The notes: generated by a model not told the origin, from the sequence alone. 62,096 nt of DNA from Candidatus Saccharimonadota bacterium (GCA_003164595.1 PLTT01000013.1:72042-134137), one strand, 5' to 3'. Shown: positions 1-62,096, counted from the first letter of the stretch. Numbers and translations are program-made.

Positions 1-38
1 CGACCATTTTTAGAGAGTAGTTTTTAAGGTTTTTCGAG

Positions 39-44
39 TATAAT
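39..44 (+). promoter_or_regulatory. -10 box of a leaderless promoter (alpha/beta hydrolase)
   Basis: TATAAT ends 7 nt before the ATG at 52, so transcription should begin at or next to the start codon. No Shine-Dalgarno site is present. The -35 region is weak. Confidence 0.6.
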
Positions 45-51
45 CAACAAT

Positions 52-804
52 ATGCAAGTCGTCGTCGATGGTATCTTGACCAACTATGTTCGCCAAGGGA
101 ATGGTAGGGTAGTTGTTATATTGCATGGCTGGGGTGATAGTAGTAAAAGCTGGCAACAACTAGCCAGTGCGCTGTCTCATAATTACGACGTGGTTGTTCC
201 TGATTTGCCTGGTTTTGGCGCCACCAAGTCACCTCCTAAGACCTGGGGATTGGATGACTACGCCTCTTTCATAAAAGATTTTCTCAAGAAGCTAAACATA
301 TCTGCTACCTACTGTATCGTTGGCCATAGTAACGGCGGAGCGATTGCCTTAAGAGGCATCGCGAAAAACATTATTACAACCGATAGGCTTATCCTACTAG
401 CTAGCGCTGGAATTAGGGGTGAATACAAAGGGCGTCTGAAAGCTCTTCGTTATGCTGCAAAAACAGGCAAGCTGCTAACTTCACCGCTGCCAAAAGCTAC
501 AAAGAATAAACTAAGAGCCAAGGTCTATCAAACTATTGGGTCAGATATGCTGGTAGCCGAACACTTGCAAGAGACATTCAAAAAAGTGGTCAGTGATGAC
601 GTACGGGATGATGCCAAAAAAATCGATATACCCACACTACTGATATACGGCGAGCTGGATCAACAAACGCCGCTGCGCTATGGCGAAACACTTCATCAGC
701 TGATTGATCACTCATCTTTGGAGGTATTGCCTGGAGCCAGTCATTTCCTGCAACTCGATCGACCCGATGCCATAAACTCTGCGATCCAAGGATTTCTACG
801 ATGA
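52..804 (+). CDS. alpha/beta hydrolase
   Basis: Soluble alpha/beta-hydrolase-fold protein of 250 residues. The oxyanion-hole motif HGWG lies near residue 25, the nucleophile elbow GHSNGG near residue 91, a late acid in the GELDQQTP segment, and the catalytic His in GASHFLQ close to the C-terminus, so the Ser-Asp-His triad is complete. The substrate cannot be told from sequence; esterase or lipase-like activity is the family default. The stop overlaps the ATG of the downstream MurF-like gene (ATGA), which indicates translational coupling and perhaps a role in cell-wall or lipid metabolism. The start at 52 is supported by a -10 box 7 nt upstream. Confidence 0.85.
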   Translation: MQVVVDGILTNYVRQGNGRVVVILHGWGDSSKSWQQLASALSHNYDVVVPDLPGFGATKSPPKTWGLDDYASFIKDFLKKLNISATYCIVGHSNGGAIALRGIAKNIITTDRLILLASAGIRGEYKGRLKALRYAAKTGKLLTSPLPKATKNKLRAKVYQTIGSDMLVAEHLQETFKKVVSDDVRDDAKKIDIPTLLIYGELDQQTPLRYGETLHQLIDHSSLEVLPGASHFLQLDRPDAINSAIQGFLR

Positions 805-2252
805 AGAATTTTATTAAAGCAGTCTTAGTTTTTTATACGCCAAAAACCTATCCAAAGACTCTTGTTTATATGCTCCAGAACACTGAGTATCAGCCAGCTG
901 CTTATCTGAAATGGTTTTGGCGAACCCAGAATTTTAATAAAGTGATGATACGCCGCACGCTGGAGAAAACCAAGGCTGCCAAACAGCTATTACTTGGGCT
1001 ATATGTTGGTATAACGATCCAATTAATCCTGGGAGTGCTAATTATTTACCTTTGGCACTGGCATAACCTCCCCGGAGGACTGGTCTTTGGCATAGCTGTG
1101 ATCGTTTCCTACCCTGTGACCTGGGCTCATCTTGTAACTATCCCACTAATCGCCGGTCGTCTGCTAATTGTTGAACCAAACCAAAAAGCCAAAATATTGG
1201 CATCTGAGAATGTGTTCAAAAAGCATAGAGCTATCAAGGTAGCTATTGCCGGTAGTTACGGTAAGACCAGCATGAAGGAACTTCTCCTGAGTGTTTTATC
1301 TGAGGGCAAGAATGTTGCCGCCACCCCCGCGAATATGAATGTTGCGACTAGCCACGCTATTTTTGCGCAGAGTCTAACGGGCGCCGAAGATATATTGCTA
1401 ATTGAATATGGTGAAGGTGCACCAGGGGATGTTAAACGATTCTCCCAGACAACTCATCCAACGCACGGCATCATCACTGGCCTAGCCCCAGCACACTTAG
1501 ACCACTACAAGACAGTCGAAGCTGCTGGAGAAGACATCTTTAGCCTGGCGCAGTATTTAGACAATCAGAATGTTTATGTAAACTCCGATTCACCATTGAC
1601 TGAGAGTTTCATTCGCCCAGAGTTTGGTTTATACAATCAATACGGGGCACTTGGCTGGATTGTCAGTGACACCAAGATTGCCTTGAAAGGTACATCTTTC
1701 ACTCTGAAGAAGGCCGGCAAAGAAATAACTGTTCATAGCAGCCTGATTGGTAGGCATCAGGTTGGCCCAATCGCTTTGAGTGTCGCGTTGGCCAAGCACT
1801 TTGGGCTAACAGACGAACAAATTATTGCCGGCGTTGCCTCGGCAAAGCCATTCGAGCACCGTATGCAAGCCTATCAACTAAGTGGTGGCTGGGTAATTGA
1901 TGACACCTATAATGGAAATATAGAAGGCATACGTGCCGGCACTCAGTTATTGATAGACTTGAGTGCCAAGCGAAAGATATACGTGACTCCTGGCCTTGTT
2001 GATCAAGGAAAAGAAACCAAGACTGTACATTTGGAGATGGGTAGGCTTATCGCTGCCGCTGAGCCTGATCTTGTCGTGCTAATGAAAAACTCGGTGACCC
2101 AATTTATTCAAGAGGGGTTAGAGTTCGGTAATTTCAAAGGTATTGTTAGGGTCGAGGAAAACCCGCTCCAGTTCTACAATAATTTAAGAGAGTTTATAGC
2201 GGCTGGTGATCTAGTTATTATGCAGAATGATTGGCCTGATAACTACTCCTGA
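801..2252 (+). CDS. MurF-like Mur ligase with N-terminal membrane segments
   Basis: ATP-dependent Mur ligase of 483 residues, most like UDP-MurNAc-tripeptide:D-Ala-D-Ala ligase. The P-loop GSYGKTS sits near residue 150, followed by the Mur-ligase central motifs (PANMNVATSHA, LIEYGEGAPGD, TGLAPAHLDHY) and the C-terminal domain with DDTYNGN near residue 370. Unlike classical MurF it has about 150 extra N-terminal residues with two or three hydrophobic helices (about 65-135), so it is probably membrane-bound. It overlaps the hydrolase gene by 4 nt and is followed by ddl, whose product makes the D-Ala-D-Ala substrate; that context supports MurF activity. A different amide ligase of the Mur superfamily is the alternative. 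Confidence 0.8.
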   Translation: MKNFIKAVLVFYTPKTYPKTLVYMLQNTEYQPAAYLKWFWRTQNFNKVMIRRTLEKTKAAKQLLLGLYVGITIQLILGVLIIYLWHWHNLPGGLVFGIAVIVSYPVTWAHLVTIPLIAGRLLIVEPNQKAKILASENVFKKHRAIKVAIAGSYGKTSMKELLLSVLSEGKNVAATPANMNVATSHAIFAQSLTGAEDILLIEYGEGAPGDVKRFSQTTHPTHGIITGLAPAHLDHYKTVEAAGEDIFSLAQYLDNQNVYVNSDSPLTESFIRPEFGLYNQYGALGWIVSDTKIALKGTSFTLKKAGKEITVHSSLIGRHQVGPIALSVALAKHFGLTDEQIIAGVASAKPFEHRMQAYQLSGGWVIDDTYNGNIEGIRAGTQLLIDLSAKRKIYVTPGLVDQGKETKTVHLEMGRLIAAAEPDLVVLMKNSVTQFIQEGLEFGNFKGIVRVEENPLQFYNNLREFIAAGDLVIMQNDWPDNYS

Positions 2253-2268
2253 ATACTATCATCTGACC

Positions 2269-2298
2269 TTGTAATCGCCCATCAAAATTGCATATACT
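2269..2298 (+). promoter_or_regulatory. promoter of ddl, leaderless type
   Basis: TTGTAA (2269-2274), 18-nt spacer, TATACT (2293-2298). The -10 box ends 8 nt before the ddl ATG and no Shine-Dalgarno site is present. Confidence 0.6.
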
Positions 2299-2306
2299 TA
2301 AAGTCG

Positions 2307-3470
2307 ATGGATACAATTGCAGTTATATTTGGTGGACGGTCGGCGGAACATGATGTTTCAATCATTACAGCCTTATCTTCTATCATCAAGCCTTTGGAGT
2401 TGACTGAGAAGTATCGGGTAGAAGCTATCTATATTTCTAAAGAGGGAGCCTGGTATTGGGATGAAAAGTTAAAGAATATAGATTTATATAGCTCGGGTAA
2501 AATCAAAGATTTTATCAAGAAAAATCACCCCGTTAGCCTTAAATTTGATGGTGGCCTTACATTAATCAAGTCTGGCCGGCAGAGAATTCGCAGCTCGTCA
2601 CTAAAGGTAGATGTTGTTTTCCCTTCAATGCACGGGACGTATGGGGAAGACGGAGCTTTAATGGGGCTGCTGGATATGGCCGGTGTAGCTTATGTTGGCT
2701 GTGATTTGGCATCAAGTACTATTGCCATGGACAAAATTCTTGCCAAGGAAGTAGCCATCGCTAATCAGATACCGGTTACCAAATTCGTGATAGCTAATAA
2801 GGAAGAAATAGACAAAGATATTGCCTCTGTTATTAAGCGAGTTACTACCAAGCTTTCTTATCCTTTATTTATTAAGCCTACTCATCTCGGTTCTAGTATC
2901 GGTATCAGCCGGGCTCAGGATCAAACTGCCCTGTCCAATGGTCTCGAAGTGGCCGCAACCTATGACGATATGGTTGTAATAGAAGAAGAAGTGCCAAATT
3001 TAATTGAGGTGACTCTGCCAATCATCGGTAATGATGTTTTAACGCCGGCTATGTTAGAGCAACCAATGACCAAGCCCGAAGATTTTTTCGACTTCGAAAC
3101 CAAATATTTACAGGGCGGTAAAAAGGGTAAGGGTAAGGCCGGAAAAGGCTCACAAGGTTATAGTAAGATTCCAGCCGATCTACCAAAAGATCTCTATAAA
3201 AAAGCCCTAGATCTCGGGCTTAGAACCTACCAAATAGTTGGCTGTCAGGGTATAGCCAGAGTTGATATGTTGATTGATTCCAAAAAAGGGGAGGTTTACT
3301 TTAACGAGATTAACCCACTCCCCGGAGGTCTCTATGCTCACAATTGGCGGGCTGCTGGGATTAGCAGTGTTGAGCTTGTAGATAGATTGGTCAACATGGC
3401 CAAAGAGAGATTTGAAAAACAACAGAAACTCGCTACGACTTTTGATACTAATTATCTCCAACAATTCTAG
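2307..3470 (+). CDS. ddl: D-alanine--D-alanine ligase
   Basis: Cytoplasmic ATP-grasp enzyme that joins two D-alanines for peptidoglycan precursors. At 387 residues it is slightly longer than usual. Visible hallmarks are the N-terminal FGGRSAEHDVS, the MHGTYGEDG substrate loop near residue 110, the ATP-binding strand FIKPTHLGSSIGIS near 190, the EVTLPIIG segment and the Mg-binding FNEINPLPGGL near 332. A Lys/Gly-rich insertion (about residues 270-282) lies in the loop after the FETKY motif. It follows the MurF-like gene and supplies its substrate. A second, more divergent ligase of the same superfamily lies at 13474. Confidence 0.93.
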   Translation: MDTIAVIFGGRSAEHDVSIITALSSIIKPLELTEKYRVEAIYISKEGAWYWDEKLKNIDLYSSGKIKDFIKKNHPVSLKFDGGLTLIKSGRQRIRSSSLKVDVVFPSMHGTYGEDGALMGLLDMAGVAYVGCDLASSTIAMDKILAKEVAIANQIPVTKFVIANKEEIDKDIASVIKRVTTKLSYPLFIKPTHLGSSIGISRAQDQTALSNGLEVAATYDDMVVIEEEVPNLIEVTLPIIGNDVLTPAMLEQPMTKPEDFFDFETKYLQGGKKGKGKAGKGSQGYSKIPADLPKDLYKKALDLGLRTYQIVGCQGIARVDMLIDSKKGEVYFNEINPLPGGLYAHNWRAAGISSVELVDRLVNMAKERFEKQQKLATTFDTNYLQQF

Positions 3471-3505
3471 CATCACTAATGGTAGCTTAGTAGCTGCAAT
3501 TATCT

Positions 3506-3511
3506 TATAAT
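3506..3511 (+). promoter_or_regulatory. -10 box of leuS, leaderless type
   Basis: TATAAT ends 7 nt before the leuS ATG at 3519; no Shine-Dalgarno site. The -35 is poor. Confidence 0.55.
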
Positions 3512-3518
3512 CAATCTG

Positions 3519-5957
3519 ATGAGACGTTACATACCGAAAGATATTGAGCCCAAATGGCAAAATAAGTGGGCCCAGGATCAAATCTATAAGGCTGTCGACT
3601 TTGATGACAAGGCTAAGTTCGTGATGTTGACAGAATTTCCCTATCCTTCAGGAGATGGTTTACACCTAGGACACACCAGGGAATACACGCTTGGTGATAT
3701 AATTGCCCGCCACAAACGCATGCAAGGCATGAATGTCCTCTATCCTATGGGTTATGACGCTTTCGGTTTACCCGCCGAGAATTATGCCATCAAGAACAAC
3801 ATTGCTCCGCAGTTGGCCACCGATGAAAACATAGCCAAATTTCAAAAGCAGTTTGATAGCCTGGGCTACAGTATTGATTGGTCACGCAGTTTCAAAACAA
3901 CTGATCCGGATTACTATAAATGGACTCAGTGGCTATTTTTACAGTTCTTTAAGGCTGGTCTGGCTTATCAAAAGGAGATATCAATAAACTGGTGTCCGTT
4001 TTGCAAAACCGGTCTGGCTAATGAAGAGGTAATCAATGGCCGTCATGAGCGCTGCGATACTTTGGTTGAGAAAAGATTACTAAAGCAATGGCTGTTAGAA
4101 ATCACCAAATACGCCGATCGACTAATTGACGGGCTAAGTGATGTAGATTTTCCAAGTAAGATTGCCGATCAACAAATTAACTGGATTGGCCGATCGGTAG
4201 GTGCCGAAATCAGCTTTAAAGTAGCTGACAGTGACAAAATCATTGAAGTATTTACCACCCGCACCGATACATTATTTGGAGTTACTTTTATGGCCCTAGC
4301 CCCAGAGAATCCTTTGGTGGAGATTATTACCACAGAAGAACATCGGGCAAACGTTAATAGTTACGTCGTTGCCTCGCAAGCTAAATCGGAAATTGAACGG
4401 CAGGATGTTAACCGTGACAAAAGTGGCGCATTCACTGGTGCGTATGCCATCAACCCACTGAATAATCAGCCAATTCCAATATGGGTAGCCGACTATGTTT
4501 TATCTAATTATGGTACGGGGGCAATTATGGCGGTGCCGGCCCACGACCAGCGAGACTTCGATTTCGCAAATAATTTTAATCTGCCGATACTTCGTGTAGT
4601 GAAAAACCAAGAAAAAGATGAAGATCACACGGAAGACGAAGGTGTTCTGGTTAATTCTGGCGTCTACAATGGACTTCCTAGTCAGGAGGCCAGAGAAACA
4701 ATCCTAAAAGATCTAATCAAAACCAAGCAGGCTACCGAGAAAGTTAATTATCGTTTACGTGATTGGATTTTCAGTCGTCAACACTATTGGGGCGAACCGA
4801 TCCCAATCATTCATTGTCCCGAGCATGGAGCTGTTGCTGTCCCAGACGACCAATTACCCGTTGTTTTGCCCGAAGTCGAACGTTATCAACCTGCGGAGGA
4901 TGGTGAAAGCCCCCTCGCTAGTGTTGAGTCTTGGATCAATACCCATTGCCCGGTCTGTGACCAACCGGCTGTGCGCGAAACCGATACTATGCCAAACTGG
5001 GCTGGCAGTAGCTGGTATTATTTGCGCTACTTTGATCCCAAAAATACCGAGGCATTTGCTGACCGTAGCAAATTAGATTATTGGAAGAACGTTGATCTAT
5101 ATCTAGGGGGCATGGAGCACACCACGCTTCATCTGCTCTATTCACGTTTTTGGCACCAATTCTTGTATGACCAGGGTCTGGTACCTACTCCAGAACCATA
5201 TATGGCCCGTCGTGGACAGGGAATAGTTCTTGGAGCTGATGGTGCAAAGATGAGTAAGAGTAAAGGCAATGTCGTCAACCCTACGGAGATTATTGACAAT
5301 GGTTATGGTGCAGATGCTCTGCGTTTAGCCGTCGTCTTTCTGGCCCCATACGACCAAACAACTATCTGGAGCCCGGAAAGTGTAGCCGGAACTTATCGTT
5401 TCTTGCAGCGGGTCTGGACATTGACTCATGAATTTGAAGACCACAAGGGTAATTCTAAGGAACTTGAGTCTTTGGAGATCAATCGGGCTACCCACCAAGT
5501 TATAAAGCGTGTTAGCGAGGATTTATCAACGTTGGACTTTAATACGCCTATTGCTGCTTTAATGGAGTACGTTAACACTTTGTATAAGCTTAAAGTCAAA
5601 GATGAATTTGCCAGCCAAAGTTGGCCAACAGCCATCGAGGCCTTGATTCAATTGCTAGCACCCTTCGCGCCACACATAGCCGAGGAATTGTGGGAGGTTA
5701 GCGGTCACGAAGACTCAGTCCATTTGAGTCAATGGCCAAAGTGGGATGATAAATATTTGATCAGTGACACCGCTCGGATAGTCGTGCAAGTAAACGGTAA
5801 GGTTCGGGCTGAGTTAGTGGTGGGGGTTGATAGTACCGAGGAGGATGTCGTTAAGGCCGCCAGAGACGATCAGAAAATTAAGGCTTACCTTGAAGGTAAA
5901 GAAATTAAAAGGGTAATTCTCGTGCCAAACAAATTATTAAATCTAGTAGTTGGTTAA
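3519..5957 (+). CDS. leuS: leucyl-tRNA synthetase
   Basis: Class I aminoacyl-tRNA synthetase that charges tRNA-Leu. At 812 residues it is slightly shorter than typical bacterial LeuRS. The HIGH-type motif is HLGHTREYT near residue 52, and KMSKSKGNVVNP lies near residue 576. The CP1 editing domain is present, with TTRTDTLFGVTF and GTGAIMAVPAHDQRDF. Zinc-ligand-like cysteines occur in NWCPFCKTGLANEEV. A WAGSSWYYLRY segment typical of LeuRS precedes the KMSKS loop. The C-terminal anticodon-binding and LeuRS-specific domains are intact. Confidence 0.97.
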   Translation: MRRYIPKDIEPKWQNKWAQDQIYKAVDFDDKAKFVMLTEFPYPSGDGLHLGHTREYTLGDIIARHKRMQGMNVLYPMGYDAFGLPAENYAIKNNIAPQLATDENIAKFQKQFDSLGYSIDWSRSFKTTDPDYYKWTQWLFLQFFKAGLAYQKEISINWCPFCKTGLANEEVINGRHERCDTLVEKRLLKQWLLEITKYADRLIDGLSDVDFPSKIADQQINWIGRSVGAEISFKVADSDKIIEVFTTRTDTLFGVTFMALAPENPLVEIITTEEHRANVNSYVVASQAKSEIERQDVNRDKSGAFTGAYAINPLNNQPIPIWVADYVLSNYGTGAIMAVPAHDQRDFDFANNFNLPILRVVKNQEKDEDHTEDEGVLVNSGVYNGLPSQEARETILKDLIKTKQATEKVNYRLRDWIFSRQHYWGEPIPIIHCPEHGAVAVPDDQLPVVLPEVERYQPAEDGESPLASVESWINTHCPVCDQPAVRETDTMPNWAGSSWYYLRYFDPKNTEAFADRSKLDYWKNVDLYLGGMEHTTLHLLYSRFWHQFLYDQGLVPTPEPYMARRGQGIVLGADGAKMSKSKGNVVNPTEIIDNGYGADALRLAVVFLAPYDQTTIWSPESVAGTYRFLQRVWTLTHEFEDHKGNSKELESLEINRATHQVIKRVSEDLSTLDFNTPIAALMEYVNTLYKLKVKDEFASQSWPTAIEALIQLLAPFAPHIAEELWEVSGHEDSVHLSQWPKWDDKYLISDTARIVVQVNGKVRAELVVGVDSTEEDVVKAARDDQKIKAYLEGKEIKRVILVPNKLLNLVVG

Positions 5958-6017
5958 TAGTTTCAAATCAAGTATTACCAAATAGTCGATAATTTTCTTA
6001 TCAATCAGTACTATCAC

Positions 6018-6046
6018 TTGAAAGCTAAAGCCATTTAGGATATACT
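6018..6046 (+). promoter_or_regulatory. sigma70-type promoter of rpmF
   Basis: TTGAAA (6018-6023), 17-nt spacer, TATACT (6041-6046), near consensus. It gives a leader of about 36 nt that carries an AAAAGGAG Shine-Dalgarno sequence. CACTTGA and TCAAGTG at 6015-6021 and 6052-6058 form a small inverted repeat around the -10. Confidence 0.7.
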
Positions 6047-6088
6047 TTTACTCAAGTGTAGCCTAAAAGAAAAGGAGTCCTTGATAAT

Positions 6089-6280
6089 ATGGGCCAGCCT
6101 AAAAAACGAACCAGCCCCCGTCGTACAAGAAGCCGAAGAAGTCATTTGGTATTAAAGTTAGCCAGACAGGTTAACGCCAAGTCACCTATTAAGGCCTATA
6201 CGACAAAGCGTGAGAGTGCCAAAACATTGGTTAGTAAAGTTGCCAAAGCCAAAAAATCAAGCACAACCCCAGCCAAGTAA
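6089..6280 (+). CDS. rpmF: 50S ribosomal protein L32
   Basis: Highly basic 63-residue protein whose start (MGQPKKRTSPRRTRSRR) matches the L32 N-terminus in pattern. The zinc-ribbon cysteines of many L32 proteins are absent, as in C-minus paralogs. The Lys/Ala-rich tail is longer than usual. It has a strong upstream promoter and an AGGAG site. It precedes nusB. The assignment rests mainly on the N-terminal motif, size and charge. Confidence 0.75.
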   Translation: MGQPKKRTSPRRTRSRRSHLVLKLARQVNAKSPIKAYTTKRESAKTLVSKVAKAKKSSTTPAK

Positions 6281-6320
6281 GCTACAGTAATTAAGCTAAA
6301 AGGAAATGACTTAACAATAT

Positions 6321-6818
6321 ATGGCTAGCAATCGTCATCTTGGCCGCATTATTGCACTGCAGACTCTATATGAGGTTGAATTTCGAGGTGAATCAGGCGA
6401 TAGTGATGTTAATCTCGCTGAAGTATTAGCTCGTAATATCAGCCGATATCAGAAAGCGGTTGATGATAAGGACTTCATTGAACGCTTAGTTAATGGCGTT
6501 ACTAAGGAAGAAACTAAGTTAGACGATGTACTTCGACCAATTGCGCCGGAGTGGCCTATTGAACAGATAGCTCGTATGGATAGGGTAGTACTACGTATCG
6601 GCCTCTACGAGTTGCTGTATGAAAAAGACGTACCACCAAAGGTTGTCATCAATGAAGCCGTGGAATTGGCCAAATCATTTGGCGGCGACAATTCATCAAA
6701 ATTCATAAATGGAGTGCTCGGTACTGTCTTAAGACAACATGAAAGTAGTGATAATGAACCAAAAACAACCAAGAAAGGTACTAGCCATGAAAAGGCCAAA
6801 ACCGATTCAGGGGATTAA
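6321..6818 (+). CDS. nusB: transcription antitermination factor NusB
   Basis: RNA-binding helical protein of the rRNA antitermination complex. Its 165 residues include the N-terminal [15 protein letters not shown] helix, [20 protein letters not shown] near residues 75-95, [18 protein letters not shown], and the terminal [12 protein letters not shown] motif. About 25 charged residues extend past the usual end and overlap the start region of the Nudix gene in another frame. The Shine-Dalgarno-like AAAAGGAAATG is about 15 nt upstream. Confidence 0.92.
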
Positions 6819-7281
6819 GCGACTAGTTTCTCGTCCGCCGGCAATTACTGAGGCTGTTAGTGAAACCACATCCGGTGGCATTATTTTCCGTCGCAATAAA
6901 AATGACCAGGTTGAGATTTTGCTTATTCAAGATGCCAAAAAACGTTGGACAATCCCCAAGGGTCATGTCGAACCAGGCGAAGAACCCAGGGGGACAGCTG
7001 AAAGAGAAATCCAAGAAGAAACAGGCCTAGAAGAGATGAAAGTCATGAACTGGCTGGGTAAAGTTAACTTTCGCTATCGGCGCAATAAGACCCTGGTCCT
7101 AATGGTTATGCATATCTACCTTGTCGAAGCTCTAGGCGACACCAATAAGTTAAACCCAGAAGAATGGCTAAGCGACATAAAATGGTTCCCAGTTAATGAA
7201 GCAATTGATAAAATAGAGTACGAAGATATAACCAAACTGATGTTACTCGGACTTAAACATATTAGAGAGCAAAAGCGCTAA
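6787..7281 (+). CDS. Nudix hydrolase
   Basis: Nudix-fold pyrophosphohydrolase of 164 residues. The Nudix box runs from GHVEPGEEP to [11 protein letters not shown] (about residues 59-81) and has all consensus Glu residues for Mg binding. IPKG just before the box is typical of MutT and diadenosine-polyphosphate hydrolases. A longer reading frame begins at 6739, but the ATG at 6787 is preceded by AAGAAAGG at 8-nt spacing and is preferred. It overlaps the end of nusB by 32 nt, and its stop overlaps the ATG of rnc, so the three genes are probably one transcript. The substrate is unknown. Confidence 0.87.
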
Positions 7282-7985
7282 TGCCCAACGATACGGTCTA
7301 TCAACAATTTGCTGAGTCAGTTTTAGGGGTCAAGTTCAATAACATTAATCTTTTAATTACTGCTTTTACTCACCGCTCTTACCTCAATGAGCACAAGAAG
7401 ACAGTTAACGAACACAATGAGCGTTTAGAATTTTTGGGTGACGCCGTACTTGAACTAGTTACCACTGAGTATCTTTACAACAACTACCATGATCCTGAGG
7501 GAATTCTAACCAACTGGCGCAGTGCGCTAGTGCGCACCGAGAGTATTGGTGCGGCGGCAACCCGTTTGGGCTTCGAGGAGCATCTAAGACTCAGCCGCGG
7601 CGAGAGACGTGGAACCGATAGAGCTCGGGCTCAGATACTAGCAAATAGTTTTGAGGCCGTGGTCGGAGCCATTTATCTCGACCAGGGTTATGATGTCAGC
7701 AAGCAGTTCATAGCCAACAATATCATAGTGACCTTTAAAGATATCTTAGCCAGTGGTTCATGGATGGATCCTAAGTCACACTTGCAAGAGGTTGCTCAAA
7801 GCCAAGAATCCTTTACCCCAGTCTATAAAGTTATCAGCGAAGAAGGCCCAGACCACGATAAAATGTTTAGAGTAGGTGTTTATATAGACGGTGAACTTAA
7901 AGGTGAGGGCGCAGGTCCTAGCAAGCAGGCCGGACAGCAAGGTGCAGCCGAAGCCGCCCTAAAAGCTTATGGCATTACTTTGTAA
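7281..7985 (+). CDS. rnc: ribonuclease III
   Basis: Double-stranded-RNA endonuclease for rRNA and mRNA processing, 234 residues as expected. The catalytic domain carries the signature ERLEFLGDAVLE (about residues 46-57) and the second acidic cluster NSFEAVVGAIYLDQG (about 115-130). The C-terminal dsRNA-binding domain occupies about 155-230 and includes the GAGPSKQAGQQGAAEAAL motif. The start overlaps the Nudix stop (TAATG), so translation is likely coupled. Confidence 0.96.
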   Translation: MPNDTVYQQFAESVLGVKFNNINLLITAFTHRSYLNEHKKTVNEHNERLEFLGDAVLELVTTEYLYNNYHDPEGILTNWRSALVRTESIGAAATRLGFEEHLRLSRGERRGTDRARAQILANSFEAVVGAIYLDQGYDVSKQFIANNIIVTFKDILASGSWMDPKSHLQEVAQSQESFTPVYKVISEEGPDHDKMFRVGVYIDGELKGEGAGPSKQAGQQGAAEAALKAYGITL

Positions 7986-8000
7986 TCCCGAGCCATCTGT

Positions 8001-8029
8001 TTGACATATCTGTTAATTTTAGGTAAAAT
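8001..8029 (+). promoter_or_regulatory. consensus sigma70 promoter of rpsP
   Basis: Perfect -35 TTGACA (8001-8006), 17-nt spacer, TAAAAT (8024-8029). It gives a leader of about 44 nt before rpsP, with AAGG at 8072-8075. Confidence 0.75.
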
Positions 8030-8079
8030 GCATAGAACGTTTTATTAAATAACGTAATGAAAGTGAGCTCATAAGGTCA

Positions 8080-8556
8080 ATGTTAGCTATTCGTATGCAA
8101 CGAACCGGACGTCATGGTCATGCAATGTACCGCATGATTGTTCAAGAGTCTCGCCGTACCCCAACAAGCGGCAATGTAGTTGCGCTTCTAGGCAGCTACG
8201 ATCCGCACACTAAAACTGCTACTTTCGATAAAGAAAAGGCCAGTTATTATTTGGAACATGGCGCTCAACCATCTGATCGAGTTATTTATTTGCTAAAAAG
8301 TAACGGCGTGAAATTACCTTCTTGGGTAAAGATTGATACCAAAAAAACGGCCAGCATTCGCCACGTTGAGAAATTGCGCCGTAATAAGCCAGCTGAAGTT
8401 ACTCCAGAGCCAGTTGAGGCTCCAGTTGCCGCTGAGGCTGAGGCTGAATCAACCCCGGAAACAGTAGAAGTACCTGCTGCTTCTGAAGAAGCAGAGACAG
8501 AGGCTGCCGTCCCAGAAGAATCTAACGATACTCCAGCAGCAAACCTGAGACCATAG
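8080..8556 (+). CDS. rpsP: 30S ribosomal protein S16 with long acidic tail
   Basis: S16 assembly protein of the small subunit. The first ~85 residues are canonical (MLAIRMQRTGRHGHAMYR, GSYDPHTK, LSNGVKLPSW-like segment). The protein is 158 residues, nearly twice the usual length, because of a ~65-residue Ala/Glu/Pro-rich acidic C-terminal extension that is probably disordered. It is followed by the KH-domain gene and trmD, the usual rpsP-khpA-(rimM)-trmD order; no rimM is seen here. Confidence 0.94.
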   Translation: MLAIRMQRTGRHGHAMYRMIVQESRRTPTSGNVVALLGSYDPHTKTATFDKEKASYYLEHGAQPSDRVIYLLKSNGVKLPSWVKIDTKKTASIRHVEKLRRNKPAEVTPEPVEAPVAAEAEAESTPETVEVPAASEEAETEAAVPEESNDTPAANLRP

Positions 8557-8613
8557 AAAAATAGTCGCTAGCTTTGCTATAATACTTCTAGTACATAAAT
8601 GGAGGATTCAGTC

Positions 8614-9099
8614 ATGAGTAGTATAGACCAACAATTCATAGAATTTATCGTTAAATCTTTAGTCGGAAAGCCTGACGCAGTTAGTGTTGAGCGCAGTATA
8701 GATGAGAAGGGTGTTTTATTAGAACTAACAGTTGACCCCGAAGATTTGGGCCGTGTTATAGGAAAGCGCGGAGCAACAGCTCAAAGTCTACGTACTTTGC
8801 TACGTGCCTTAGGCACCAAGAACGATGCTCGATATAATCTGAAGATTATAGACAACGGAGTTGATTATCACCGTTCGGATAATGAATCCGCACCACAACA
8901 AGACAGTGCTGCAACGCAAAGCGATGATACTTCCAGCGACAATCCTAGCTCAGATTCAACTACGGATAATTATGCTCAGGAAGACACCGCCAAAGAAGAG
9001 CCGGTAGAAGAAGGCCCAACTCAAGAAGAACTTGACCATCAGGATGTAGTAAGTAAAACTCGAAAAGAACTTGAAGATCTAGACGACCTTGATGTATAG
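8614..9099 (+). CDS. khpA: KH-domain RNA-binding protein (KhpA/YlqC-like) with acidic tail
   Basis: RNA-binding protein of 161 residues. The first ~75 form a single KH domain like KhpA, with the GxxG loop inside DLGRVIGKRGATAQSLRTLLRAL. The rest is an acidic Ser/Asp/Glu-rich low-complexity tail absent from typical KhpA, which is about 80 residues. The start at 8614 is chosen because GGAGG (8601-8605) lies at the right distance; an in-frame ATG at 8599 overlaps that site. Position between rpsP and trmD matches the family. Confidence 0.88.
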   Translation: MSSIDQQFIEFIVKSLVGKPDAVSVERSIDEKGVLLELTVDPEDLGRVIGKRGATAQSLRTLLRALGTKNDARYNLKIIDNGVDYHRSDNESAPQQDSAATQSDDTSSDNPSSDSTTDNYAQEDTAKEEPVEEGPTQEELDHQDVVSKTRKELEDLDDLDV

Positions 9100-9198
9100 T
9101 AATTAACAGTCAAAACGACGAATCCTTAACATCAATATAAGAAAGCTCATTGCGAGCCAATATGAAAGACCAAAAATCATAGTGGGAGCTTTATGTGT

Positions 9199-9229
9199 CT
9201 AAAAGAACCTCTTTTCGAGGTTCTTTTAG
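9199..9229 (+). terminator. Rho-independent terminator-like hairpin
   Basis: Perfect 13-bp stem (CTAAAAGAACCTC / GAGGTTCTTTTAG) with a TTTTC loop. It lies 100 bp after the KH gene and just before trmD. The A/T-rich arms mean it could act in both directions. Confidence 0.75.
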
Positions 9230-9239
9230 TTTGATCTGT

Positions 9240-9245
9240 TAAAAT
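9240..9245 (+). promoter_or_regulatory. -10 box of trmD, leaderless type
   Basis: TAAAAT ends 7 nt before the trmD ATG, directly downstream of the terminator hairpin. There is no Shine-Dalgarno site. Confidence 0.5.
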
Positions 9246-9252
9246 TATTACA

Positions 9253-9903
9253 ATGAAGATTCAAATAATTAGTCTGTTCCCAGCAATGTTTGACGGTGTC
9301 CTCAGCACTAGTATGCTGCGCAAAGCCGAAGAAAAAGGCATTGTTCAGTTTTCCCATGTTAATCTGCGGGATTTTGGACAGGGTGTCAGAAAAACTGTTG
9401 ATGATACTCCATACGGTGGAGGGGACGGAATGCTGCTAAAGCCCGAGCCAGTAGTCTTGGCTATTGAGGCAGCGCTCAAGAATGACCCAGAAGCCCTGGT
9501 AATACTGCCTACGCCACGAGGGAAGGTTTATATGCAGTCTGATGCCAAAGCCTTAGCCGTCAAGCCTGGTAGAGGCCTTATATTGGTCTGTGCGCGTTAT
9601 GAGGGGTACGATGAACGTATTACTAAGTGGGTAGATCATCAATATCGGATTGGTAACTATGTACTAACTGGGGGTGAGTTACCGGCCATGATAATCATAG
9701 ATAGTGTAGTTAGATTATTGCCAGGTGTTTTGGGTGGAGAGAATAGTGCTGCTATTGAATCGTTTCAAGATGATGATGAGACCACTGAGTTCCCTCAATA
9801 CACCCGCCCAGAAGACTTTCGGGGTTTGAAAGTGCCCCCAGTTCTAATCAGTGGTAATCACGCTGATATCGAAAACTGGCGACAGGAACATAAAGGCATA
9901 TAA
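9253..9903 (+). CDS. trmD: tRNA (guanine-37-N1)-methyltransferase
   Basis: SPOUT-class methyltransferase that makes m1G37 in tRNA and prevents +1 frameshifting. At 216 residues it is somewhat shorter than the usual ~240-250. Family motifs are DDTPYGGGDGMLLKPEP, CARYEGYDERI, and the trefoil-knot segment GNYVLTGGELPAM leading to RLLPGVLG. The C-terminal helical domain is shortened. A terminator and a separate -10 box upstream suggest expression independent of rpsP-khpA. Confidence 0.96.
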   Translation: MKIQIISLFPAMFDGVLSTSMLRKAEEKGIVQFSHVNLRDFGQGVRKTVDDTPYGGGDGMLLKPEPVVLAIEAALKNDPEALVILPTPRGKVYMQSDAKALAVKPGRGLILVCARYEGYDERITKWVDHQYRIGNYVLTGGELPAMIIIDSVVRLLPGVLGGENSAAIESFQDDDETTEFPQYTRPEDFRGLKVPPVLISGNHADIENWRQEHKGI

Positions 9904-9930
9904 TAAGATCAGTTAATAAAGGAGATAGCT

Positions 9931-10311
9931 ATGAAATTATCATTTATCAAACCAGTCTATGCGCATTGTGATTTACCATGTGGAGTCTATGACCCGCAAC
10001 AAGCTCTGATTGAGGCTCGCAGCGTACACGAGATAATGAAAAAATATAATGACCTTGATGAACAAAATAAAATAAGAGCCATATTTATTAAAGAAGAGCG
10101 CGCCGAACTTGTTAAACATCATTTAATGGTGCTTTGGGCTGATTATTTTAAACCCGATCACTTAGTCAAATACCCAGATCTACACGATATTTTTTGGAAA
10201 GCTCTCAAGCAAGCTAGTGAATGCAAACACCATGTAGACCAGGCCGCTAGCCAAGATCTGATTGACAAGATAGAGGAAATATCAAAGATATTTTGGGAAA
10301 CGAAGAAGTAG
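9931..10311 (+). CDS. sodN: nickel superoxide dismutase precursor
   Basis: Ni-dependent superoxide dismutase, 126 residues. After an 11-residue leader (MKLSFIKPVYA) comes the nickel-hook motif HCDLPCGVYDP, which supplies the N-terminal His1, Cys2 and Cys6 ligands once the leader is removed. The mature length of ~115 residues matches the family's four-helix bundle. The next gene encodes an S26-type peptidase, the usual SodX maturation partner, so the pair looks complete. The leader is too short for a normal Sec signal. GGAGATAGCT gives a good Shine-Dalgarno site. Confidence 0.95.
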   Translation: MKLSFIKPVYAHCDLPCGVYDPQQALIEARSVHEIMKKYNDLDEQNKIRAIFIKEERAELVKHHLMVLWADYFKPDHLVKYPDLHDIFWKALKQASECKHHVDQAASQDLIDKIEEISKIFWETKK

Positions 10312-10343
10312 TTATCTTTATCTTCGAATAAAGAGCCAAAAAC

Positions 10344-10631
10344 ATGCGCTGGCCAATTATAATTAGGAGAACAGTTGGTCGAAGTATGAAACCGACCTTA
10401 TTGCCGAATAGTTTAGTCCTTGCGACCGGCCTATACAGACGCATAGCTAAGGATGACTTAGTCATTTTTGAGCATAGCGGTATCGATAAAATTAAGAGAG
10501 TGAAAGATATCGGGAACGATAGAGTATATGTACTAGGGGACAATGATCAGGAGAGTACTGATAGTCGAGTTTTCGGTTGGATTCCGTCTAGTTCGATAAA
10601 AGCTAAGGTTATATGGCCCCGAAAACGGTAA
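10344..10631 (+). CDS. sodX: S26 signal-peptidase-like NiSOD maturation protease (SodX)
   Basis: Small S26-family peptidase of 95 residues. The catalytic Ser lies in GRSMKPTL (about residue 16) and the general-base Lys in KIKRVKDI (about residue 50), followed by VLGDNDQESTDSR, the conserved box-E-like segment. It lacks the N-terminal membrane anchor and large insertions of LepB. Position 32 nt after sodN argues that it trims the NiSOD leader to expose His1. No strong Shine-Dalgarno site precedes it, so it is probably translated from the sodN transcript. Confidence 0.88.
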   Translation: MRWPIIIRRTVGRSMKPTLLPNSLVLATGLYRRIAKDDLVIFEHSGIDKIKRVKDIGNDRVYVLGDNDQESTDSRVFGWIPSSSIKAKVIWPRKR

Positions 10632-10634
10632 TTA

Positions 10635-11018
10635 CTATCCTTTAGCCTTACTATTGAGGGCATTAATTTGATCATGGTTTAGACCATAATAATGCGCAAC
10701 TTCGTGCCAGACAGTTTTAGCAACTTGGGTTCTAAGTTCCGCGAGGTTATTACTGACAAATTCAATAGGGTCCTTAAAGATTGTAATTTTATCGGGTAAT
10801 AGCTTGGTCGTACCTTGCCGCCGGCTCAAGGGTACTCCCTCGTACAAACCAAAAAGTGTTTGATCGTTCCTCAGCTCTAGTTGTTTACGCTGTGCTGGGG
10901 TAGGATAGTCTTCAACAATAAAGGCCACATTTTCCAATCGGTCAATATAGGCTTTTGGTAGGGACTGAATTGAAACATTAATTATGTCTTGAAACTCGTT
11001 TTGGCTAATAGTAAACAT
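10635..11018 (-). CDS. zincin-like metallopeptidase family protein
   Basis: A 127-residue cytoplasmic protein with the zinc motif HEVAHYYGLNHDQI near the C-terminus (HExxHxxGxxH pattern), resembling the small metallopeptidase/zincin-like family often found in CPR and Actinobacteria. The preceding segment (IPLSRR-like and PDKITIFKDPIE) fits that family. A longer frame starts at 11045, but that ATG lies inside a terminator hairpin, so the Met at 11018 is the better start. It is convergent with sodX, with 3 nt between stops. No substrate is known for the family. Confidence 0.75.
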   Translation of the reverse strand: MFTISQNEFQDIINVSIQSLPKAYIDRLENVAFIVEDYPTPAQRKQLELRNDQTLFGLYEGVPLSRRQGTTKLLPDKITIFKDPIEFVSNNLAELRTQVAKTVWHEVAHYYGLNHDQINALNSKAKG

Positions 11019-11032
11019 GTTATTAATATAAC

Positions 11033-11060
11033 AAAAACCCCACATTACTGTGGGGTTTTT
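11033..11060 (-). terminator. Rho-independent terminator of the RRM gene
   Basis: 12-bp perfect stem (AAAAACCCCACA / TGTGGGGTTTTT) with a TTAC loop, 17 nt past the RRM gene stop. Symmetric A and T tracts allow function on both strands. Confidence 0.85.
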
Positions 11061-11076
11061 GAAGGTTTAGTTAGTT

Positions 11077-11379
11077 TTAGTAACGACGATCGTTACCGCC
11101 ACCGAAACCACCGGGGCGTGGGCCACGGTTCTCTTGTGGGCGTGCTTCATTGACAATGATTGCACGACCGTCAAGTTCTCGGCCGTTTAGATTCTTGATA
11201 GCTGCTTGAGCTTCTTCCTCTGTAGACATTTCAACAAATCCAAAACCTTTGGATCTATTTGTCTCACGGTCGATAATGACCTTAGCTGATGATACGGTGC
11301 CGGCTTCTGCGAACAGTTGCGCTAACTCGTCATCATTAGTTTTATATGGTAGTGATCCTACAAATAGTTTTGTAGCCAT
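11077..11379 (-). CDS. RRM-domain RNA-binding protein (glycine-rich)
   Basis: A 100-residue protein with one RNA recognition motif. RNP-2 is LFVGSLPY at residues 4-11 and RNP-1 is KGFGFVEM at about 44-51. It ends in a Gly/Arg-rich tail (RGPRPGGFGGGNDRRY). It resembles cyanobacterial Rbp and other bacterial cold-induced RRM proteins. An AGAGAGGA site precedes the ATG. The ~280 nt upstream shared with msrA could include a long 5' leader. A second RRM gene lies at 13105. Confidence 0.92.
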   Translation of the reverse strand: MATKLFVGSLPYKTNDDELAQLFAEAGTVSSAKVIIDRETNRSKGFGFVEMSTEEEAQAAIKNLNGRELDGRAIIVNEARPQENRGPRPGGFGGGNDRRY

Positions 11380-11627
11380 TACTTATCCTCTCTTATTTCT
11401 CTGAGGTAAGTTGGCTATTCATCAACTTAGCTGCTCCTCAATCGAACGATTTAATTAATTTTTCTAGAAACCCTATCGGTAAACTCAAGGAACTTTAAGC
11501 AGCATATTCTAGCGCTAGTACTATAACATAGCTTCAAATAATACACAAACAAACTATAAACGGCATTTCGTGAGGGTGATCAATAATATGTACCCCTGTC
11601 ATACAAGCTGCCCAGGCTCTCGATGAT

Positions 11628-11655
11628 TTGAAGCCACTATAAATGACGTTATAAT
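11628..11655 (+). promoter_or_regulatory. promoter of msrA, leaderless type
   Basis: TTGAAG (11628-11633), 16-nt spacer, TATAAT (11650-11655). The -10 ends 7 nt before the ATG at 11663. Confidence 0.6.
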
Positions 11656-11662
11656 GTTATAG

Positions 11663-12172
11663 ATGGAAGACTCTAAAAAAATCATATATCTTGCTGGTGG
11701 TTGTTTCTGGGGTATTGAAGAGCTTTTCCGAGAACTGCCGGGCGTTTTGAACACTGAAGTGGGCTACACCGGCGGCGACAACGTTAACCCTGATTACAAT
11801 AATCACCCAGGGCACGCTCAGGCAATTGCTATAAGCTATGACCCGCAGAAGACAAGCTATGAGGCTCTTTTGGATTTCTTTTTTCGGATCCATGATCCCA
11901 CGACGCTGAACAGGCAAGGGAATGATATCGGTTCATCCTACCGATCGGCAATCTTTTATACCAACGATGAAGAATTTCGAACAGCCGAAGACATGATTGC
12001 AAGAGTAAATGCCTCGGGACTTTATCCTCGGCCAGTCGTAACTTCCCTAGAAAAGTTAACAAAATTCTACACAGCCGAGGACTGGCATCAGGACTATTTA
12101 CGCAAACACCCAGGTGGTTACACTTGTCACTACGTCAGAACCGACAAGAGTTTATTACTCAAAGATCAGTAG
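11663..12172 (+). CDS. msrA: peptide-methionine (S)-S-oxide reductase MsrA
   Basis: Reduces methionine-S-sulfoxide in proteins. At 169 residues it has the catalytic motif GGCFWGIEE (Cys at about residue 13), the substrate segment VGYTGG, GHAQAI in place of the usual [27 protein letters not shown], and the [17 protein letters not shown] end. A C-terminal Cys in GGYTCHY may be the recycling residue. With NiSOD nearby it forms part of an oxidative-damage defence. Confidence 0.95.
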
Positions 12173-12185
12173 CAAGCGCTTTGCT

Positions 12186-12242
12186 CTATTTCTTTGGTTG
12201 TTTTGGTTTCTTGGTTTCTCGTTTTGGTCGATCTTTTGACAT
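12186..12242 (-). CDS. tiny lysine-rich protein (18 aa)
   Basis: An 18-codon ORF, MSKDRPKRETKKPKQPKK, preceded by a very strong GGGAGGGG Shine-Dalgarno sequence 5 nt before the ATG. The Lys/Pro-rich composition and the strength of the ribosome site argue for a real micro-protein. From memory, similar 'KDRPK...KKPKK' micro-proteins occur in other bacteria; this is unchecked. It lies between msrA and the hypothetical gene at 12268, downstream of the latter on the same strand. Nucleic-acid binding is only a guess from charge. Confidence 0.6.
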   Translation of the reverse strand: MSKDRPKRETKKPKQPKK

Positions 12243-12267
12243 ATTTTCCCCTCCCAATTTATTTTAC

Positions 12268-12765
12268 TTAATAAGGACAAATCTTGGTAATAGTCTTGGT
12301 TTGAACGGTTTGGGCATCTTGCACTAAAGCATGACTTGACCAGTATGGTTTACTCTTAGCAGTCTCGAGACTATCCCCCGGAAATGGAGGCATATATGGC
12401 CCAATCCAGGTGTCAATTAACTCATAGTTACCTTCACTATCTGGCTTAATAATAATACTGAGTTTTTGGCTAGGTGAAGGGGAGCGGTTCTTAGCATAAC
12501 GAGAGAAAACATCTTTTTTTACTGGCTGAGCATAGAAAATAGTATCCTTCTCGGTAGTCTCAATAATGTCAGTGTTACCGATTACCCTTCCTAGATCGAA
12601 TTCTAACGACATGTCAGACTTCTTGAGATTGATCGGCGCTAAGACCTCTTTTATAAGATTGATAACGTAGGGCTGTCGGCTCAAATATTTACCGGCTGAT
12701 GACAAAATCAAATTTACATAAATTTGATAGCCATCTGCTGTTTGCAGAATTATATATTTATACAT
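12268..12765 (-). CDS. hypothetical protein
   Basis: A 165-residue protein that I do not recognise. It starts MYKYIILQTADGYQIYVNL, has no signal peptide or membrane helix, mixes predicted strands and helices, and ends in a polar tail with several Thr/Gln repeats (VQDAQTVQTKTI). An AAGGAC site sits before the ATG. The tiny Lys-rich ORF at 12186 follows on the same strand, 25 nt downstream, and may be cotranscribed. Confidence 0.6.
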   Translation of the reverse strand: MYKYIILQTADGYQIYVNLILSSAGKYLSRQPYVINLIKEVLAPINLKKSDMSLEFDLGRVIGNTDIIETTEKDTIFYAQPVKKDVFSRYAKNRSPSPSQKLSIIIKPDSEGNYELIDTWIGPYMPPFPGDSLETAKSKPYWSSHALVQDAQTVQTKTITKICPY

Positions 12766-13104
12766 GAAGTCCTTATACGCTTAAGTATACGCTGTTAGGC
12801 CATAAATAGCGATTCGCTTTGGCGCAACAAGCAGCCGTTGGGCGCATAAATAGTGACTCGGATTATTAAGTATAAGCGTATTTTCCGCTCAGCGAGATTT
12901 CCGCACAGTTGAAGACGAGCCAAGCATTGAAAAAACAATCTAAATATTATGAAAAAGGTAAATTATATGCTAGACTATTATTAAGCAAGTGGTTAATCAA
13001 AACCTCTCCGTCGTAATAATTTTTCTTCACAAGACTAAAGTATCATCACGGTTAGCAGACATTAAGCTCGTGTGATATCAAATCAAAGGAAGGAAATATT
13101 TATT
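12766..13104. other. intergenic region with imperfect repeats
   Basis: This 339-bp divergent region holds leaders for the hypothetical gene at 12765 (minus) and the RRM gene at 13105 (plus). It contains ATACGCTTA in opposite orientations (about 12774 and 12872) and an imperfect direct repeat around ATAAATAG (about 12801 and 12845). No gene or RNA family was recognised. Confidence 0.4.
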
Positions 13105-13401
13105 ATGTCAATGAAACTATACGTAGGCGGTTTAGCCTATTCTGTAACAGAGTCAGAGCTTGAGGCGTTATTTGCCGAACAAGGTAAAGTCGATAGTGCT
13201 GTAATTATCAAAGATCGAGATAGTGGCCAGTCAAAAGGCTTCGGTTTCGTAGAAATGTCTGATCTTAAAGAAGGTCAGAACGCTATCAAGGAATTAGATG
13301 GCAAAGATTTTAATGGCCGTTCTATTACGGTTAACCAAGCTCGTCCCCAAGAAGATCGCCGGTCAAGTGGCGGTGGTGGCGGCTTCCGTAAGTCTTACTA
13401 G
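13105..13401 (+). CDS. RRM-domain RNA-binding protein
   Basis: A 98-residue single-RRM protein paralogous to the one at 11077. RNP-2 is LYVGGLAY (residues 5-12) and RNP-1 is KGFGFVEM (about 45-52). A short Gly-rich tail (SSGGGGGFRKSY) follows. Start 13105 is preferred over the in-frame ATG at 13072 because GGAAGGAAA lies 7-12 nt upstream and the RRM begins immediately. The ~300 nt upstream region is consistent with a long regulated leader. Confidence 0.92.
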   Translation: MSMKLYVGGLAYSVTESELEALFAEQGKVDSAVIIKDRDSGQSKGFGFVEMSDLKEGQNAIKELDGKDFNGRSITVNQARPQEDRRSSGGGGGFRKSY

Positions 13402-13436
13402 ATAAAAGTCTTACCCCCTAAAAACAATTAATAAAG

Positions 13437-13457
13437 CAGGTAAATACATTTTGCCTG
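13437..13457 (+). other. small RNA hairpin before ATP-grasp gene
   Basis: CAGGTAAA and TTTGCCTG pair over 8 bp (one G-U) with a TACAT loop, 17 nt upstream of the ATG at 13474. There is no T-tract, so it is not an obvious terminator. Confidence 0.35.
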
Positions 13458-13473
13458 GTGGAAGTACTATTTA

Positions 13474-14535
13474 ATGAAAAAAATTAACAAGTATATTACA
13501 ATTGTGCGTTCATCTAACACTCGGCTTAGTTCGCTAAGCCTAGTGTCTTCCGACGCCATTGTAGAATTACTCAGTAACTACTATGACAAGGTTGACGTAA
13601 CTGAGGTCAATACGCCAACTGATCTTGAAAAGATCATCATAGCTCAGCCCGATCTAGTATTTCTTGGAATGAAATTCGTACCACTAGATGCCCGATTGGG
13701 TATAAATGATCCAAACAAAATTTGGCTGACCGATTACCTCGACCAGCACGAAATCAGCTATACTGGCTCTAGTCAAACAGCTCATGAGTTGGAACTTAAT
13801 AAGCACTTTGCTAAGCAGCGCGTTCGTGATCATGGCATCAATACTTCGAATTTTTATGTTAGACAACAACTACAATCCTTCGTGCCAAAAAACCCACTAA
13901 ACTTCCCATTATTCATCAAACCAACCAATAGGGGCGGCGGTCTAGGTATTGACAGTGACTCAGTAGTCAATAATTATCAGCAGTTAGAGGCCAAAGTACT
14001 ATCTATTAGCATGAAACATGGCTCCGATTCATTAGTTGAAGAGTATTTGTCTGGTCGTGAGTTTAGTGTTGCCATTCTGAAAGATAAAAGTCCAGCCGGC
14101 TACTACATTATGCCACTGGAACTAGTTGCTCCCCTAGATGATCGTGGCGCACGGATCCTCAGCGGAGAAGTAAAGTCTTCAGATAGTGAATTTTATTTAG
14201 CAGTCGATAACCCTATTATCAAAAAGAACGTTAGCGAGCTAGCTATGAAAGTATTCCAGGCTTTGGGTGCTAGGGATTATGGCCGGATAGACATAAGACT
14301 TGATAGTGCTGGTGTGCCACAGTTCCTTGAAGCCAATCTCCTGCCTAGCTTACTAGACGGGTACGGCAACTTTCCAAAAGCTTGTCTGCTGAATATAAAC
14401 CTTACTTACGCTGATATGATTTTAGAAATTACTCAGCTCGGGTTCAACCACAGCAAAAAAATTGACATCACCAGTGTCTACAACGAACCAAATATTCCAG
14501 CTCTACAGAGTCTTGAATTAGTACCCAACTTTTAG
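13474..14535 (+). CDS. D-Ala-D-Ala ligase-like ATP-grasp protein
   Basis: ATP-grasp ligase of 353 residues, homologous to the D-Ala-D-Ala ligase superfamily but clearly different from the Ddl at 2307. Motifs are LFIKPTNRGGGLGI (about 146-159), VEEYLSGREFSVAIL, and the metal-binding end RDYGRIDIRLDSAGVPQFLEANLLPSL (split here for position only, about 268-295), where the usual N-x-N/NPxPG is replaced by EANLLPS. A different acceptor, such as D-Ala-D-X or a non-wall peptide, is possible. It is followed by the YbjQ-repeat gene. Confidence 0.8.
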   Translation: MKKINKYITIVRSSNTRLSSLSLVSSDAIVELLSNYYDKVDVTEVNTPTDLEKIIIAQPDLVFLGMKFVPLDARLGINDPNKIWLTDYLDQHEISYTGSSQTAHELELNKHFAKQRVRDHGINTSNFYVRQQLQSFVPKNPLNFPLFIKPTNRGGGLGIDSDSVVNNYQQLEAKVLSISMKHGSDSLVEEYLSGREFSVAILKDKSPAGYYIMPLELVAPLDDRGARILSGEVKSSDSEFYLAVDNPIIKKNVSELAMKVFQALGARDYGRIDIRLDSAGVPQFLEANLLPSLLDGYGNFPKACLLNINLTYADMILEITQLGFNHSKKIDITSVYNEPNIPALQSLELVPNF

Positions 14536-14604
14536 CAAATCACTGACACAAAGCTATATGTAAAACCCAACTGGGAGCATATAATTAAGGTTAGATTATT
14601 AAAT

Positions 14605-15795
14605 ATGCCTGATAATATAAACCCCAGTCTAGACAATATGCAACCAGAGCCAATTACAAGTGGCTTAAGCGGTAATGAAGTCTACTGTATGGCCATACTT
14701 GGGCTGACGCCAGGTAACCTAATAATTGGAAACAGCGTTTATTCAATGGGAGTGGTTGGCGGGTTAAAAACAGATTTGAGGACAGCTTTTGGTGGTGAGC
14801 TACATAGCTACTCTCAAATGGTTGCCGAAGGGCGGCAACGCTCCTTTGATAGACTTCGCCAGGAACAAATCAAATACGGATCAACAGGAGTAACAGGAGT
14901 CAGTAATGACCTAATATTCCACGACACTTCGAACAATATTGAGTTTCTTTCGATTGGTTCAGGAGTCCATACGGCCAATAATTCTAATGCTCAGTTCACT
15001 ACAGCAGCGAATGGTCAGGAATTATTCTGTCTGGTTGATGCTGGCTATACGCCAATTTCCTTTGTCTTCGGCAATGTCTCATATTCAATAGGCCTAGCCA
15101 GCCATGCCATTGGCGGCTTTAAGCAGATGATAAAAGGGGAGGTTAAGGAGTTTAGCGACATCTTCAACGCTACCCGAAATTTAGCCCTCCAAAGAATCGC
15201 CAAGGATGCTGAGGCATTGGGAGCTAATTCGGTAATTGGCATAAAAACCACAGTTTTGCCATTCGGGAAAAACGAAGTGCACGAGATGGTTATGATCGGT
15301 ACGGCCGCTAATCATCCCAAAGCCCCCGGCAATCTACCGCCAACCACAGGAATTATAACCAGTGACCTTACTGCCGAGGAAACATGGAGCATATCCAAGC
15401 TTGGATATATGCCAATGGAATTGGTTATGGGCACATCAATTTATTCCTTGGGTATTATGGGGGGTATAAAATCTTCATTCGAAGAGCTTGTGCACGGTCA
15501 AGTTGATTCCCGAACCGAGATGCTCTACGGAGCTCGCGAAGAGTCAATCAATAAATTGAGGACGCAGGCAACCAATATTAGGGCTGATCATGTTTTTGGT
15601 ATAAAAACCTATATTTACGATTTAGGAAGTGGTCTAGTAGAATTCTTGGCAATCGGCACAGCTGTACGAAAGATACCCGGACTTACGACTAACAGCCAAC
15701 AACTACCCCCTCAGGCGATAATTCATGATCGGCAAACATATGTCGATGTCTCCAACCTTCACACCAGAATAAATCTCAACTCGGACAGTAATTAG
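14605..15795 (+). CDS. triple YbjQ/UPF0145-domain protein
   Basis: A 396-residue cytoplasmic protein made of three tandem copies (about residues 20-118, 135-235 and 250-355) of the YbjQ/UPF0145 'heavy-metal-binding' fold. Each copy has a GYxPxxxVxGxxxYSxG-type strand, a hinge helix ending in AxxLGAxxVxGIK-like residues, and a terminal E(M/F)xxIGTAV strand. YbjQ proteins normally have one ~105-residue domain and form pentamers; a three-domain chain is unusual. Function is unknown. Upstream, TATAAT (14580-14585) plus AAGG provides a leadered start. Confidence 0.82.
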   Translation: MPDNINPSLDNMQPEPITSGLSGNEVYCMAILGLTPGNLIIGNSVYSMGVVGGLKTDLRTAFGGELHSYSQMVAEGRQRSFDRLRQEQIKYGSTGVTGVSNDLIFHDTSNNIEFLSIGSGVHTANNSNAQFTTAANGQELFCLVDAGYTPISFVFGNVSYSIGLASHAIGGFKQMIKGEVKEFSDIFNATRNLALQRIAKDAEALGANSVIGIKTTVLPFGKNEVHEMVMIGTAANHPKAPGNLPPTTGIITSDLTAEETWSISKLGYMPMELVMGTSIYSLGIMGGIKSSFEELVHGQVDSRTEMLYGAREESINKLRTQATNIRADHVFGIKTYIYDLGSGLVEFLAIGTAVRKIPGLTTNSQQLPPQAIIHDRQTYVDVSNLHTRINLNSDSN

Positions 15796-15810
15796 TCAAG
15801 AACAAAGAGA

Positions 15811-16896
15811 TCAAGCTTTAGCGTGGCGACGACGATACAGGACGTCTTTATACTCTTGACGCTCACCCAGCCAAAAACTACTAATCATTAAGGTAATAAT
15901 ACCCAGCGAAGGCCAAGCAACCCACAGCCAGTTCTTGGTATTGTCAAAGAATTTTGTCAGGCCAGTTGGTGTCGGTGTCGGTAGATGGTAGTTTGTGGTA
16001 TATATACTCGCTGAGCCCGGATTTCTAATTAGGGCGGCAAGTTGCAGGATGTGCGTATTACCATCGGCGTCAGTAACTTTAATAATAACTGGATAGTAGC
16101 CTTGTTGTGAAAAGCTATGTTTGATGATTATTGAGGTATTGGTGTTGGTTAGTATTTCGGTTTCTTTCGTGTCACCCCAGCTGATTGTGACAGTTATTGG
16201 TGGCGTTCCACCCTGAACTTGCAATGGCCAACTAAAAGTGTTGTTTACGACAAATGTCTGATAGTGGAAATTACTGACAACCAATAAAGGCAACGCAGGT
16301 TCTTGATTCAGCTGGGTAGGCGTGGAGATATTTACTGGTGTTACTCTTGCTGCTTTAACTTCATAAGTGACCGTAACTCCAGAGCTGTCAGGTCCCGGTT
16401 GGTCTGAGATGTTGTATGGTCGAGCCATTAGTGCGTTTGTACCAATGTACAAACTTAGCTCGACTTGAAAAGTCCCACCCGTAGTACACATGCTAGTCCC
16501 ACTAAAAAGACCATTATCATACAGGTTTACATATGAGTTATCCGGGCAATAACCATCTACCACAATATTAGAGTCATTAAAGGCAAATCCCTCGGTCGGT
16601 GAGGTTATAATTGCCGGTGTGGTTACTGGAGCAGCTACTACGACAGCTGTGACAGTGTACGAATCAGCAACCACTCTATAAGTCCATTCAAATATCACTA
16701 CACCAAAAACCATTACGACCAACATCGTAATAGGGTGGAGTATGATCCGCTTGTGAAGCGGTCTCGCCTTACGTATTTGCTGCCTGATAATCCTTTTTTT
16801 TGGATCGCGACGTAGTGATTTTATCTGGGAGTTTTTGAACTTAGTTGTTGTCTTTCGACGACCCGCGCTCTTACTTTTGGTGTTTGTATTTTTCAT
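15811..16896 (-). CDS. membrane-anchored PKD/Ig-like surface protein
   Basis: A 361-residue protein with a strongly basic cytoplasmic N-terminus, a membrane segment at about 57-75 (HPITMLVVMVFGVVIFEW), an extracellular Ig-like domain (about 95-180, with Cys residues in GYCPD and SMCTTGG), a PKD-like domain (about 215-290, ITVTISWGDTKETEI ... YYPVIIKVTDADG), and a C-terminal membrane helix near 325-345. It faces out of the cell with both ends inside. It is divergent from the surface-protein genes that follow on the plus strand and probably belongs with them. TATAAT lies 26 nt before its ATG. Confidence 0.7.
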   Translation of the reverse strand: MKNTNTKSKSAGRRKTTTKFKNSQIKSLRRDPKKRIIRQQIRKARPLHKRIILHPITMLVVMVFGVVIFEWTYRVVADSYTVTAVVVAAPVTTPAIITSPTEGFAFNDSNIVVDGYCPDNSYVNLYDNGLFSGTSMCTTGGTFQVELSLYIGTNALMARPYNISDQPGPDSSGVTVTYEVKAARVTPVNISTPTQLNQEPALPLLVVSNFHYQTFVVNNTFSWPLQVQGGTPPITVTISWGDTKETEILTNTNTSIIIKHSFSQQGYYPVIIKVTDADGNTHILQLAALIRNPGSASIYTTNYHLPTPTPTGLTKFFDNTKNWLWVAWPSLGIITLMISSFWLGERQEYKDVLYRRRHAKA

Positions 16897-17018
16897 TATT
16901 TATTTTTAAGTAACTTATGATGATTATACCATATTATGCTTTCTTTCACCCTTGGGTCGTAATATCAAATTCAGCAGGGTGTACTATTAAGGTATGGGTG
17001 GAGAATACAACAAGTCCA

Positions 17019-17600
17019 ATGTTAATACGTTATAAAAAGTCTGTCATAGTGATAATGCTTTTCTTTGTAGTTAGTACCATTGTCCTAATTGTTCTTTACT
17101 ACCAATTTAGTCAACCCAGTAAAGCTACAGTAATTAACAGTCCTTATCCCACTCCTACACCTTCAGGTGTCAACCTAGTACCACAGAGCTTCACGAATGA
17201 ATTCGTTACTTTTAACTATCCGAACGTTATGTCATTTCGTCCGACACCGAGTTTTGGGCAGCCTATAGTTAGTGTTATCAGCCTCTCGTACCCAGATACT
17301 CAAACTTGGCTGCTTAGTATCGAGATATCGAACATTCCTTCAGGGAACCTAAATGATAACGGTGCCTATAAACTGCGAATTTCTGAACCTACTATCTACG
17401 AATTATCTGAGACCAATATCAATGGTACGCAAATTCCAATAATGATTGACACTACTTCGCAAACTTTCAAGAAGGTGGCCTTTTTGGTAAACGGTCAGTA
17501 TCAGGCGGTTATCTCACTTGCTGGAGAAGACCCAAACGGTAATACATCTCTTGATAATACCCTTCAGATGGTCTTGGCTTCTTGGCAATGGCACGCCTGA
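17019..17600 (+). CDS. membrane-anchored extracellular protein, function unknown
   Basis: A 193-residue protein with a short basic start, one membrane helix (about residues 8-27, VIVIMLFFVVSTIVLIVLYY), a Pro/Thr linker and an extracellular domain of alternating strands that ends in LQMVLASWQW. The layout recalls PsbP-like or DUF-type lipid-anchored domains, but I do not recognise the family. The frame is open from 16917; the ATG at 17019 is preferred because the helix follows directly, although only a distant GGTGGAG is upstream. It is the first plus-strand gene of the surface locus. Confidence 0.6.
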   Translation: MLIRYKKSVIVIMLFFVVSTIVLIVLYYQFSQPSKATVINSPYPTPTPSGVNLVPQSFTNEFVTFNYPNVMSFRPTPSFGQPIVSVISLSYPDTQTWLLSIEISNIPSGNLNDNGAYKLRISEPTIYELSETNINGTQIPIMIDTTSQTFKKVAFLVNGQYQAVISLAGEDPNGNTSLDNTLQMVLASWQWHA

Positions 17601-17605
17601 TTGAG

Positions 17606-17635
17606 TTGATTGTAAGGGGGTGAATGCAATACAAT
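17606..17635 (+). promoter_or_regulatory. candidate promoter of secreted-protein gene
   Basis: TTGATT (17606-17611), 18-nt spacer, TACAAT (17630-17635). It ends 11 nt before the ATG at 17647; the leader would be about 5 nt and has no Shine-Dalgarno site. Confidence 0.5.
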
Positions 17636-17646
17636 AATGCTTAGAC

Positions 17647-18678
17647 ATGAGACTTAGTCATATTTTTGTACTGCCGGTACTATTGCTCACGAGCTTTTTT
17701 GCATCGTTCTCCTCAAGCTCAACTTATCAGATACAAAGTTATAGCATTGGCCCGGGATCTACAAATAATTCTGCTTCAACGACTTACTCGTTGCAGGGTA
17801 GCGTGGGAGAGCAAGCCAACGGTTCAACCTCAAGTACAACATATACCAATCACAACGGTTCAATACTAACTGAGCAGTTGAATATTCCTCCGGCTCCGAC
17901 CCTGAGCAACGGATCAAATACATACTACAATCAGTTAAACGCTATTATAAACACCGGTGGAGCAACGACAGATACTACATTCGCTATTGCTGTGTCGACT
18001 AACAACTTTACCTCTACTCTGGGGTATGTATCGGCAGCTGGGACAATTGGAGCATCGCAGGTTTACCAGAGCTACATTGCCTGGGGCAGTGGTAGCGGTA
18101 CTTTTGTTACAGGCTTATCGCCGTCGACAACCTATGAGCTTCGAGTTGCAGCAATGCAGGGGAAGTTTACCAATACAAATTTTGGGGCATATGCAACTGC
18201 TACTACCGCGGCTTTTACGACTAGTTTTTCAATTTCACCAAACTCACTAAGTCTAGGAACACTGTTACCAGGAAGTGTAACGACTAGCAGTAGTTTAACG
18301 ATGACCTTTGCTACAACTGCCGCTGCTGGAGGTGATGTCTATGTATACGGTCTAAATAGTGGTTTAAATAGTGCCAATAGATCCTACACTATAGCAGCCG
18401 CAAGCACGAACCTAGCCACAGCTTCTTCAGGGTTCGGAATTCAAGCAACTAGTGCAACAGAGACCTATGGTGGCCCGTTGACAATTCTAGCTCCATATAA
18501 TGGTAGTGCTAATAACGTCGGGACCGAGAATACCGCACCAGCCCATATGTTTACGTCTAGTACGGCAATATTGGGTGGCTCCGCGAGCATTAATGTTCAG
18601 GCAAAAAGTTCAAACATTACACCCTCAGCATCTGATTACAGCGAAACATTGACCTTTATTGGAGCCTCTAGCTACTAA
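17647..18678 (+). CDS. secreted fibronectin-like surface protein
   Basis: A 343-residue Sec-exported protein. A hydrophobic signal (MRLSHIFVLPVLLLTSFFASFS) is followed by a Ser/Thr/Gly-rich stretch, a fibronectin type III-like region (about 85-185, with LSPSTTYELRVAAM), and a C-terminal beta domain that begins ISPNSLSLGTLLPGSV and ends YSETLTFIGASSY. This ending is the same kind as in the three downstream paralogs (YTDTITLVGAGTF). There is no sortase motif or C-terminal anchor, so retention must be by binding. It starts a run of six co-oriented surface genes. Confidence 0.75.
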   Translation: MRLSHIFVLPVLLLTSFFASFSSSSTYQIQSYSIGPGSTNNSASTTYSLQGSVGEQANGSTSSTTYTNHNGSILTEQLNIPPAPTLSNGSNTYYNQLNAIINTGGATTDTTFAIAVSTNNFTSTLGYVSAAGTIGASQVYQSYIAWGSGSGTFVTGLSPSTTYELRVAAMQGKFTNTNFGAYATATTAAFTTSFSISPNSLSLGTLLPGSVTTSSSLTMTFATTAAAGGDVYVYGLNSGLNSANRSYTIAAASTNLATASSGFGIQATSATETYGGPLTILAPYNGSANNVGTENTAPAHMFTSSTAILGGSASINVQAKSSNITPSASDYSETLTFIGASSY

Positions 18679-18697
18679 ATAACATGTGGATAAGTAT

Positions 18698-18726
18698 TTG
18701 CTCTAGTTTAAAGCATTAGCTACAAT
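18698..18726 (+). promoter_or_regulatory. promoter of surface paralog 1
   Basis: TTGCTC (18698-18703), 17-nt spacer ending GCATTAGC, TACAAT (18721-18726). Preceded by GGATAAGTA, as in front of paralog 3. Confidence 0.7.
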
Positions 18727-18771
18727 AACATTTAGCGGAAAAAAATAAAGCATCTTATGTGAGGTGACGAT

Positions 18772-19824
18772 ATGAAATCTTATTGCAATAAATTAATGAA
18801 ATCGGCTTTCATTATAACTGCCGGAGTCCTAGTTCTCGTAAATGTTCTAGTATTTGCGCCAAAAGTATTTGCCCTAACTTATCTAGTTAAACCAGAAGTA
18901 ATCCTAACGAACATGGACGCTACAGGAGCTAGTGCCGTTATTATTGAATTTACGACATCAGCTTCCAACACTGGGACTGGCCTATCTCTTACGTTTACTG
19001 GTTGGACGGGTGGTGCTAGCGGTAGCGTCGCCGGATCACAGACTGTCGCTCAGAACTATAACGGAATCTCCTGTACGACCATAACTGGTGCAGCCAGCTA
19101 TATCCCAGGAGCGCCTACGGCATCCGGTTCAAGTGCAACAGTAACCTTCGCTGGTATTACCACTGAAACTGCCAGTCACTCCTATTGTGCCGTTCTAACC
19201 GGCTCAGCCGTTACTAACCCAACGGCCGCAAATAGTTATCCTGCAGTCTTAACTGACGGAACAGATGTCGCCGCCACAGTTGCCGTTGACGTGATCACTA
19301 ACGACCAAGTTGTCGTTAGTGCTACAGTACCACCAACTTTTACTTTAGTTTTAAGTGGTAACACCGATGCCTTTGGAACCCTTTCTACCATCGTCGCTAA
19401 CGCCTCTGCCGGTGTAACCTGTACTCTTAGTACCAATGGTACTGGTTGGTATCTATACGGAATAGACAGTAGTGCTGGCTTGGTGTCGCCGAGTAGTGGA
19501 CACACCATCCCTGCATTAACCTTTGGCACTAACAAGACAATATCTGCCGGGACGGAAGACTATATTACTGGATTACCATCTGGAAGTACCACCCCAGGAA
19601 CTGGCGGTGGATCAGTTACTCTTCCAGCAGCTTACAGCTCTTCTGGACTTGGTAACGGTGCCGGACTTGGTAATACTCAACTTCGTAACTTAGCTTCCTA
19701 CACAGTAGGCCCAACATCAGGCGCTACAGTAGTAGTCAAAGAATTTACGTCAATTACAGCTACGACTCCTGAGGGTGCCGACTACACCGACACCATTACA
19801 TTGGTTGGTGCCGGGACGTTCTAG
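18772..19824 (+). CDS. tandem secreted surface protein, paralog 1
   Basis: A 350-residue exported protein. Signal peptide about residues 1-35 ends APKVFA, then LTYLVKPEV starts the mature part. Two beta-rich regions follow: about 36-190 (with GWTGG, SHSYCAVL and three Cys overall) and about 195-350 (VPPTFTLVLSG, TCTLSTNGTGWYLYGI, TPGTGGGSVTL, end TDTITLVGAGTF). No membrane anchor or LPXTG motif. It is Ala/Thr/Gly/Ser-rich, as in S-layer or pilin-like subunits. It has its own promoter and a GAGGTGACGAT site. The 257 bp at 19501-19757 are identical to paralog 3. Confidence 0.8.
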   Translation: MKSYCNKLMKSAFIITAGVLVLVNVLVFAPKVFALTYLVKPEVILTNMDATGASAVIIEFTTSASNTGTGLSLTFTGWTGGASGSVAGSQTVAQNYNGISCTTITGAASYIPGAPTASGSSATVTFAGITTETASHSYCAVLTGSAVTNPTAANSYPAVLTDGTDVAATVAVDVITNDQVVVSATVPPTFTLVLSGNTDAFGTLSTIVANASAGVTCTLSTNGTGWYLYGIDSSAGLVSPSSGHTIPALTFGTNKTISAGTEDYITGLPSGSTTPGTGGGSVTLPAAYSSSGLGNGAGLGNTQLRNLASYTVGPTSGATVVVKEFTSITATTPEGADYTDTITLVGAGTF

Positions 19825-19897
19825 TATTATAAGGATATAAAAAATTTAAGCCATATAACATCGGCCGTCTACAAATAAAAGCAAATTTCAAAAAAAC

Positions 19898-19926
19898 TTG
19901 TGTTAATTATAAGCATTAGCTACAAT
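19898..19926 (+). promoter_or_regulatory. promoter of surface paralog 2
   Basis: TTGTGT (19898-19903), 17-nt spacer ending AAGCATTAGC, TACAAT (19921-19926). The AAGCATTAGCTACAAT block is identical to that of paralog 1. Confidence 0.7.
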
Positions 19927-19965
19927 ACTGCTCAGAATTAAAAATACAAATTCAATGAGGATTAT

Positions 19966-21030
19966 ATGAAATCAACATTACTTAGTAAATTAAAGAAATC
20001 TTATGTATTAGTACTCTTAGGAGCGATTGTTCTGGCGAACCTAGCATCTATTGCTCCAAAAGTTTTCGCTCTAACTTACCTAGTTAAGCCACAAATAATT
20101 CTTACTAATATGAACTCCGGTGGCGGTAGTTCTGTAATAATTGAATTTACAACCTCTGCTACAAACGTCGGTACTTCTCTATCTCTAACCTTTACCGGTT
20201 GGACGGGTGGTGCAGCCGGTGCGGTTAATGTTACCCAGCCGGTATTATCTACCTACAACTCTATAGCTTGTACTACTATAACCGGTGCAACTAGTTACTT
20301 ACCGGGGTCACCAGCAGCTACTGGTTCTGGTGCTACGGTTACTTTCTCTGGTATAACTGCCCTTACCGGTAGTCACTCCTACTGTGCCGTATTAAGTAGT
20401 GCTACTGCCGTAACTAATCCAACGAGCGTAAATAGTTATCCTGCAGTTTTGACCGTTGGAACAGACGCTGCCTCTGGAGTAGCCGTTGATGTTATCTCTA
20501 ACGACCAAGTTGTCGTTACAGCTACAGTTCCTCCTTCCTTCACATTATCGCTTACTGGTGGTGGTACCGATGCCTTCACAGCTAACCTGGCCAGTGGTGT
20601 TGTCGCTACAACGACTGGTGTAACTTGTACTCTTAGTACCAACGGAACCGGATGGTATCTCTACGGAATCGACAATAACGCTGGTTTGCTTTCCGCATCG
20701 AACGGTCACAATATCATTCCAACCAGTTATGCTACCAATTACACACTAAGTGCCGGAACAGAAGGTTATGTAACCGGTGAACCATCTGGAAGTACCACTC
20801 CAGGAACTGGCGGTGGATCAGTTACTCTTTCAGGGATTTACACCTCTTCCGGACTTGGTAACGGTGCCGGACTTGGTAACACCCAACTTCGTACCCTAGC
20901 TTCCTATACTGTAGGTCCAACATCTGGTTCCACGGTAGTAGTCAAGGAATTCGCAGCAATCTCACCAATAACTCCTGCCGCTAGTGACTACACTGACACA
21001 ATCACCTTAGTTGGTGCCGGAACGTTCTAA
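19966..21030 (+). CDS. tandem secreted surface protein, paralog 2
   Basis: A 354-residue exported paralog of the genes at 18772 and 21141. The signal peptide ends APKVFA at residue 35. The first half is closest to paralog 3 (IILTNMN, CAVLSSATAVTNP, GTDAASGVAVDV). The central segment (TGGGTDAFTANLASGVVATTTG) is unique to this copy, and the second half is the most divergent of the three (NNAGLLSASNGHNIIPTSY). It ends TDTITLVGAGTF. TGAGGATTAT gives a ribosome site. The three copies may be alternative or co-assembled subunits. Confidence 0.8.
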   Translation: MKSTLLSKLKKSYVLVLLGAIVLANLASIAPKVFALTYLVKPQIILTNMNSGGGSSVIIEFTTSATNVGTSLSLTFTGWTGGAAGAVNVTQPVLSTYNSIACTTITGATSYLPGSPAATGSGATVTFSGITALTGSHSYCAVLSSATAVTNPTSVNSYPAVLTVGTDAASGVAVDVISNDQVVVTATVPPSFTLSLTGGGTDAFTANLASGVVATTTGVTCTLSTNGTGWYLYGIDNNAGLLSASNGHNIIPTSYATNYTLSAGTEGYVTGEPSGSTTPGTGGGSVTLSGIYTSSGLGNGAGLGNTQLRTLASYTVGPTSGSTVVVKEFAAISPITPAASDYTDTITLVGAGTF

Positions 21031-21071
21031 AAAGACCTTAGTTGATAAACATATTTACTGGGGATAAGTAT

Positions 21072-21100
21072 TTGCACAATGCAAAAACATAAGCTAGAAT
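21072..21100 (+). promoter_or_regulatory. promoter of surface paralog 3
   Basis: TTGCAC (21072-21077), 17-nt spacer ending AAGC, TAGAAT (21095-21100), preceded by GGGATAAGTA. Confidence 0.7.
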
Positions 21101-21140
21101 AGCCATAAGTGATCCAAAAGTAAAAACAAGAAGGTAAACT

Positions 21141-22199
21141 ATGAAATCAAAAATATTCAATAAAATTAAAAAAGCATATTTACTCGCCATTGTAGCTGCG
21201 TTCGTACTGGGCAATGGGCTACTTCTAGCTCCTAAAGTTTTCGCTCTAACTTATCTAGTTAAACCACAAATAATTCTTACTAACATGAATGCTACAGGAT
21301 CTAGTTCCGTTATTATTGAATTTACGACATCAGCCTCTAACACCGGCACCTCTCTATCTCTGACCTTTACCGGTTGGACGGGTGGTGCTGCTGGTTCGGT
21401 TAATACTGTCCAGCCGGTATCAGCTAACTACAACTCAATAGCCTGTACAGCTATAACGGGTGCAAGTAGTTACTTGCCAGGCGTACCAGCAGCTACTGGT
21501 TCTGGTGCTACGGTTACTTTCTCTGGCATAACTACACTTACCGCCAGTCACTCCTACTGTGCCGTATTAAGTAGTGCTACTGCCGTAACCAATCCAACGG
21601 TTGTGAATAGTTATCCTGCAGTTCTGACCTCTGGAACAGACGCCGCCTCAGGAGTCGCCGTTGACGTTATCACCAACGACCAAGTTGTCGTTACTGCAAC
21701 TGTTCCACCATCGTTTACCCTAGTAGTTGGTTCAAACACCGATGCCTTTGGAACCCTTTCTACCATCGCTGCTAACGCCTCTGCCGGTGTAACCTGTACT
21801 CTTAGTACCAATGGTACTGGTTGGTATCTATACGGAATAGATAGCAATGCTGGTCTTACTTCGGCTAATACTTCTCACACCATCCCTGCATTAACCTTTG
21901 GCACTAACAAGACAATATCTGCCGGGACGGAAGACTATATTACTGGATTACCATCTGGAAGTACCACCCCAGGAACTGGCGGTGGATCAGTTACTCTTCC
22001 AGCAGCTTACAGCTCTTCTGGACTTGGTAACGGTGCCGGACTTGGTAATACTCAACTTCGTAACTTAGCTTCCTACACAGTAGGCCCAACATCAGGCGCT
22101 ACAGTAGTAGTCAAAGAATTTACGTCAATTACTGGAACTACACCTGCAGCTACTGACTATACCGATACAATTACATTGGTTGGCGCCGGTACTTTCTAG
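21141..22199 (+). CDS. tandem secreted surface protein, paralog 3 (mosaic)
   Basis: A 352-residue exported paralog. The signal peptide ends APKVFA. The first ~190 residues follow paralog 2, while the second half follows paralog 1, with 21876-22132 identical base for base to 19501-19757. The switch lies near the FTLVVGSNTDAFGTL segment (about 21715-21735), so the gene looks recombinant. It has an AAGAAGGTAAACT site and its own promoter, and ends TDTITLVGAGTF. It is followed after 18 nt by the first anchored Ig-like protein. Confidence 0.8.
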   Translation: MKSKIFNKIKKAYLLAIVAAFVLGNGLLLAPKVFALTYLVKPQIILTNMNATGSSSVIIEFTTSASNTGTSLSLTFTGWTGGAAGSVNTVQPVSANYNSIACTAITGASSYLPGVPAATGSGATVTFSGITTLTASHSYCAVLSSATAVTNPTVVNSYPAVLTSGTDAASGVAVDVITNDQVVVTATVPPSFTLVVGSNTDAFGTLSTIAANASAGVTCTLSTNGTGWYLYGIDSNAGLTSANTSHTIPALTFGTNKTISAGTEDYITGLPSGSTTPGTGGGSVTLPAAYSSSGLGNGAGLGNTQLRNLASYTVGPTSGATVVVKEFTSITGTTPAATDYTDTITLVGAGTF

Positions 22200-22217
22200 T
22201 ATACTTACTAGTAAGGT

Positions 22218-23195
22218 ATGGGGTACAGATCAACTAAGAATTTAGCAATATTTACTTCTCTACAGCTACTGATAATTTCAGTAGCTGTAGGCCTTGTATC
22301 AGCCACTGGTATCCCATCCGGGGTGCACGGTATTACTGTATCACCGGCACTTCAACAGATATCCATTCCACGGGGCCAGCCTAGTTATACATTTAACACT
22401 GGTTTAGCTAACAATACATCACAGACCGTAGTTGTTCAGCTCAGTGCTCGTGATTTTACGGGGTTAAATGAAAGTGGAGCAATTAGTTTTCTAACTCCTC
22501 AGAAGTCGAACAGTAATGTACATTCTTTAGCGCAGAATATTACTTTTGAGTTATCACAGTTTGTTCTAACACCTTACCAGACGACCACAGTCCCAATTAC
22601 TATAGTGAATGCCAATGAGCTTTCTAATGGTGGTCACTACGCCGCAATTATCTATAAAGTCACTTCTGCTCCCGTGCACGGCATTTCTAATCCAGTAAGT
22701 GTCAACGAGGCAGTTTCTAGTCTAGTCTTTGTTACCACAATTGGAACCGGCACACAGTCTCTAGCTTTACAGTACGCATCAATCGGAGATATATCGCTGA
22801 CGTTCCCTAATACAGTTAATTTAGTTTTAACTGATAAGGGTAATACTCAAACCGTGCCAACAGGTGTAGTCCAAATTACTAATGCAAATAATGCCATCGT
22901 TTCACAGACGGAGATAAATACTACCTCAAATCTAATTTTACCGCAGTTCAGTCGAGAGTTTAAAATCAGCCTGACAAGCTATAAATTTAATCCACCAACA
23001 GGATACTATACATTCAAATTTTATTATAAGACCCCCGCTCAAATGGGCTATAGCCTGTATGAAAAGAAATTCATTTTTATCAGCCGTCAAGCAGTCATTC
23101 TAGCTGTGGTTATACTGGTTTTGCTCATCGTCCTGATTGCCCAACGAGTTAAGTCGATTGCAAGAATAAACCCCAGAGATAAATATTCTGCCTGA
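22218..23195 (+). CDS. DUF916/chaperone-like Ig-fold surface protein, C-terminally anchored
   Basis: A 325-residue protein with a signal segment (about 10-35), a beta-sandwich opening ITVSPALQQISIPRGQPSYTF and containing NNTSQTVVVQLSARDF, a second beta domain with TPYQTTTVPITI and GGHYAAIIYKVT, and a C-terminal membrane helix (about 290-310, AVILAVVILVLLIVLIA) with a short basic tail. The plan matches DUF916-type proteins that partner WxL surface proteins in Firmicutes, and the fold recalls pilus chaperones. It follows the paralogs by 18 nt and its start has an AAGGT site. Confidence 0.7.
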   Translation: MGYRSTKNLAIFTSLQLLIISVAVGLVSATGIPSGVHGITVSPALQQISIPRGQPSYTFNTGLANNTSQTVVVQLSARDFTGLNESGAISFLTPQKSNSNVHSLAQNITFELSQFVLTPYQTTTVPITIVNANELSNGGHYAAIIYKVTSAPVHGISNPVSVNEAVSSLVFVTTIGTGTQSLALQYASIGDISLTFPNTVNLVLTDKGNTQTVPTGVVQITNANNAIVSQTEINTTSNLILPQFSREFKISLTSYKFNPPTGYYTFKFYYKTPAQMGYSLYEKKFIFISRQAVILAVVILVLLIVLIAQRVKSIARINPRDKYSA

Positions 23196-23376
23196 GATTG
23201 ACAAGCCAATAATAGGCCTAACTATATTCTCAAACTTGCCAGATGTACCCAGCGACAATTTATGATATTATATTAGGTAGTTTGAGGGGATTAGAAGGTC
23301 TATTCGTAGTGCTATCGTGTGACGACATTTCTAGACAAAGATTATTAAACTAACCAAAGGCAAGCCCCACTAAATT

Positions 23377-24450
23377 ATGAAAATACTTTATCGAGAAAGA
23401 TTCCTTTTTTTTATAGCGACACTAGTTATTGGTGCTATATTTCTGCTTTCTCCAAAGGCCCATGCTGCCTCAACGACTGGGAGTTATCTAACTACCTCAC
23501 CAATATCTGACAACATAACTATCCTTCCAGGGCAGAGAGGATCAACAACTCTTGAAGTCCAGAACAATTCCTCGGTCTCCGAAACAATTACCGTAAAACT
23601 TGATAAGTTTACGCCAAACGGAGACTTGGGCGAAGCCAATATTACTACCCCGAGCGTAACCGATCCTTCAGTTAGCTGGGTACATTTTTCTACGACTAGT
23701 TTTGTTGCTCAACCAGGTGTCTGGAATACCATAACAATGACCATTAACGTCCCGAACTACGCTTCTCTAGGTTATTACTACGCCGTTTTATTCATACCTA
23801 AATCTTCTCAGACAGCCCCGACTACAAGCGATCAGATAAGAGGTGCAAACGCAATATTCGTGCTAATGGATACCAATTCCAGTAACGAGCAACGACAGCT
23901 TACTTTAACAAGCTTTTCGTCAACCAGTGGACTGTATCAATTCCTCCCGGCTACCTTTCAAATTAAAGTCAAGAATAATGGAAATATTAACCTAATTCCA
24001 CAGGGTGATGTGTATATTAGTCGTAGTCCTAACGGCAAAGTGATTGATACTATTGACGTAAATAGTGGCCTTGGGAACGTCCTCCCAGACTCGTCTAGAT
24101 TATTCAGCGCATCATGGGTAGATGGACTCCCCGCATTCGTTAACAAGCTTGTAGGCGGACAGACGATTACCAATAAGAAAGGCCAAAGCATTAAGCAATT
24201 AGATTGGAATTTCTCTGAGCCGATCTCAAAATTCAGATTTGGTAAATATTATGCACATTTAGTGCTTGTCTACAACAACGGTAATCACGACATACCAATA
24301 AATGCTTATCTATCGTTCTGGGTCATACCCTGGAAGCTAATTCTAATAATTATTATAGTTATTGTTGCAATAATCTTCTCCTGGAAAACCATCAGAAAAA
24401 TTGTTAAACAAACGTTTTCACGCCATAAGAAGCAAAACTTTAAGAATTAA
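23377..24450 (+). CDS. DUF916-like Ig-fold surface protein, C-terminally anchored
   Basis: A 357-residue protein with the same plan as its neighbour: signal peptide ending PKAHA (about residue 31), two beta-sandwich domains (ISDNITILPGQRGSTTLEV, NTITMTINVPNYASLGYYYAVL), a long juxtamembrane region, and a C-terminal membrane helix (about 315-335) with a basic cytoplasmic tail. The two proteins together could fold or hold the secreted paralogs at the membrane. The 180 bp upstream contains AT-rich candidate -10 boxes near 23267 but no clear Shine-Dalgarno site. Confidence 0.7.
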   Translation: MKILYRERFLFFIATLVIGAIFLLSPKAHAASTTGSYLTTSPISDNITILPGQRGSTTLEVQNNSSVSETITVKLDKFTPNGDLGEANITTPSVTDPSVSWVHFSTTSFVAQPGVWNTITMTINVPNYASLGYYYAVLFIPKSSQTAPTTSDQIRGANAIFVLMDTNSSNEQRQLTLTSFSSTSGLYQFLPATFQIKVKNNGNINLIPQGDVYISRSPNGKVIDTIDVNSGLGNVLPDSSRLFSASWVDGLPAFVNKLVGGQTITNKKGQSIKQLDWNFSEPISKFRFGKYYAHLVLVYNNGNHDIPINAYLSFWVIPWKLILIIIIVIVAIIFSWKTIRKIVKQTFSRHKKQNFKN

Positions 24451-24467
24451 GAAGTACTTTTTCGGCG

Positions 24468-24722
24468 TTAACTTAAATCTTTTTTGATTTGATCAAACTC
24501 AGCTTTTGAAATCTCGCCTTTGGCATAACGGTGCTCCGCAATATCCATAGCCCTGGGGGTATGAGACTCATCTCGGTAGTGCTTGGAGTAGTGATGCGTA
24601 ATCAGTACGGCCAATAATATAAATATAAATAAAAGTATTAAGAGCGAAAATATACCAGCATGCCAATTAGGTTCTCCTATTAGCTCTCTCTGATACATTT
24701 CGCCGAAAACGTATTGAATCAT
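24468..24722 (-). CDS. small membrane protein with SHOCT domain
   Basis: An 84-residue protein with one membrane helix (about residues 24-45, IFSLLILLFIFILLAVLI) and a C-terminal SHOCT motif (DIAEHRYAKGEISKAEFDQIKKDL, given here by its ends at residues 59-83). SHOCT domains are oligomerisation or localisation modules. A strong AGGAG site is 7 nt from the ATG and TATAAT lies about 27 nt upstream. It is convergent with the surface locus. Confidence 0.85.
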   Translation of the reverse strand: MIQYVFGEMYQRELIGEPNWHAGIFSLLILLFIFILLAVLITHHYSKHYRDESHTPRAMDIAEHRYAKGEISKAEFDQIKKDLS

Positions 24723-24793
24723 ACAGTAACTCCTTGTAATAAAAATTATACGCCCTAAATCATATAATCAAACTATGCAGTTTTGCGTTAATA

Positions 24794-25699
24794 TTAAGAT
24801 TCATCCGTTACTTCCGTTCTGAGACCGGGTTTTTCCCAAAATGATTTATATTTTGCATGGAAACCAATCGTTAGGAGGAACAATATCCCGAGCACAATGA
24901 TAAAAATTGCTCGGTCAATTACATTGGCGGCAATAATATTGGCGCTACTAATATGATGTAAGTGACGGGTGAATAACAAGAATGCTTCGCGTATGCCTAT
25001 GGCGCCAGGCGTAAGGGCTACAAACAGAGCAAAGTTTGCCGCACCGGTGTAAGTAATCATCTGACTAATGCCAATATGCGGGTTTACGCTATGCAGTTCA
25101 ACGCCATATATTGCAACCTGTATTAAGGCTTGAAGTAGGGTTGCGCCAAAGAGAAGGCCAATGTTAGTTTTGCTCATGTTTAGATCGGTTATTTTTATAT
25201 GACTCCGGTTTACGAAGAGGTAAATAACAATAAAGGATATAATCCCAACCAATATTGAGGCACCCAAACTTTGCCATAGCGGCCTGGTGCTAACGAGTAG
25301 TAAAAGACTGCTAATGATCGCATAGAACATATAATATATTAGGGTAACGAAAACATAATTCCTCACCTTAAGATGCTTGATTCTTTTTAGATAGGCTCCC
25401 CTTACCACAATGCCACCTTGCCCGGGTACGAAGAAATTTACCAAAGTCGAATAAGCATTGAGAAGAAAACCCTCTTTTATAGCTAAGTCTTTACGACAAA
25501 TTAGGAGTGTCGCCCAGACTATGGCGCATAGGGCCAAAAACCAAGCCGTATATAGCAATAAAAGCCAAATGAGGGTCGTTAGATGGGTATGGGATAGTTG
25601 GGCTAATAAGTTACGGTGGTCATCTATGTAATAGGTAAAGGCTACTGCAGTAAGGCAAATTAGTACAATTGCCGTAATGGCTCTTAGTCTGGGTTTCAT
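24794..25699 (-). CDS. MprF N-terminal-like flippase / UPF0104 membrane protein
   Basis: A polytopic protein of 301 residues with about 8 membrane helices, of the lysylphosphatidylglycerol synthase TM family (UPF0104). Family features are the PGQGGIVVRGAYLKR motif (about 93-107) and LTPGAIGIREAFLLF (about 230-245). In MprF this domain flips aminoacylated phosphatidylglycerol; here it stands alone. A separately encoded synthase-like half lies at 29197. TATAAT ends 10 nt before the ATG. Other UPF0104 members flip polyprenyl-linked glycans, which is possible given the adjacent glycosyltransferases. Confidence 0.82.
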   Translation of the reverse strand: MKPRLRAITAIVLICLTAVAFTYYIDDHRNLLAQLSHTHLTTLIWLLLLYTAWFLALCAIVWATLLICRKDLAIKEGFLLNAYSTLVNFFVPGQGGIVVRGAYLKRIKHLKVRNYVFVTLIYYMFYAIISSLLLLVSTRPLWQSLGASILVGIISFIVIYLFVNRSHIKITDLNMSKTNIGLLFGATLLQALIQVAIYGVELHSVNPHIGISQMITYTGAANFALFVALTPGAIGIREAFLLFTRHLHHISSANIIAANVIDRAIFIIVLGILFLLTIGFHAKYKSFWEKPGLRTEVTDES

Positions 25700-25755
25700 A
25701 TGTGGTTTAATTATAGTCTATAATTACGTTAAGCTTATATTAAGGCAATAAAATA

Positions 25756-25761
25756 TATAAT
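25756..25761 (+). promoter_or_regulatory. -10 box in front of a mini-ORF and a glycosyltransferase
   Basis: TATAAT ends 7 nt before the ATG of the six-codon ORF at 25769 and 20 nt before the glycosyltransferase ATG. Confidence 0.5.
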
Positions 25762-25768
25762 AGGGGCA

Positions 25769-25789
25769 ATGGAAATCAGTAATGAGTAA
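25769..25789 (+). CDS. putative leaderless leader peptide MEISNE
   Basis: Six codons plus TAA. The ATG is 7 nt after TATAAT, the distance seen for leaderless genes here. The end of this ORF overlaps the ATG of the membrane glycosyltransferase at 25782 in another frame, so it could couple or gate translation. Confidence 0.35.
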   Translation: MEISNE

Positions 25790-27320
25790 ATTCTCAGACA
25801 GACTGCGCAGGCTTTTAGCGTCTAGAGGCTTCTATGTGTTTATATTGATATTTTTTATTTTTGAGGCAGGATGGATCGCTCTGTCGGCAGCCTATCCGCA
25901 GGCTTTTGATGAGAATTTTCATTTCGGATTGATTAAAATCTACTCGCATTACTGGTTGCCTTTTCTTAGCCGGCAACCGCCCAACGCCAATGCTTTCGGC
26001 GCAGTAGCTCGTGACCCATCATACTTGTACCACTATTTAATGAGCTTCCCATACCGTCTTATTGCGCTATTCGCGCATACACAGGTGGCACAGGTCATTT
26101 CTCTTCGAATTATTAATATTGGTTTGTTCGCGGCAGGATTAATTCTCTTCCGGCGTATTCTTTTCAAAGCTGGCACATCTCTTCCCTTAGCTAATCTTTG
26201 TTTATTACTATTTGTACTCATCCCAATAGCACCACAGCTAGCAGCCCAGATTAATTATGATAATCTTTTGCTACCGCTACTAGCATGGGCAGTTTTGCTA
26301 TCTTTCCAGGTTATTGGACAGCTAAAAGACCATAAACCGTCGGTAGTTACAATCATAGGGCTAGCTAGCCTGTGCCTGTTAACATCTCTCGTTAAGTATG
26401 CGTTTTTGCCCATATTCTTCGGAGGGGTTATTTTTCTAGCGCTTGTGGTTATTAGAAGTTATAAGAACGCTCTAGGTACGTTCTTTAAGAATTTGCATAG
26501 CAGCTGGAAGAAGCAGTCGCTTCCAATGAAGGCCTTGCTAGTTGGCATGTTACTTATATCTACTATAATGTTCGCCCAGAGAGACGTTGTAAATCTGGTC
26601 GAGTATCATACTTTCTTGCCAAACTGCGTCAAGGTTTTAAACTCTAAAGACTGTAGCGCTTATTCTGTTTGGTCTAGTGACTATGGCCGTCATTTACAAG
26701 TACAAACTGGTCTTAAAAACGGGTCGTTTAAATATATGAATCCCGTGTCCTACATAATAGAGTGGGTTTATTGGATGTGGTATAGATTGTTCTTTGCGGT
26801 AAACGGCCCGATCAGTAGCTTTACGAATTATCCACCTCTTCCTCTTCCAGCCGCTGCGGCTATTCTGATAGTACTGGGCGGACTGGTTTGCGTCGTTAAG
26901 TGGCGTCATAAAATCTTCGATGGTAATACCAAGCTTATGTTTCTGGCAGCAGTCAGCGGCATTTATGTACTGGCTTTGATCGTGCAGGGCTATTCGACTT
27001 ATCGCTATACAGGCGTTCTGGAGAATATGAACGGACGCTACCTTCTGCCGGTTATTCTACTTTTGGCCGCCATCTTTGGAAGGGCTATTAGTCTACAATT
27101 AGGTAAATCGATTTCGGCCAAGGCTATAATCAGCCTAGTTGCGATAGTCTTGTTCATGCAAGGCGGCGGTTTCATAACTTTCATTACCCGCAGTGATGAT
27201 ACATGGTACTTTCAGAGCAGCGTTGTAAGAAAAGTTAATGATGACACTCGTAAAATAATTAACCCAGTCGTTCTAAACGGCAAGAAGCAATATCAAACCA
27301 GTATTTGGGAGTTTAATTAG
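25782..27320 (+). CDS. polytopic GT-C-type glycosyltransferase-like membrane protein
   Basis: A 512-residue integral membrane protein with about 10-12 helices. The first external loop holds an acidic pair, PQAFDENFHFG (about residues 38-48), as in lipid-phosphate-sugar-dependent GT-C enzymes and DUF2142/GT39-like proteins. A large extracellular segment (about 270-340) separates the helix groups. It would move sugars from a polyprenyl-phosphate donor onto an outside acceptor. The convergent GT2 gene at 27326 could make such a donor. The acceptor is unknown. Confidence 0.68.
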   Translation: MSKFSDRLRRLLASRGFYVFILIFFIFEAGWIALSAAYPQAFDENFHFGLIKIYSHYWLPFLSRQPPNANAFGAVARDPSYLYHYLMSFPYRLIALFAHTQVAQVISLRIINIGLFAAGLILFRRILFKAGTSLPLANLCLLLFVLIPIAPQLAAQINYDNLLLPLLAWAVLLSFQVIGQLKDHKPSVVTIIGLASLCLLTSLVKYAFLPIFFGGVIFLALVVIRSYKNALGTFFKNLHSSWKKQSLPMKALLVGMLLISTIMFAQRDVVNLVEYHTFLPNCVKVLNSKDCSAYSVWSSDYGRHLQVQTGLKNGSFKYMNPVSYIIEWVYWMWYRLFFAVNGPISSFTNYPPLPLPAAAAILIVLGGLVCVVKWRHKIFDGNTKLMFLAAVSGIYVLALIVQGYSTYRYTGVLENMNGRYLLPVILLLAAIFGRAISLQLGKSISAKAIISLVAIVLFMQGGGFITFITRSDDTWYFQSSVVRKVNDDTRKIINPVVLNGKKQYQTSIWEFN

Positions 27321-27325
27321 GGTAT

Positions 27326-28273
27326 TTATTTAAACTGTTGACGTTTGATCGTTTCCAGAACATCTTCAATTAGTGACCTGTTGATGCGAATCAGGTTGGC
27401 AATGATGCCTAGGGTAATAGAGAAGAATGAAGCTATCAAAAAAACAGCTCCGGTAAGCAATGATTGAATGTGATGCGGCCCTCCAGAGTTCTTGATAGTT
27501 AATACTAGCCACAGATAATGCACGAAGGGGATAGCCCCGATGAGAAACAATAGGCCTCCTAAACTTAAGAAAACAGTATAGGGTTTGTACATAGTAAAGG
27601 CATTAAACATAGCGGCACCAGACTTTCTGACATGCTCCCAGTGTGTTTTAAACAGCCTGGATTCACGGGTTTTCGGGTTGGTCTTGATTGTAATGGTTGC
27701 TAGCCCCAGTCGCTTGTTGGCGGCTTGGATAGTGGTCTCGGTGGCAAAATTAAAGCGTCCTACCAAGTTTATTTTGATAGCTGCTTCTTTGCTATAGGCC
27801 CTGAAACCACTGGTCGCGTCTGGGATATTTGTCCCAGCGGCCAGATTCAAAACCATAGTCCCCACTTTCTGTAAGATCTTTTTTGTTGGTGAGAAATGAT
27901 CAATAGTATGGGTTTGCCGGTCGGCAATGACGGTGTCGGCCTTGCCGTCCATGATCGGTCTAATCAGATCTGGGATCCGTTCCTGAGGATATTGATTATC
28001 GCCATCAGTCAGAACCAAGATGTCTGCTCCCAGTTCTAGAGCTCGTTGTATACCATCCCTTAGGGAGTTAGCTAGCCCGCGGTTCTGAGAGTGATGCACG
28101 AACTCCTTAACGCCTAATTTCTTGGCAACTTCTACGGTGTTATCAGTGCAGCCGTCGTCTATTACCAGCGTTTCTATGCTAGATATGCCGGCAATAGTCT
28201 TAGGGATAGTACTTAGTACCATTGGTAGGGTATCTTCCTCGTTTAGACAAGGAATCATTATTACGAGTTTCAT
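27326..28273 (-). CDS. GT2 family glycosyltransferase, DPM1-like, with C-terminal membrane helices
   Basis: A 315-residue GT-A enzyme. N-terminal IMIPCLNEEDTLP, the nucleotide-binding VIDDGCTDNT, NRGLANSLRDGI, and the metal-binding DGDNQYPQE (about residues 95-103) identify a dolichol/polyprenyl-phosphate sugar synthase-like family. Two membrane helices (about 230-250 and 270-295) end the protein, as in bacterial DPMS and GtrB-type enzymes. It probably makes a polyprenyl-phosphate-hexose for the neighbouring GT-C protein. TATAAT ends 10 nt before the ATG. Confidence 0.85.
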   Translation of the reverse strand: MKLVIMIPCLNEEDTLPMVLSTIPKTIAGISSIETLVIDDGCTDNTVEVAKKLGVKEFVHHSQNRGLANSLRDGIQRALELGADILVLTDGDNQYPQERIPDLIRPIMDGKADTVIADRQTHTIDHFSPTKKILQKVGTMVLNLAAGTNIPDATSGFRAYSKEAAIKINLVGRFNFATETTIQAANKRLGLATITIKTNPKTRESRLFKTHWEHVRKSGAAMFNAFTMYKPYTVFLSLGGLLFLIGAIPFVHYLWLVLTIKNSGGPHHIQSLLTGAVFLIASFFSITLGIIANLIRINRSLIEDVLETIKRQQFK

Positions 28274-28347
28274 AATTATGATTATTATAACCTAAAACAA
28301 CTGAATATTTGCCTTAAGAACCTCTATATACGGATCTCCTTGTTTCC

Positions 28348-28376
28348 TTGTCAAAATATCAGAAAAAAAGTATGAT
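28348..28376 (+). promoter_or_regulatory. promoter of isochorismatase-like gene, leaderless
   Basis: TTGTCA (28348-28353), 17-nt spacer, TATGAT (28371-28376). The -10 ends 8 nt before the ATG at 28385. This supports 28385 over the in-frame alternative start at 28376, which lies in the -10 itself. Confidence 0.7.
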
Positions 28377-28384
28377 TGTTAGAT

Positions 28385-28957
28385 ATGGGTAACCTAGAAA
28401 TTGTTTCAGCTAAAACTGCTCTCGTTGTGATAGATCTACAACAGGGAATCGTTAATCGACAAACGATGCCTTATAGTTCCGAGGAGGTGGTAACTAATGC
28501 CGCTAAGCTAGCCGATGCCTGCCGGAAAAAGGGAATGCCGGTTTTTCTGGTAAGGGTTAAATCGTCGCTTGACGGTAAGGATTCTCTCCACCCAATAACT
28601 GATAACCAAGTGCCTAAAATGAATTTACCGGATGACTGGGCAGAGATTGTGCCTCAACTGGGCCCACGCCCCGAAGATTTTGTTATTACTAAGCACCAGT
28701 GGGGCGCTTTCTACGGTACCGAACTCGATTTGGAACTTAGGCGGAGAGGTGTTGAGACAATTATCCTTTGTGGCATTGCAACCAACATTGGCGTTGAAAG
28801 TACCGCTCGTTTCGCTTATGAGTACGGCTATAACCAAATTTTCGCCGAAGATGCCATGGCTTCGATGTCAGAAGAGGATCATGTCTATTCTGTAACCAAG
28901 ACATTCCCGCGTATCGGCTTAGTCCGTAAGACAGCAGAAATACTAGTCGCCATTTAA
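28385..28957 (+). CDS. isochorismatase-family cysteine hydrolase
   Basis: A 190-residue cytoplasmic hydrolase. The catalytic triad is visible: Asp in VVIDLQQG (about residue 17), Lys in ITKHQWGAFYGTELD (about 102) and the nucleophile Cys in IILCGIATNIGVESTAR (about 130). The cis-peptide GIATN segment is standard. Family members act on isochorismate, nicotinamide, N-carbamoyl compounds and others; no ring-specific residues settle the substrate here. It is a single gene with its own strong promoter. Confidence 0.88.
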   Translation: MGNLEIVSAKTALVVIDLQQGIVNRQTMPYSSEEVVTNAAKLADACRKKGMPVFLVRVKSSLDGKDSLHPITDNQVPKMNLPDDWAEIVPQLGPRPEDFVITKHQWGAFYGTELDLELRRRGVETIILCGIATNIGVESTARFAYEYGYNQIFAEDAMASMSEEDHVYSVTKTFPRIGLVRKTAEILVAI

Positions 28958-28986
28958 GTCTACATAGTTAGTAATAAGAAATATTT

Positions 28987-29180
28987 ATGACTGCTTCTGC
29001 TTAAGTTGAGCCAATTGTCAGAGTTAGCGATTTAACCAAGAAATATGGTGATTTTAAAGCAGTTGATAACATTAGTTTTTCTGTAAATCCCGGTGAGATA
29101 TTTGCATTTCTCGGCCCAAATGGCTCAGGGAAGAATGCCACAATAATAATGCTTAAAATTCTTATTACCCCCCAGGTAAT
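28987..29180 (+). pseudogene. remnant of an ABC transporter ATPase
   Basis: From the ATG at 28987, codon 6 is a TAA. The same frame then reads VRVSDLTKKYGDFKAVDNIS and a Walker A-like GPNGSGKNAT, where the Thr/Ser after Lys is replaced by Asn, then KILITP, after which similarity stops. The Q-loop, signature, Walker B and H-loop are missing. It is a 5'-fragment of an ABC-2-type exporter ATPase like those at 30291 and 41363. It ends against the convergent gene at 29197. Confidence 0.75.
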
Positions 29181-29196
29181 TAAAAAGATATTGTCC

Positions 29197-30177
29197 CTAA
29201 CCTCGCAAGAGTCCCAGCACTGCTATACCGATCTTAATCAGATTTCCAGGCCCAGTTTGGTACCAGACATAACGCGGTTCCCAATTTGGTTGATATTTTG
29301 ATTTGAATTGGTGAAGGCCTCTAAAACCTATAAAGCTATTACTTACTTTATAAAGTGAAATCAGCAGGCGTTCGGCTGTCGAGTGCATAAATGGCCTAGC
29401 ATCTAGAGGTGATAGCCCCAAGTTAAAATCGCTATAGCCTTCATTGCTGTCGGCTTTTAGCATATTGATGAACAATAAATCAATACTGTTGGTCGGCGCA
29501 TCGGCTCGATGACGCATTAGATCTATTGTCGCAACACCCGGTTTAAAGGATGGTAGCCCGTTAGCAAAGGCTTGAGCTTTGCCATCTTTGTCACGCAGAA
29601 CGTAGAGAGTTACATGTTTTAGATAATCATCATCAAACCGTCCCGTCAAGAATGACCATTCTTTTCTGTGCGGTAAGTCAACCCAACTATCGGATACTTC
29701 GCGAAGTTCAGATATTAGCTTATTGTGGTGCGGGGCAAGATAGCTATGGTAGGTGAAAGCTTGTTTATTATATCTATTCAGTAGGTTGCGGAAATATTTA
29801 TTACGGATTGTAGTAGTTTGAAACTCATTTAGATCGATTACGGCATCAGCTCCTATCAGAACGCTTTTGAGGGTAATTGACAGATACTCTTCTTTATATT
29901 TATCGGTCGTTTGTATTAGGGTAATAACCAAGTGGCGCTGTTTGCAGAACAATTTAAATTCTTGCATAAGTATGCTGATCGATTTTCTAGCACCTACCGG
30001 ATCACCCATACAGACAGCGACTCTGAACTTTACTCCGTAAGCAATAAAAGCCTTATTGTCACTTGAGAAGAAGTAGGTTTTGTCCGCTGGCCAAATTTTG
30101 AAGAAATCATCGACTTCTCCGCCATAGATATCCAATAGTTTACGAGCCCGTGCGCTGTCGTCGGTAATTTTATCCAT
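29197..30177 (-). CDS. MprF C-terminal-like (DUF2156) aminoacyl-lipid transferase domain protein
   Basis: A 326-residue protein with tandem GNAT-like halves as in the synthase part of phosphatidylglycerol lysyltransferase (DUF2156/LPG_synthase_C). Typical segments are YFFSSDNKAFIAYGVKF, CMGDPVGARKSI, DLMRHRADAPTNSIDLLF (about 215-232) and FNLGLSPLDARPF. It lacks the membrane flippase domain, for which the UPF0104 gene at 24794 is the nearest candidate. The substrate could be an aminoacyl-tRNA and PG. TAAAGT ends 6 nt before the ATG, giving a leaderless start. Confidence 0.85.
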   Translation of the reverse strand: MDKITDDSARARKLLDIYGGEVDDFFKIWPADKTYFFSSDNKAFIAYGVKFRVAVCMGDPVGARKSISILMQEFKLFCKQRHLVITLIQTTDKYKEEYLSITLKSVLIGADAVIDLNEFQTTTIRNKYFRNLLNRYNKQAFTYHSYLAPHHNKLISELREVSDSWVDLPHRKEWSFLTGRFDDDYLKHVTLYVLRDKDGKAQAFANGLPSFKPGVATIDLMRHRADAPTNSIDLLFINMLKADSNEGYSDFNLGLSPLDARPFMHSTAERLLISLYKVSNSFIGFRGLHQFKSKYQPNWEPRYVWYQTGPGNLIKIGIAVLGLLRG

Positions 30178-30183
30178 AGGCGT

Positions 30184-30189
30184 ACTTTA
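30184..30189 (-). promoter_or_regulatory. -10 box of DUF2156 gene, leaderless type
   Basis: TAAAGT on the minus strand, 6 nt upstream of the ATG at 30177. Confidence 0.4.
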
Positions 30190-30252
30190 ACAATAAGTTT
30201 GAGCCGAACAAAATAGAAGCGTTGCATACTAGCCTATGGCAGTGTTGTGGCT

Positions 30253-30258
30253 TACAAT
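30253..30258 (+). promoter_or_regulatory. -10 box before mini-ORF and ABC exporter
   Basis: TACAAT ends 7 nt before the ATG of a six-codon ORF at 30266. No good -35 at 17 nt. Confidence 0.4.
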
Positions 30259-30265
30259 AAGAGCG

Positions 30266-30286
30266 ATGCCTAAATCTTACAAATAA
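30266..30286 (+). CDS. putative leaderless leader peptide MPKSYK
   Basis: Six codons plus TAA; the ATG lies 7 nt after TACAAT. Only AACT separates its stop from the ATG of the ABC ATPase at 30291, and that gene has no Shine-Dalgarno site of its own, so reinitiation after the mini-ORF is plausible. Confidence 0.4.
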   Translation: MPKSYK

Positions 30287-30290
30287 AACT

Positions 30291-31205
30291 ATGAATAAAA
30301 ATGATATTGCTATTAAAACCACAGGGCTAACCAAGCGTTATGGCTCGGTCGTCGCTCTAGATCATCTTGATCTTGAAGTTCATAGAGGTGAGATATTGGG
30401 TTATCTTGGTCCTAATGGAGCCGGGAAGACCACTACCATTCGTTCTATCCTAGGGCTTATTAAGCCAACGTCTGGAACCGCTGAGATATTTGGTATCGAT
30501 TCACAGCAAAATAAGGTTCTGGCTCACAGTCGGTTAGCATACGTGCCTGGAGAATCAATTTTTTGGCCGTCGCTTACGGGTGCCGAAACATTGCATTTGC
30601 TCGGCAAGGTTCATGGTCAGATTGACCCTAAATACCAAAAAGAACTAATAAAACGATTCAAGTTCGAAGCCAATAAAAAAGTTAGAACCTATTCTAAGGG
30701 CAACCGTCAGAAAATCAATCTGATAGCGGCTCTATCTACCCGCGCCGAACTGCTGATTATGGATGAACCGACAACCGGTTTAGACCCAATTATGGAACAG
30801 GCATTTAAACAAAGTGTCCTAGAGGCCCAGGCCAACAACCAAACAGTCTTTTTATCTTCACATATTCTGGAGGAAGCTGAAGCACTATGTGACCGAGTTG
30901 CTATACTGCGCTCCGGTAAACTAGTGGAGCTTGGGACTTTAGCCCAAATGAGGCATTTGTCGGCAGTATCTATTCAGGCGACTTTTGAGGGTGTGCCACC
31001 CAACATTAGCCATATCCAGGGCGTATCCAATGCCATAGTCACGGGTCATCAACTTTCATGTCAGGTACGTGGTTCAATCGAACCACTGCTTAGTGTCTTA
31101 AGCGCTGCTCATCCCAAAACATTACTGAGCCGAGAACCGTCGCTCGAAGAACTATTTCTGTCTATTTATGGTGACGGTGAGGTTAATCAGCAGGCTATCG
31201 GATGA
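30291..31205 (+). CDS. ABC exporter ATP-binding protein
   Basis: A 304-residue ATPase subunit of an ABC-2-like exporter. Walker A is GPNGAGKTT (about residues 38-46), the signature is a degenerate YSKGNRQK in place of LSGGQ, Walker B is LLIMDEPTTGLDP, and the H-loop His is in FLSSHILEEAE. A ~85-residue C-terminal domain follows, as in drug or polyketide exporters. Its stop overlaps the permease ATG (ATGA), so the two form one unit. Confidence 0.93.
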   Translation: MNKNDIAIKTTGLTKRYGSVVALDHLDLEVHRGEILGYLGPNGAGKTTTIRSILGLIKPTSGTAEIFGIDSQQNKVLAHSRLAYVPGESIFWPSLTGAETLHLLGKVHGQIDPKYQKELIKRFKFEANKKVRTYSKGNRQKINLIAALSTRAELLIMDEPTTGLDPIMEQAFKQSVLEAQANNQTVFLSSHILEEAEALCDRVAILRSGKLVELGTLAQMRHLSAVSIQATFEGVPPNISHIQGVSNAIVTGHQLSCQVRGSIEPLLSVLSAAHPKTLLSREPSLEELFLSIYGDGEVNQQAIG

Positions 31206-32860
31206 GTTCGTCTACGGTGATTGATAAAAAAATTATAATGAAGCGTTTCCACTCGCCCAAAACAGTCATTGCCCGGTTTGTTGCTAAACGGACTATACGT
31301 TCAGCGACTCTATGGGCATTATTTTTTGCTATATATGTAGCTTCTAAGGCCATAGGCTTTGTTGATACATATCCTACGGCCGTCGCTAGACAAAAGGTGG
31401 CTGAGACGTTTAGCAATAACGTTGGTATAGAGTTAATGCTAGGGAAGGCTCCACGGAGCGGCAATACCGGAGCTTACGTGGCCTGGAATACTCTGGCTGT
31501 TATGGTTATCTTTGGTAGTATATGGGCAGTCTTATTGGCTGCAAAATACTTTAGAGGAGAAGAGGATACCGGTCGCTGGGAGCTGATGCTTGCCGGCCAA
31601 TCCACGGCTCGAGGGGCAGCCATGAATAATCTTGCCGGTCTGGGCAGCAGTCTAGTGGTTTTCTTTGCCATACTCGCTATAGCTTTTTCCGCTATAGGCC
31701 GGTCAAAAGGAGTTGATTTTACTACCAGCGCTGCCATGTTCTTGGCACTGGCAACAGTCTTAGGCATAGTAATGTTCCTATTGATTGGCGCATTGGCATC
31801 AGAGATCATGCCTACACGTGGCCGCGCCGCGGCTGTCGCAACTACTGTCCTAGCTATTAGTTTTATTTTAAAAGCTATAGGTGACGTTACTTCATTTAAT
31901 TGGGCCATAAATATTAGCCCTTTGGGTTGGGTGGAAAATCTAAAACCTTTAGCTGGTAGCCACCTGATATGGTTGGTGCCGATTATCCTATCATGCCTAA
32001 TACTGGCTGTCTTCACTATCTACGTTGCCGGTAAGCGAGATCTTGGGGCAGGTATTATATCTGATCAAGATTCCAAGAAAGCAAATTTTCGGTTACTTGG
32101 GTCTCCATATTGGGCTAACCTTCGCCTAACTCGATCAAACATAACTGGCTGGTTAACCGGCATTACTGTTGCGGCAGTTCTATATGGCTTAATGACCAAA
32201 AGTGCCGCCCAGGCCTTTAGTCAGTCTAAAGGCGCCAAACACCTATTGAATAGTCTGGCTCACCAGGCTCAGCATTCTACGATATTAATATTCCTAGGGG
32301 TTGTTTTCCTGCTGCAGATGACAATCATCATGGCCTATGTCGCCAGTGCTGTATCGGCCGCCCGGCGCGAGGAGGCAGAAGGGTTATTGGACAATTTTTT
32401 GGTTAGACCATATAGCCGTTTGAAATGGATTGGCGGCAGGCTAATGTTAATTATTTTGGTGGCCCTTTCGGCTGGAGCGCTGACTTTTATCAGTCTTTTT
32501 CTGGCCACAGCCTATCAGCACGATAATATTGCAACGAATTTGCTCTTGGGTGCTTGCGTTAATGCTTTAGTGCCAGCAGCAATTACTTTAGGTATTGGAG
32601 TTTTGGCATTTGGCTTTATTCCAAGAATGAGCGCTTTCTTTGCCTATGGCGTGATAGTATGGTCATTTCTAATCTCAATACTGAGTTCTGGTATAAGCAT
32701 AAATCACTGGATTCTAGACACGTCCGTTTTGAATCAGATAGTTTTAGCGCCGGCCGTTAATCCAAATTGGGCAACAGATATTATCGTGTTACTGATCGCA
32801 GCAATTTTATGCCTGATTGGGGTGCTGCGCTTCAACCGACGCGATTTGGCGTCACTATAA
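31202..32860 (+). CDS. ABC exporter permease, two six-helix halves
   Basis: A 552-residue integral membrane protein with about 12 helices arranged as two ABC-2-like halves (about 25-275 and 310-550), each beginning with a cytoplasmic amphipathic stretch and containing RGEEDTGRWELMLAGQSTAR or RREEAEGLLDNFLVRPYSR, the coupling region. This matches the 'polyketide antibiotic exporter'-type permeases common in Actinobacteria. It is translationally coupled to the ATPase at 30291. The substrate is unknown. Confidence 0.85.
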   Translation: MSSSTVIDKKIIMKRFHSPKTVIARFVAKRTIRSATLWALFFAIYVASKAIGFVDTYPTAVARQKVAETFSNNVGIELMLGKAPRSGNTGAYVAWNTLAVMVIFGSIWAVLLAAKYFRGEEDTGRWELMLAGQSTARGAAMNNLAGLGSSLVVFFAILAIAFSAIGRSKGVDFTTSAAMFLALATVLGIVMFLLIGALASEIMPTRGRAAAVATTVLAISFILKAIGDVTSFNWAINISPLGWVENLKPLAGSHLIWLVPIILSCLILAVFTIYVAGKRDLGAGIISDQDSKKANFRLLGSPYWANLRLTRSNITGWLTGITVAAVLYGLMTKSAAQAFSQSKGAKHLLNSLAHQAQHSTILIFLGVVFLLQMTIIMAYVASAVSAARREEAEGLLDNFLVRPYSRLKWIGGRLMLIILVALSAGALTFISLFLATAYQHDNIATNLLLGACVNALVPAAITLGIGVLAFGFIPRMSAFFAYGVIVWSFLISILSSGISINHWILDTSVLNQIVLAPAVNPNWATDIIVLLIAAILCLIGVLRFNRRDLASL

Positions 32861-33125
32861 AGTACTATTTGTTGTGCTTGTTCGTAACATAGCTTATTGG
32901 GTGGCATAGCCAATAGAAATTGATTGTCCAACCGGCACCATATACCTTTGGAGTAAATAATCTTTGGTCAGTGCCGTTCCAGTAACGACTCTTTGTTCTT
33001 GCAATAGTAGGTTTGTCAAAATCGTAGGGTATTCCCAGAATATTGTCCGATTTTTTCTGGCTATTATTGGTTTTCATACTAGCATTTACGCCATTTTCAA
33101 AATCAGGTGCTATTATAAAGTCGTT

Positions 33126-33788
33126 ATGCTTCCTAAACATAATAAATACCGATCAAGAGCAATTATCTTGGGCTTTGCCTCGGGAATCCTCTACGCTCTG
33201 TGGTTTTTAGGCTATTATCTGAATCCAAGCGTGATGACTAAGTTCGATGTTAGTGCCCTACAAGGAAGAGGCGAGTCCTACTATAAACTTTTTGTTGCAG
33301 GTGATGTAATCGCTGGCGTATTAATTCTTCTTTTAATTGTTAGCTTACTTAAAACGTTTCACAAAACTTGGGTTTGGAAGAGAACCAGTTTTTGGATATG
33401 TTTAGGTGGTCTTTTGGCATTTGGGGCAATGACAGGCATTGCCTGTTTCTTCCCAGCTTGCCTAGCCAGCTCAAATGTCTGTACTCAGAATCTCGAAATG
33501 ATCTTTGATTGGCACGACATAACTGGAACTATAGCCTCATTCGGACAGTTTTTGAGCCTAGTCAGCGCATTAGTGCTGGTACATAAGAAAGTTTCCAATA
33601 ATGTTTATATGGCGACGTTACTAATTACTATTGTTTGGTCAATGAGCGGTATAGTTTTTATTAGCTTCTGGACAGGAAACTTACATGTATCACTGTTTTT
33701 GCAGCATCTATTCTTAGTCCTATCAAGCCTAGCTCTCGTGGCCGTGCCGTGGTCTCTCACCAGACCCAAGTTTACTAGTAGCCTATAA
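33126..33788 (+). CDS. polytopic membrane protein, DUF998-like
   Basis: A 220-residue membrane protein with about six helices. A conserved acidic/His segment (IFDWHDITGTIASFGQF, about residues 122-138) lies at a helix start, and Cys residues in CFFPACLASSNVC face outside. The pattern resembles DUF998 proteins. The ORF is open from 32964, but the ATG at 33126, 6 nt after TATAAA, is preferred. It is followed by another membrane protein after 7 nt. Confidence 0.6.
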   Translation: MLPKHNKYRSRAIILGFASGILYALWFLGYYLNPSVMTKFDVSALQGRGESYYKLFVAGDVIAGVLILLLIVSLLKTFHKTWVWKRTSFWICLGGLLAFGAMTGIACFFPACLASSNVCTQNLEMIFDWHDITGTIASFGQFLSLVSALVLVHKKVSNNVYMATLLITIVWSMSGIVFISFWTGNLHVSLFLQHLFLVLSSLALVAVPWSLTRPKFTSSL

Positions 33789-33789
33789 T
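33784..33789 (+). promoter_or_regulatory. -10 box within the end of the preceding gene
   Basis: TATAAT ends 6 nt before the ATG at 33796 and overlaps the stop of the gene at 33126. Confidence 0.4.
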
Positions 33790-33795
33790 TAGCTT

Positions 33796-34371
33796 ATGCA
33801 AAAACGGGTCAATCGGTATTTGATAATAAGTCAGCTTATCTTGTTCATCGGGCTGGGCATTTGCATCGTCTTAATTCCTGGCTATTTATTTAAAAAAAAT
33901 GAAGCAGGAGTTAGCAATTATGGGGTTCACTTCAAAACTGTCATCCCCTATAGCCTTGCTTTTTTAATGTGTGCCATCTATGTTTTCAGAGGAGCGCTCC
34001 TTATACCCCTTAAGGCGGTAGTTCTTGTCCAGCTACGCCGTGTATTGTTTATGTTTTCAATAATACTGATAGTGGCATTACTTACAACCTACACTTATAA
34101 AATTAACAATGTCTGTAAGGATATCCATATCGGTATGGCGATAGCTACATTTTGTTTTGAGATTATCGTCGCCTTTTGGCTGTGTTATAGGGTCCATAAA
34201 GATAAACTAAACTTGGGATTATTAGCCGTCCAGTTACTGGCTTTTACTGTTGCGGCTCTAACGCTCTTCGGGGTATTACGGCTACTTTTCGCAACCCAGT
34301 TACTGACCAGTTTGATGTTTGGGATAATCCTTATCCGTAGCAGTGCTGCAGCGCTGAAAGAACTAAAGTAG
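33796..34371 (+). CDS. hypothetical polytopic membrane protein
   Basis: A 191-residue protein with about six hydrophobic helices and no recognised motif. It starts with a short basic segment (MQKRVNRYL) and has a Cys/His-containing loop (NNVCKDIHIG, about 115). It is 7 nt from the preceding membrane protein and may share its transcript, or use the embedded -10 box. It lies upstream of the cytochrome b-like gene. Confidence 0.55.
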   Translation: MQKRVNRYLIISQLILFIGLGICIVLIPGYLFKKNEAGVSNYGVHFKTVIPYSLAFLMCAIYVFRGALLIPLKAVVLVQLRRVLFMFSIILIVALLTTYTYKINNVCKDIHIGMAIATFCFEIIVAFWLCYRVHKDKLNLGLLAVQLLAFTVAALTLFGVLRLLFATQLLTSLMFGIILIRSSAAALKELK

Positions 34372-34494
34372 ACTTAATAGCAGCGAAATAAAACCAAAAT
34401 CAGTATAATTAAATTTGACGTTAGTCTAGAGAAGTGAGTAAATAAGCATTAGTAATTAATACAATTTTATAAAAATACAGTATCGGGGATTTCG

Positions 34495-36291
34495 ATGGTT
34501 AACAAAGTCATTGGGTCACTAGTAAATCTAAACCAACCTGGCCGTTATGTACACTGGTCAATCTTCACAGTTTCAGTAGCCAATTTAATCCTAATTGCCG
34601 TTATGGTGCTGATTTTCGGGCTAGCTCTTTTGCTACCTTTCCCTAGGGGAGATAGCGAAAATGAAATTGAAGTCGCTTCAGACAGTGACGAATCAAGCGA
34701 GAATCTATCCGCCAAAGATCATTCAAGTGATAGCAATATGTGGACGCACAGGGTGCGCAAATTTGCTTTGAAAATACTACCACCCGGTAAACTGTTGCCT
34801 GATCGTCAACCAGCTTATGTTGCTTCATGGATTTATGTTTTTGGAGTAGCAAGCTTGGCGGCTTTTGGGATGGTCATAGTGTCTGGCATAGGTCTGGCTA
34901 TAGGCGGGCCTACCTGGTGGCAGACTAACCCTCTCGGCCACTTCTTTAATAGCATGCATCTTTGGAGTGTTGAGCTATTCATGGCTTTCTTGGTTATTCA
35001 TTTATGGGGTAAATTTTGGATGGCTGCCTGGCGGGGCAAGCGCCGTTTGACCTGGATATTAGGCGTAGCATCATTTCTAGCTGCAATTGTAGAATGCTTT
35101 ACCGGCTACCTCTCGCAGCAAAATTTTGACGCCCAGTGGATTGCTACAAACGGTAAAGACGCCATTAATGCTACCGGGCTAGGAACATTTTTCAATTTGA
35201 TGAATAGTGGTCAAATGCTAATGTGGCATATTGTATTAATCCCGATTGCTTTGACTGCGTTAATTGGTGCGCATATTCTAATGGTTCGCGTACGGGGGGT
35301 GTCACACCCATTGCCGACAAAAAGGCCTCATGGTCGGGCTGCACGAAAAGCTGCCGCAGCCGCCGATTCTGCTCATTGGCGAGGTCCGACAAGGCGTTAC
35401 GATATCCTCAAGGAGGGAACTATCGCTACTGTTGTCGTGCTCCTGCTGGTGCTTGGTTTGGCTGCGGTCTTATCGTCCCCGGACGAGCCATCTGTAACTG
35501 TGGCCAGTTGGTCAAAGATAGCACCGGCTGATTTTATGGCCACGGCAGCCTCGGAATTGGCTGGTACAAGCGAAACCGCTACGTACGGTCCGCCATACAA
35601 TAATGGATCGGTAAATGTGCAAAAGATCGGTATATCCTGGCAACTTCTTTCTGGAGTTCACCAGTCGATAAATCCTTCACAAACTTTTGTCCTTGCGCCC
35701 CTTGCTACTAACGCCTCAACCAACTCATCGCTGACTAAGGCCTTGGGAGTATACGACAAGGCCAATAATAAACAACAATTGATCTGGGCAAATAACTATT
35801 TAAGCGCCGTTCAAAACGTGTCCTTTGCATCCGGCAAGCCAGTTGTGCCTAGAGCTGATGATGGACCGGTGCCAACGCTTATTGCCACCGAGCTAACTTT
35901 GGCTCAGTCCGGGGCGATTGATGCCGATTTACTAGCCCAACAACCTTTTTATGGCTCAAACTATACAAAGCCACTGTTATTTATAGAAGATGGTAATTAT
36001 TTCTCATCGTTGGCCCAGAAAGACAAACTAACCGGCACTCAATGGGGTGTTATGAATGAGACTGGTAGGTATCCCGGACAACCATGGTTGTGGCTCTACA
36101 CTCTTTGGTATCAGGTACCTGGCTTTAGCTCTTCTGCAAATGTTGACCTGATTGCAATCTATCTAACAGCCCTGGCAACCGTTATGCTACTGGCAGTACC
36201 ATTCATACCAGGATTACGCGATATACCCAGGGTGATACCAATTCATCGTCTTGTGTGGCGTCGCTGGAACCGACACAATAAGCGTTCGTAA
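34495..36291 (+). CDS. cytochrome b (b6-type N-terminal domain) membrane protein
   Basis: A 598-residue protein. Residues 20-48 form a membrane helix, 50-80 an acidic linker, and about 105-275 a cytochrome b N-terminal domain with four helices. The candidate heme ligands are H155 and H169 on one helix (13 between) and H245 and H260 on another (14 between, as in b6). A further helix (about 308-328), a ~220-residue extracellular domain and a final helix ending PFIPGLRDIPRVIPIHRL follow; this end recalls actinobacterial cytochrome b subunits. No Rieske, cytochrome c or oxidase gene is nearby. GGGGAT supplies the ribosome site. It probably handles quinol electrons, partner unknown. Confidence 0.82.
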   Translation: MVNKVIGSLVNLNQPGRYVHWSIFTVSVANLILIAVMVLIFGLALLLPFPRGDSENEIEVASDSDESSENLSAKDHSSDSNMWTHRVRKFALKILPPGKLLPDRQPAYVASWIYVFGVASLAAFGMVIVSGIGLAIGGPTWWQTNPLGHFFNSMHLWSVELFMAFLVIHLWGKFWMAAWRGKRRLTWILGVASFLAAIVECFTGYLSQQNFDAQWIATNGKDAINATGLGTFFNLMNSGQMLMWHIVLIPIALTALIGAHILMVRVRGVSHPLPTKRPHGRAARKAAAAADSAHWRGPTRRYDILKEGTIATVVVLLLVLGLAAVLSSPDEPSVTVASWSKIAPADFMATAASELAGTSETATYGPPYNNGSVNVQKIGISWQLLSGVHQSINPSQTFVLAPLATNASTNSSLTKALGVYDKANNKQQLIWANNYLSAVQNVSFASGKPVVPRADDGPVPTLIATELTLAQSGAIDADLLAQQPFYGSNYTKPLLFIEDGNYFSSLAQKDKLTGTQWGVMNETGRYPGQPWLWLYTLWYQVPGFSSSANVDLIAIYLTALATVMLLAVPFIPGLRDIPRVIPIHRLVWRRWNRHNKRS

Positions 36292-36301
36292 GCAACTACT
36301 T

Positions 36302-38680
36302 TTAAATACCTTGATGATCCCATTTCCAATTAACAATTTCCGGCATGTCTATCCCGTGCTGATTGATAAAGTTGGAATGTTCAATTAATTTCTCTTCCAT
36401 CATCTGTTTAAGATTGGCTGCCTCGTCTCCAGTAATTCCAGCTCGCTGGATAACATCCATGACTAAGTGAAAACGGTCCATATCGTTTCGAACGGTCATG
36501 TCAAAGGCTGTAGTAATCGTACCTTCTTCTTTATAGCCTCGGACATGCAGATTTCGGTTGTTTCTCCTATAAGTTAGGCGGTGAATTAGCCAAGGGTAAC
36601 CATGGAATGCAAAGATTATCTCTTTATCTTTAGTGAATAATTCATCGTATTCTGGGTCGCTCATGCCGTGAGGGTGTTCATCGTTTGGCTCCAGCCGCAT
36701 CAAATCAATTACATTTACTACTCTAATCTTTAGGGTGGGCAGGTGAGAACGCAGTATGGAGACTGCCGCAAGGGTTTCCAATGTTGGCACGTCACCGGCA
36801 CAAGCCATTACGACATCTGGTTCCCCGCCCTCATCATTACTGGCCCAATCCCAGATACTAACACCTTTTGAACAATGCGTAATCGCTTCATCCATAGATA
36901 GCCACTGAGGACTATCATGTTTTCCTGTGACTGTTAGATTGATGTAGTTACGACTCCTAAGACAATGATCCATGGTTGATAGCAGGCAATTAGCATCGGG
37001 AGGTAGGTAAATGCGAACTATTGCTGATTTTTTGTTTACTAAGTGATCTATGAAGCCTGGATCTTGATGCGTAAAACCATTGTGGTCTTGGCGCCAGACA
37101 TGAGATGTCAGTAGATAATTTAGTGAGGCGATCTCTCGGCGCCAGTGTAATTCAGATGACATTTTTATCCATTTGGCGTGTTGGTTAACCATAGAGTCGA
37201 CGATTCGAATAAATGCCTCATAACTGTGAAAGACCCCATGTCTACCGGTTAGCAAGTAGCCCTCTAGCCATCCTTCGGCTTGGTGCTCACTGAGCATTGA
37301 GTCGAAAACGGCACCACTGGTTGCCAAAAATTCATCCGTCGGTTTGATTCTTGCCGACCACTGGCGATTGGTGACTTCAAATATTGCTTCCAGGCGGTTC
37401 GATATAGCCTCATCGGGTCCGAAAATTCTAAAATTGTGGTGTTCTTGATTAAGTTTAATAATGTCACGCAGGTAAGGCCCCAGAGCATGGACGTTGCCTA
37501 TATTGGCAATACTACGATACTCAACATCGACTGCATAGTTCTCGAATTCGGGCATAACAAGCTCTCGTAACAGTTCTCCGCCATTGGCGTGAACATTTGA
37601 ACCCATACGTTGCTCGCCAGTTGGAGCAAGCTCGGCAAGCTCTGGTAATAGCTTGCCAGAATCATCGAACAATTCCTGAGGCTTATAGCTGGCTAGCCAT
37701 TCCTCTAAGAGAGGCAGATTATTAGGATGGTCTTGGTCTACGAGCAGAGGTACTTGGTGTGACCGAAAACTGTTTTCTATAGGTAAATTATCAATAGTTT
37801 TTGGCCCCGTCCAGCCTTTTGGCGAGCTAAGAATGATCATTGGCCAACGTGGCCTAGTGCTGTCATTATTATCGCGGGCATTAGTTTGAATTCGTTTAAT
37901 CTCTTCAATCGCTTCATCAAGTTTTGCGGCCATTAATTGGTGCATTTTTTCTGGGTCATCTCCTTCCACGAAGTAAGGCGTCCAGCCGTAACCATAAAAT
38001 AGCTGCTCCAGCTCTTCATGCTCGATTCGGGCTAGTAAGGTTGGGTTGCTAATCTTGTAGCCATTAAGGTGCAGTATTGGCAGGACAGCACCATCGGTCT
38101 TCGGGTTAAGAAATTTATTAGAATGCCAAGCTGTAGCCAGAGGTCCAGTTTCTGCCTCGCCATCACCAACTACGCACGCTGTGATTAACCCGGGGTTATC
38201 AAAGACAGCTCCAAAGGCGTGCGATAGGGAATAACCGAGTTCACCGCCTTCATGAATTGATCCTGGTACTTGGGGAGATACATGGCTTGACAGCCCACCA
38301 GGAAATGAAAACATTTGGAATAGCTTTTTTAATCCGTTCTCATCCTGGGTAACTTCTGGGTAGTATTCCGAAAACGTTCCTTCCAAATATACGTTACCCA
38401 CAACCGCTGGTCCGCCATGGCCCGGTCCTGAAATGTAAATCATGTTGAGCCCGTATTTTTTGATGATTCGGTTTAAATGAACATATATAAAATTTTGCCC
38501 AGGAGTGGTTCCCCAATGACCAAGCAACAACTTTTTGATATGCTCGATTCGCAGTGGTTCTCGGAGGAGCGGGTTGTCGCACAGATATATCTGACCGACA
38601 GATAAATAATTGGCGGCTCGCCAATAACTATTCAGCTTACCGAGCTCTGTCTTGCTTAACGGTTTGTCTATGGAATCCAT
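36302..38680 (-). CDS. xfp: phosphoketolase
   Basis: Thiamine-diphosphate enzyme that splits xylulose-5-P (and often fructose-6-P) with phosphate into acetyl-phosphate and glyceraldehyde-3-P or erythrose-4-P. The 792 residues match the family. Landmarks are [57 protein letters not shown] (split by position, about 171-191) and [24 protein letters not shown] precedes the ATG. It lies 27 nt downstream of ackA, which uses its acetyl-phosphate, so the two are an operon. Confidence 0.97.
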
Positions 38681-38707
38681 ACTTTTTCCACCCCTCTGGT
38701 TTTACGC

Positions 38708-39895
38708 TTATGCAATTAACTGTTTCACTTCTCGGGCAATCGACAGTGCCTCGTCTGCGGGAATAATCCTTACACTTACTTGGCTGTCAGGATCAGATAT
38801 TTGCCCCTGGTGCCTAGAATTACTTGATTCATCAAGCTTTATCCCCAAGTATTCTAGTCCCTCACAAATACGTGAGCGGATAGCTGCCGATTGTTCCCCG
38901 ATGCCGCCAGTAAAAACCAATTGATCAACTCCACCAAGTGCTGCAGAAAGGGCCCCAATAGCTTTCCTAACCTGATAGCAGAATAATTCTACGGCTTCGG
39001 CGGCACGGTGATCGCTCATCTCACTATCTAGAAGTGTTTTCATATCGCCGCTAATACCTGACACTCCTTTTAATCCAGACTCAAAGTTCGTCATGTGGCT
39101 AAACTCTTCAATCGTAATGCCAAATTGCTTACTTAGGAAGCTCACAACTCCCGGATCTAAATCACCAGACCTACTACTCATCATAATTCCTGACGCTGGT
39201 GTAAAGCCCATGGTCATGTCTATTGGATGGCCATCGCTTATTGCCGCCAAGCTAGCGCCACTACCCAAATGTGCAAAAATTAGTCTACCATTGGCCGCGG
39301 ACTCGTCAATCTGTTTCAGCTCCGACAGAAGATAACTATAGGACAAGCCATGAAAGCCATAACGACGCAATCCATCATCTTGGTATTGATGGGGTAAGGG
39401 GATTATCTGAGCAATTCGAGGGAGATTATGGAAAAAGGCACTATCAAAAATCGCATATTGCTGGACGCCTGGGAACTTTTTACCTAGTTCAGCTACCAGC
39501 TGCAAAGACTTTGATGTGTGTTCGGGGTCGAAGCTGGCAATGTCCCCTAGGTCTTTCTCTAGATTTGGAGTGACTGGCTGGGAAGTGTAATAATGCTGAC
39601 CACCCCGAACAAAACGACTACCAATTGCGGTTGGGTATGCGTCTTTAGCTTTTTCTCCAATTATATCAATGAGGTTGCCAATCGCTGCATCTGTATCCGA
39701 CCCATCAACCACTAGCGACTCCGACTCGCCATGTCTGTCTTTAATAATAATTGAAGCATCTGTTTGGCCAATATTAATTAGTGATATATCAAAAAGTTTT
39801 TCTATAGGTTCTTGATCAACCTCGGCTTTAAACATTGCTAATTTGACGGAAGAAGACCCCCCATTAACTGATAGAATATTGCTTATGCTGCCCAC
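38708..39895 (-). CDS. ackA: acetate kinase
   Basis: ASKHA-fold kinase of 395 residues that makes ATP and acetate from acetyl-phosphate and ADP. Motifs: N-terminal ILSVNGGSSSVKLAMF, RRYGFHGLSYSYL, FAHLGSGASLAAI, TPASGIMMSSRSGDLDPGV and DQLVFTGGIGEQSAAIR. The start codon is GTG, 6 nt after a TATTAT -10 box. It is the first gene of the ackA-xfp operon. Confidence 0.96.
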   Translation of the reverse strand: MGSISNILSVNGGSSSVKLAMFKAEVDQEPIEKLFDISLINIGQTDASIIIKDRHGESESLVVDGSDTDAAIGNLIDIIGEKAKDAYPTAIGSRFVRGGQHYYTSQPVTPNLEKDLGDIASFDPEHTSKSLQLVAELGKKFPGVQQYAIFDSAFFHNLPRIAQIIPLPHQYQDDGLRRYGFHGLSYSYLLSELKQIDESAANGRLIFAHLGSGASLAAISDGHPIDMTMGFTPASGIMMSSRSGDLDPGVVSFLSKQFGITIEEFSHMTNFESGLKGVSGISGDMKTLLDSEMSDHRAAEAVELFCYQVRKAIGALSAALGGVDQLVFTGGIGEQSAAIRSRICEGLEYLGIKLDESSNSRHQGQISDPDSQVSVRIIPADEALSIAREVKQLIA

Positions 39896-39901
39896 GTAAT
39901 A

Positions 39902-39907
39902 ATAATA
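39902..39907 (-). promoter_or_regulatory. -10 box of ackA-xfp, leaderless type
   Basis: TATTAT on the minus strand ends 6 nt before the ackA GTG. The -35 is unclear. Confidence 0.45.
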
Positions 39908-40010
39908 GCAGAATATATAGATATATTCGCCAAAACTCGAGCTTTATTGGTGAATGTTTCTGCAGTCTCCTGGAGTATGGTCTCTTCTGGATTTACTCAT
40001 GTTTCACCGA

Positions 40011-41198
40011 CTAGGACCCGTCAAATATTTTTAGCCCTTTTATTTCATCGGGCAAGAATCCCTCGGCTGGCTTAAAGTTGGCCTGCCACTTATAGCCTTT
40101 ATTGTAACCTAGCTCCTGCATCAGCTTGGTCGGGGCATTTCTTACAGCTAGTGGTACGGGTAGGTCAGGGAAGTCTCTGGCAGCTGACTCGGCCCGGGAC
40201 ATAGCATCGGCAATCGTTCGGGATTTTTTTGTCTTAGCAAGCACGGTGGCGCAATGAAAGAGTGCATATTTGCACTCCGGCATTCCGATTCGCTCGACGG
40301 CCTGAAAGGTAGCGACCGCTAGATTAAGAGCGGCTGATGCTTCTAGTCCAACATCTTCCGAAGCAAAAATTACCATTCGTCGAGCAACAAATTTGGGATC
40401 CTCGCCGGCATTTAGCATGCGTGCTAGATAATATAGAGTAGCACTGGGATCACTGCCCCTCATGGATTTTATGAAAGCACTGATCACATTGTAGTGATTT
40501 TCGCCCTTCTTGTCATAGCCGGGTAGTCTTTTTTGAGCAGCTGTAGTGACGATGTCGGCCGTAATTTTTCCATTGGTTAATTGCTCAGCTAACTCCAGGT
40601 TGCCTAGAGCGACTCTTGCATCACCACCGGAAAGTTCTGCGAGCAAATCAATACTCTCTTTGGGCAAACGCTTGACCGTTAGGTTCTCGGCTTTAGCTGC
40701 TTTCTTAATTATCGTTACAATATCATCCTTCGTCAGGGGCTCGAGAATTAGCACTCGGGAGCGACTCAATAATGGGTTAATTACCTCAAAACTTGGGTTT
40801 TCAGTAGTCGCACCTATTAAAACGATTGTGCCGTGCTCGACGTGAGGCAGAAATGCATCTTGCTGGCTTTTGCTAAATCTATGTATTTCATCTACGAATA
40901 AAATTGTTTGGAGTCCCAGTCGCTGGTTGACTTCGGCCTGGGAGACAACCTTAGTTATATCGGCTTTTCCGGCGGTAACTGCACTTAATTCTACGAATTC
41001 AGCATTTGTCTCTTTGGCGATAATCCTAGCTAGTGTTGTTTTGCCACTCCCAGGTGGCCCCCACAATATTAGGCTGGTAGGTTGTTTGTGCTCTATAATT
41101 TCATGGATTATTTTGCCAGTATCCACGAGATGATGCTGCCCGACAATATTTTCCAATTTTTCCGGACGCATTCTATCTGCAAGGGGCCTAAAACTCAT
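40011..41198 (-). CDS. rarA: replication-associated recombination protein A (RarA/MgsA)
   Basis: Clamp-loader-like AAA+ ATPase of 395 residues acting at stalled replication forks. N-terminal LADRMRPEKLENIVGQHHL, Walker A GPPGSGKTT (about residues 46-54), Walker B ILFVDEIHRF, sensor-1 IGATTENPSFEV and the C-terminal tetramerisation region with FVARRMVIFASEDVGLE are all present. TATACT ends 6 nt before the ATG. Confidence 0.95.
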   Translation of the reverse strand: MSFRPLADRMRPEKLENIVGQHHLVDTGKIIHEIIEHKQPTSLILWGPPGSGKTTLARIIAKETNAEFVELSAVTAGKADITKVVSQAEVNQRLGLQTILFVDEIHRFSKSQQDAFLPHVEHGTIVLIGATTENPSFEVINPLLSRSRVLILEPLTKDDIVTIIKKAAKAENLTVKRLPKESIDLLAELSGGDARVALGNLELAEQLTNGKITADIVTTAAQKRLPGYDKKGENHYNVISAFIKSMRGSDPSATLYYLARMLNAGEDPKFVARRMVIFASEDVGLEASAALNLAVATFQAVERIGMPECKYALFHCATVLAKTKKSRTIADAMSRAESAARDFPDLPVPLAVRNAPTKLMQELGYNKGYKWQANFKPAEGFLPDEIKGLKIFDGS

Positions 41199-41204
41199 AC
41201 TTAT

Positions 41205-41210
41205 AGTATA
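41205..41210 (-). promoter_or_regulatory. -10 box of rarA, leaderless type
   Basis: TATACT on the minus strand, 6 nt upstream of the ATG. Confidence 0.55.
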
Positions 41211-41331
41211 GCGTAGAGCAAGCGACTATTATCGATAGTTTTGCCAAGCCATCAAATCATTGTGATTTGATGATACCTGGGTAATCGGCATTTTTAGTTT
41301 ACGAGGAGTATAATCCGAGGTAGTTATAAAT

Positions 41332-41349
41332 ATGAGTTTTACTAAATGA
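41332..41349 (+). CDS. putative leader peptide MSFTK
   Basis: Five codons plus TGA. The stop runs into the GGAG ribosome site (TGAGGAG) of the ABC ATPase at 41363, so ribosomes on it would cover that site. TATAAT (41309-41314) and GAGGT lie upstream. This one is leadered, unlike those at 25769 and 30266. Confidence 0.3.
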   Translation: MSFTK

Positions 41350-41362
41350 GGAGATTGTAATT

Positions 41363-42349
41363 ATGTCTGAATTTATTGTTACTACAAAAAACCTCAAGAA
41401 ATATTTCTCTTCAAGAAGTGGTACTGTTAAGGCTGTAGACGGAGTTAATCTTGCCGTACGACAGGGTGAAATATTTGGCTTTTTAGGTCCCAACGGAGCT
41501 GGCAAAACGACCACTTTACGAATGCTAGCAACGCTTATGACCCCAACAAGTGGGACGATTAATATCGCCGGATTTGATGTCGCCAAGCAGCCTGATGAGG
41601 TTCGTCGCCATATTGGTTATGTTGGCCAGAATGGAGGGTCAGACAGGCCGGCCACTGGAGTAGAGAATCTTATACTGCAGGGTCGCCTTTATGGAATGAG
41701 CCATGCAGAGGCAAATGAACGTGCTAGGGAATTAGTCAAGCTACTACAACTTAACGACTTCGCCGACAGAATCGTCTATACCTATTCTGGAGGCCAACGC
41801 CGCAGATTGGACGTTGCTATTGGTATCATGCATCGCCCTGATGTGCTTTTTCTTGACGAACCAACTGTCGGGCTTGACCCACAGAACAGAGCAAACTTAT
41901 GGGATGAAATAACCAAACTTAAATCTCAGGGCGTTACCATCTTCTTGACTACTCACTATATGGAAGAGGCCGACATATTGTCCGATAGATTAACTATTAT
42001 TGATGAGGGTAAGATTGTGGATGAGGGTACGCCCGAAGCCCTCAAAAAAGAGGTCGGTGGTGACTGCATAGCCATCGGCGTTGAGAATCAACAAGATGTT
42101 GGGCAAAAATTAAAAATAGCGATTAAGAAAGAAGGCTACAGTACAAAAATTACCGAAGAATCGGAGCTCATAAAGATCTATGTAAAAGATGGTGCATTGG
42201 TTGTGGGCAGGCTTATGAAACTATTGGATCAACAGAAAGTTAAACTAAGAACAATAACTATTACCGAGCCCTCACTAGACGACGTTTTTCTCCAAAAAAC
42301 TGGCTATTCCTTAAGAGACAAAGATTTAGATGAAGGAGGACAATCATGA
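41363..42349 (+). CDS. DrrA-like ABC exporter ATP-binding protein
   Basis: A 328-residue ATPase of the daunorubicin-resistance (DrrA) family. Walker A is GPNGAGKTT (about residues 42-50), signature YSGGQRRRLDVA, Walker B VLFLDEPTVGLDP, H-loop TTHYMEEAD. The C-terminal ~95 residues include the family's substrate or assembly domain and the EPSLDDVFLQKTG motif. GGAG lies 11 nt before the ATG. The stop overlaps the permease start (ATGA). Confidence 0.93.
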   Translation: MSEFIVTTKNLKKYFSSRSGTVKAVDGVNLAVRQGEIFGFLGPNGAGKTTTLRMLATLMTPTSGTINIAGFDVAKQPDEVRRHIGYVGQNGGSDRPATGVENLILQGRLYGMSHAEANERARELVKLLQLNDFADRIVYTYSGGQRRRLDVAIGIMHRPDVLFLDEPTVGLDPQNRANLWDEITKLKSQGVTIFLTTHYMEEADILSDRLTIIDEGKIVDEGTPEALKKEVGGDCIAIGVENQQDVGQKLKIAIKKEGYSTKITEESELIKIYVKDGALVVGRLMKLLDQQKVKLRTITITEPSLDDVFLQKTGYSLRDKDLDEGGQS

Positions 42350-43104
42350 AAACACTTCGCGATATTCGCCTACTTTTCTGGCGTAAGATGATGGAAACGC
42401 TACGCAACCCGATATACATCGTGGTCAGTATGCTTACTCCAGTCGTCTATCTTTTGTTATTTTCACCCCTTCTAAAAAAGCTGACTATCCCTGGATATAC
42501 GCCAAGTGATGTACTCAATCTGTTTGTCCCTGGGCTACTAGTAATTGTGGCTTTTCTAAGTGGCTTGTTTGTTGGCTACACAATGATAGATGAGGTCAAA
42601 ACAGGCGTGATTGAACGTTTTCGCGTAACGCCAGTCAGTCGTTTTGCTCTTCTGGCTGGTCGAGTCCTAAGGGATCTTGTGAATACCCTTGTTATAGTCA
42701 TATTCTTTACCTTGGTTGCCATACCTTTTGGTTTTCATGTACATATTTTGGGTTATTTAGTGTTGCTGATATTAGTGGCGCTATTGTTAATAACGACTTC
42801 GTCATTTGGTAATGCATTAGGGCTAATACTCAAAGACGAGGATAGATTATCGCCAATAGTTCAAGGTATTAACTTGCCAATAATCCTACTGTCGGGCATG
42901 CTGCTCCCCATGGTTCTAGCCCCGACATGGCTACAAGTAATTGCACACTTCAACCCCGCATATTATGCCGTAGAAGCGGGAAGGTTACTCGTAGCAGGTC
43001 ACATTTTCCAAGCACAGGTTGGCGAAGCGTTTTTGTTTATGGTTCCACTAGCAGTATTCGTTGTGTTTTGGGCAACCAGAGCATTTAACAACGCCCTATC
43101 ATAA
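42346..43104 (+). CDS. DrrB-like ABC-2 permease
   Basis: A 252-residue ABC-2 permease with six helices. The amphipathic N-terminal segment and helix 1 (TLRNPIYIVVSMLTPVVYLLL, trimmed here) are followed by the coupling motif DEVKTGVIERFRVTPVSRFALLAGR (given by its ends, about 80-104) and the family signature LPMVLAPTWLQVIAHFNPAYY near 190. It pairs with the ATPase at 41363 and is translationally coupled to it. The likely cargo is a lipid or hydrophobic compound. Confidence 0.9.
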   Translation: MKTLRDIRLLFWRKMMETLRNPIYIVVSMLTPVVYLLLFSPLLKKLTIPGYTPSDVLNLFVPGLLVIVAFLSGLFVGYTMIDEVKTGVIERFRVTPVSRFALLAGRVLRDLVNTLVIVIFFTLVAIPFGFHVHILGYLVLLILVALLLITTSSFGNALGLILKDEDRLSPIVQGINLPIILLSGMLLPMVLAPTWLQVIAHFNPAYYAVEAGRLLVAGHIFQAQVGEAFLFMVPLAVFVVFWATRAFNNALS

Positions 43105-43165
43105 GTATTAATTGTGTAATAAGAAAATCGAAATCATTACAGATACAAAATACACCAACTCTATA

Positions 43166-43197
43166 TTGACGCATTAATTACTTTATGTTAATATAAT
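43166..43197 (+). promoter_or_regulatory. promoter upstream of structured leader
   Basis: TTGACG (43166-43171) with TAATAT (43189-43194, 17-nt spacer) or overlapping TATAAT (43192-43197). Predicted start of transcription is near 43204, over 400 nt before the ATG at 43631. Confidence 0.55.
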
Positions 43198-43220
43198 GCT
43201 CTCTGTTACGGATTTTGAAA

Positions 43221-43241
43221 AAAGTACATAACAAGTACTTT
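43221..43241 (+). other. leader hairpin 1
   Basis: AAAGTAC and GTACTTT pair over 7 bp around ATAACAA. Confidence 0.4.
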
Positions 43242-43278
43242 AACAAGCTAGATTGTCACAATATATTTAAACTGTGCG

Positions 43279-43338
43279 GCAACCAGAGCAAGATTATAAG
43301 TACAACTTATTTTGTGCTTAGAGTCTTGCGCTGGTTGC
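43279..43338 (+). other. leader hairpin 2 (nested)
   Basis: GCAACCAG (43279-43286) pairs with CTGGTTGC (43331-43338); after a 2-nt internal loop CAAGA pairs with TCTTG. Inside is a second hairpin, ATAAGT/ACTTAT with an ACA loop (43296-43310). Confidence 0.55.
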
Positions 43339-43449
43339 AATAACTGTTGAACGCTAACGCGCTCCGGATATTCCCGTGCAGATAACGTATTGCAATCATT
43401 TTCTAAAAAATTGTAACTTCATTTACATCAACTTTATCCTTTTGAACAT

Positions 43450-43496
43450 GGAAGTGACTTTTTGTAGACGAATATCGTATATAAAAAGTCACTTCC
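43450..43496 (+). other. leader hairpin 3
   Basis: Perfect 14-bp inverted repeat GGAAGTGACTTTTT / AAAAAGTCACTTCC with a 19-nt loop. It could be an RNA stem or a protein-binding site. There is no following T-tract. Confidence 0.6.
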
Positions 43497-43545
43497 CTAA
43501 ACGGAAATGGCGACTTGTGTCCAAAGCAATTTGGCACAACAATCA

Positions 43546-43571
43546 ATATTTCCCGTAAGGAGGGGGAATAT
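43546..43571 (+). other. leader hairpin 4 over a Shine-Dalgarno-like run
   Basis: ATATT and CCC pair with GGG and AATAT around a GTAAGGA loop. The loop and 3' arm contain AAGGAGGGGG, a strong Shine-Dalgarno-like run that has no start codon at normal distance. Confidence 0.4.
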
Positions 43572-43630
43572 CTTAAATAACACCATAAATGTATCAAAGA
43601 ATACCCATCCCTAATAAAGGAGAAACAGAG

Positions 43631-45091
43631 ATGTCATTGAAACGAATCGGATACGCCTGGAGCGGATTTATGCTCTTGGTTGTATCTGCTCTTGCAGGTT
43701 CAGGGTTAATAGCCTCAACACCTGCCGGAGCAAGCGAAGTACCAGTATTCCACTACTCGGTACTCGGTGGTGATCCATACCTTATAGGTGGTGCTCCCAC
43801 ACCACAGTCGTTCGTCAATGACATTACGTCAGCGCGAGCGACTACAACCCTAGAAAGGGAAGGATTAACGCCGTCGCAGGTGAGTGCTGTCCAGTCCCAG
43901 GCGAGAAACTCCGGTTTCACATCGTGCAAGATGAATCAAGGACAACACTTACTCGCAATGTCATTTGGGTCAACAGGAATACATGTCAGTAAGAATGTAA
44001 TCTTTGACGATCCAAATTACGGCAGTGGTGCCCCGGCTTGGTGCGAAAATGTAGTAATTAATCATCGCTCAGAATCAGTAGGAACGCCAGTTGTAACCAC
44101 TTCGGTTAACGGCAATGGTACGACTACGACTACGACGACGACAACAACTACGACAACCAGGAAGACGGTAATCAAGATTTTGGTACCTGTGAAGTGTGCG
44201 AATATTGCCCTAGTTTCTATAGGTAACGGTTCATCAAAGCACAACAGTAGCAGTAGTACCTCGACCACCGTACCTCCAACACCAACAACGACGACGACTG
44301 TATCCCCGCCGGTAACGACGACTACAGTTTCACCGCCGCCACCTCCACCGCCGACTCCATCGTTTACGTGCAGCCTTCTTAAGGTGACACCGACGACCGG
44401 ATTCAGCGCAACTGCTGTAGCGACCTACACCGAGACTAACGTCACGGGGACGATCACTGCTAGCACCTTGTGGAGCAATAGTGCACCAAACAATGTCACG
44501 ACAGTGGCAACGATTGGTCCACCGGGCACTGCAACATCGTCATATACCTATACAGGGGCAGGAACCTACACGGTGACAGAGACATTCATTGTAGCTGGCG
44601 TCGCGCAAAACCCAACCTGTACAGTGTCCGTGACGATACCGCCACCTCCACCGCCGACTCCATCGTTTACGTGCAGCCTTCTTAAGGTGACACCGACGAC
44701 CGGATTCAGCGCAACTGCTGTAGCGACCTACACCGAGACTAACGTCACGGGGACGATCACTGCTAGCACCTTGTGGAGCAATAGTGCACCAAACAATGTC
44801 ACGACAGTGGCAACGATTGGTCCACCGGGCACTGCAACATCGTCATATACCTATACAGGGGCAGGAACCTACACGGTGACAGAGACATTCATTGTAGCTG
44901 GCGTCGCGCAAAACCCAACCTGTACAGTGTCCGTGACGATACCGCCTTGTCCAACAAAGCCACCACCTTGTCAACCTCCGGCTCAACCGCCATGCACGCA
45001 GCCTCAGACTCCTTGCACACCGGCTCAACCGCCGTGCACGACAGGATCCAAAGGTCAACATTCTGGTAACTCCGGTGGAAATGGTTGGTAA
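43631..45091 (+). CDS. secreted Thr/Pro-rich protein with duplicated beta domain
   Basis: A 486-residue exported protein. Signal peptide about 1-35 (ends TPAGAS); a ~115-residue N-terminal domain with two Cys (TSCKMNQG, PAWCENV); a Thr run; a VPVKCANIAL segment; a Ser/Thr/Pro linker; then two identical 101-residue PKD-like units (from about residue 236, each with CSLLKVTP and PTCTVSV); and a Cys/Pro-rich tail ending GGNGW. There is no C-terminal anchor. AAAGGAG lies 9 nt before 43631, preferred over the ATG at 43589. Codon choice (ACG, GCG, CCG) is more GC-rich than in the neighbours, suggesting transfer, perhaps from Actinobacteria. Confidence 0.75.
   Translation: MSLKRIGYAWSGFMLLVVSALAGSGLIASTPAGASEVPVFHYSVLGGDPYLIGGAPTPQSFVNDITSARATTTLEREGLTPSQVSAVQSQARNSGFTSCKMNQGQHLLAMSFGSTGIHVSKNVIFDDPNYGSGAPAWCENVVINHRSESVGTPVVTTSVNGNGTTTTTTTTTTTTTRKTVIKILVPVKCANIALVSIGNGSSKHNSSSSTSTTVPPTPTTTTTVSPPVTTTTVSPPPPPPPTPSFTCSLLKVTPTTGFSATAVATYTETNVTGTITASTLWSNSAPNNVTTVATIGPPGTATSSYTYTGAGTYTVTETFIVAGVAQNPTCTVSVTIPPPPPPTPSFTCSLLKVTPTTGFSATAVATYTETNVTGTITASTLWSNSAPNNVTTVATIGPPGTATSSYTYTGAGTYTVTETFIVAGVAQNPTCTVSVTIPPCPTKPPPCQPPAQPPCTQPQTPCTPAQPPCTTGSKGQHSGNSGGNGW
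44336..44941 (+). repeat. perfect tandem duplication, 2 x 303 bp
   Basis: Copies 44336-44638 and 44639-44941 are identical on reading. 303 bp is 101 codons, so the frame is kept and each copy encodes one Pro-linker plus PKD-like domain. Confidence 0.92.
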
Positions 45092-45129
45092 TTCTCATCA
45101 ATAGGGCCACGAAAGTGAGGTGAGAATAG

Positions 45130-45220
45130 TAGACTTGTGATTACCCCGGTAATCTGAAAGATTTTATCGTCTCTTATTGAGGCATTCAATCTTGAAAGAT
45201 TACTGGGGGTCACTTGTCTA
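45130..45220. other. imperfect inverted repeat (~25-nt arms)
   Basis: Left arm 45130-45155 and right arm 45197-45220 pair as TAGAC..GTGA..CCCC.GTAATCT with two short mismatches. The inner 41 nt repeat GAAAGATT twice. It could be a terminator without U-tract, a structured RNA or a small element's ends. Confidence 0.5.
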
Positions 45221-45265
45221 GTTACAATCATCGTTTACACGATTTTAGAAAATGCAATACGTATA

Positions 45266-45345
45266 GCGAGGTGGTCATGGACTGGAGAGTTTTGAAGTCA
45301 TTAGCTTCTACATAAACCCAACCAGAATCATTATTACCACCTCGC
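45266..45345. other. inverted repeat GCGAGGTGGT / ACCACCTCGC
   Basis: A 10-bp perfect stem separated by 60 nt, with an inner GAAG...CTTC hairpin. No T-tract follows. Function unknown. Confidence 0.45.
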
Positions 45346-45465
45346 ATCACCAACCCTTTATTAAATATTTTGTGATAATCTTAGCTTGTCAAGATTAGTG
45401 TGAATAATTGTAAGTTAGCGTGATAAGTCTCATAATTACTCTCAGATTTATATAATCTTAAAGAC

Positions 45466-46098
45466 ATGACAGACATCACCAAGGAGCTAAATATTGCCGA
45501 GGCTGAGCTTTGCAGAGCCGACCCGCTGATAGCGCGCATTATCCAGTCCCAAACTCCGATTCGACATTCCCCCAGAACAAATTATTTTGCATCCCTTTGT
45601 CAATCTATTATTAGTCAACAAGTCTCAACATTAGCAGCTGCTGCCATTTTCGCCAGACTTAAACAATTAACAGACCTCAACCCAGCGCAAGTAGTTGGCT
45701 TGACACCTGAACAGGTTAAAATTATTGGCTTATCCAGACAGAAAGCTAGCTATCTTATGGATCTAGCTGGGCACTTTGTCGCTAACCCAAGGGTCTATAA
45801 TCACCTTAGCAATAGTACGGACGAAGAAGTGATCACTGAACTTACGTCCGTTAAGGGCATCGGAATCTGGACAGCTCAAATGTTTTTGATGTTTACTCTT
45901 GTCAGGCTAGATGTATTTGCTCCGGCCGATCTTGGTCTACAAAAAGCAATCATACAGCTCTATGGGCTTAAAAAACCCATAACTTCCGAACAGATGACAA
46001 CAATTTCAAACAAGTGGCGACCATACAGGACTGTAGCGTCTTGGTATCTATGGGGTTTATTAGATTCACCTTTTCCGGAAAAAAAGAAAGCCGCTTAG
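45466..46098 (+). CDS. DNA-3-methyladenine glycosylase II-like (AlkA family)
   Basis: HhH-GPD base-excision glycosylase of 210 residues. YFASLCQSIISQQVSTLAAAAI (trimmed, about 45-65) matches the family's N-terminal helices, the helix-hairpin-helix is LTSVKGIGIWTAQMFLMF (about 126-143), and the catalytic Asp is in FAPADLGLQ (about 153). There are no iron-sulfur cysteines, as in AlkA and unlike Nth/MutY. It removes alkylated bases. A leaderless-type -10 box lies 9 nt upstream. Confidence 0.9.
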   Translation: MTDITKELNIAEAELCRADPLIARIIQSQTPIRHSPRTNYFASLCQSIISQQVSTLAAAAIFARLKQLTDLNPAQVVGLTPEQVKIIGLSRQKASYLMDLAGHFVANPRVYNHLSNSTDEEVITELTSVKGIGIWTAQMFLMFTLVRLDVFAPADLGLQKAIIQLYGLKKPITSEQMTTISNKWRPYRTVASWYLWGLLDSPFPEKKKAA

Positions 46099-46237
46099 TT
46101 GGCAATATCTATAAGAAATATTAGTTTGTTTTTGTCGTTACCCGCATTGGTAGCTCTCCGAGTTTTCGATTTGACAGTCCTAACCCAAACTACTCATACT
46201 AAATTGGTAAATTGTAATTTATCTTAGGAGAACTACT

Positions 46238-46972
46238 ATGGGCAGAATGATTGAAATTCAAAGCGATAAAACTGTTGATGCATACCTGGCTGAGCCTACC
46301 TCTAAGCCAAAGGGAGCAATAATAGTTATACATGAAGTATGGGGTCTGGTTGATCACATAAAATCAATCGCCGATAGATTCGCCGAGGAAGGCTATTTGG
46401 CTCTAGCGCCAAACCTGTTAGACCTATCCGAATTTTCGTCTGATGAGATTGTGCAACTTCAAAAAGATTTATTTGACCCAATAAGACGTGCAGAAATTCA
46501 ACTACAGCTCAGAAAGTTAATGGCTCCGTTACAAGACCCCGGTTTCGGGGAGCTGACAACTCAAAGATTATTGTCATGTTTTGAATACTTATATAGTAAT
46601 CCACAGACTGAACAAAATGTTGGCGTTGTGGGCTATTGTTTTGGAGGCACATATAGTTTTGCCTTGGCAGTTGCTGAACCTAGGCTAAAAATTGCTTTAC
46701 CTTTCTATGGGCACGCCGATCAGCCCATGGAGGAGCTAAGTAAAATTGCTTGTCCGGTTAGGGCATTCTATGGCCAGAATGATGAAGGCCTTATCTCCAA
46801 ACTTGATAACCTAAAACAGCGCATGAGTGATGCCCATGTTGACTTTATTGCTAAAGTTTATACAGATTGTGGCCATGCCTTCTTTAATGATTCTAACCCT
46901 ATAACCTATAACAAATCAGCTGCTGACGATGCTTGGGTAGAGGTTAAACGCGAGCTTTCTAGGGTTATGTAG
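46238..46972 (+). CDS. dienelactone hydrolase family protein
   Basis: Alpha/beta hydrolase of 244 residues with a Cys nucleophile in GYCFGG (about residue 132), Asp in FYGQNDEGL and His in CGHAFFND, i.e. the Cys-Asp-His triad of the dienelactone hydrolase family. IHEVWGLVDHIKSIADRFAEEGY is the N-terminal landmark, here at about 27-49. Most such proteins in bacteria lacking aromatic catabolism have unknown substrates. AGGAGAACTACT gives a strong ribosome site. Confidence 0.88.
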   Translation: MGRMIEIQSDKTVDAYLAEPTSKPKGAIIVIHEVWGLVDHIKSIADRFAEEGYLALAPNLLDLSEFSSDEIVQLQKDLFDPIRRAEIQLQLRKLMAPLQDPGFGELTTQRLLSCFEYLYSNPQTEQNVGVVGYCFGGTYSFALAVAEPRLKIALPFYGHADQPMEELSKIACPVRAFYGQNDEGLISKLDNLKQRMSDAHVDFIAKVYTDCGHAFFNDSNPITYNKSAADDAWVEVKRELSRVM

Positions 46973-46974
46973 TT

Positions 46975-47793
46975 GTGACTAACTACGAACAACCTCATCG
47001 CCCCAATACGGCCTATTCTAAATTCAGTACGAATCGAGCGCTTAGAAAAGTACCAGAAATAACGTTAATCTTTTGGATTGTTAAATTGTTAACAACTGCC
47101 ATGGGAGAGGCTACTTCCGACTTCCTGGTGTTTAGGATTAACCCATATCTTGCGGTTGTTATTGGAGCCTTTATTCTAGCAGTTGCTCTCACGATTCAGT
47201 TTTCCGTACCCAGGTATATTCCTTGGGTATATTGGCTGGCAGTTGCAATGGTAGCTGTTTTTGGCACCATGGCCGCCGATGCCCTACATATACAATTGGG
47301 AATACCATATATTATAACAACCATATTATTCGCAGCTGTACTTATCGTTATTTTTATAGCTTGGTACAAGAGTGAGAGAACCCTCTCAATTCATAGTATA
47401 AATTCGACTAGGCGTGAGGGTTTCTATTGGGCTACAGTCCTCGCAACTTTTGCTCTTGGTACGGCAGCGGGTGATTTAACTGCTTCAACTCTTGGCTTGG
47501 GGTATTTTTCGTCCGCTTTGCTTTTTAGTGGCTTAATTGCTGTACTGGCTATTGGTTACTGGTTATTTGGTTTAATTGAAATTATCGCATTTTGGACTGC
47601 CTATATTCTGACAAGACCAATAGGAGCTTCATTTGCAGACTGGATGGATAAATCAAAGGCCGTTGGTGGTCTTGGAATGGGTAATGGTCATGTCGGCATA
47701 TGGTTAACGATTATAATTATAATTTTTGTTGGCTACATGACCTTAGGCCATAAGGAATCTAAACGAGAGCGCAGAGTTTTGTCCAGAAAATAG
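46975..47793 (+). CDS. COG4705-like membrane protein
   Basis: A 272-residue protein with about 8 helices in two related halves (KVPEITLIFWIVKLLTTAMGEATSDFL-type start near 24, and FYWATVLATFALGTAAGDLTAS near 142). The KVPE...K...GE..xD motif is typical of COG4705-type membrane proteins whose function is unknown. The start is GTG, 2 nt after the hydrolase stop, so the two are cotranscribed. There is a basic C-terminus. Confidence 0.75.
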   Translation: MTNYEQPHRPNTAYSKFSTNRALRKVPEITLIFWIVKLLTTAMGEATSDFLVFRINPYLAVVIGAFILAVALTIQFSVPRYIPWVYWLAVAMVAVFGTMAADALHIQLGIPYIITTILFAAVLIVIFIAWYKSERTLSIHSINSTRREGFYWATVLATFALGTAAGDLTASTLGLGYFSSALLFSGLIAVLAIGYWLFGLIEIIAFWTAYILTRPIGASFADWMDKSKAVGGLGMGNGHVGIWLTIIIIIFVGYMTLGHKESKRERRVLSRK

Positions 47794-47838
47794 TTTTTCT
47801 AGATTGGGCAGGGGAAAGAATAAATCCTTAGGATCACA

Positions 47839-49407
47839 CTAAATAACGATAGGGTCATCAGTAAAATCATCTTTTCGCCAGAAATAAATCACGGCGCATA
47901 CAACCCCCGTTACAAGCAGCATCGTACCGGCTATATTCAAGGCAATATTCAGCCCAGACCCAAAAGCAGTATAAGCTGCTTGGGTAACTTGGGTTACTAG
48001 CTTGGCGTGCGTGATCAGTATTGACGGCGACACAGTCACTCCTTGTGGAGTGTTCCCGCCGTGAGTTATGGCATAAATTACAAAAGATTGAAAATTAGCT
48101 GGCAGGTTTAGGGCATGGAGTTGGGCTGCTAGTTTGTTAGTAAGTTGGGCATTAACTATTGACCCTAGTATAGCAACACCAAAAACACCTCCTAACTCCC
48201 GAAAGGTATTAACAGTTGAAGCCGCCATACCGGAACGCTCCTGAGGTACAATATTTAACACTGCCGACGTCATAGTGACTAAGCTTATCCCAAATCCAAT
48301 CCCAGATATTACAAGAGCCCAGGCCAGAGTGCCGGTACTAACATCCGGCCTAATAACACTGTTTAATATAAAGATACCTGCTCCAGATATCAGACAGCCA
48401 GCGATGGTTAGTTGTGTTGTGTGGTGGACAGCGTTCCACCTACCAGCCAATAATGCTCCCGATACTATCGCTGCAGTCATAGCAGTAAAGGCTATGGCAA
48501 TGTCATATCCCGAGAAATTGGCTATCAGTTGCAAATAGAGAGCCACGAAAAAGAACACAGAAAAGATACCGAAGTTTGTGGCAAACGCAACAATATTGGC
48601 AATACTAAATTGAATTCTTTTAAAAAACTTCAGAGGGAGTACGGGGTCTTCCTTATGTAGTTCAATAATAACAAAAACTATTGCGGCAACGATGGAGCAG
48701 CTAAACAAAAAGATAATCCACCAACTATTGTAGCCATTATTCTCGCCACTAATCAGACCGGCAACCGCTCCGCTTATGGCAAGCCCACCGGCTATAAGGC
48801 CAGTTACATCGAGTTTTCGCCCCTTGGGATCAGAACTTTCAGGCAAATATATTAAGCCGGCGATTAGAGCAATCACGCCAAAGATAGCCGAGAAACCAAA
48901 TACTCCCCGCCAGCTATAAAAGCCTATTATTAGCCCACCTATAATTGGTCCGAATGCCAACGCTATACCAGATACTGCAGCCCAGATACCCAAAGCTCTC
49001 GAACGCGGTCCTCTCTCGGGGTACAAATGCCTTATCATTGATAATGTGCCTGGTTCTGAGGCGGCTGCGCCAACACCCATGATAATGCGTCCAGCTACTA
49101 GCATGCCAACAGACCCTGAAAAGGCAGCCAATAACGACCCTATAATAAATAAGCCAACGCCGGACAGGAGTACTTTCTTACGACCCCACAAATCGCCCAG
49201 TGTCCCGCCGGTTAACATGAAGACCGCGAAGACTAGCATGTAGGCATCAACTATCCATTGCAAATCTTGAACACCGGCGCTTAAGCTTGATTGAATGTTC
49301 GACAATACTACACTAACAATAGTGTTATCGAGGAAGGTTAAAAACAGGATGGTACAGACAATAACTAATGAACGTCGATTTGTAGTTAACCGATTAGCTA
49401 TTGCCAT
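47839..49407 (-). CDS. MFS drug exporter, DHA2 (14-TM) family
   Basis: A 522-residue proton-driven exporter of the EmrB/QacA type with 14 helices. Motif A LGDLWGRKKVLLSG (about 68-81) and motif C-like ALAFGPIIGGLII (about 149-161) are clear, and the acidic residue in helix 1 (FLDNTIVSVVL) matches the family's motif D1. It lies 14 nt downstream of the small anchored protein gene at 49422 and so is probably in its transcript. The substrate is unknown. Confidence 0.92.
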   Translation of the reverse strand: MAIANRLTTNRRSLVIVCTILFLTFLDNTIVSVVLSNIQSSLSAGVQDLQWIVDAYMLVFAVFMLTGGTLGDLWGRKKVLLSGVGLFIIGSLLAAFSGSVGMLVAGRIIMGVGAAASEPGTLSMIRHLYPERGPRSRALGIWAAVSGIALAFGPIIGGLIIGFYSWRGVFGFSAIFGVIALIAGLIYLPESSDPKGRKLDVTGLIAGGLAISGAVAGLISGENNGYNSWWIIFLFSCSIVAAIVFVIIELHKEDPVLPLKFFKRIQFSIANIVAFATNFGIFSVFFFVALYLQLIANFSGYDIAIAFTAMTAAIVSGALLAGRWNAVHHTTQLTIAGCLISGAGIFILNSVIRPDVSTGTLAWALVISGIGFGISLVTMTSAVLNIVPQERSGMAASTVNTFRELGGVFGVAILGSIVNAQLTNKLAAQLHALNLPANFQSFVIYAITHGGNTPQGVTVSPSILITHAKLVTQVTQAAYTAFGSGLNIALNIAGTMLLVTGVVCAVIYFWRKDDFTDDPIVI

Positions 49408-49421
49408 GATAATTGGCGGTA

Positions 49422-49913
49422 TTAAGTTGTCTTACAGACAGCCGGTTTGCTGCCACCCAGTCCTAATAATTGGCAAAGACTTGTATCACTAACTACCCAA
49501 GTATTTTTGACCTTTACGGCTGTACCTTTTTCGTCCTTGAGGACTGTCTGCCCTCCAAGTGTTACGGTATATACCACATTAGCTGCTGTCGTGTTTGTAA
49601 GGTTTACGCTATTAATTGTAGAGCTAAATGACTCTGCCCCAAGTGCGGCGAATTCGCCTTGAATCTCTTGGGTAAATTGGCTTCCATTTTGCAGTAAATT
49701 TTCTCTATTTTGCAGTGAAGTTGTTGTTGCAAAGAAAGTTTTCCAATTACTTTTAATTTGCTGCTCGGCACTATTTATTTGGGCTGTAGACATTGAGGAG
49801 ACACTATTGGCATTCTTATGCCTATAAACCAATACGACCACCAATACAATGATGATTATAAGTATTATTGAGCCAATCCCCACCGTCAACGATCTACTAG
49901 ATTGTTTTTGCAT
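49422..49913 (-). CDS. membrane-anchored NTF2-like protein (Mce-associated-like)
   Basis: A 163-residue protein with one N-terminal membrane helix (about 11-30) and an extracellular ~125-residue domain. The end, NTWVVSDTSLCQLLGLGG...AVCKTT, resembles actinobacterial Mce-associated or MTB12-like domains (W.VS....C.LL.L.G....C) with a likely disulfide. AGGAG precedes the ATG. It is the first gene before the MFS exporter. The function is unknown. Confidence 0.65.
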   Translation of the reverse strand: MQKQSSRSLTVGIGSIILIIIIVLVVVLVYRHKNANSVSSMSTAQINSAEQQIKSNWKTFFATTTSLQNRENLLQNGSQFTQEIQGEFAALGAESFSSTINSVNLTNTTAANVVYTVTLGGQTVLKDEKGTAVKVKNTWVVSDTSLCQLLGLGGSKPAVCKTT

Positions 49914-50030
49914 GATAACTCCTTATTACGCATTATTATTAAATTCAGTATACACCTTAAGGGTTTGTGTAAAATAGGGCTCTGTTTTTGACCGCACCGG
50001 CGAACATGGTTAAGGCCAGATCAGCAAAAA

Positions 50031-50798
50031 CTATTTTTGGCTTTCTTTTTCCATAAATTGTCGAACACTGGAAACGGTATCCATAAACTGTGCTGGAAAA
50101 ACAATCGTACTGTTTTTATCTGAAGCAATCTCCGACAATACTTGCAGGTTGCGCAGTTGTAGTGCTATAGGATGTTTGGATATTACGTCAGCTGCTTTAG
50201 CCAGGGCTGCCGCACTTAATTGTTCGCCCTCAGCGGCGATTATCTTGGCTCTTTTTTCTCGTTCTGCCTGGGCGGCGGCACTCATAGCACTCTGCATGGC
50301 AAGAGGTAGTTTAATGTCTTTAAGTTCAACCATACTGACATATATGCCCCATTTTTCGGTGGTTTTATCCAAAATGGCTTTGACTGCTTCGTTAATCTTA
50401 ACGGTTTGGCTTAACACGTCATCTAGTAAATTCTGGCCAACTACATTCCTTACTGTGGTCTGGGCAATCTGGTAAATGGCTGAAAGTACATTTTCGATTG
50501 CCACTACTGACTTAACAGCGTCAGATACCTGGTAATAAGCCACAGCCGCAACGTCAATAGAGACGTTGTCCTTGGTAATAACATTCTGCGAGTCTACGGG
50601 CAAAGTAATCGTTCGCATATCAATTTTCCGTAGGCGGTCGATCACAGGGATAATAAAGCAGATTCCCGGCTTCTTCACGTCATTCCTTAACTTACCCAGC
50701 CTCAACACTACGCCCTCTTCATACTGCTTAATAATTCTTAGACTATTACCGAGAAAAAAAATTACAACAAGCACCAAAAAAACAATAAATCCTGACAT
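50031..50798 (-). CDS. SPFH/band 7 protein (slipin/stomatin-like)
   Basis: A 255-residue membrane scaffold protein. One N-terminal helix (about 2-18) is followed by EEGVVLRLGKLRNDVKKPG, the DMRTITLPVDSQNVITKDNV stretch of the SPFH core (about 56-75), a coiled-coil segment rich in Ala/Glu (AMSAAAQAEREKRAKIIAAEG, about 165-185) and a C-terminal tail. Slipins oligomerise on the membrane. No NfeD protease partner gene is adjacent. AGGAG lies 5 nt before the ATG. Confidence 0.92.
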   Translation of the reverse strand: MSGFIVFLVLVVIFFLGNSLRIIKQYEEGVVLRLGKLRNDVKKPGICFIIPVIDRLRKIDMRTITLPVDSQNVITKDNVSIDVAAVAYYQVSDAVKSVVAIENVLSAIYQIAQTTVRNVVGQNLLDDVLSQTVKINEAVKAILDKTTEKWGIYVSMVELKDIKLPLAMQSAMSAAAQAEREKRAKIIAAEGEQLSAAALAKAADVISKHPIALQLRNLQVLSEIASDKNSTIVFPAQFMDTVSSVRQFMEKESQK

Positions 50799-50889
50799 AT
50801 ATACTCCTTACTTAGATATATTCTACCTAATTGTGTCGATTGGCAAGTTTGCCGGCAAATACGAATATCCAATAATAACTCACGTTTGC

Positions 50890-50895
50890 TATAAT
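50890..50895 (+). promoter_or_regulatory. -10 box of DUF1003 gene, leaderless type
   Basis: TATAAT ends 6 nt before the ATG at 50902. Confidence 0.5.
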
Positions 50896-50901
50896 TCGCA
50901 T

Positions 50902-51312
50902 ATGAATAAATTACAACCACACCCAAACGTCATTAACCCTAAGGATCTATTAAAGAGGGAAGAGGGAAGTTTCAATAAGTTTAATAAGCGTTTCGCAGTT
51001 TGGATTGGTACGCATGTTGGCTCGATGTATTGTTTCTATCTTTTCAACGTCATTGCTCTGCTATCTGCCAAGGCGGCATTTGAGACTCATAACCTCGTAC
51101 CAATTATTAACTGGATAAGTTCAAACTGGATTCAGTTGGTTCTGCTGCCGGCCATTATGGTTGCCCAAAACGTCGCCCAAGCCGCTACTGATGCCAAGTC
51201 TGAGGCCGACCACATGACACTAACCTATCTCGCAAATCTTCAAGACGAACAAATGACTGAGCTGAAGAACCAAACAACAATCCTCGAAGAGTTAAAGAAA
51301 GTCGCCGGCTAA
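50902..51312 (+). CDS. DUF1003 family membrane protein
   Basis: A 136-residue protein with two helices (about 45-65 and 80-100). RFAVWIGTHVGSMYCFYLFN and LLPAIMVAQNVAQAATDAKSE are close to the DUF1003 consensus (IT...GS..F...H), and the C-terminal region is a charged helix probably forming a coiled coil. The frame is open from 50566, but that part reads through the neighbour's antisense; the -10 box fixes the start at 50902. Confidence 0.82.
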   Translation: MNKLQPHPNVINPKDLLKREEGSFNKFNKRFAVWIGTHVGSMYCFYLFNVIALLSAKAAFETHNLVPIINWISSNWIQLVLLPAIMVAQNVAQAATDAKSEADHMTLTYLANLQDEQMTELKNQTTILEELKKVAG

Positions 51313-51441
51313 ATTTTTATGTACTCGTGAGATATCTAATCACAAAATTATAAAACTATAGCAATAAACATAAATATATGATATAATATGGTTATTGTGC
51401 CATCATTACAATCAGTAATGGCGATACAATGAGCTAATATT

Positions 51442-52245
51442 ATGAATTACCAACGATCTACCGAAATTATCTCACCAATAATGTCAACCGTTACCAGGCG
51501 CTCGCCGATGGCAACTGGGCGGATTTCTGAGGCAACTGGCGCATTAAGTGTCGTCGATATTTATGTAACTTCTTACTTAATCCCAACGAATGATGATGAA
51601 ACGGAGTTTGTTGCAGTTGATGGTGGACTTGATCATAATGCCTATAATATTAATCAAGCACTAAATAGGCGTGGTCATAGTTTGCGCAAGGTAGTAGCAT
51701 TTGTATTAACTCATGCTGATCCCGATCACACCGGAGCTATCCACCAGTTAGGCAGTGACATACCTGTATATTCTAGCCAAAAAGAAAGTGACGTTCTTGA
51801 TGGTAAATCACCAAGTGAGTGCTTGCTAAAATCTTCAGTCGCAAGAGTTAGTAAGCTAATGAGCCCTATTGTTGAAGGCGTAAAGGCTGAGGTTATAACT
51901 GCCGACGACGTAATAAAAATTGGCCAACTCACCATTCGTCCTATTAGTCTTCCGGGGCATACGGGTGGTAGTCTTGGATATGCCATCAGCCGAGACCATC
52001 GTAAAAGCAGATGGGATATTTTCCCTGGTGACGCTCTTGAATTCAGGCGTAACGGTAATGCTACTCGAGCTGCAAAAGTAGTCTCTGCAAACATTACGGA
52101 TGCTGAGCAGTCTATAGTCCACCTCGACGATGTTATAGATGCTGAGGGATATAGAAATGGCAAAGTGTGGCCAGGTCATTCTGGTCCTGGTGATATATCT
52201 GCCATAAAAGCCTATCGGCAAATTTTGCAAAGACAACGACAATAA
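51442..52245 (+). CDS. metallo-beta-lactamase-fold hydrolase
   Basis: A 267-residue MBL-fold protein. The metal motif reads LTHADPDHTGAI (about residues 89-100), with the first His of HxHxDH replaced by the THADPDH pattern seen in some family members. Later ligands lie in LPGHTGGSLGY, FPGDAL and VWPGHSGPG. It is similar to glyoxalase II-like or RNase J-unrelated hydrolases of unknown substrate. The first ~30 residues are unlike the family and may not be part of the domain; the next candidate start is not obvious. Confidence 0.82.
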   Translation: MNYQRSTEIISPIMSTVTRRSPMATGRISEATGALSVVDIYVTSYLIPTNDDETEFVAVDGGLDHNAYNINQALNRRGHSLRKVVAFVLTHADPDHTGAIHQLGSDIPVYSSQKESDVLDGKSPSECLLKSSVARVSKLMSPIVEGVKAEVITADDVIKIGQLTIRPISLPGHTGGSLGYAISRDHRKSRWDIFPGDALEFRRNGNATRAAKVVSANITDAEQSIVHLDDVIDAEGYRNGKVWPGHSGPGDISAIKAYRQILQRQRQ

Positions 52246-52264
52246 CACTGTTCAAATAATATAA

Positions 52265-52293
52265 TTGACGTGTTAAATATATCTTGTTAGTCT
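52265..52293 (+). promoter_or_regulatory. candidate promoter of gene at 52438
   Basis: TTGACG (52265-52270), 17-nt spacer, weak TAGTCT (52288-52293); alternative TATAAA at 52294. It would give a leader of about 140 nt containing a terminator hairpin. Confidence 0.35.
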
Positions 52294-52386
52294 TATAAAC
52301 ATGTATTTATCTAAGGGAAACTCAATGTGTTGCACCATCCGCCTGTCGGTTAGTTGATATTTACATTTTAAATTAAACGAATACCA

Positions 52387-52414
52387 CGGGCTTCCACAAA
52401 GAAGCTCGTTTTTT
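52387..52414 (+). terminator. terminator hairpin, possible attenuator
   Basis: CGGGCTTC / GAAGCTCG (8 bp, one G-U) with a CACAAA loop, followed by TTTTTTATTT. It ends just 10 nt before the AAAGGAGG site of the next gene, so it may end the MBL transcript or attenuate the next gene. Confidence 0.7.
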
Positions 52415-52437
52415 ATTTATAACAAAGGAGGAATAGG

Positions 52438-52767
52438 ATGAGCCAAGAGATTAGTCACAACGAACAAGAAGATAGAGCAAATATTCTTCAACAGTCAATT
52501 GTTGCTATAGTTGCAGGTGGGTTGTCGGTATCTGAGGCTTTTGAGCAATGGGATAAAGCCTATGATGGAATATCTAGTTTTGGAATAAATCACACATCGG
52601 GCGTAAACGGAGAGGTACGACATAGTTCGGCAATTTGGGCACTGGGTTCTCGTTCATTTGGGCTGTACGTACAAGCCGAAAATAGTGAAGGTACTCACCA
52701 ATTACAACTTGCTTTAGGGCCTGATAATAAGCCAAACTTCCAACTCAGCGCCGTAAAAAGGCAGTAA
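52438..52767 (+). CDS. hypothetical protein
   Basis: A 109-residue soluble protein, not recognised. It begins with a hydrophilic helix (SQEISHNEQEDRANILQQS), then an Ala/Gly/Ile segment and beta-rich C-terminal half (GSRSFGLYVQAE, LQLALGPDNKPNF). The AAAGGAGGAATAGG site is excellent. The leader contains a terminator-like hairpin, so regulation by attenuation is possible. Confidence 0.6.
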   Translation: MSQEISHNEQEDRANILQQSIVAIVAGGLSVSEAFEQWDKAYDGISSFGINHTSGVNGEVRHSSAIWALGSRSFGLYVQAENSEGTHQLQLALGPDNKPNFQLSAVKRQ

Positions 52768-52842
52768 AGTTTTCATCCGGTCTGTCAGAGATATTGAGGC
52801 TGGGGCCATGCCCCAAATTTATATGTATCGGCGTAATATGGT

Positions 52843-54504
52843 CTATTTATTAATAGTGATTGTTTCGCCGCCCATTTTCTCGGCGAAGAGGCTGTCGTGA
52901 GATATGTAGATTATTGCCCCATGATAATCTTTCATAGAATCCTCTAGCTCCTCAATGCTAGGTAAATCAAGGTGATTAGTAGGTTCATCTAAGATTAGTA
53001 CTTGCGGATCGTCAGCCAGCATCGAGATTAACTGGACTCGGGCTTTTTGTCCTCCGCTCAGATGTTCAACTAGCATTTGTCCGTCCGATATCGGGTTAAA
53101 TAAATAGTCGGAGAGCAGTTGCTTAACCCTTTGCTGGCTTATTGGTAGTTTTTTATCTTCAAGTATTTGTTCTATAGCTTCATTCAGTGTCATCGGTAGG
53201 TATCTTGGATTAATTTCCTGCTCGTAGAGGCCAATCTTAATTTCTTTTTCTACCTCAATATCTCCCGCAAAACATTTTGAGGCCAGTGGCTCATCATAAG
53301 CTTTTGCCATAATCGCTTGGACGATGGTAGATTTACCCGCACCGTTGCGACCATGAAGCCTTAATCGCTCGCCTTCATAAACGCCAAAACTAATGCCTTC
53401 AAATAGAGGGGTATTATCATAACCCAGGCTGAGCTTGTTGGCCTTAATTAATAAGCGTCCTCTTGATTCGGCGCTTTTCTTACGAGTAGAAATCTTAATA
53501 TTCTTTGTTTTATGTTTATCATATGCCGCAGTTAGCTTATCGTTCATGGTACTGGCTGATTCTTGATCAATCCAAAAAGTTGGTTTAACTGTTTTTCGTA
53601 GTTCTTCGATCTGATCCTTGGCTTTAAGTTCCTGGGACTTAAATCTGCGGATGGTACCCGGGTCGCGAGATCTTTCTTTAAGCCTCCTGAACCTCACCGC
53701 ATCTTGTTCTAGGTTGGCTATTCTTCTTTGCGATAAATCGTATTCGTTAACCTGGTTGGTTATTTGGCTTGTATTGGTTTTCAGATAAGCTCTGTAATTA
53801 CCCCTGAAGCTGAAACATTTGCCGTCGCGTATCTCTATAATTCGGTCAACTATATTTAAAAGGTCTCGGTCGTGCGTGATAACAAGGACTGCCTCTTGGG
53901 CGCCCTTAAACCACTTAATAAACTCCGCCTTGGCGACATAATCCATGTGGTTGGTTGGTTCGTCAATCAAAGCAATGTCACCACGGCTTCTTTGGACTTT
54001 GATAAGTTCGATCATCCGCTTCTCGCCGCCACTTAGTGAACCGATTGATTTATGAAGTTTGTTTGGGTCAATCTGGTAGCTTTCGAATGCTTGTTTAATT
54101 TCATCCTCAATCTGGTAATAACCAAGTTGACCAAAGCGCTCTAAGGCATCGGAGAATGTTTGGAGCTTTCTATGGTTGCTGCCCATTGTCTCCGGATAGG
54201 TGTCGATAATATGTGTCAGATGCGCATATTCCGGTAAATCACCCTGGATGTATTCAAGCACCGTCTTTGCTTCATGCCCATGATGCTCTTGGCGACTGCT
54301 AATGACAACAGTGCCGCGCTTTATATTTACCTCACCGTGAAAGTCCGTGTCTTGGCCAGTTATCAAATGCAGTAATGTTGATTTACCGGTGCCATTACGA
54401 CCAATAAGCCCGACTTTTTCTCCTTCTTGGATCTCAAAAGCCAGATCGTTATATAGAACCTTGGGACCAAAGGACTTTTCAGCTATTTTTACGGATATGA
54501 GCAT
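52843..54504 (-). CDS. ABC-F family ATPase
   Basis: A soluble 553-residue tandem ABC protein of the ABC-F (ribosome-associated) class. First half: Walker A GRNGTGKST (about 35-43), signature LSGGEKRM, Walker B IALIDEPTNHMD. The linker (about 240-330) is long and charged. Second half: GRNGAGKST, LSGGQKARV, LILDEPTNHLD. There are no membrane segments. ABC-F proteins gate ribosomal translation or protect it from antibiotics; which applies cannot be told. TATAAT ends 8 nt before the ATG. Confidence 0.94.
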   Translation of the reverse strand: MLISVKIAEKSFGPKVLYNDLAFEIQEGEKVGLIGRNGTGKSTLLHLITGQDTDFHGEVNIKRGTVVISSRQEHHGHEAKTVLEYIQGDLPEYAHLTHIIDTYPETMGSNHRKLQTFSDALERFGQLGYYQIEDEIKQAFESYQIDPNKLHKSIGSLSGGEKRMIELIKVQRSRGDIALIDEPTNHMDYVAKAEFIKWFKGAQEAVLVITHDRDLLNIVDRIIEIRDGKCFSFRGNYRAYLKTNTSQITNQVNEYDLSQRRIANLEQDAVRFRRLKERSRDPGTIRRFKSQELKAKDQIEELRKTVKPTFWIDQESASTMNDKLTAAYDKHKTKNIKISTRKKSAESRGRLLIKANKLSLGYDNTPLFEGISFGVYEGERLRLHGRNGAGKSTIVQAIMAKAYDEPLASKCFAGDIEVEKEIKIGLYEQEINPRYLPMTLNEAIEQILEDKKLPISQQRVKQLLSDYLFNPISDGQMLVEHLSGGQKARVQLISMLADDPQVLILDEPTNHLDLPSIEELEDSMKDYHGAIIYISHDSLFAEKMGGETITINK

Positions 54505-54512
54505 AAGGGATT

Positions 54513-54518
54513 ATTATA
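54513..54518 (-). promoter_or_regulatory. -10 box of ABC-F gene, leaderless type
   Basis: TATAAT on the minus strand, 8 nt upstream of the ATG at 54504. Confidence 0.5.
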
Positions 54519-54575
54519 ATGGAATCCACCCCTTAATCCTATTCTATGGACTTATGGGTTGATCAGTATTGGGGC

Positions 54576-54755
54576 TCACGAGAGCCGATAATACTGTCCG
54601 GCTTTGAAACCTACCCAAATCCCAAGGAATGAACCGATGGCACCGAGCAGAATGCTCCATATACCAAACCAATTACCGTGATCGAATAGTGCAGCACCCA
54701 GCCATCCTCCTATAGTACCAAATATGGTGATACCTAGAAAAATCAAGAATTTCAT
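54576..54755 (-). CDS. small glycine-rich two-helix membrane protein
   Basis: A 59-residue ORF. Two hydrophobic, Gly-rich helices (LIFLGITIFGTIGGWLGAAL about 4-23; IWSILLGAIGSFLGIWVGF about 32-50) flank a DHGNWFG turn, and the end is KAGQYYRLS. The regular Gly spacing suggests helix packing or oligomers. TAAAAT ends 6 nt before the ATG (leaderless type). It precedes the ABC-F gene on the same strand. No known function. Confidence 0.72.
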   Translation of the reverse strand: MKFLIFLGITIFGTIGGWLGAALFDHGNWFGIWSILLGAIGSFLGIWVGFKAGQYYRLS

Positions 54756-54761
54756 AGACCA

Positions 54762-54767
54762 ATTTTA
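54762..54767 (-). promoter_or_regulatory. -10 box of small membrane protein gene
   Basis: TAAAAT on the minus strand, 6 nt before the ATG at 54755. Confidence 0.4.
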
Positions 54768-54850
54768 GCACTCACTAGCGTTAATCTCATAATGATGAGC
54801 GCTACCAACACTAAATTTTGAAAGTCCGGAACCGTAAAGAGGGCTGGGGC

Positions 54851-56122
54851 TTATTGTTCATCAATGAAGTCCTGACAGAACCGTTCAAAAATGGCATTAG
54901 TCCACCCAAACCCAGTCTGAGAAGGGTAGAGACCTGCGGCTGGCGCCTCTTTAGGCTGAACTACATTATATTTTTCTAGAAAGACATGGTGTGCATTAAA
55001 CCATTCTAGATTAGTTTTGATCCATTTCAGCGCAATTCTACTAGCCTCCTCGTTATAACCGTAGCGCTGAAGGCCTTTAACTGTTATGAAGTGAAGTGGC
55101 GCCCAGCCATTTGGGTAAGCCCACTGCATTGGTAATGAATAGGGCATAAATCGATTTAACGGAGGACTATCTGTAGTTGACAAACCCCCTTTAAACTCAA
55201 AGTGAGACAAGTTCTTGACTAGTTTTTTGGCCTGCGCCTCATCTACCATGCCACTCCATAATGGGTAAAAACTCGCCAACGAGGCAGTTCGGTTGCGACT
55301 CTTTTTCTTATAATTATAGTCGTAAAAAAAATTGCCACTCTTATCCCACATCAGTTCATTAATAGTGCGTGAGCGCAGGGCCATTGCTTTCCTCCATGAG
55401 CTAGTAGCTTTGTCATCTCCCAGGACCTCAGCTGCTTTAGCAAAGTCGGACTCATATTTATACAGCAAGCTGTTTAGGTCGATTGGTAAATAATTTAGAG
55501 CTCGCCGATTGAAGCGTGGGCTCATATCCCAGCCACTTTCAGCCTCTGCCAAGTCGTCGAGATGGTTAATGTCGTAATATCGAGATAAACCTCGGTAAAC
55601 AAGACGCTCATTCGGCTTTTTCGTTCCCATCCAGACTGTGTGGTATTCATCTATGGCAACTTCAATATTTTCCCTTAACCACTCCTTATCAAGATCATAA
55701 GCTTCATAGACATCCCAAATAAAGCTTGTTAGGAGTGGTGGTTGAGAGCGCCCAGTTAGGTAAGCCCGAGATGCATTTGGGATTATGCGATAACGTTTAT
55801 ATAGGCTAATTAAATCTTCCAAGATGCCCATGACTAATTCTTTATGATCCTTGTCAAGCATACCTTGTATCATAAAATAACTATCCCAATAATATAACTC
55901 ATTAAAATCAAAGCTGTGGCTTTCCTCATAAGCTGGGACGAGGTAGGGTTTGGGCAGGCTAATTAAACTAGCATCTTCGGTAGGGCTGAAGCGTGTTAAA
56001 TTTGTCCAATAGCTTTTAATAAAGTTTCTTGCATCTAGTACATCTTCGGAATTCATAGATATTCTGTCAGCCTTTGGAATTGATAGTACGGTAGCTATTA
56101 AACTCTTTATTTTGGGCTTCAT
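54851..56122 (-). CDS. trehalase-like glycoside hydrolase (GH37)
   Basis: A 423-residue (alpha/alpha)6-barrel hydrolase of the GH37 trehalase type. Family segments: VPAYEESHSFDFNELYYWDSYF (in place of PGGRFxExYYWDSYF), SRAYLTGRSQPPLLT, ESGWDMSPRF with the candidate catalytic Asp (about 183), SLPMQWAYPNGWAP, and EKYNVVQP near the end with the second acid. There is no signal peptide, so it acts in the cytoplasm. Start 56122 is chosen over 56146 because TATGAT ends 6 nt upstream. It would provide glucose from trehalose, a common actinobacterial solute. Confidence 0.88.
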   Translation of the reverse strand: MKPKIKSLIATVLSIPKADRISMNSEDVLDARNFIKSYWTNLTRFSPTEDASLISLPKPYLVPAYEESHSFDFNELYYWDSYFMIQGMLDKDHKELVMGILEDLISLYKRYRIIPNASRAYLTGRSQPPLLTSFIWDVYEAYDLDKEWLRENIEVAIDEYHTVWMGTKKPNERLVYRGLSRYYDINHLDDLAEAESGWDMSPRFNRRALNYLPIDLNSLLYKYESDFAKAAEVLGDDKATSSWRKAMALRSRTINELMWDKSGNFFYDYNYKKKSRNRTASLASFYPLWSGMVDEAQAKKLVKNLSHFEFKGGLSTTDSPPLNRFMPYSLPMQWAYPNGWAPLHFITVKGLQRYGYNEEASRIALKWIKTNLEWFNAHHVFLEKYNVVQPKEAPAAGLYPSQTGFGWTNAIFERFCQDFIDEQ

Positions 56123-56128
56123 ATTACT

Positions 56129-56134
56129 ATCATA
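56129..56134 (-). promoter_or_regulatory. -10 box of trehalase gene, leaderless type
   Basis: TATGAT on the minus strand ends 6 nt before the ATG at 56122. Confidence 0.5.
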
Positions 56135-56374
56135 CAGTACCCTCACAGAGTTTGTAGGTCTACTTTCGCTTATACGGCTGCGCCTAGCTGTCTAGAACTA
56201 TTAGTAGATAATTTATAAAGCTGAATATTTTGTGATGTCGTTCACAGACAGCTGAGTGTAATAGTAATATGCTTATGAACAGTGATCTAGCATGAGTACG
56301 CGCATTGACCATGAGTTGGAGGTGCAATCGGAAACGCTAGGTAGTCGTTTAGAATAACTTAGGAGAGGGGTTAT

Positions 56375-56458
56375 ATGTCACATAAAAATCTGGCAATAAG
56401 CAACAAATACCCAAACATATTCTTTCAGCGACACCTAAGTAATGTTAGTAAACCATAA
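56375..56458 (+). CDS. small basic protein (27 aa)
   Basis: A 27-codon ORF (starts MSHKNLAISNKYPN, ends HLSNVSKP) with the strong site AGGAGAGGGG 4 nt before the ATG. The same GAGAGGGG-nTAT leader precedes the 66-residue gene at 59314. No homologue is recognised. Confidence 0.4.
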   Translation: MSHKNLAISNKYPNIFFQRHLSNVSKP

Positions 56459-56495
56459 GGTGGGGTCTTTGCCGGTTCAGCATAATAATTTAATA

Positions 56496-56521
56496 GCGGC
56501 TATTCGTTAGAGGATAGCCGC
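56496..56521. other. hairpin without T-tract
   Basis: GCGGCTAT / ATAGCCGC, extended by T-G and C-G pairs to 10 bp, loop GTTAGA. It could be a weak terminator, operator or RNA element. Confidence 0.4.
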
Positions 56522-56646
56522 GTATTGGAGTCATGCTTAGGTTTTTCAGCCAAAGTCTTTTCTATTTGTATTCATTAACAGGCGGCGCGCATAATGAGTA
56601 GGTAAACGTAACTAATTTATAGACACTAAACAAAAGGCGGTATACG

Positions 56647-56937
56647 ATGGATGATAATAACAACAATCGGCAATCTGCGGATGATGCGCTTGAGTCGCAT
56701 AATCATATCTTTAACCCCTTGCACGACGAACAGAAACTAGCCGAAGACAATGATTCACCCGCTGCTCCAGCTGATGACATCCATTCAGTTAGTCCAATAG
56801 ACGAGCCAGCAACTGATAGCCAGCTTGACTCCGACGAGTTATATCAAGAAGGTGTGGCGGGGGCTACGAATGCTGATGACGAAGAATTCAGCCCTGATGA
56901 TCAGCCTATGCCTTTGGAGCCAGAAGACCAAGAATAA
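56647..56937 (+). CDS. acidic low-complexity protein
   Basis: A 96-residue, strongly acidic (Asp/Glu) and Asn/Pro/Ala-rich protein with almost no hydrophobic core, probably disordered. It starts MDDNNNNRQSADDAL and ends PMPLEPEDQE. AAGGCGG lies 8 nt upstream. No domain is recognised. Such proteins occur as stress or hydration factors, but nothing here proves it. Confidence 0.6.
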   Translation: MDDNNNNRQSADDALESHNHIFNPLHDEQKLAEDNDSPAAPADDIHSVSPIDEPATDSQLDSDELYQEGVAGATNADDEEFSPDDQPMPLEPEDQE

Positions 56938-57033
56938 AATACACGTTTATTAATCTTCATAGATGATTTTTATTTTTAATTTGCTGAAAATTGCTACATG
57001 GTGATGGGTAGGCGAATTACAACAAGGCAATAA

Positions 57034-57549
57034 CTACCATCCGTCCTTACTGCACCCATTCTGATCGGGGGCATCGGGCTGAATTCGCTCGCCGACCACA
57101 ATTTGCTCGTCTGGGGTGGCCTCAGAACCTATGGGAGCGAAGTCCGTTCCGTGGTAGCGAACCCAGTTGTCTTTGTTTATACCCAATCCTCCTGAATACT
57201 TCGGCCCATTGACATGCCAGTTACCGCCTTCTTCGCAAACGTTCACTTTTGACCACGCGTAAAACTCTTGAGGTGTTACCTCGCTGCTGGCAATCTGCGC
57301 TGGAGTCAGTTTTGTTTTTGTCTCAGCTGTTCTTGTTATATGGCTAAGTCGGTAATTATTAACTACTTTTGTTGCGGGCTTAACGAAAGTACTCAACCTC
57401 ATTGAAGCAAACTGGATATTAATCTCATGACTTGTCGCTTTTTCTGGTGCTCGTCTTATATCGGACTTAATAGACAATGACAATATGGCCGCCGCCGCCA
57501 TAGCGATACGTGGTATATTCTTCCTATATAATTCAGGGGATGTAGACAT
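57034..57549 (-). CDS. secreted Rpf-like (resuscitation-promoting factor) muralytic protein
   Basis: A 171-residue protein with a basic N-terminus and a hydrophobic stretch (about 14-27) as signal or anchor, a linker, and a C-terminal Rpf/transglycosylase-like domain (about 92-171). The hallmark is W99...C105-E106-E107-G-G-N-W111, where E106 matches the catalytic Glu, followed by YSGGLGINKDNW and SEATPDEQIVVGERIQ, and C166 as the disulfide partner. Rpf domains cleave actinobacterial-type peptidoglycan. AGGAGAGTAGT gives the ribosome site. It is divergent from the STAS-like gene. Confidence 0.82.
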   Translation of the reverse strand: MSTSPELYRKNIPRIAMAAAAILSLSIKSDIRRAPEKATSHEINIQFASMRLSTFVKPATKVVNNYRLSHITRTAETKTKLTPAQIASSEVTPQEFYAWSKVNVCEEGGNWHVNGPKYSGGLGINKDNWVRYHGTDFAPIGSEATPDEQIVVGERIQPDAPDQNGCSKDGW

Positions 57550-57827
57550 ACTACTCTCCTCCCTACGTTGGTATAGTTATGAACGTTTATTACATGAGTG
57601 TGTTTAAGTGTTTGCTATCTAGATTGTGTGAAGTAGTAGAAATACTACGTTTTTAATCGAATTAGTAAACACTGCTGATAACAGCCATGCCTTAACATCT
57701 TACAAGATAAACCTTAATATCTCCGTGATATTCGATACACTTATGCGATTCTTACCGCGCCTGATAGTCATATGGGATGATTGACCAACTAGTTAAATAA
57801 TAGTTAATAGCGTACTATGTCTACATT

Positions 57828-58220
57828 ATGGATACAGTGTCGGATGAACAGGATAGCGTAGTTATCCATGAGGATTATATTGAAGTAATCTGGATTGGTC
57901 CCCAAGATAGAGACAAAGTGCGCCAGACTAACATTGATGCTCTGAAAGGAGCTAACGAGTTAACGTCTCGAAACAAGCCGATCCTTTTATTGATAGAGGT
58001 TCGTAATCACCCCTTGAAGCCGAACATAGGGGCTTTTAAGGAAGTATTGAAAATATTCCAGGCCGTTAACTTTGATCGTATGGCAATTTGTGGGACAGTT
58101 CCGGCGAGCTTAGGAACTTTAATTTCGACAATCATAAGCTCATTTAACAAAGAGTTTGAAATATTATACATCGCCGATAAGCATGAAGCTTTATCGTGGT
58201 TGAGGCAATTCAAGCAATAA
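57828..58220 (+). CDS. STAS/SpoIIAA-like protein
   Basis: A 130-residue cytoplasmic protein with alternating strands and helices: DYIEVIWIG, NKPILLLIEVR, the FDRMAICGTVP strand, and an EILYIADKHEALSWL end that is typical of SpoIIAA/STAS-like and DUF7793-type proteins. The usual phosphorylatable Ser at the helix start is not obvious. TACTAT ends 9 nt before the ATG. A regulatory role is possible but unproven. Confidence 0.6.
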   Translation: MDTVSDEQDSVVIHEDYIEVIWIGPQDRDKVRQTNIDALKGANELTSRNKPILLLIEVRNHPLKPNIGAFKEVLKIFQAVNFDRMAICGTVPASLGTLISTIISSFNKEFEILYIADKHEALSWLRQFKQ

Positions 58221-58434
58221 CTTATTATTAGGGTAGCAACGAATCATAACTGTAGCATGAGCTTGCCTAGTTGCTTATTTATTAACAGAAAGCGCTTAGA
58301 GACATTGATGATCTAACAATGTTTGGATTCATAATACAATTATTGAGTCGGTGGGTACCTGTATGTATGGTTGGTATCATGAAGCCTGAATTTTCCTCGC
58401 CAAGCGCGTGACCAGGAGTCTGATCCTTCTAGGC

Positions 58435-59112
58435 TCATCTAAGTTCTAATTGCAACTTCGTTAAATCTAGGATCGTAAAAAGATGGTCTTTTTGACCAAC
58501 TAGTCCTTCGTCAAAAAGCAGTTCAAATGCCCTACTGGCTGTTTCCCGGGACATATTTATAGAATCGGCTACATCCTGATGAGTTATCGGGGCATATATA
58601 ATAATCTCTGTGCCGATAGTCTTGCCAAACCTCTCAGCCAGATACAATAACTCCGCGATAATCCTGCCACGAGCTGACCGAAATTGTAAAGTCTGTATCC
58701 TCTGGGTGTAAATGGTAACTATACTTACGGTTTGCTTTAATACTTCTTGAGATAGCCATGTATTTGTGGCCATTTCGGTACTCAGCTTATCTTTAGAGGT
58801 TCTGAGTACGATAACATCTGTCATTGCTTCGTAAAACAAGCCTGAAGGATGGGCCCCAGCCAAAGCCCAGGGCATCGGTATGAACTCGCCGGCTATATGG
58901 ATCAACAAGAGATTCATCTGGCCATCCTCTGATATTGAGTATGCCTTTATAAAACCACTTTTAATCAGATATATGCCATCAGGTTCATCAAAACCGTTTA
59001 TGATTATTTGTCCTGTCGTAAAGTATATAAGCTCGCCATCATTAAAGTGAGCGATTATACTTGCGTCGGCGTTTTCCCGATTTGGCAAACCAGCCAGCGT
59101 ACTTGAAGCCAT
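58435..59112 (-). CDS. Crp/Fnr family transcriptional regulator
   Basis: A 225-residue regulator. The cyclic-nucleotide-binding-like beta barrel covers about 20-125 (GQIIINGFDEPDGIYLIKSG, GEFIPMPWALAGAHPSG), then the dimer helix (about 125-150) and a winged HTH (about 170-215) with ITHQDVADSINMSRETASRAF as the recognition region. The cNMP Arg-Ser/Thr pair is not visible and there are no Fnr cysteines, so the ligand is unknown. TATACT ends 6 nt before the ATG. Confidence 0.93.
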   Translation of the reverse strand: MASSTLAGLPNRENADASIIAHFNDGELIYFTTGQIIINGFDEPDGIYLIKSGFIKAYSISEDGQMNLLLIHIAGEFIPMPWALAGAHPSGLFYEAMTDVIVLRTSKDKLSTEMATNTWLSQEVLKQTVSIVTIYTQRIQTLQFRSARGRIIAELLYLAERFGKTIGTEIIIYAPITHQDVADSINMSRETASRAFELLFDEGLVGQKDHLFTILDLTKLQLELR

Positions 59113-59118
59113 GAGCCT

Positions 59119-59124
59119 AGTATA
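59119..59124 (-). promoter_or_regulatory. -10 box of Crp/Fnr gene, leaderless type
   Basis: TATACT on the minus strand, 6 nt upstream of the ATG. Confidence 0.55.
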
Positions 59125-59261
59125 ACAGGTATGTAGGCTTCAAATCCCGTGACATTACGCACGAATGTTGGAGGTAGTGACTCCGAATACATACACTAGA
59201 AAACGTAAGTACTATGATTAAGTGGCAAGCTAACATTATTACGAACATTTCTTGGGGGGTG

Positions 59262-59276
59262 TTACGGAAACCGTAA
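59262..59276. promoter_or_regulatory. palindrome upstream of small gene
   Basis: TTACGG-AAA-CCGTAA, 38 nt before the ATG at 59314. It may be an operator or small hairpin. Confidence 0.35.
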
Positions 59277-59313
59277 GGTCTTGTAGGAAAAGTTTATAAC
59301 GAGAGGGGCTATT

Positions 59314-59514
59314 ATGTTACAAGGATATTCAACCAGAAAGAGCAAACACTCAAAAGTACACTACCAACAGTATTTATATAATTCCGGCGAGCCAAGAGAC
59401 GTTAGCTCTAGAGATACGCTACCAGGCTTCGAGGATCAACTCCTAGGAGATAGTCGGATTATGAGGCAACATTTTAGGCACCTTGCACACAGAATGAGAA
59501 ATCAAATTCAATAA
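59314..59514 (+). CDS. small basic hypothetical protein
   Basis: A 66-residue basic, Ser/His/Arg-rich protein, not recognised. It starts MLQGYSTRKSKHSKVHY and ends HRMRNQIQ with a predicted helical C-terminal half (DSRIMRQHFRHLAHRM). GAGAGGGG lies 5 nt before the ATG, and a terminator follows 16 nt after the stop, so it is a complete single-gene unit. Confidence 0.6.
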   Translation: MLQGYSTRKSKHSKVHYQQYLYNSGEPRDVSSRDTLPGFEDQLLGDSRIMRQHFRHLAHRMRNQIQ

Positions 59515-59529
59515 GAAGTATGGTGCGTT

Positions 59530-59556
59530 AAGGATCTCTAATACCGGAGATCCTTT
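59530..59556 (+). terminator. Rho-independent terminator-like hairpin
   Basis: AAGGATCTC / GAGATCCTT, 9-bp perfect stem with a TAATACCG loop and a short T end. Confidence 0.7.
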
Positions 59557-59639
59557 AGTGATTAGCCGAATGGTAGGTTATAGGCGGTATAATAACTAGT
59601 GTCATTAGGCAATAACCGATTACAGAAAGTCAGGTAAGT

Positions 59640-62096
59640 GTGGAGCGGCCAGTGAAGAGTAAACAGAAAGACCTATTCAAGATTGTCGGAGTTGGAGCTT
59701 CAGCCGGTGGGCTGCAAGCGTTTATGCAATTTCTTAGACGTATACCGTCCGATACCGGGATGGCATTTGTGTTAGTGCAGCATCTTGACCCTAAACAGGC
59801 GAGTTCTCTTCCTGGGATACTTACTAAATCGGCCAAAGTTCCTGTGGTTGAGGTCATGACCACAACAAAGATTAAGGCGAATCACATCTACACGATGCCA
59901 TCAAATAAAGACATAACAATCGTAGACGGAACCCTCCGTCCAGTGGCTCGCAAAGATAACAATGGTATTATTCATAAACCAATTGACAAATTTTTTACCT
60001 CGCTTGCTAAAGATCAGTCAGAATTGGCCGTTGGGGTAATTTTATCTGGTACAGGCACAGATGGAACGGAGGGGCTTAAAGCTATTAAGGCTCGTGGCGG
60101 AGTAACGTTGGCTCAGGATGAAACGGCAGAGTATAGGGATATGCCCGAGAGTGCTGTAGGGGCCGAAGTTGTGGACTACATACTACCACCGAGTGCGATT
60201 GCCCATAAAATAATCGAGTTAAATGGTGAAATTCCAGATGATGAACTTGTTTTTGACAGGATTTTAGGACTTCTCATGACCAAAACTGGCATTGATTTTA
60301 GGGGGTACAAACCTAACACTGTGCATCGGCGGATTGATAGACGAAAGAAGCTGAGTCACCTAAAGACTCTCGAAGAATATCGTAAGTTGCTAATCATTAA
60401 TACTGATGAATTAGAAGCACTACAGAAAGATATGCTTATCCCAGTCACTAGCTTTTTCAGAGACCCAGATCAATTTCATTTTTTGAAAAATAATCTGCTT
60501 CCCATTATTCAAACATACCGGGCAACTAATAAACCAATTAGCATCTGGGCGCCTGGCTGCGCTACCGGTGAAGAAGTCTACTCGATCGCCATAGTACTCA
60601 CTGAATTTATAGGAAATAAGAAAAACATCACTTTTAAAATCATCGGAACTGATATAAGCGAAGACGCGATTAAGAAAGCCCGTCAAGGTATATATCAGGA
60701 GAATATTCAGAAGCATGTGTCACCGGAACGTTTGCGTCGGTTCTTTATCAAAGTCAAAAATGGCTATAAAGTCAAAAAGGCCCTTTCGGATACATGCCAA
60801 TTTTTGGTGGCTGATATAGCAGATAGTCCGTCAACTACTAATGTTGATCTCATCAGTTGTCAAAATGTCCTAATATACTTAGGGTCAGCACTTCAGCAAA
60901 ATGTGTTATTTCAGCTTCACTCCGCACTGAAGCCTGATGGATTTCTGATACTTGGGAAATCCGAGAGTATTGACGCGTCCACCAAACTATTTCAATCATT
61001 TGATAATATGCATAGGGTATATATGAACAGTCCAACCAGCGACATGGCACTTAAAAGTAATAGTAATGTAGCTAATACTAAATCCTCAACGCCTAGCAAT
61101 GAAACTATGAAACATTCAGGCGGCAGCGAGCAAGCAGACCGTCAGCAGAAGATTACTAAATTACGTGAAGCTCTATCATTAACGCAGGAATATGCCGACT
61201 CAATTATCGGCGAGCTGGGTGTTATGAACGAAGAAATGCAATCCTCAAACGAAGAACTCATGACAATTAGTGAAGAGCTGGAAACCCGAAATGATGAGAT
61301 AACCTTGGCACGTGATTACGCCGAAGCAATCATTAAAACAGTGCGTGAACCGTTAATAATACTGGACGGTAAACTCAGAGTAAAATCAGCCAGTAAATCA
61401 TTTTATACTACCTTTAAGGTGACGCCAAAGCAGACAGAGAATGTATTGCTTTATGATTTGGGCAACCGACAATGGAACATCCCAAAGCTAAAGACACTTC
61501 TGGAGAAAATTCTTCCTAAAAGCAACACTCTTACGGATTATGAAGTTGTGCATGATTTTAAGGAAATTGGCCAAAAGACCATGCTTTTGAATGCCCGAAC
61601 CCTGCAGCAAGGCCCAGACAAAACATCGCTAATTTTGCTGGCCATCGAAGATATTACTGAGCGCAAACAAGCCGAGGAGGCACTCGTAAAAAGCGAAGAT
61701 CTTTTCCGTACAGCAAATGAAAAAATGACAACTTTGAGCGATGAATTACAGGCGACCAATGAAGAGGTAACGATTGCTCGTGACTATGCAGACGCTATTA
61801 TACGTACCGTGCGAGGGCCATTATTGGTTCTTAATAAAGACTTAAGGATCATATCGGCTAATGAGGCGTTCTATAATGCTTTCAAGGTTGCGCCAAATGA
61901 TACAGAAAATAGATTGCTTTATGATTTGGGCAACCGACAATGGAACATCCCAAAGCTAAAGACACTTCTGGAGAAAATTCTTCCTAAAAGCAACACTCTT
62001 ACGGATTATGAAGTTGTGCATGATTTTAAGGAAATTGGCCAAAAGACCATGCTTTTGAATGCCCGAACCCTGCAGCAAGGCCCAGACAAAACATCG
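59640..62096 (+). CDS. CheB-CheR-PAS signalling protein (incomplete, runs off the window)
   Basis: The frame from the GTG at 59640 stays open to the last base, giving 819 codons. Domains: CheB methylesterase (about 10-195) with Ser in GASAGG, His in VQHLDP and Asp in GTGTDGTEG; CheR methyltransferase (about 205-465) with FFRDPDQFHFL, WAPGCATGEEVYSIA, GTDISEDAIKKARQG and LISCQNVLIYL; a coiled coil (about 500-560); then PAS units in tandem with a 156-codon period and DITERKQAEEAL between. A histidine kinase domain probably follows. TATAAT (59588-59593) is upstream. The GTG at 59652 is an alternative start. Confidence 0.85.
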   Translation, partial: MERPVKSKQKDLFKIVGVGASAGGLQAFMQFLRRIPSDTGMAFVLVQHLDPKQASSLPGILTKSAKVPVVEVMTTTKIKANHIYTMPSNKDITIVDGTLRPVARKDNNGIIHKPIDKFFTSLAKDQSELAVGVILSGTGTDGTEGLKAIKARGGVTLAQDETAEYRDMPESAVGAEVVDYILPPSAIAHKIIELNGEIPDDELVFDRILGLLMTKTGIDFRGYKPNTVHRRIDRRKKLSHLKTLEEYRKLLIINTDELEALQKDMLIPVTSFFRDPDQFHFLKNNLLPIIQTYRATNKPISIWAPGCATGEEVYSIAIVLTEFIGNKKNITFKIIGTDISEDAIKKARQGIYQENIQKHVSPERLRRFFIKVKNGYKVKKALSDTCQFLVADIADSPSTTNVDLISCQNVLIYLGSALQQNVLFQLHSALKPDGFLILGKSESIDASTKLFQSFDNMHRVYMNSPTSDMALKSNSNVANTKSSTPSNETMKHSGGSEQADRQQKITKLREALSLTQEYADSIIGELGVMNEEMQSSNEELMTISEELETRNDEITLARDYAEAIIKTVREPLIILDGKLRVKSASKSFYTTFKVTPKQTENVLLYDLGNRQWNIPKLKTLLEKILPKSNTLTDYEVVHDFKEIGQKTMLLNARTLQQGPDKTSLILLAIEDITERKQAEEALVKSEDLFRTANEKMTTLSDELQATNEEVTIARDYADAIIRTVRGPLLVLNKDLRIISANEAFYNAFKVAPNDTENRLLYDLGNRQWNIPKLKTLLEKILPKSNTLTDYEVVHDFKEIGQKTMLLNARTLQQGPDKTS
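61445..62096 (+). repeat. identical PAS-coding repeats with 468-bp period
   Basis: 61445-61628 and 61913-62096 (184 bp) are identical on reading; the intervening sequence encodes a related but diverged unit. The window ends inside the second copy. Confidence 0.9.

Follow-up and report, generated by a model that had tools for sequence, protein, structure and literature searches.

A gene cluster at positions 15,811–24,450 of a 62,096-nucleotide stretch of the genome of a Candidatus Saccharimonadota bacterium (GCA_003164595.1; the whole stretch is called the window here) represents a separate sister version, so far without a name, of the Pam pilus system of CPR bacteria. Sequence-profile comparisons show that its pilins, a PamT-like protein, a PamR-like protein and two membrane anchors are homologues of the components of a canonical Pam locus in the same genome. 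We propose, with a probability of roughly 0.6, that the cluster is a divergent second Pam-type surface-fibre system, in which the anchors take up secreted subunits by their C-terminal strand and either hold on to them or deliver them to a growing fibre. The preliminary description of the window had called the locus undescribed; NCBIfam, however, already has a name for its kind, the CPR Pam pilus (PamR, PamT and Pam_pilin_C).

The locus comprises eight genes (Table 1). The three tandem exported paralogs, and the related exported protein with a similar last strand, on which the first reading was built are all present as open reading frames, and none of these subunits contains a sortase signal, a C-terminal membrane helix or any other membrane anchor. 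All three tandem pilins end in YTDTITLVGAGTF, and copy 1 is 81% identical to copy 3. The paralogs were said to be followed by two proteins that start with a signal peptide, contain Ig-like domains and end in a membrane helix, and the hydropathy of both, together with an AlphaFold model of the second, agrees. In the first of these, Anc1, the signal peptide is followed by a WxLIP/DUF916-like Ig domain, a second domain and the membrane helix; in the second, Anc2, it is followed by two Ig-like domains and the membrane helix. At the other end of the locus, the PamR-like gene is transcribed divergently from the rest, and its product has an N-terminal membrane segment, Ig/PKD-like domains and a C-terminal hydrophobic segment. 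The next reading frame, which probably starts nearer to position 17,019 than called, has no Pfam or NCBIfam match; its product has a single N-terminal membrane segment and belongs to a family ending in -SWxW. This conserved member of the locus was absent from the gene set of the preliminary description, as was the PamR identity of its divergent neighbor. Promoter and terminator scans remained at chance level.

Table 1. Genes of the type-B Pam locus, with positions counted from the first nucleotide of the window.
Feature	Position	Strand	Basis or remark
PamR-like protein, 361 aa	15811..16896	-	NCBIfam CPR_pilus_PamR, 1e-60, 205 bits (cut-off 300)
Conserved locus protein, 227 aa as called	16917..17600	+	At least 7 other genomes have a relative next to a type-B locus
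PamT-like exported protein, 343 aa, ends YSETLTFIGASSY	17647..18678	+	NCBIfam PamT, 2.2e-8, 33.8 bits (cut-off 240)
Type-B Pam pilin copy 1, 350 aa, exported	18772..19824	+	Matched to canonical Pam pilins by profile comparison
Type-B Pam pilin copy 2, 354 aa, exported	19966..21030	+	77% identical to copy 3; same C-terminal strand
Type-B Pam pilin copy 3, 352 aa, exported	21141..22199	+	Reference for paralog identities; AlphaFold model
Chaperone/anchor 1 (Anc1), 325 aa	22218..23195	+	WxLIP_PGBD matches in family; distinct clade
Chaperone/anchor 2 (Anc2), 357 aa	23377..24450	+	AlphaFold, Foldseek, clade, homology to canonical Pam anchor

The canonical Pam locus lies on the same contig, ~50 kb upstream (G000:C7:34182-44439; L010:8182-18439), and had been missed in the preliminary description. 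It encodes PamT and PamR, five tandem pilins whose last residues read Y(T/S)TTLQLIxxGxY, a Pam_pilin_C protein and one anchor carrying a WxLIP/DUF916-like domain, and by our own reading of the translations it is flanked by ATP synthase genes on one side and an mnmA-like gene on the other. The Pam families are known to us from the NCBIfam models for CPR bacteria (June 2026: NF058578, PamR; NF058579, PamT; NF058581, CPR_Pam_pilin_C); a full-text search of one literature collection found no paper on Pam or a related CPR pilus. NF058580, considered as a further Pam family, was rejected, being a lipase model. The canonical PamR (359 bits) and PamT (264–268 bits) exceed the cut-offs of their models, whereas the window proteins lie below every curated Pam cut-off. 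The window PamR-like protein is 27% identical to the canonical PamR, and PamR relatives adjoin type-B loci in other genomes too. The window pilins match none of the Pam models, and none of 15 type-B pilins matches the NF058581 domain at E 0.01; the canonical tandem pilins likewise score under the cut-off of that model (33–44 bits of 55). Since the whole window locus falls under the curated cut-offs and its pilins lack a Pam model match, it is a new version of a known kind.

The relationship between the two loci was established by profile–profile comparison with hhalign. When relatives from other genomes were included, window-type and canonical pilins aligned over 297 columns with a probability of 99.1% (E 1.8e-18), compared with at most 0.73% for permuted and reversed alignments of the same pair. 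An earlier comparison of the three window pilins with the five canonical ones only was uninformative (3%); the addition of relatives made the comparison decisive. The PamT match of the PamT-like protein covers its N-terminal part only, and its C-terminal domain is common to the pilins (98.9%, E 1.5e-17), so that this protein is possibly a tip or base subunit. Anc2 matches the canonical Pam anchor at E 1.6e-49 and Anc1 at E 7.7e-26. For the pilin, PamT-like and anchor pairs together, reversed and column-permuted controls reached a probability of at most 2.6%. At the level of homology, controls included, both the pilins and the anchors thus correspond to those of the canonical Pam locus, and because the homology extends across pilins, the PamT-like C-terminal domain and anchors, we regard the window locus as a divergent second Pam-type locus, designated type B. 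The two loci share homologues of PamR, PamT, pilin and WxLIP-like anchor, and the pilins of both end in a shared strand. The window locus differs from the canonical one in having two distinct anchors instead of one, a divergent PamR-like gene and an extra conserved reading frame (16917–17600), and type B is also found in Moranbacteria and Levybacteria MAGs.

The C-terminal strand is specific to these two loci. The whole genome (868,323 bases) was scanned for the strand pattern, whose last residue is always F or Y. Of 750 complete proteins with a length of 120 aa or more, 11 carry it, against 0.65 expected from random truncations; four of the 11 are encoded in the window locus and seven in the canonical locus. 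The pattern was built from these same proteins, and therefore the telling point is its absence elsewhere in the genome. Searches of the genome with the pilin and anchor profiles recovered only proteins of the two Pam loci, with one marginal match (E 0.002). In an alignment of 43 type-B pilins of other genomes, no 13-residue window is better conserved than the strand ATDYTDTITVVGA, and the final residue is F or Y in all 43.

Judged by domain-profile matches, the anchors appear to be distant relatives of WxLIP/DUF916 proteins. The WxLIP_PGBD domain was matched by 5 of 10 Anc1 family members and 9 of 11 canonical anchors, and the Anc1 and canonical consensus sequences score over the Pfam cut-off, in keeping with a DUF916 kinship; the Anc2 consensus lies below the cut-off, and the match of the window Anc1 taken alone is weak (E 0.038). 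The AlphaFold model of Anc2 (pLDDT 83) contains a signal helix, two beta (Ig-like) domains and a helix at residues 319–356. Foldseek ranks two fimbrial chaperones, CsuC and CfaA (probability 1.00), and the Enterococcus faecium WxLIP as its best matches in the PDB, in loose superpositions (TM by query 0.32–0.35 for chaperones and WxLIP, rmsd 7–13 Å); further matches include RbmA and other proteins with tandem Ig domains. For this one anchor, structure prediction therefore yields the chaperone-like two-Ig fold that had been anticipated, at the level of a loose superposition. The E. faecium WxLIP structures (PDB 9i1y and 9i25) show the protein by itself and in complex with WxL. Within the Anc2 model, the internal loop with the least order, residues 146–156, lies within a long hairpin of the first domain and may be the equivalent of the WxL-binding hairpin of WxLIP. 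When the PDB was searched by sequence, neither single proteins nor the pilin and anchor profiles gave anything usable, only antibody and other chance matches.

Two known systems resemble the type-B locus. Like the chaperone-usher systems of the CsuC and CfaA type, it combines subunits ending with a conserved C-terminal beta strand with an anchor of predicted two-Ig chaperone-like fold (Anc2 only, loosely superposed). In contrast to those systems, its anchors are membrane-tethered and the locus contains no usher; the mapped loci share no conserved companion of the size of an usher, and sequence and profile searches of the PDB found no similarity between the anchors and CsuC/CfaA-type chaperones. 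With the WxL/WxLIP (DUF916–DUF3324) systems of Firmicutes, the locus shares secreted beta-sandwich proteins and a partner built of signal peptide, two Ig domains and transmembrane helix. The first anchor domain may be DUF916-like here as well, and a C-terminal transmembrane helix after two Ig domains is matched in the Anc2 model and in the hydropathy of Anc1 and Anc2. Unlike those systems, the window locus has two anchors and several tandem similar subunits, the second anchor domain is not recognised as DUF3324, and there is no WxL match. The Trp-x-Leu in GWYLYG and the terminal strand prompted us to consider the pilins as WxL domains, an identity ruled out at the sequence level: a genome-wide search with PF13731 at E 10 came back empty, and the pilin family members and their consensus have no match either.

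The main rival to a fibre is a coat of single retained subunits, in which Anc1 and Anc2 would permanently hold individual adhesins in the manner of WxL/WxLIP display, without polymerisation. On the basis of AlphaFold predictions, WxLIP has been proposed to insert a strand of a hairpin into the WxL sandwich, which is thereby completed, and most WxL clusters, with one WxLIP and two WxL proteins, are described as an anchored platform and not a polymer (PMC10599100). The kinship of the anchors with WxLIP, their C-terminal membrane helix and the lack of an assembly platform in the locus fit such a coat. Tandem similar subunits, of which the canonical locus has five, suit a polymer better, as does the fact that NCBIfam calls the canonical relatives pilin subunits, and the pilins are not recognisable as WxL domains. 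We consider a permanent coat rather unlikely, while taking it seriously.

We regard a divergent sortase-type or type IV-type pilus locus as very improbable. Saccharibacteria possess type IV pili (PMC12206443), and the genome encodes two sortases. Both sortase genes lie on other contigs, however, none is found in the locus, and the pilins have no LPXTG-type C-terminal sorting signal, the strand itself ending the protein. The AlphaFold model of pilin copy 3 is of moderate confidence (pLDDT 75, pTM 0.45) and has two beta-sandwich regions, with the last strand (residues 344–351) at the C-terminus. Its sole long helix is the signal peptide (residues 2–28), and the rest is essentially all-beta apart from short turns; the long N-terminal helix that type IV prepilins keep in the mature pilin is absent. 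No convincing PDB neighbor of this model was found.

The pairing of subunit and anchor is widely conserved. Among 198 genomes of the order, a window-type anchor (called at >300 bits, with a clear gap beneath) is present in 32 and a window-type pilin in 35, and all 32 anchor-bearing genomes have both. In 31 of the 32 genomes with Anc2, the anchor gene follows the pilin gene on its 3' side and in the same orientation, with a distance that is mostly no more than 150 bases. The Fisher value for co-occurrence (8e-34) is inflated by the kinship of the genomes, and adjacency is therefore the stronger point. Named contigs from Saccharibacteria and Moranbacteria contain the order T–pilin–Anc2–Anc1, and Levybacteria also have these genes, but in another order; the succession of pilin and anchor is kept in Moranbacteria and Levybacteria alike. 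The neighborhood of secreted subunit and anchor that the preliminary description expected to find elsewhere is thus kept in many Saccharibacteria and in other CPR classes. A search of the named genomes with the three window pilins gave no match; the same search with the anchor profile succeeded. The Anc1–Anc2 order in the window is the reverse of that in most relatives. In the anchor tree, Anc1 and Anc2 form separate supported clades (100/99 and 100/100, respectively), so the pair is old. Canonical-type anchors are also present in many of the 32 Anc2-bearing genomes, and two systems per cell are therefore common. A chance neighborhood of unrelated secreted adhesins and Ig membrane proteins, whose low-complexity, Thr/Ser/Gly-rich sequences may resemble each other, is refuted by this adjacency in 31 of 32 genomes and several CPR classes and faces profile homology far above the permuted and reversed controls, leaving it next to no credibility.

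For the surface-fibre system that we favor, we infer strand donation and fibre formation along the following lines. The pilins would be exported by Sec as beta-sandwich subunits, and the Ig-like face of the membrane-tethered Anc1 or Anc2 would bind their C-terminal strand with its free aromatic carboxy-terminus, much as WxLIP is predicted to complete WxL by an inserted strand or as fimbrial subunits are capped by their periplasmic chaperones. In this way the anchors may maintain the fold of the subunits and tether them to the membrane of the presumed monoderm cell, and would either retain them or pass them to the next subunit, so that a short fibre or coat could be built without an usher or a sortase. 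The PamT-like protein may serve as a special (tip or base) subunit and the PamR-like protein as an accessory. Several observations weigh against this reading: the loose superpositions of Anc2, the moderate pilin model with no convincing PDB neighbor, the missing WxL match of the pilins and scores below all curated Pam cut-offs. In addition, cryo-ET of the relative TM7x, which may or may not carry Pam genes, is reported to have shown only two filament classes, interpreted as type IV pili (PMC12206443).

How CPR epibionts attach to their hosts is a main open question, and the published genetics deal mostly with type IV pili. The Pam loci represent a second class of CPR surface system, conserved across several CPR classes and existing in two paralogous versions, of which type B is not recognised by the current family models; the locus described here could have a role in host-cell attachment. 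The kinship of Pam anchors with WxLIP ties them to a protein with solved structures, and the combination of a C-terminal strand with a membrane-tethered chaperone offers a concrete, testable assembly hypothesis. More tentatively, and with doubts of our own, we suggest that type-B loci may assemble fibres with neither usher nor sortase, the strand complementation being provided by chaperones that remain anchored in the cytoplasmic membrane. Such fibres would be a monoderm counterpart of the chaperone-usher system, linking the WxL/WxLIP display of Firmicutes to true pili, and CPR cells would contact their hosts by means of two systems of this sort side by side.

Downstream of the type-B anchors, relatives encode very large proteins (909–1524 aa), most of them signal-bearing and some containing a Peptidase_S74 or carbohydrate-binding (CBM_4_9) domain; no such protein follows Anc1 and Anc2 in the window. 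At canonical Pam loci of several genera, PamT is flanked by a divergently oriented gene whose bactofilin-like product carries a membrane segment. The source genome (G000) contains two sortase genes, both unlinked to the type-B and canonical Pam loci.

Beyond Saccharibacteria, relatives of the canonical-type anchor adjoin exported proteins with similar C-terminal strands, as in a Wirthbacteria MAG and a Methylomirabilis MAG. In Thermoleophilia and Actinomycetes MAGs, anchor relatives are present without such strand-bearing neighbors.

Features at the compared loci (L numbers, locus handles; C, source-genome contigs)
Feature	Location	Remark
Bactofilin-like ORF	L010:7035-8084	Divergent beside PamT
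Similar ORFs	L056, L057, L059, L060, L062	Divergent beside PamT, canonical loci
Very large proteins, relatives	L047:13476-17120, L049:4975-8670, L050:13097-15826, L051:14334-17693, L052:14396-18970, L064:1474-6024	
Sortase genes (loci L065, L066)	G000:C12:7842-8243, G000:C5:33705-34043	
Non-Saccharibacteria anchor-relative loci	L181, L183, L187, L195, L199, L201, L202, L205	With or without strand-bearing neighbors

All three pilin genes of the window (18772-22199) are mosaic. In the C-terminal half, copies 1 and 3 share an identical stretch of ~180 bases (alignment columns 781–960), while in the N-terminal half copies 2 and 3 are the closer pair. Together, these sequence patterns suggest gene conversion among the tandem copies.
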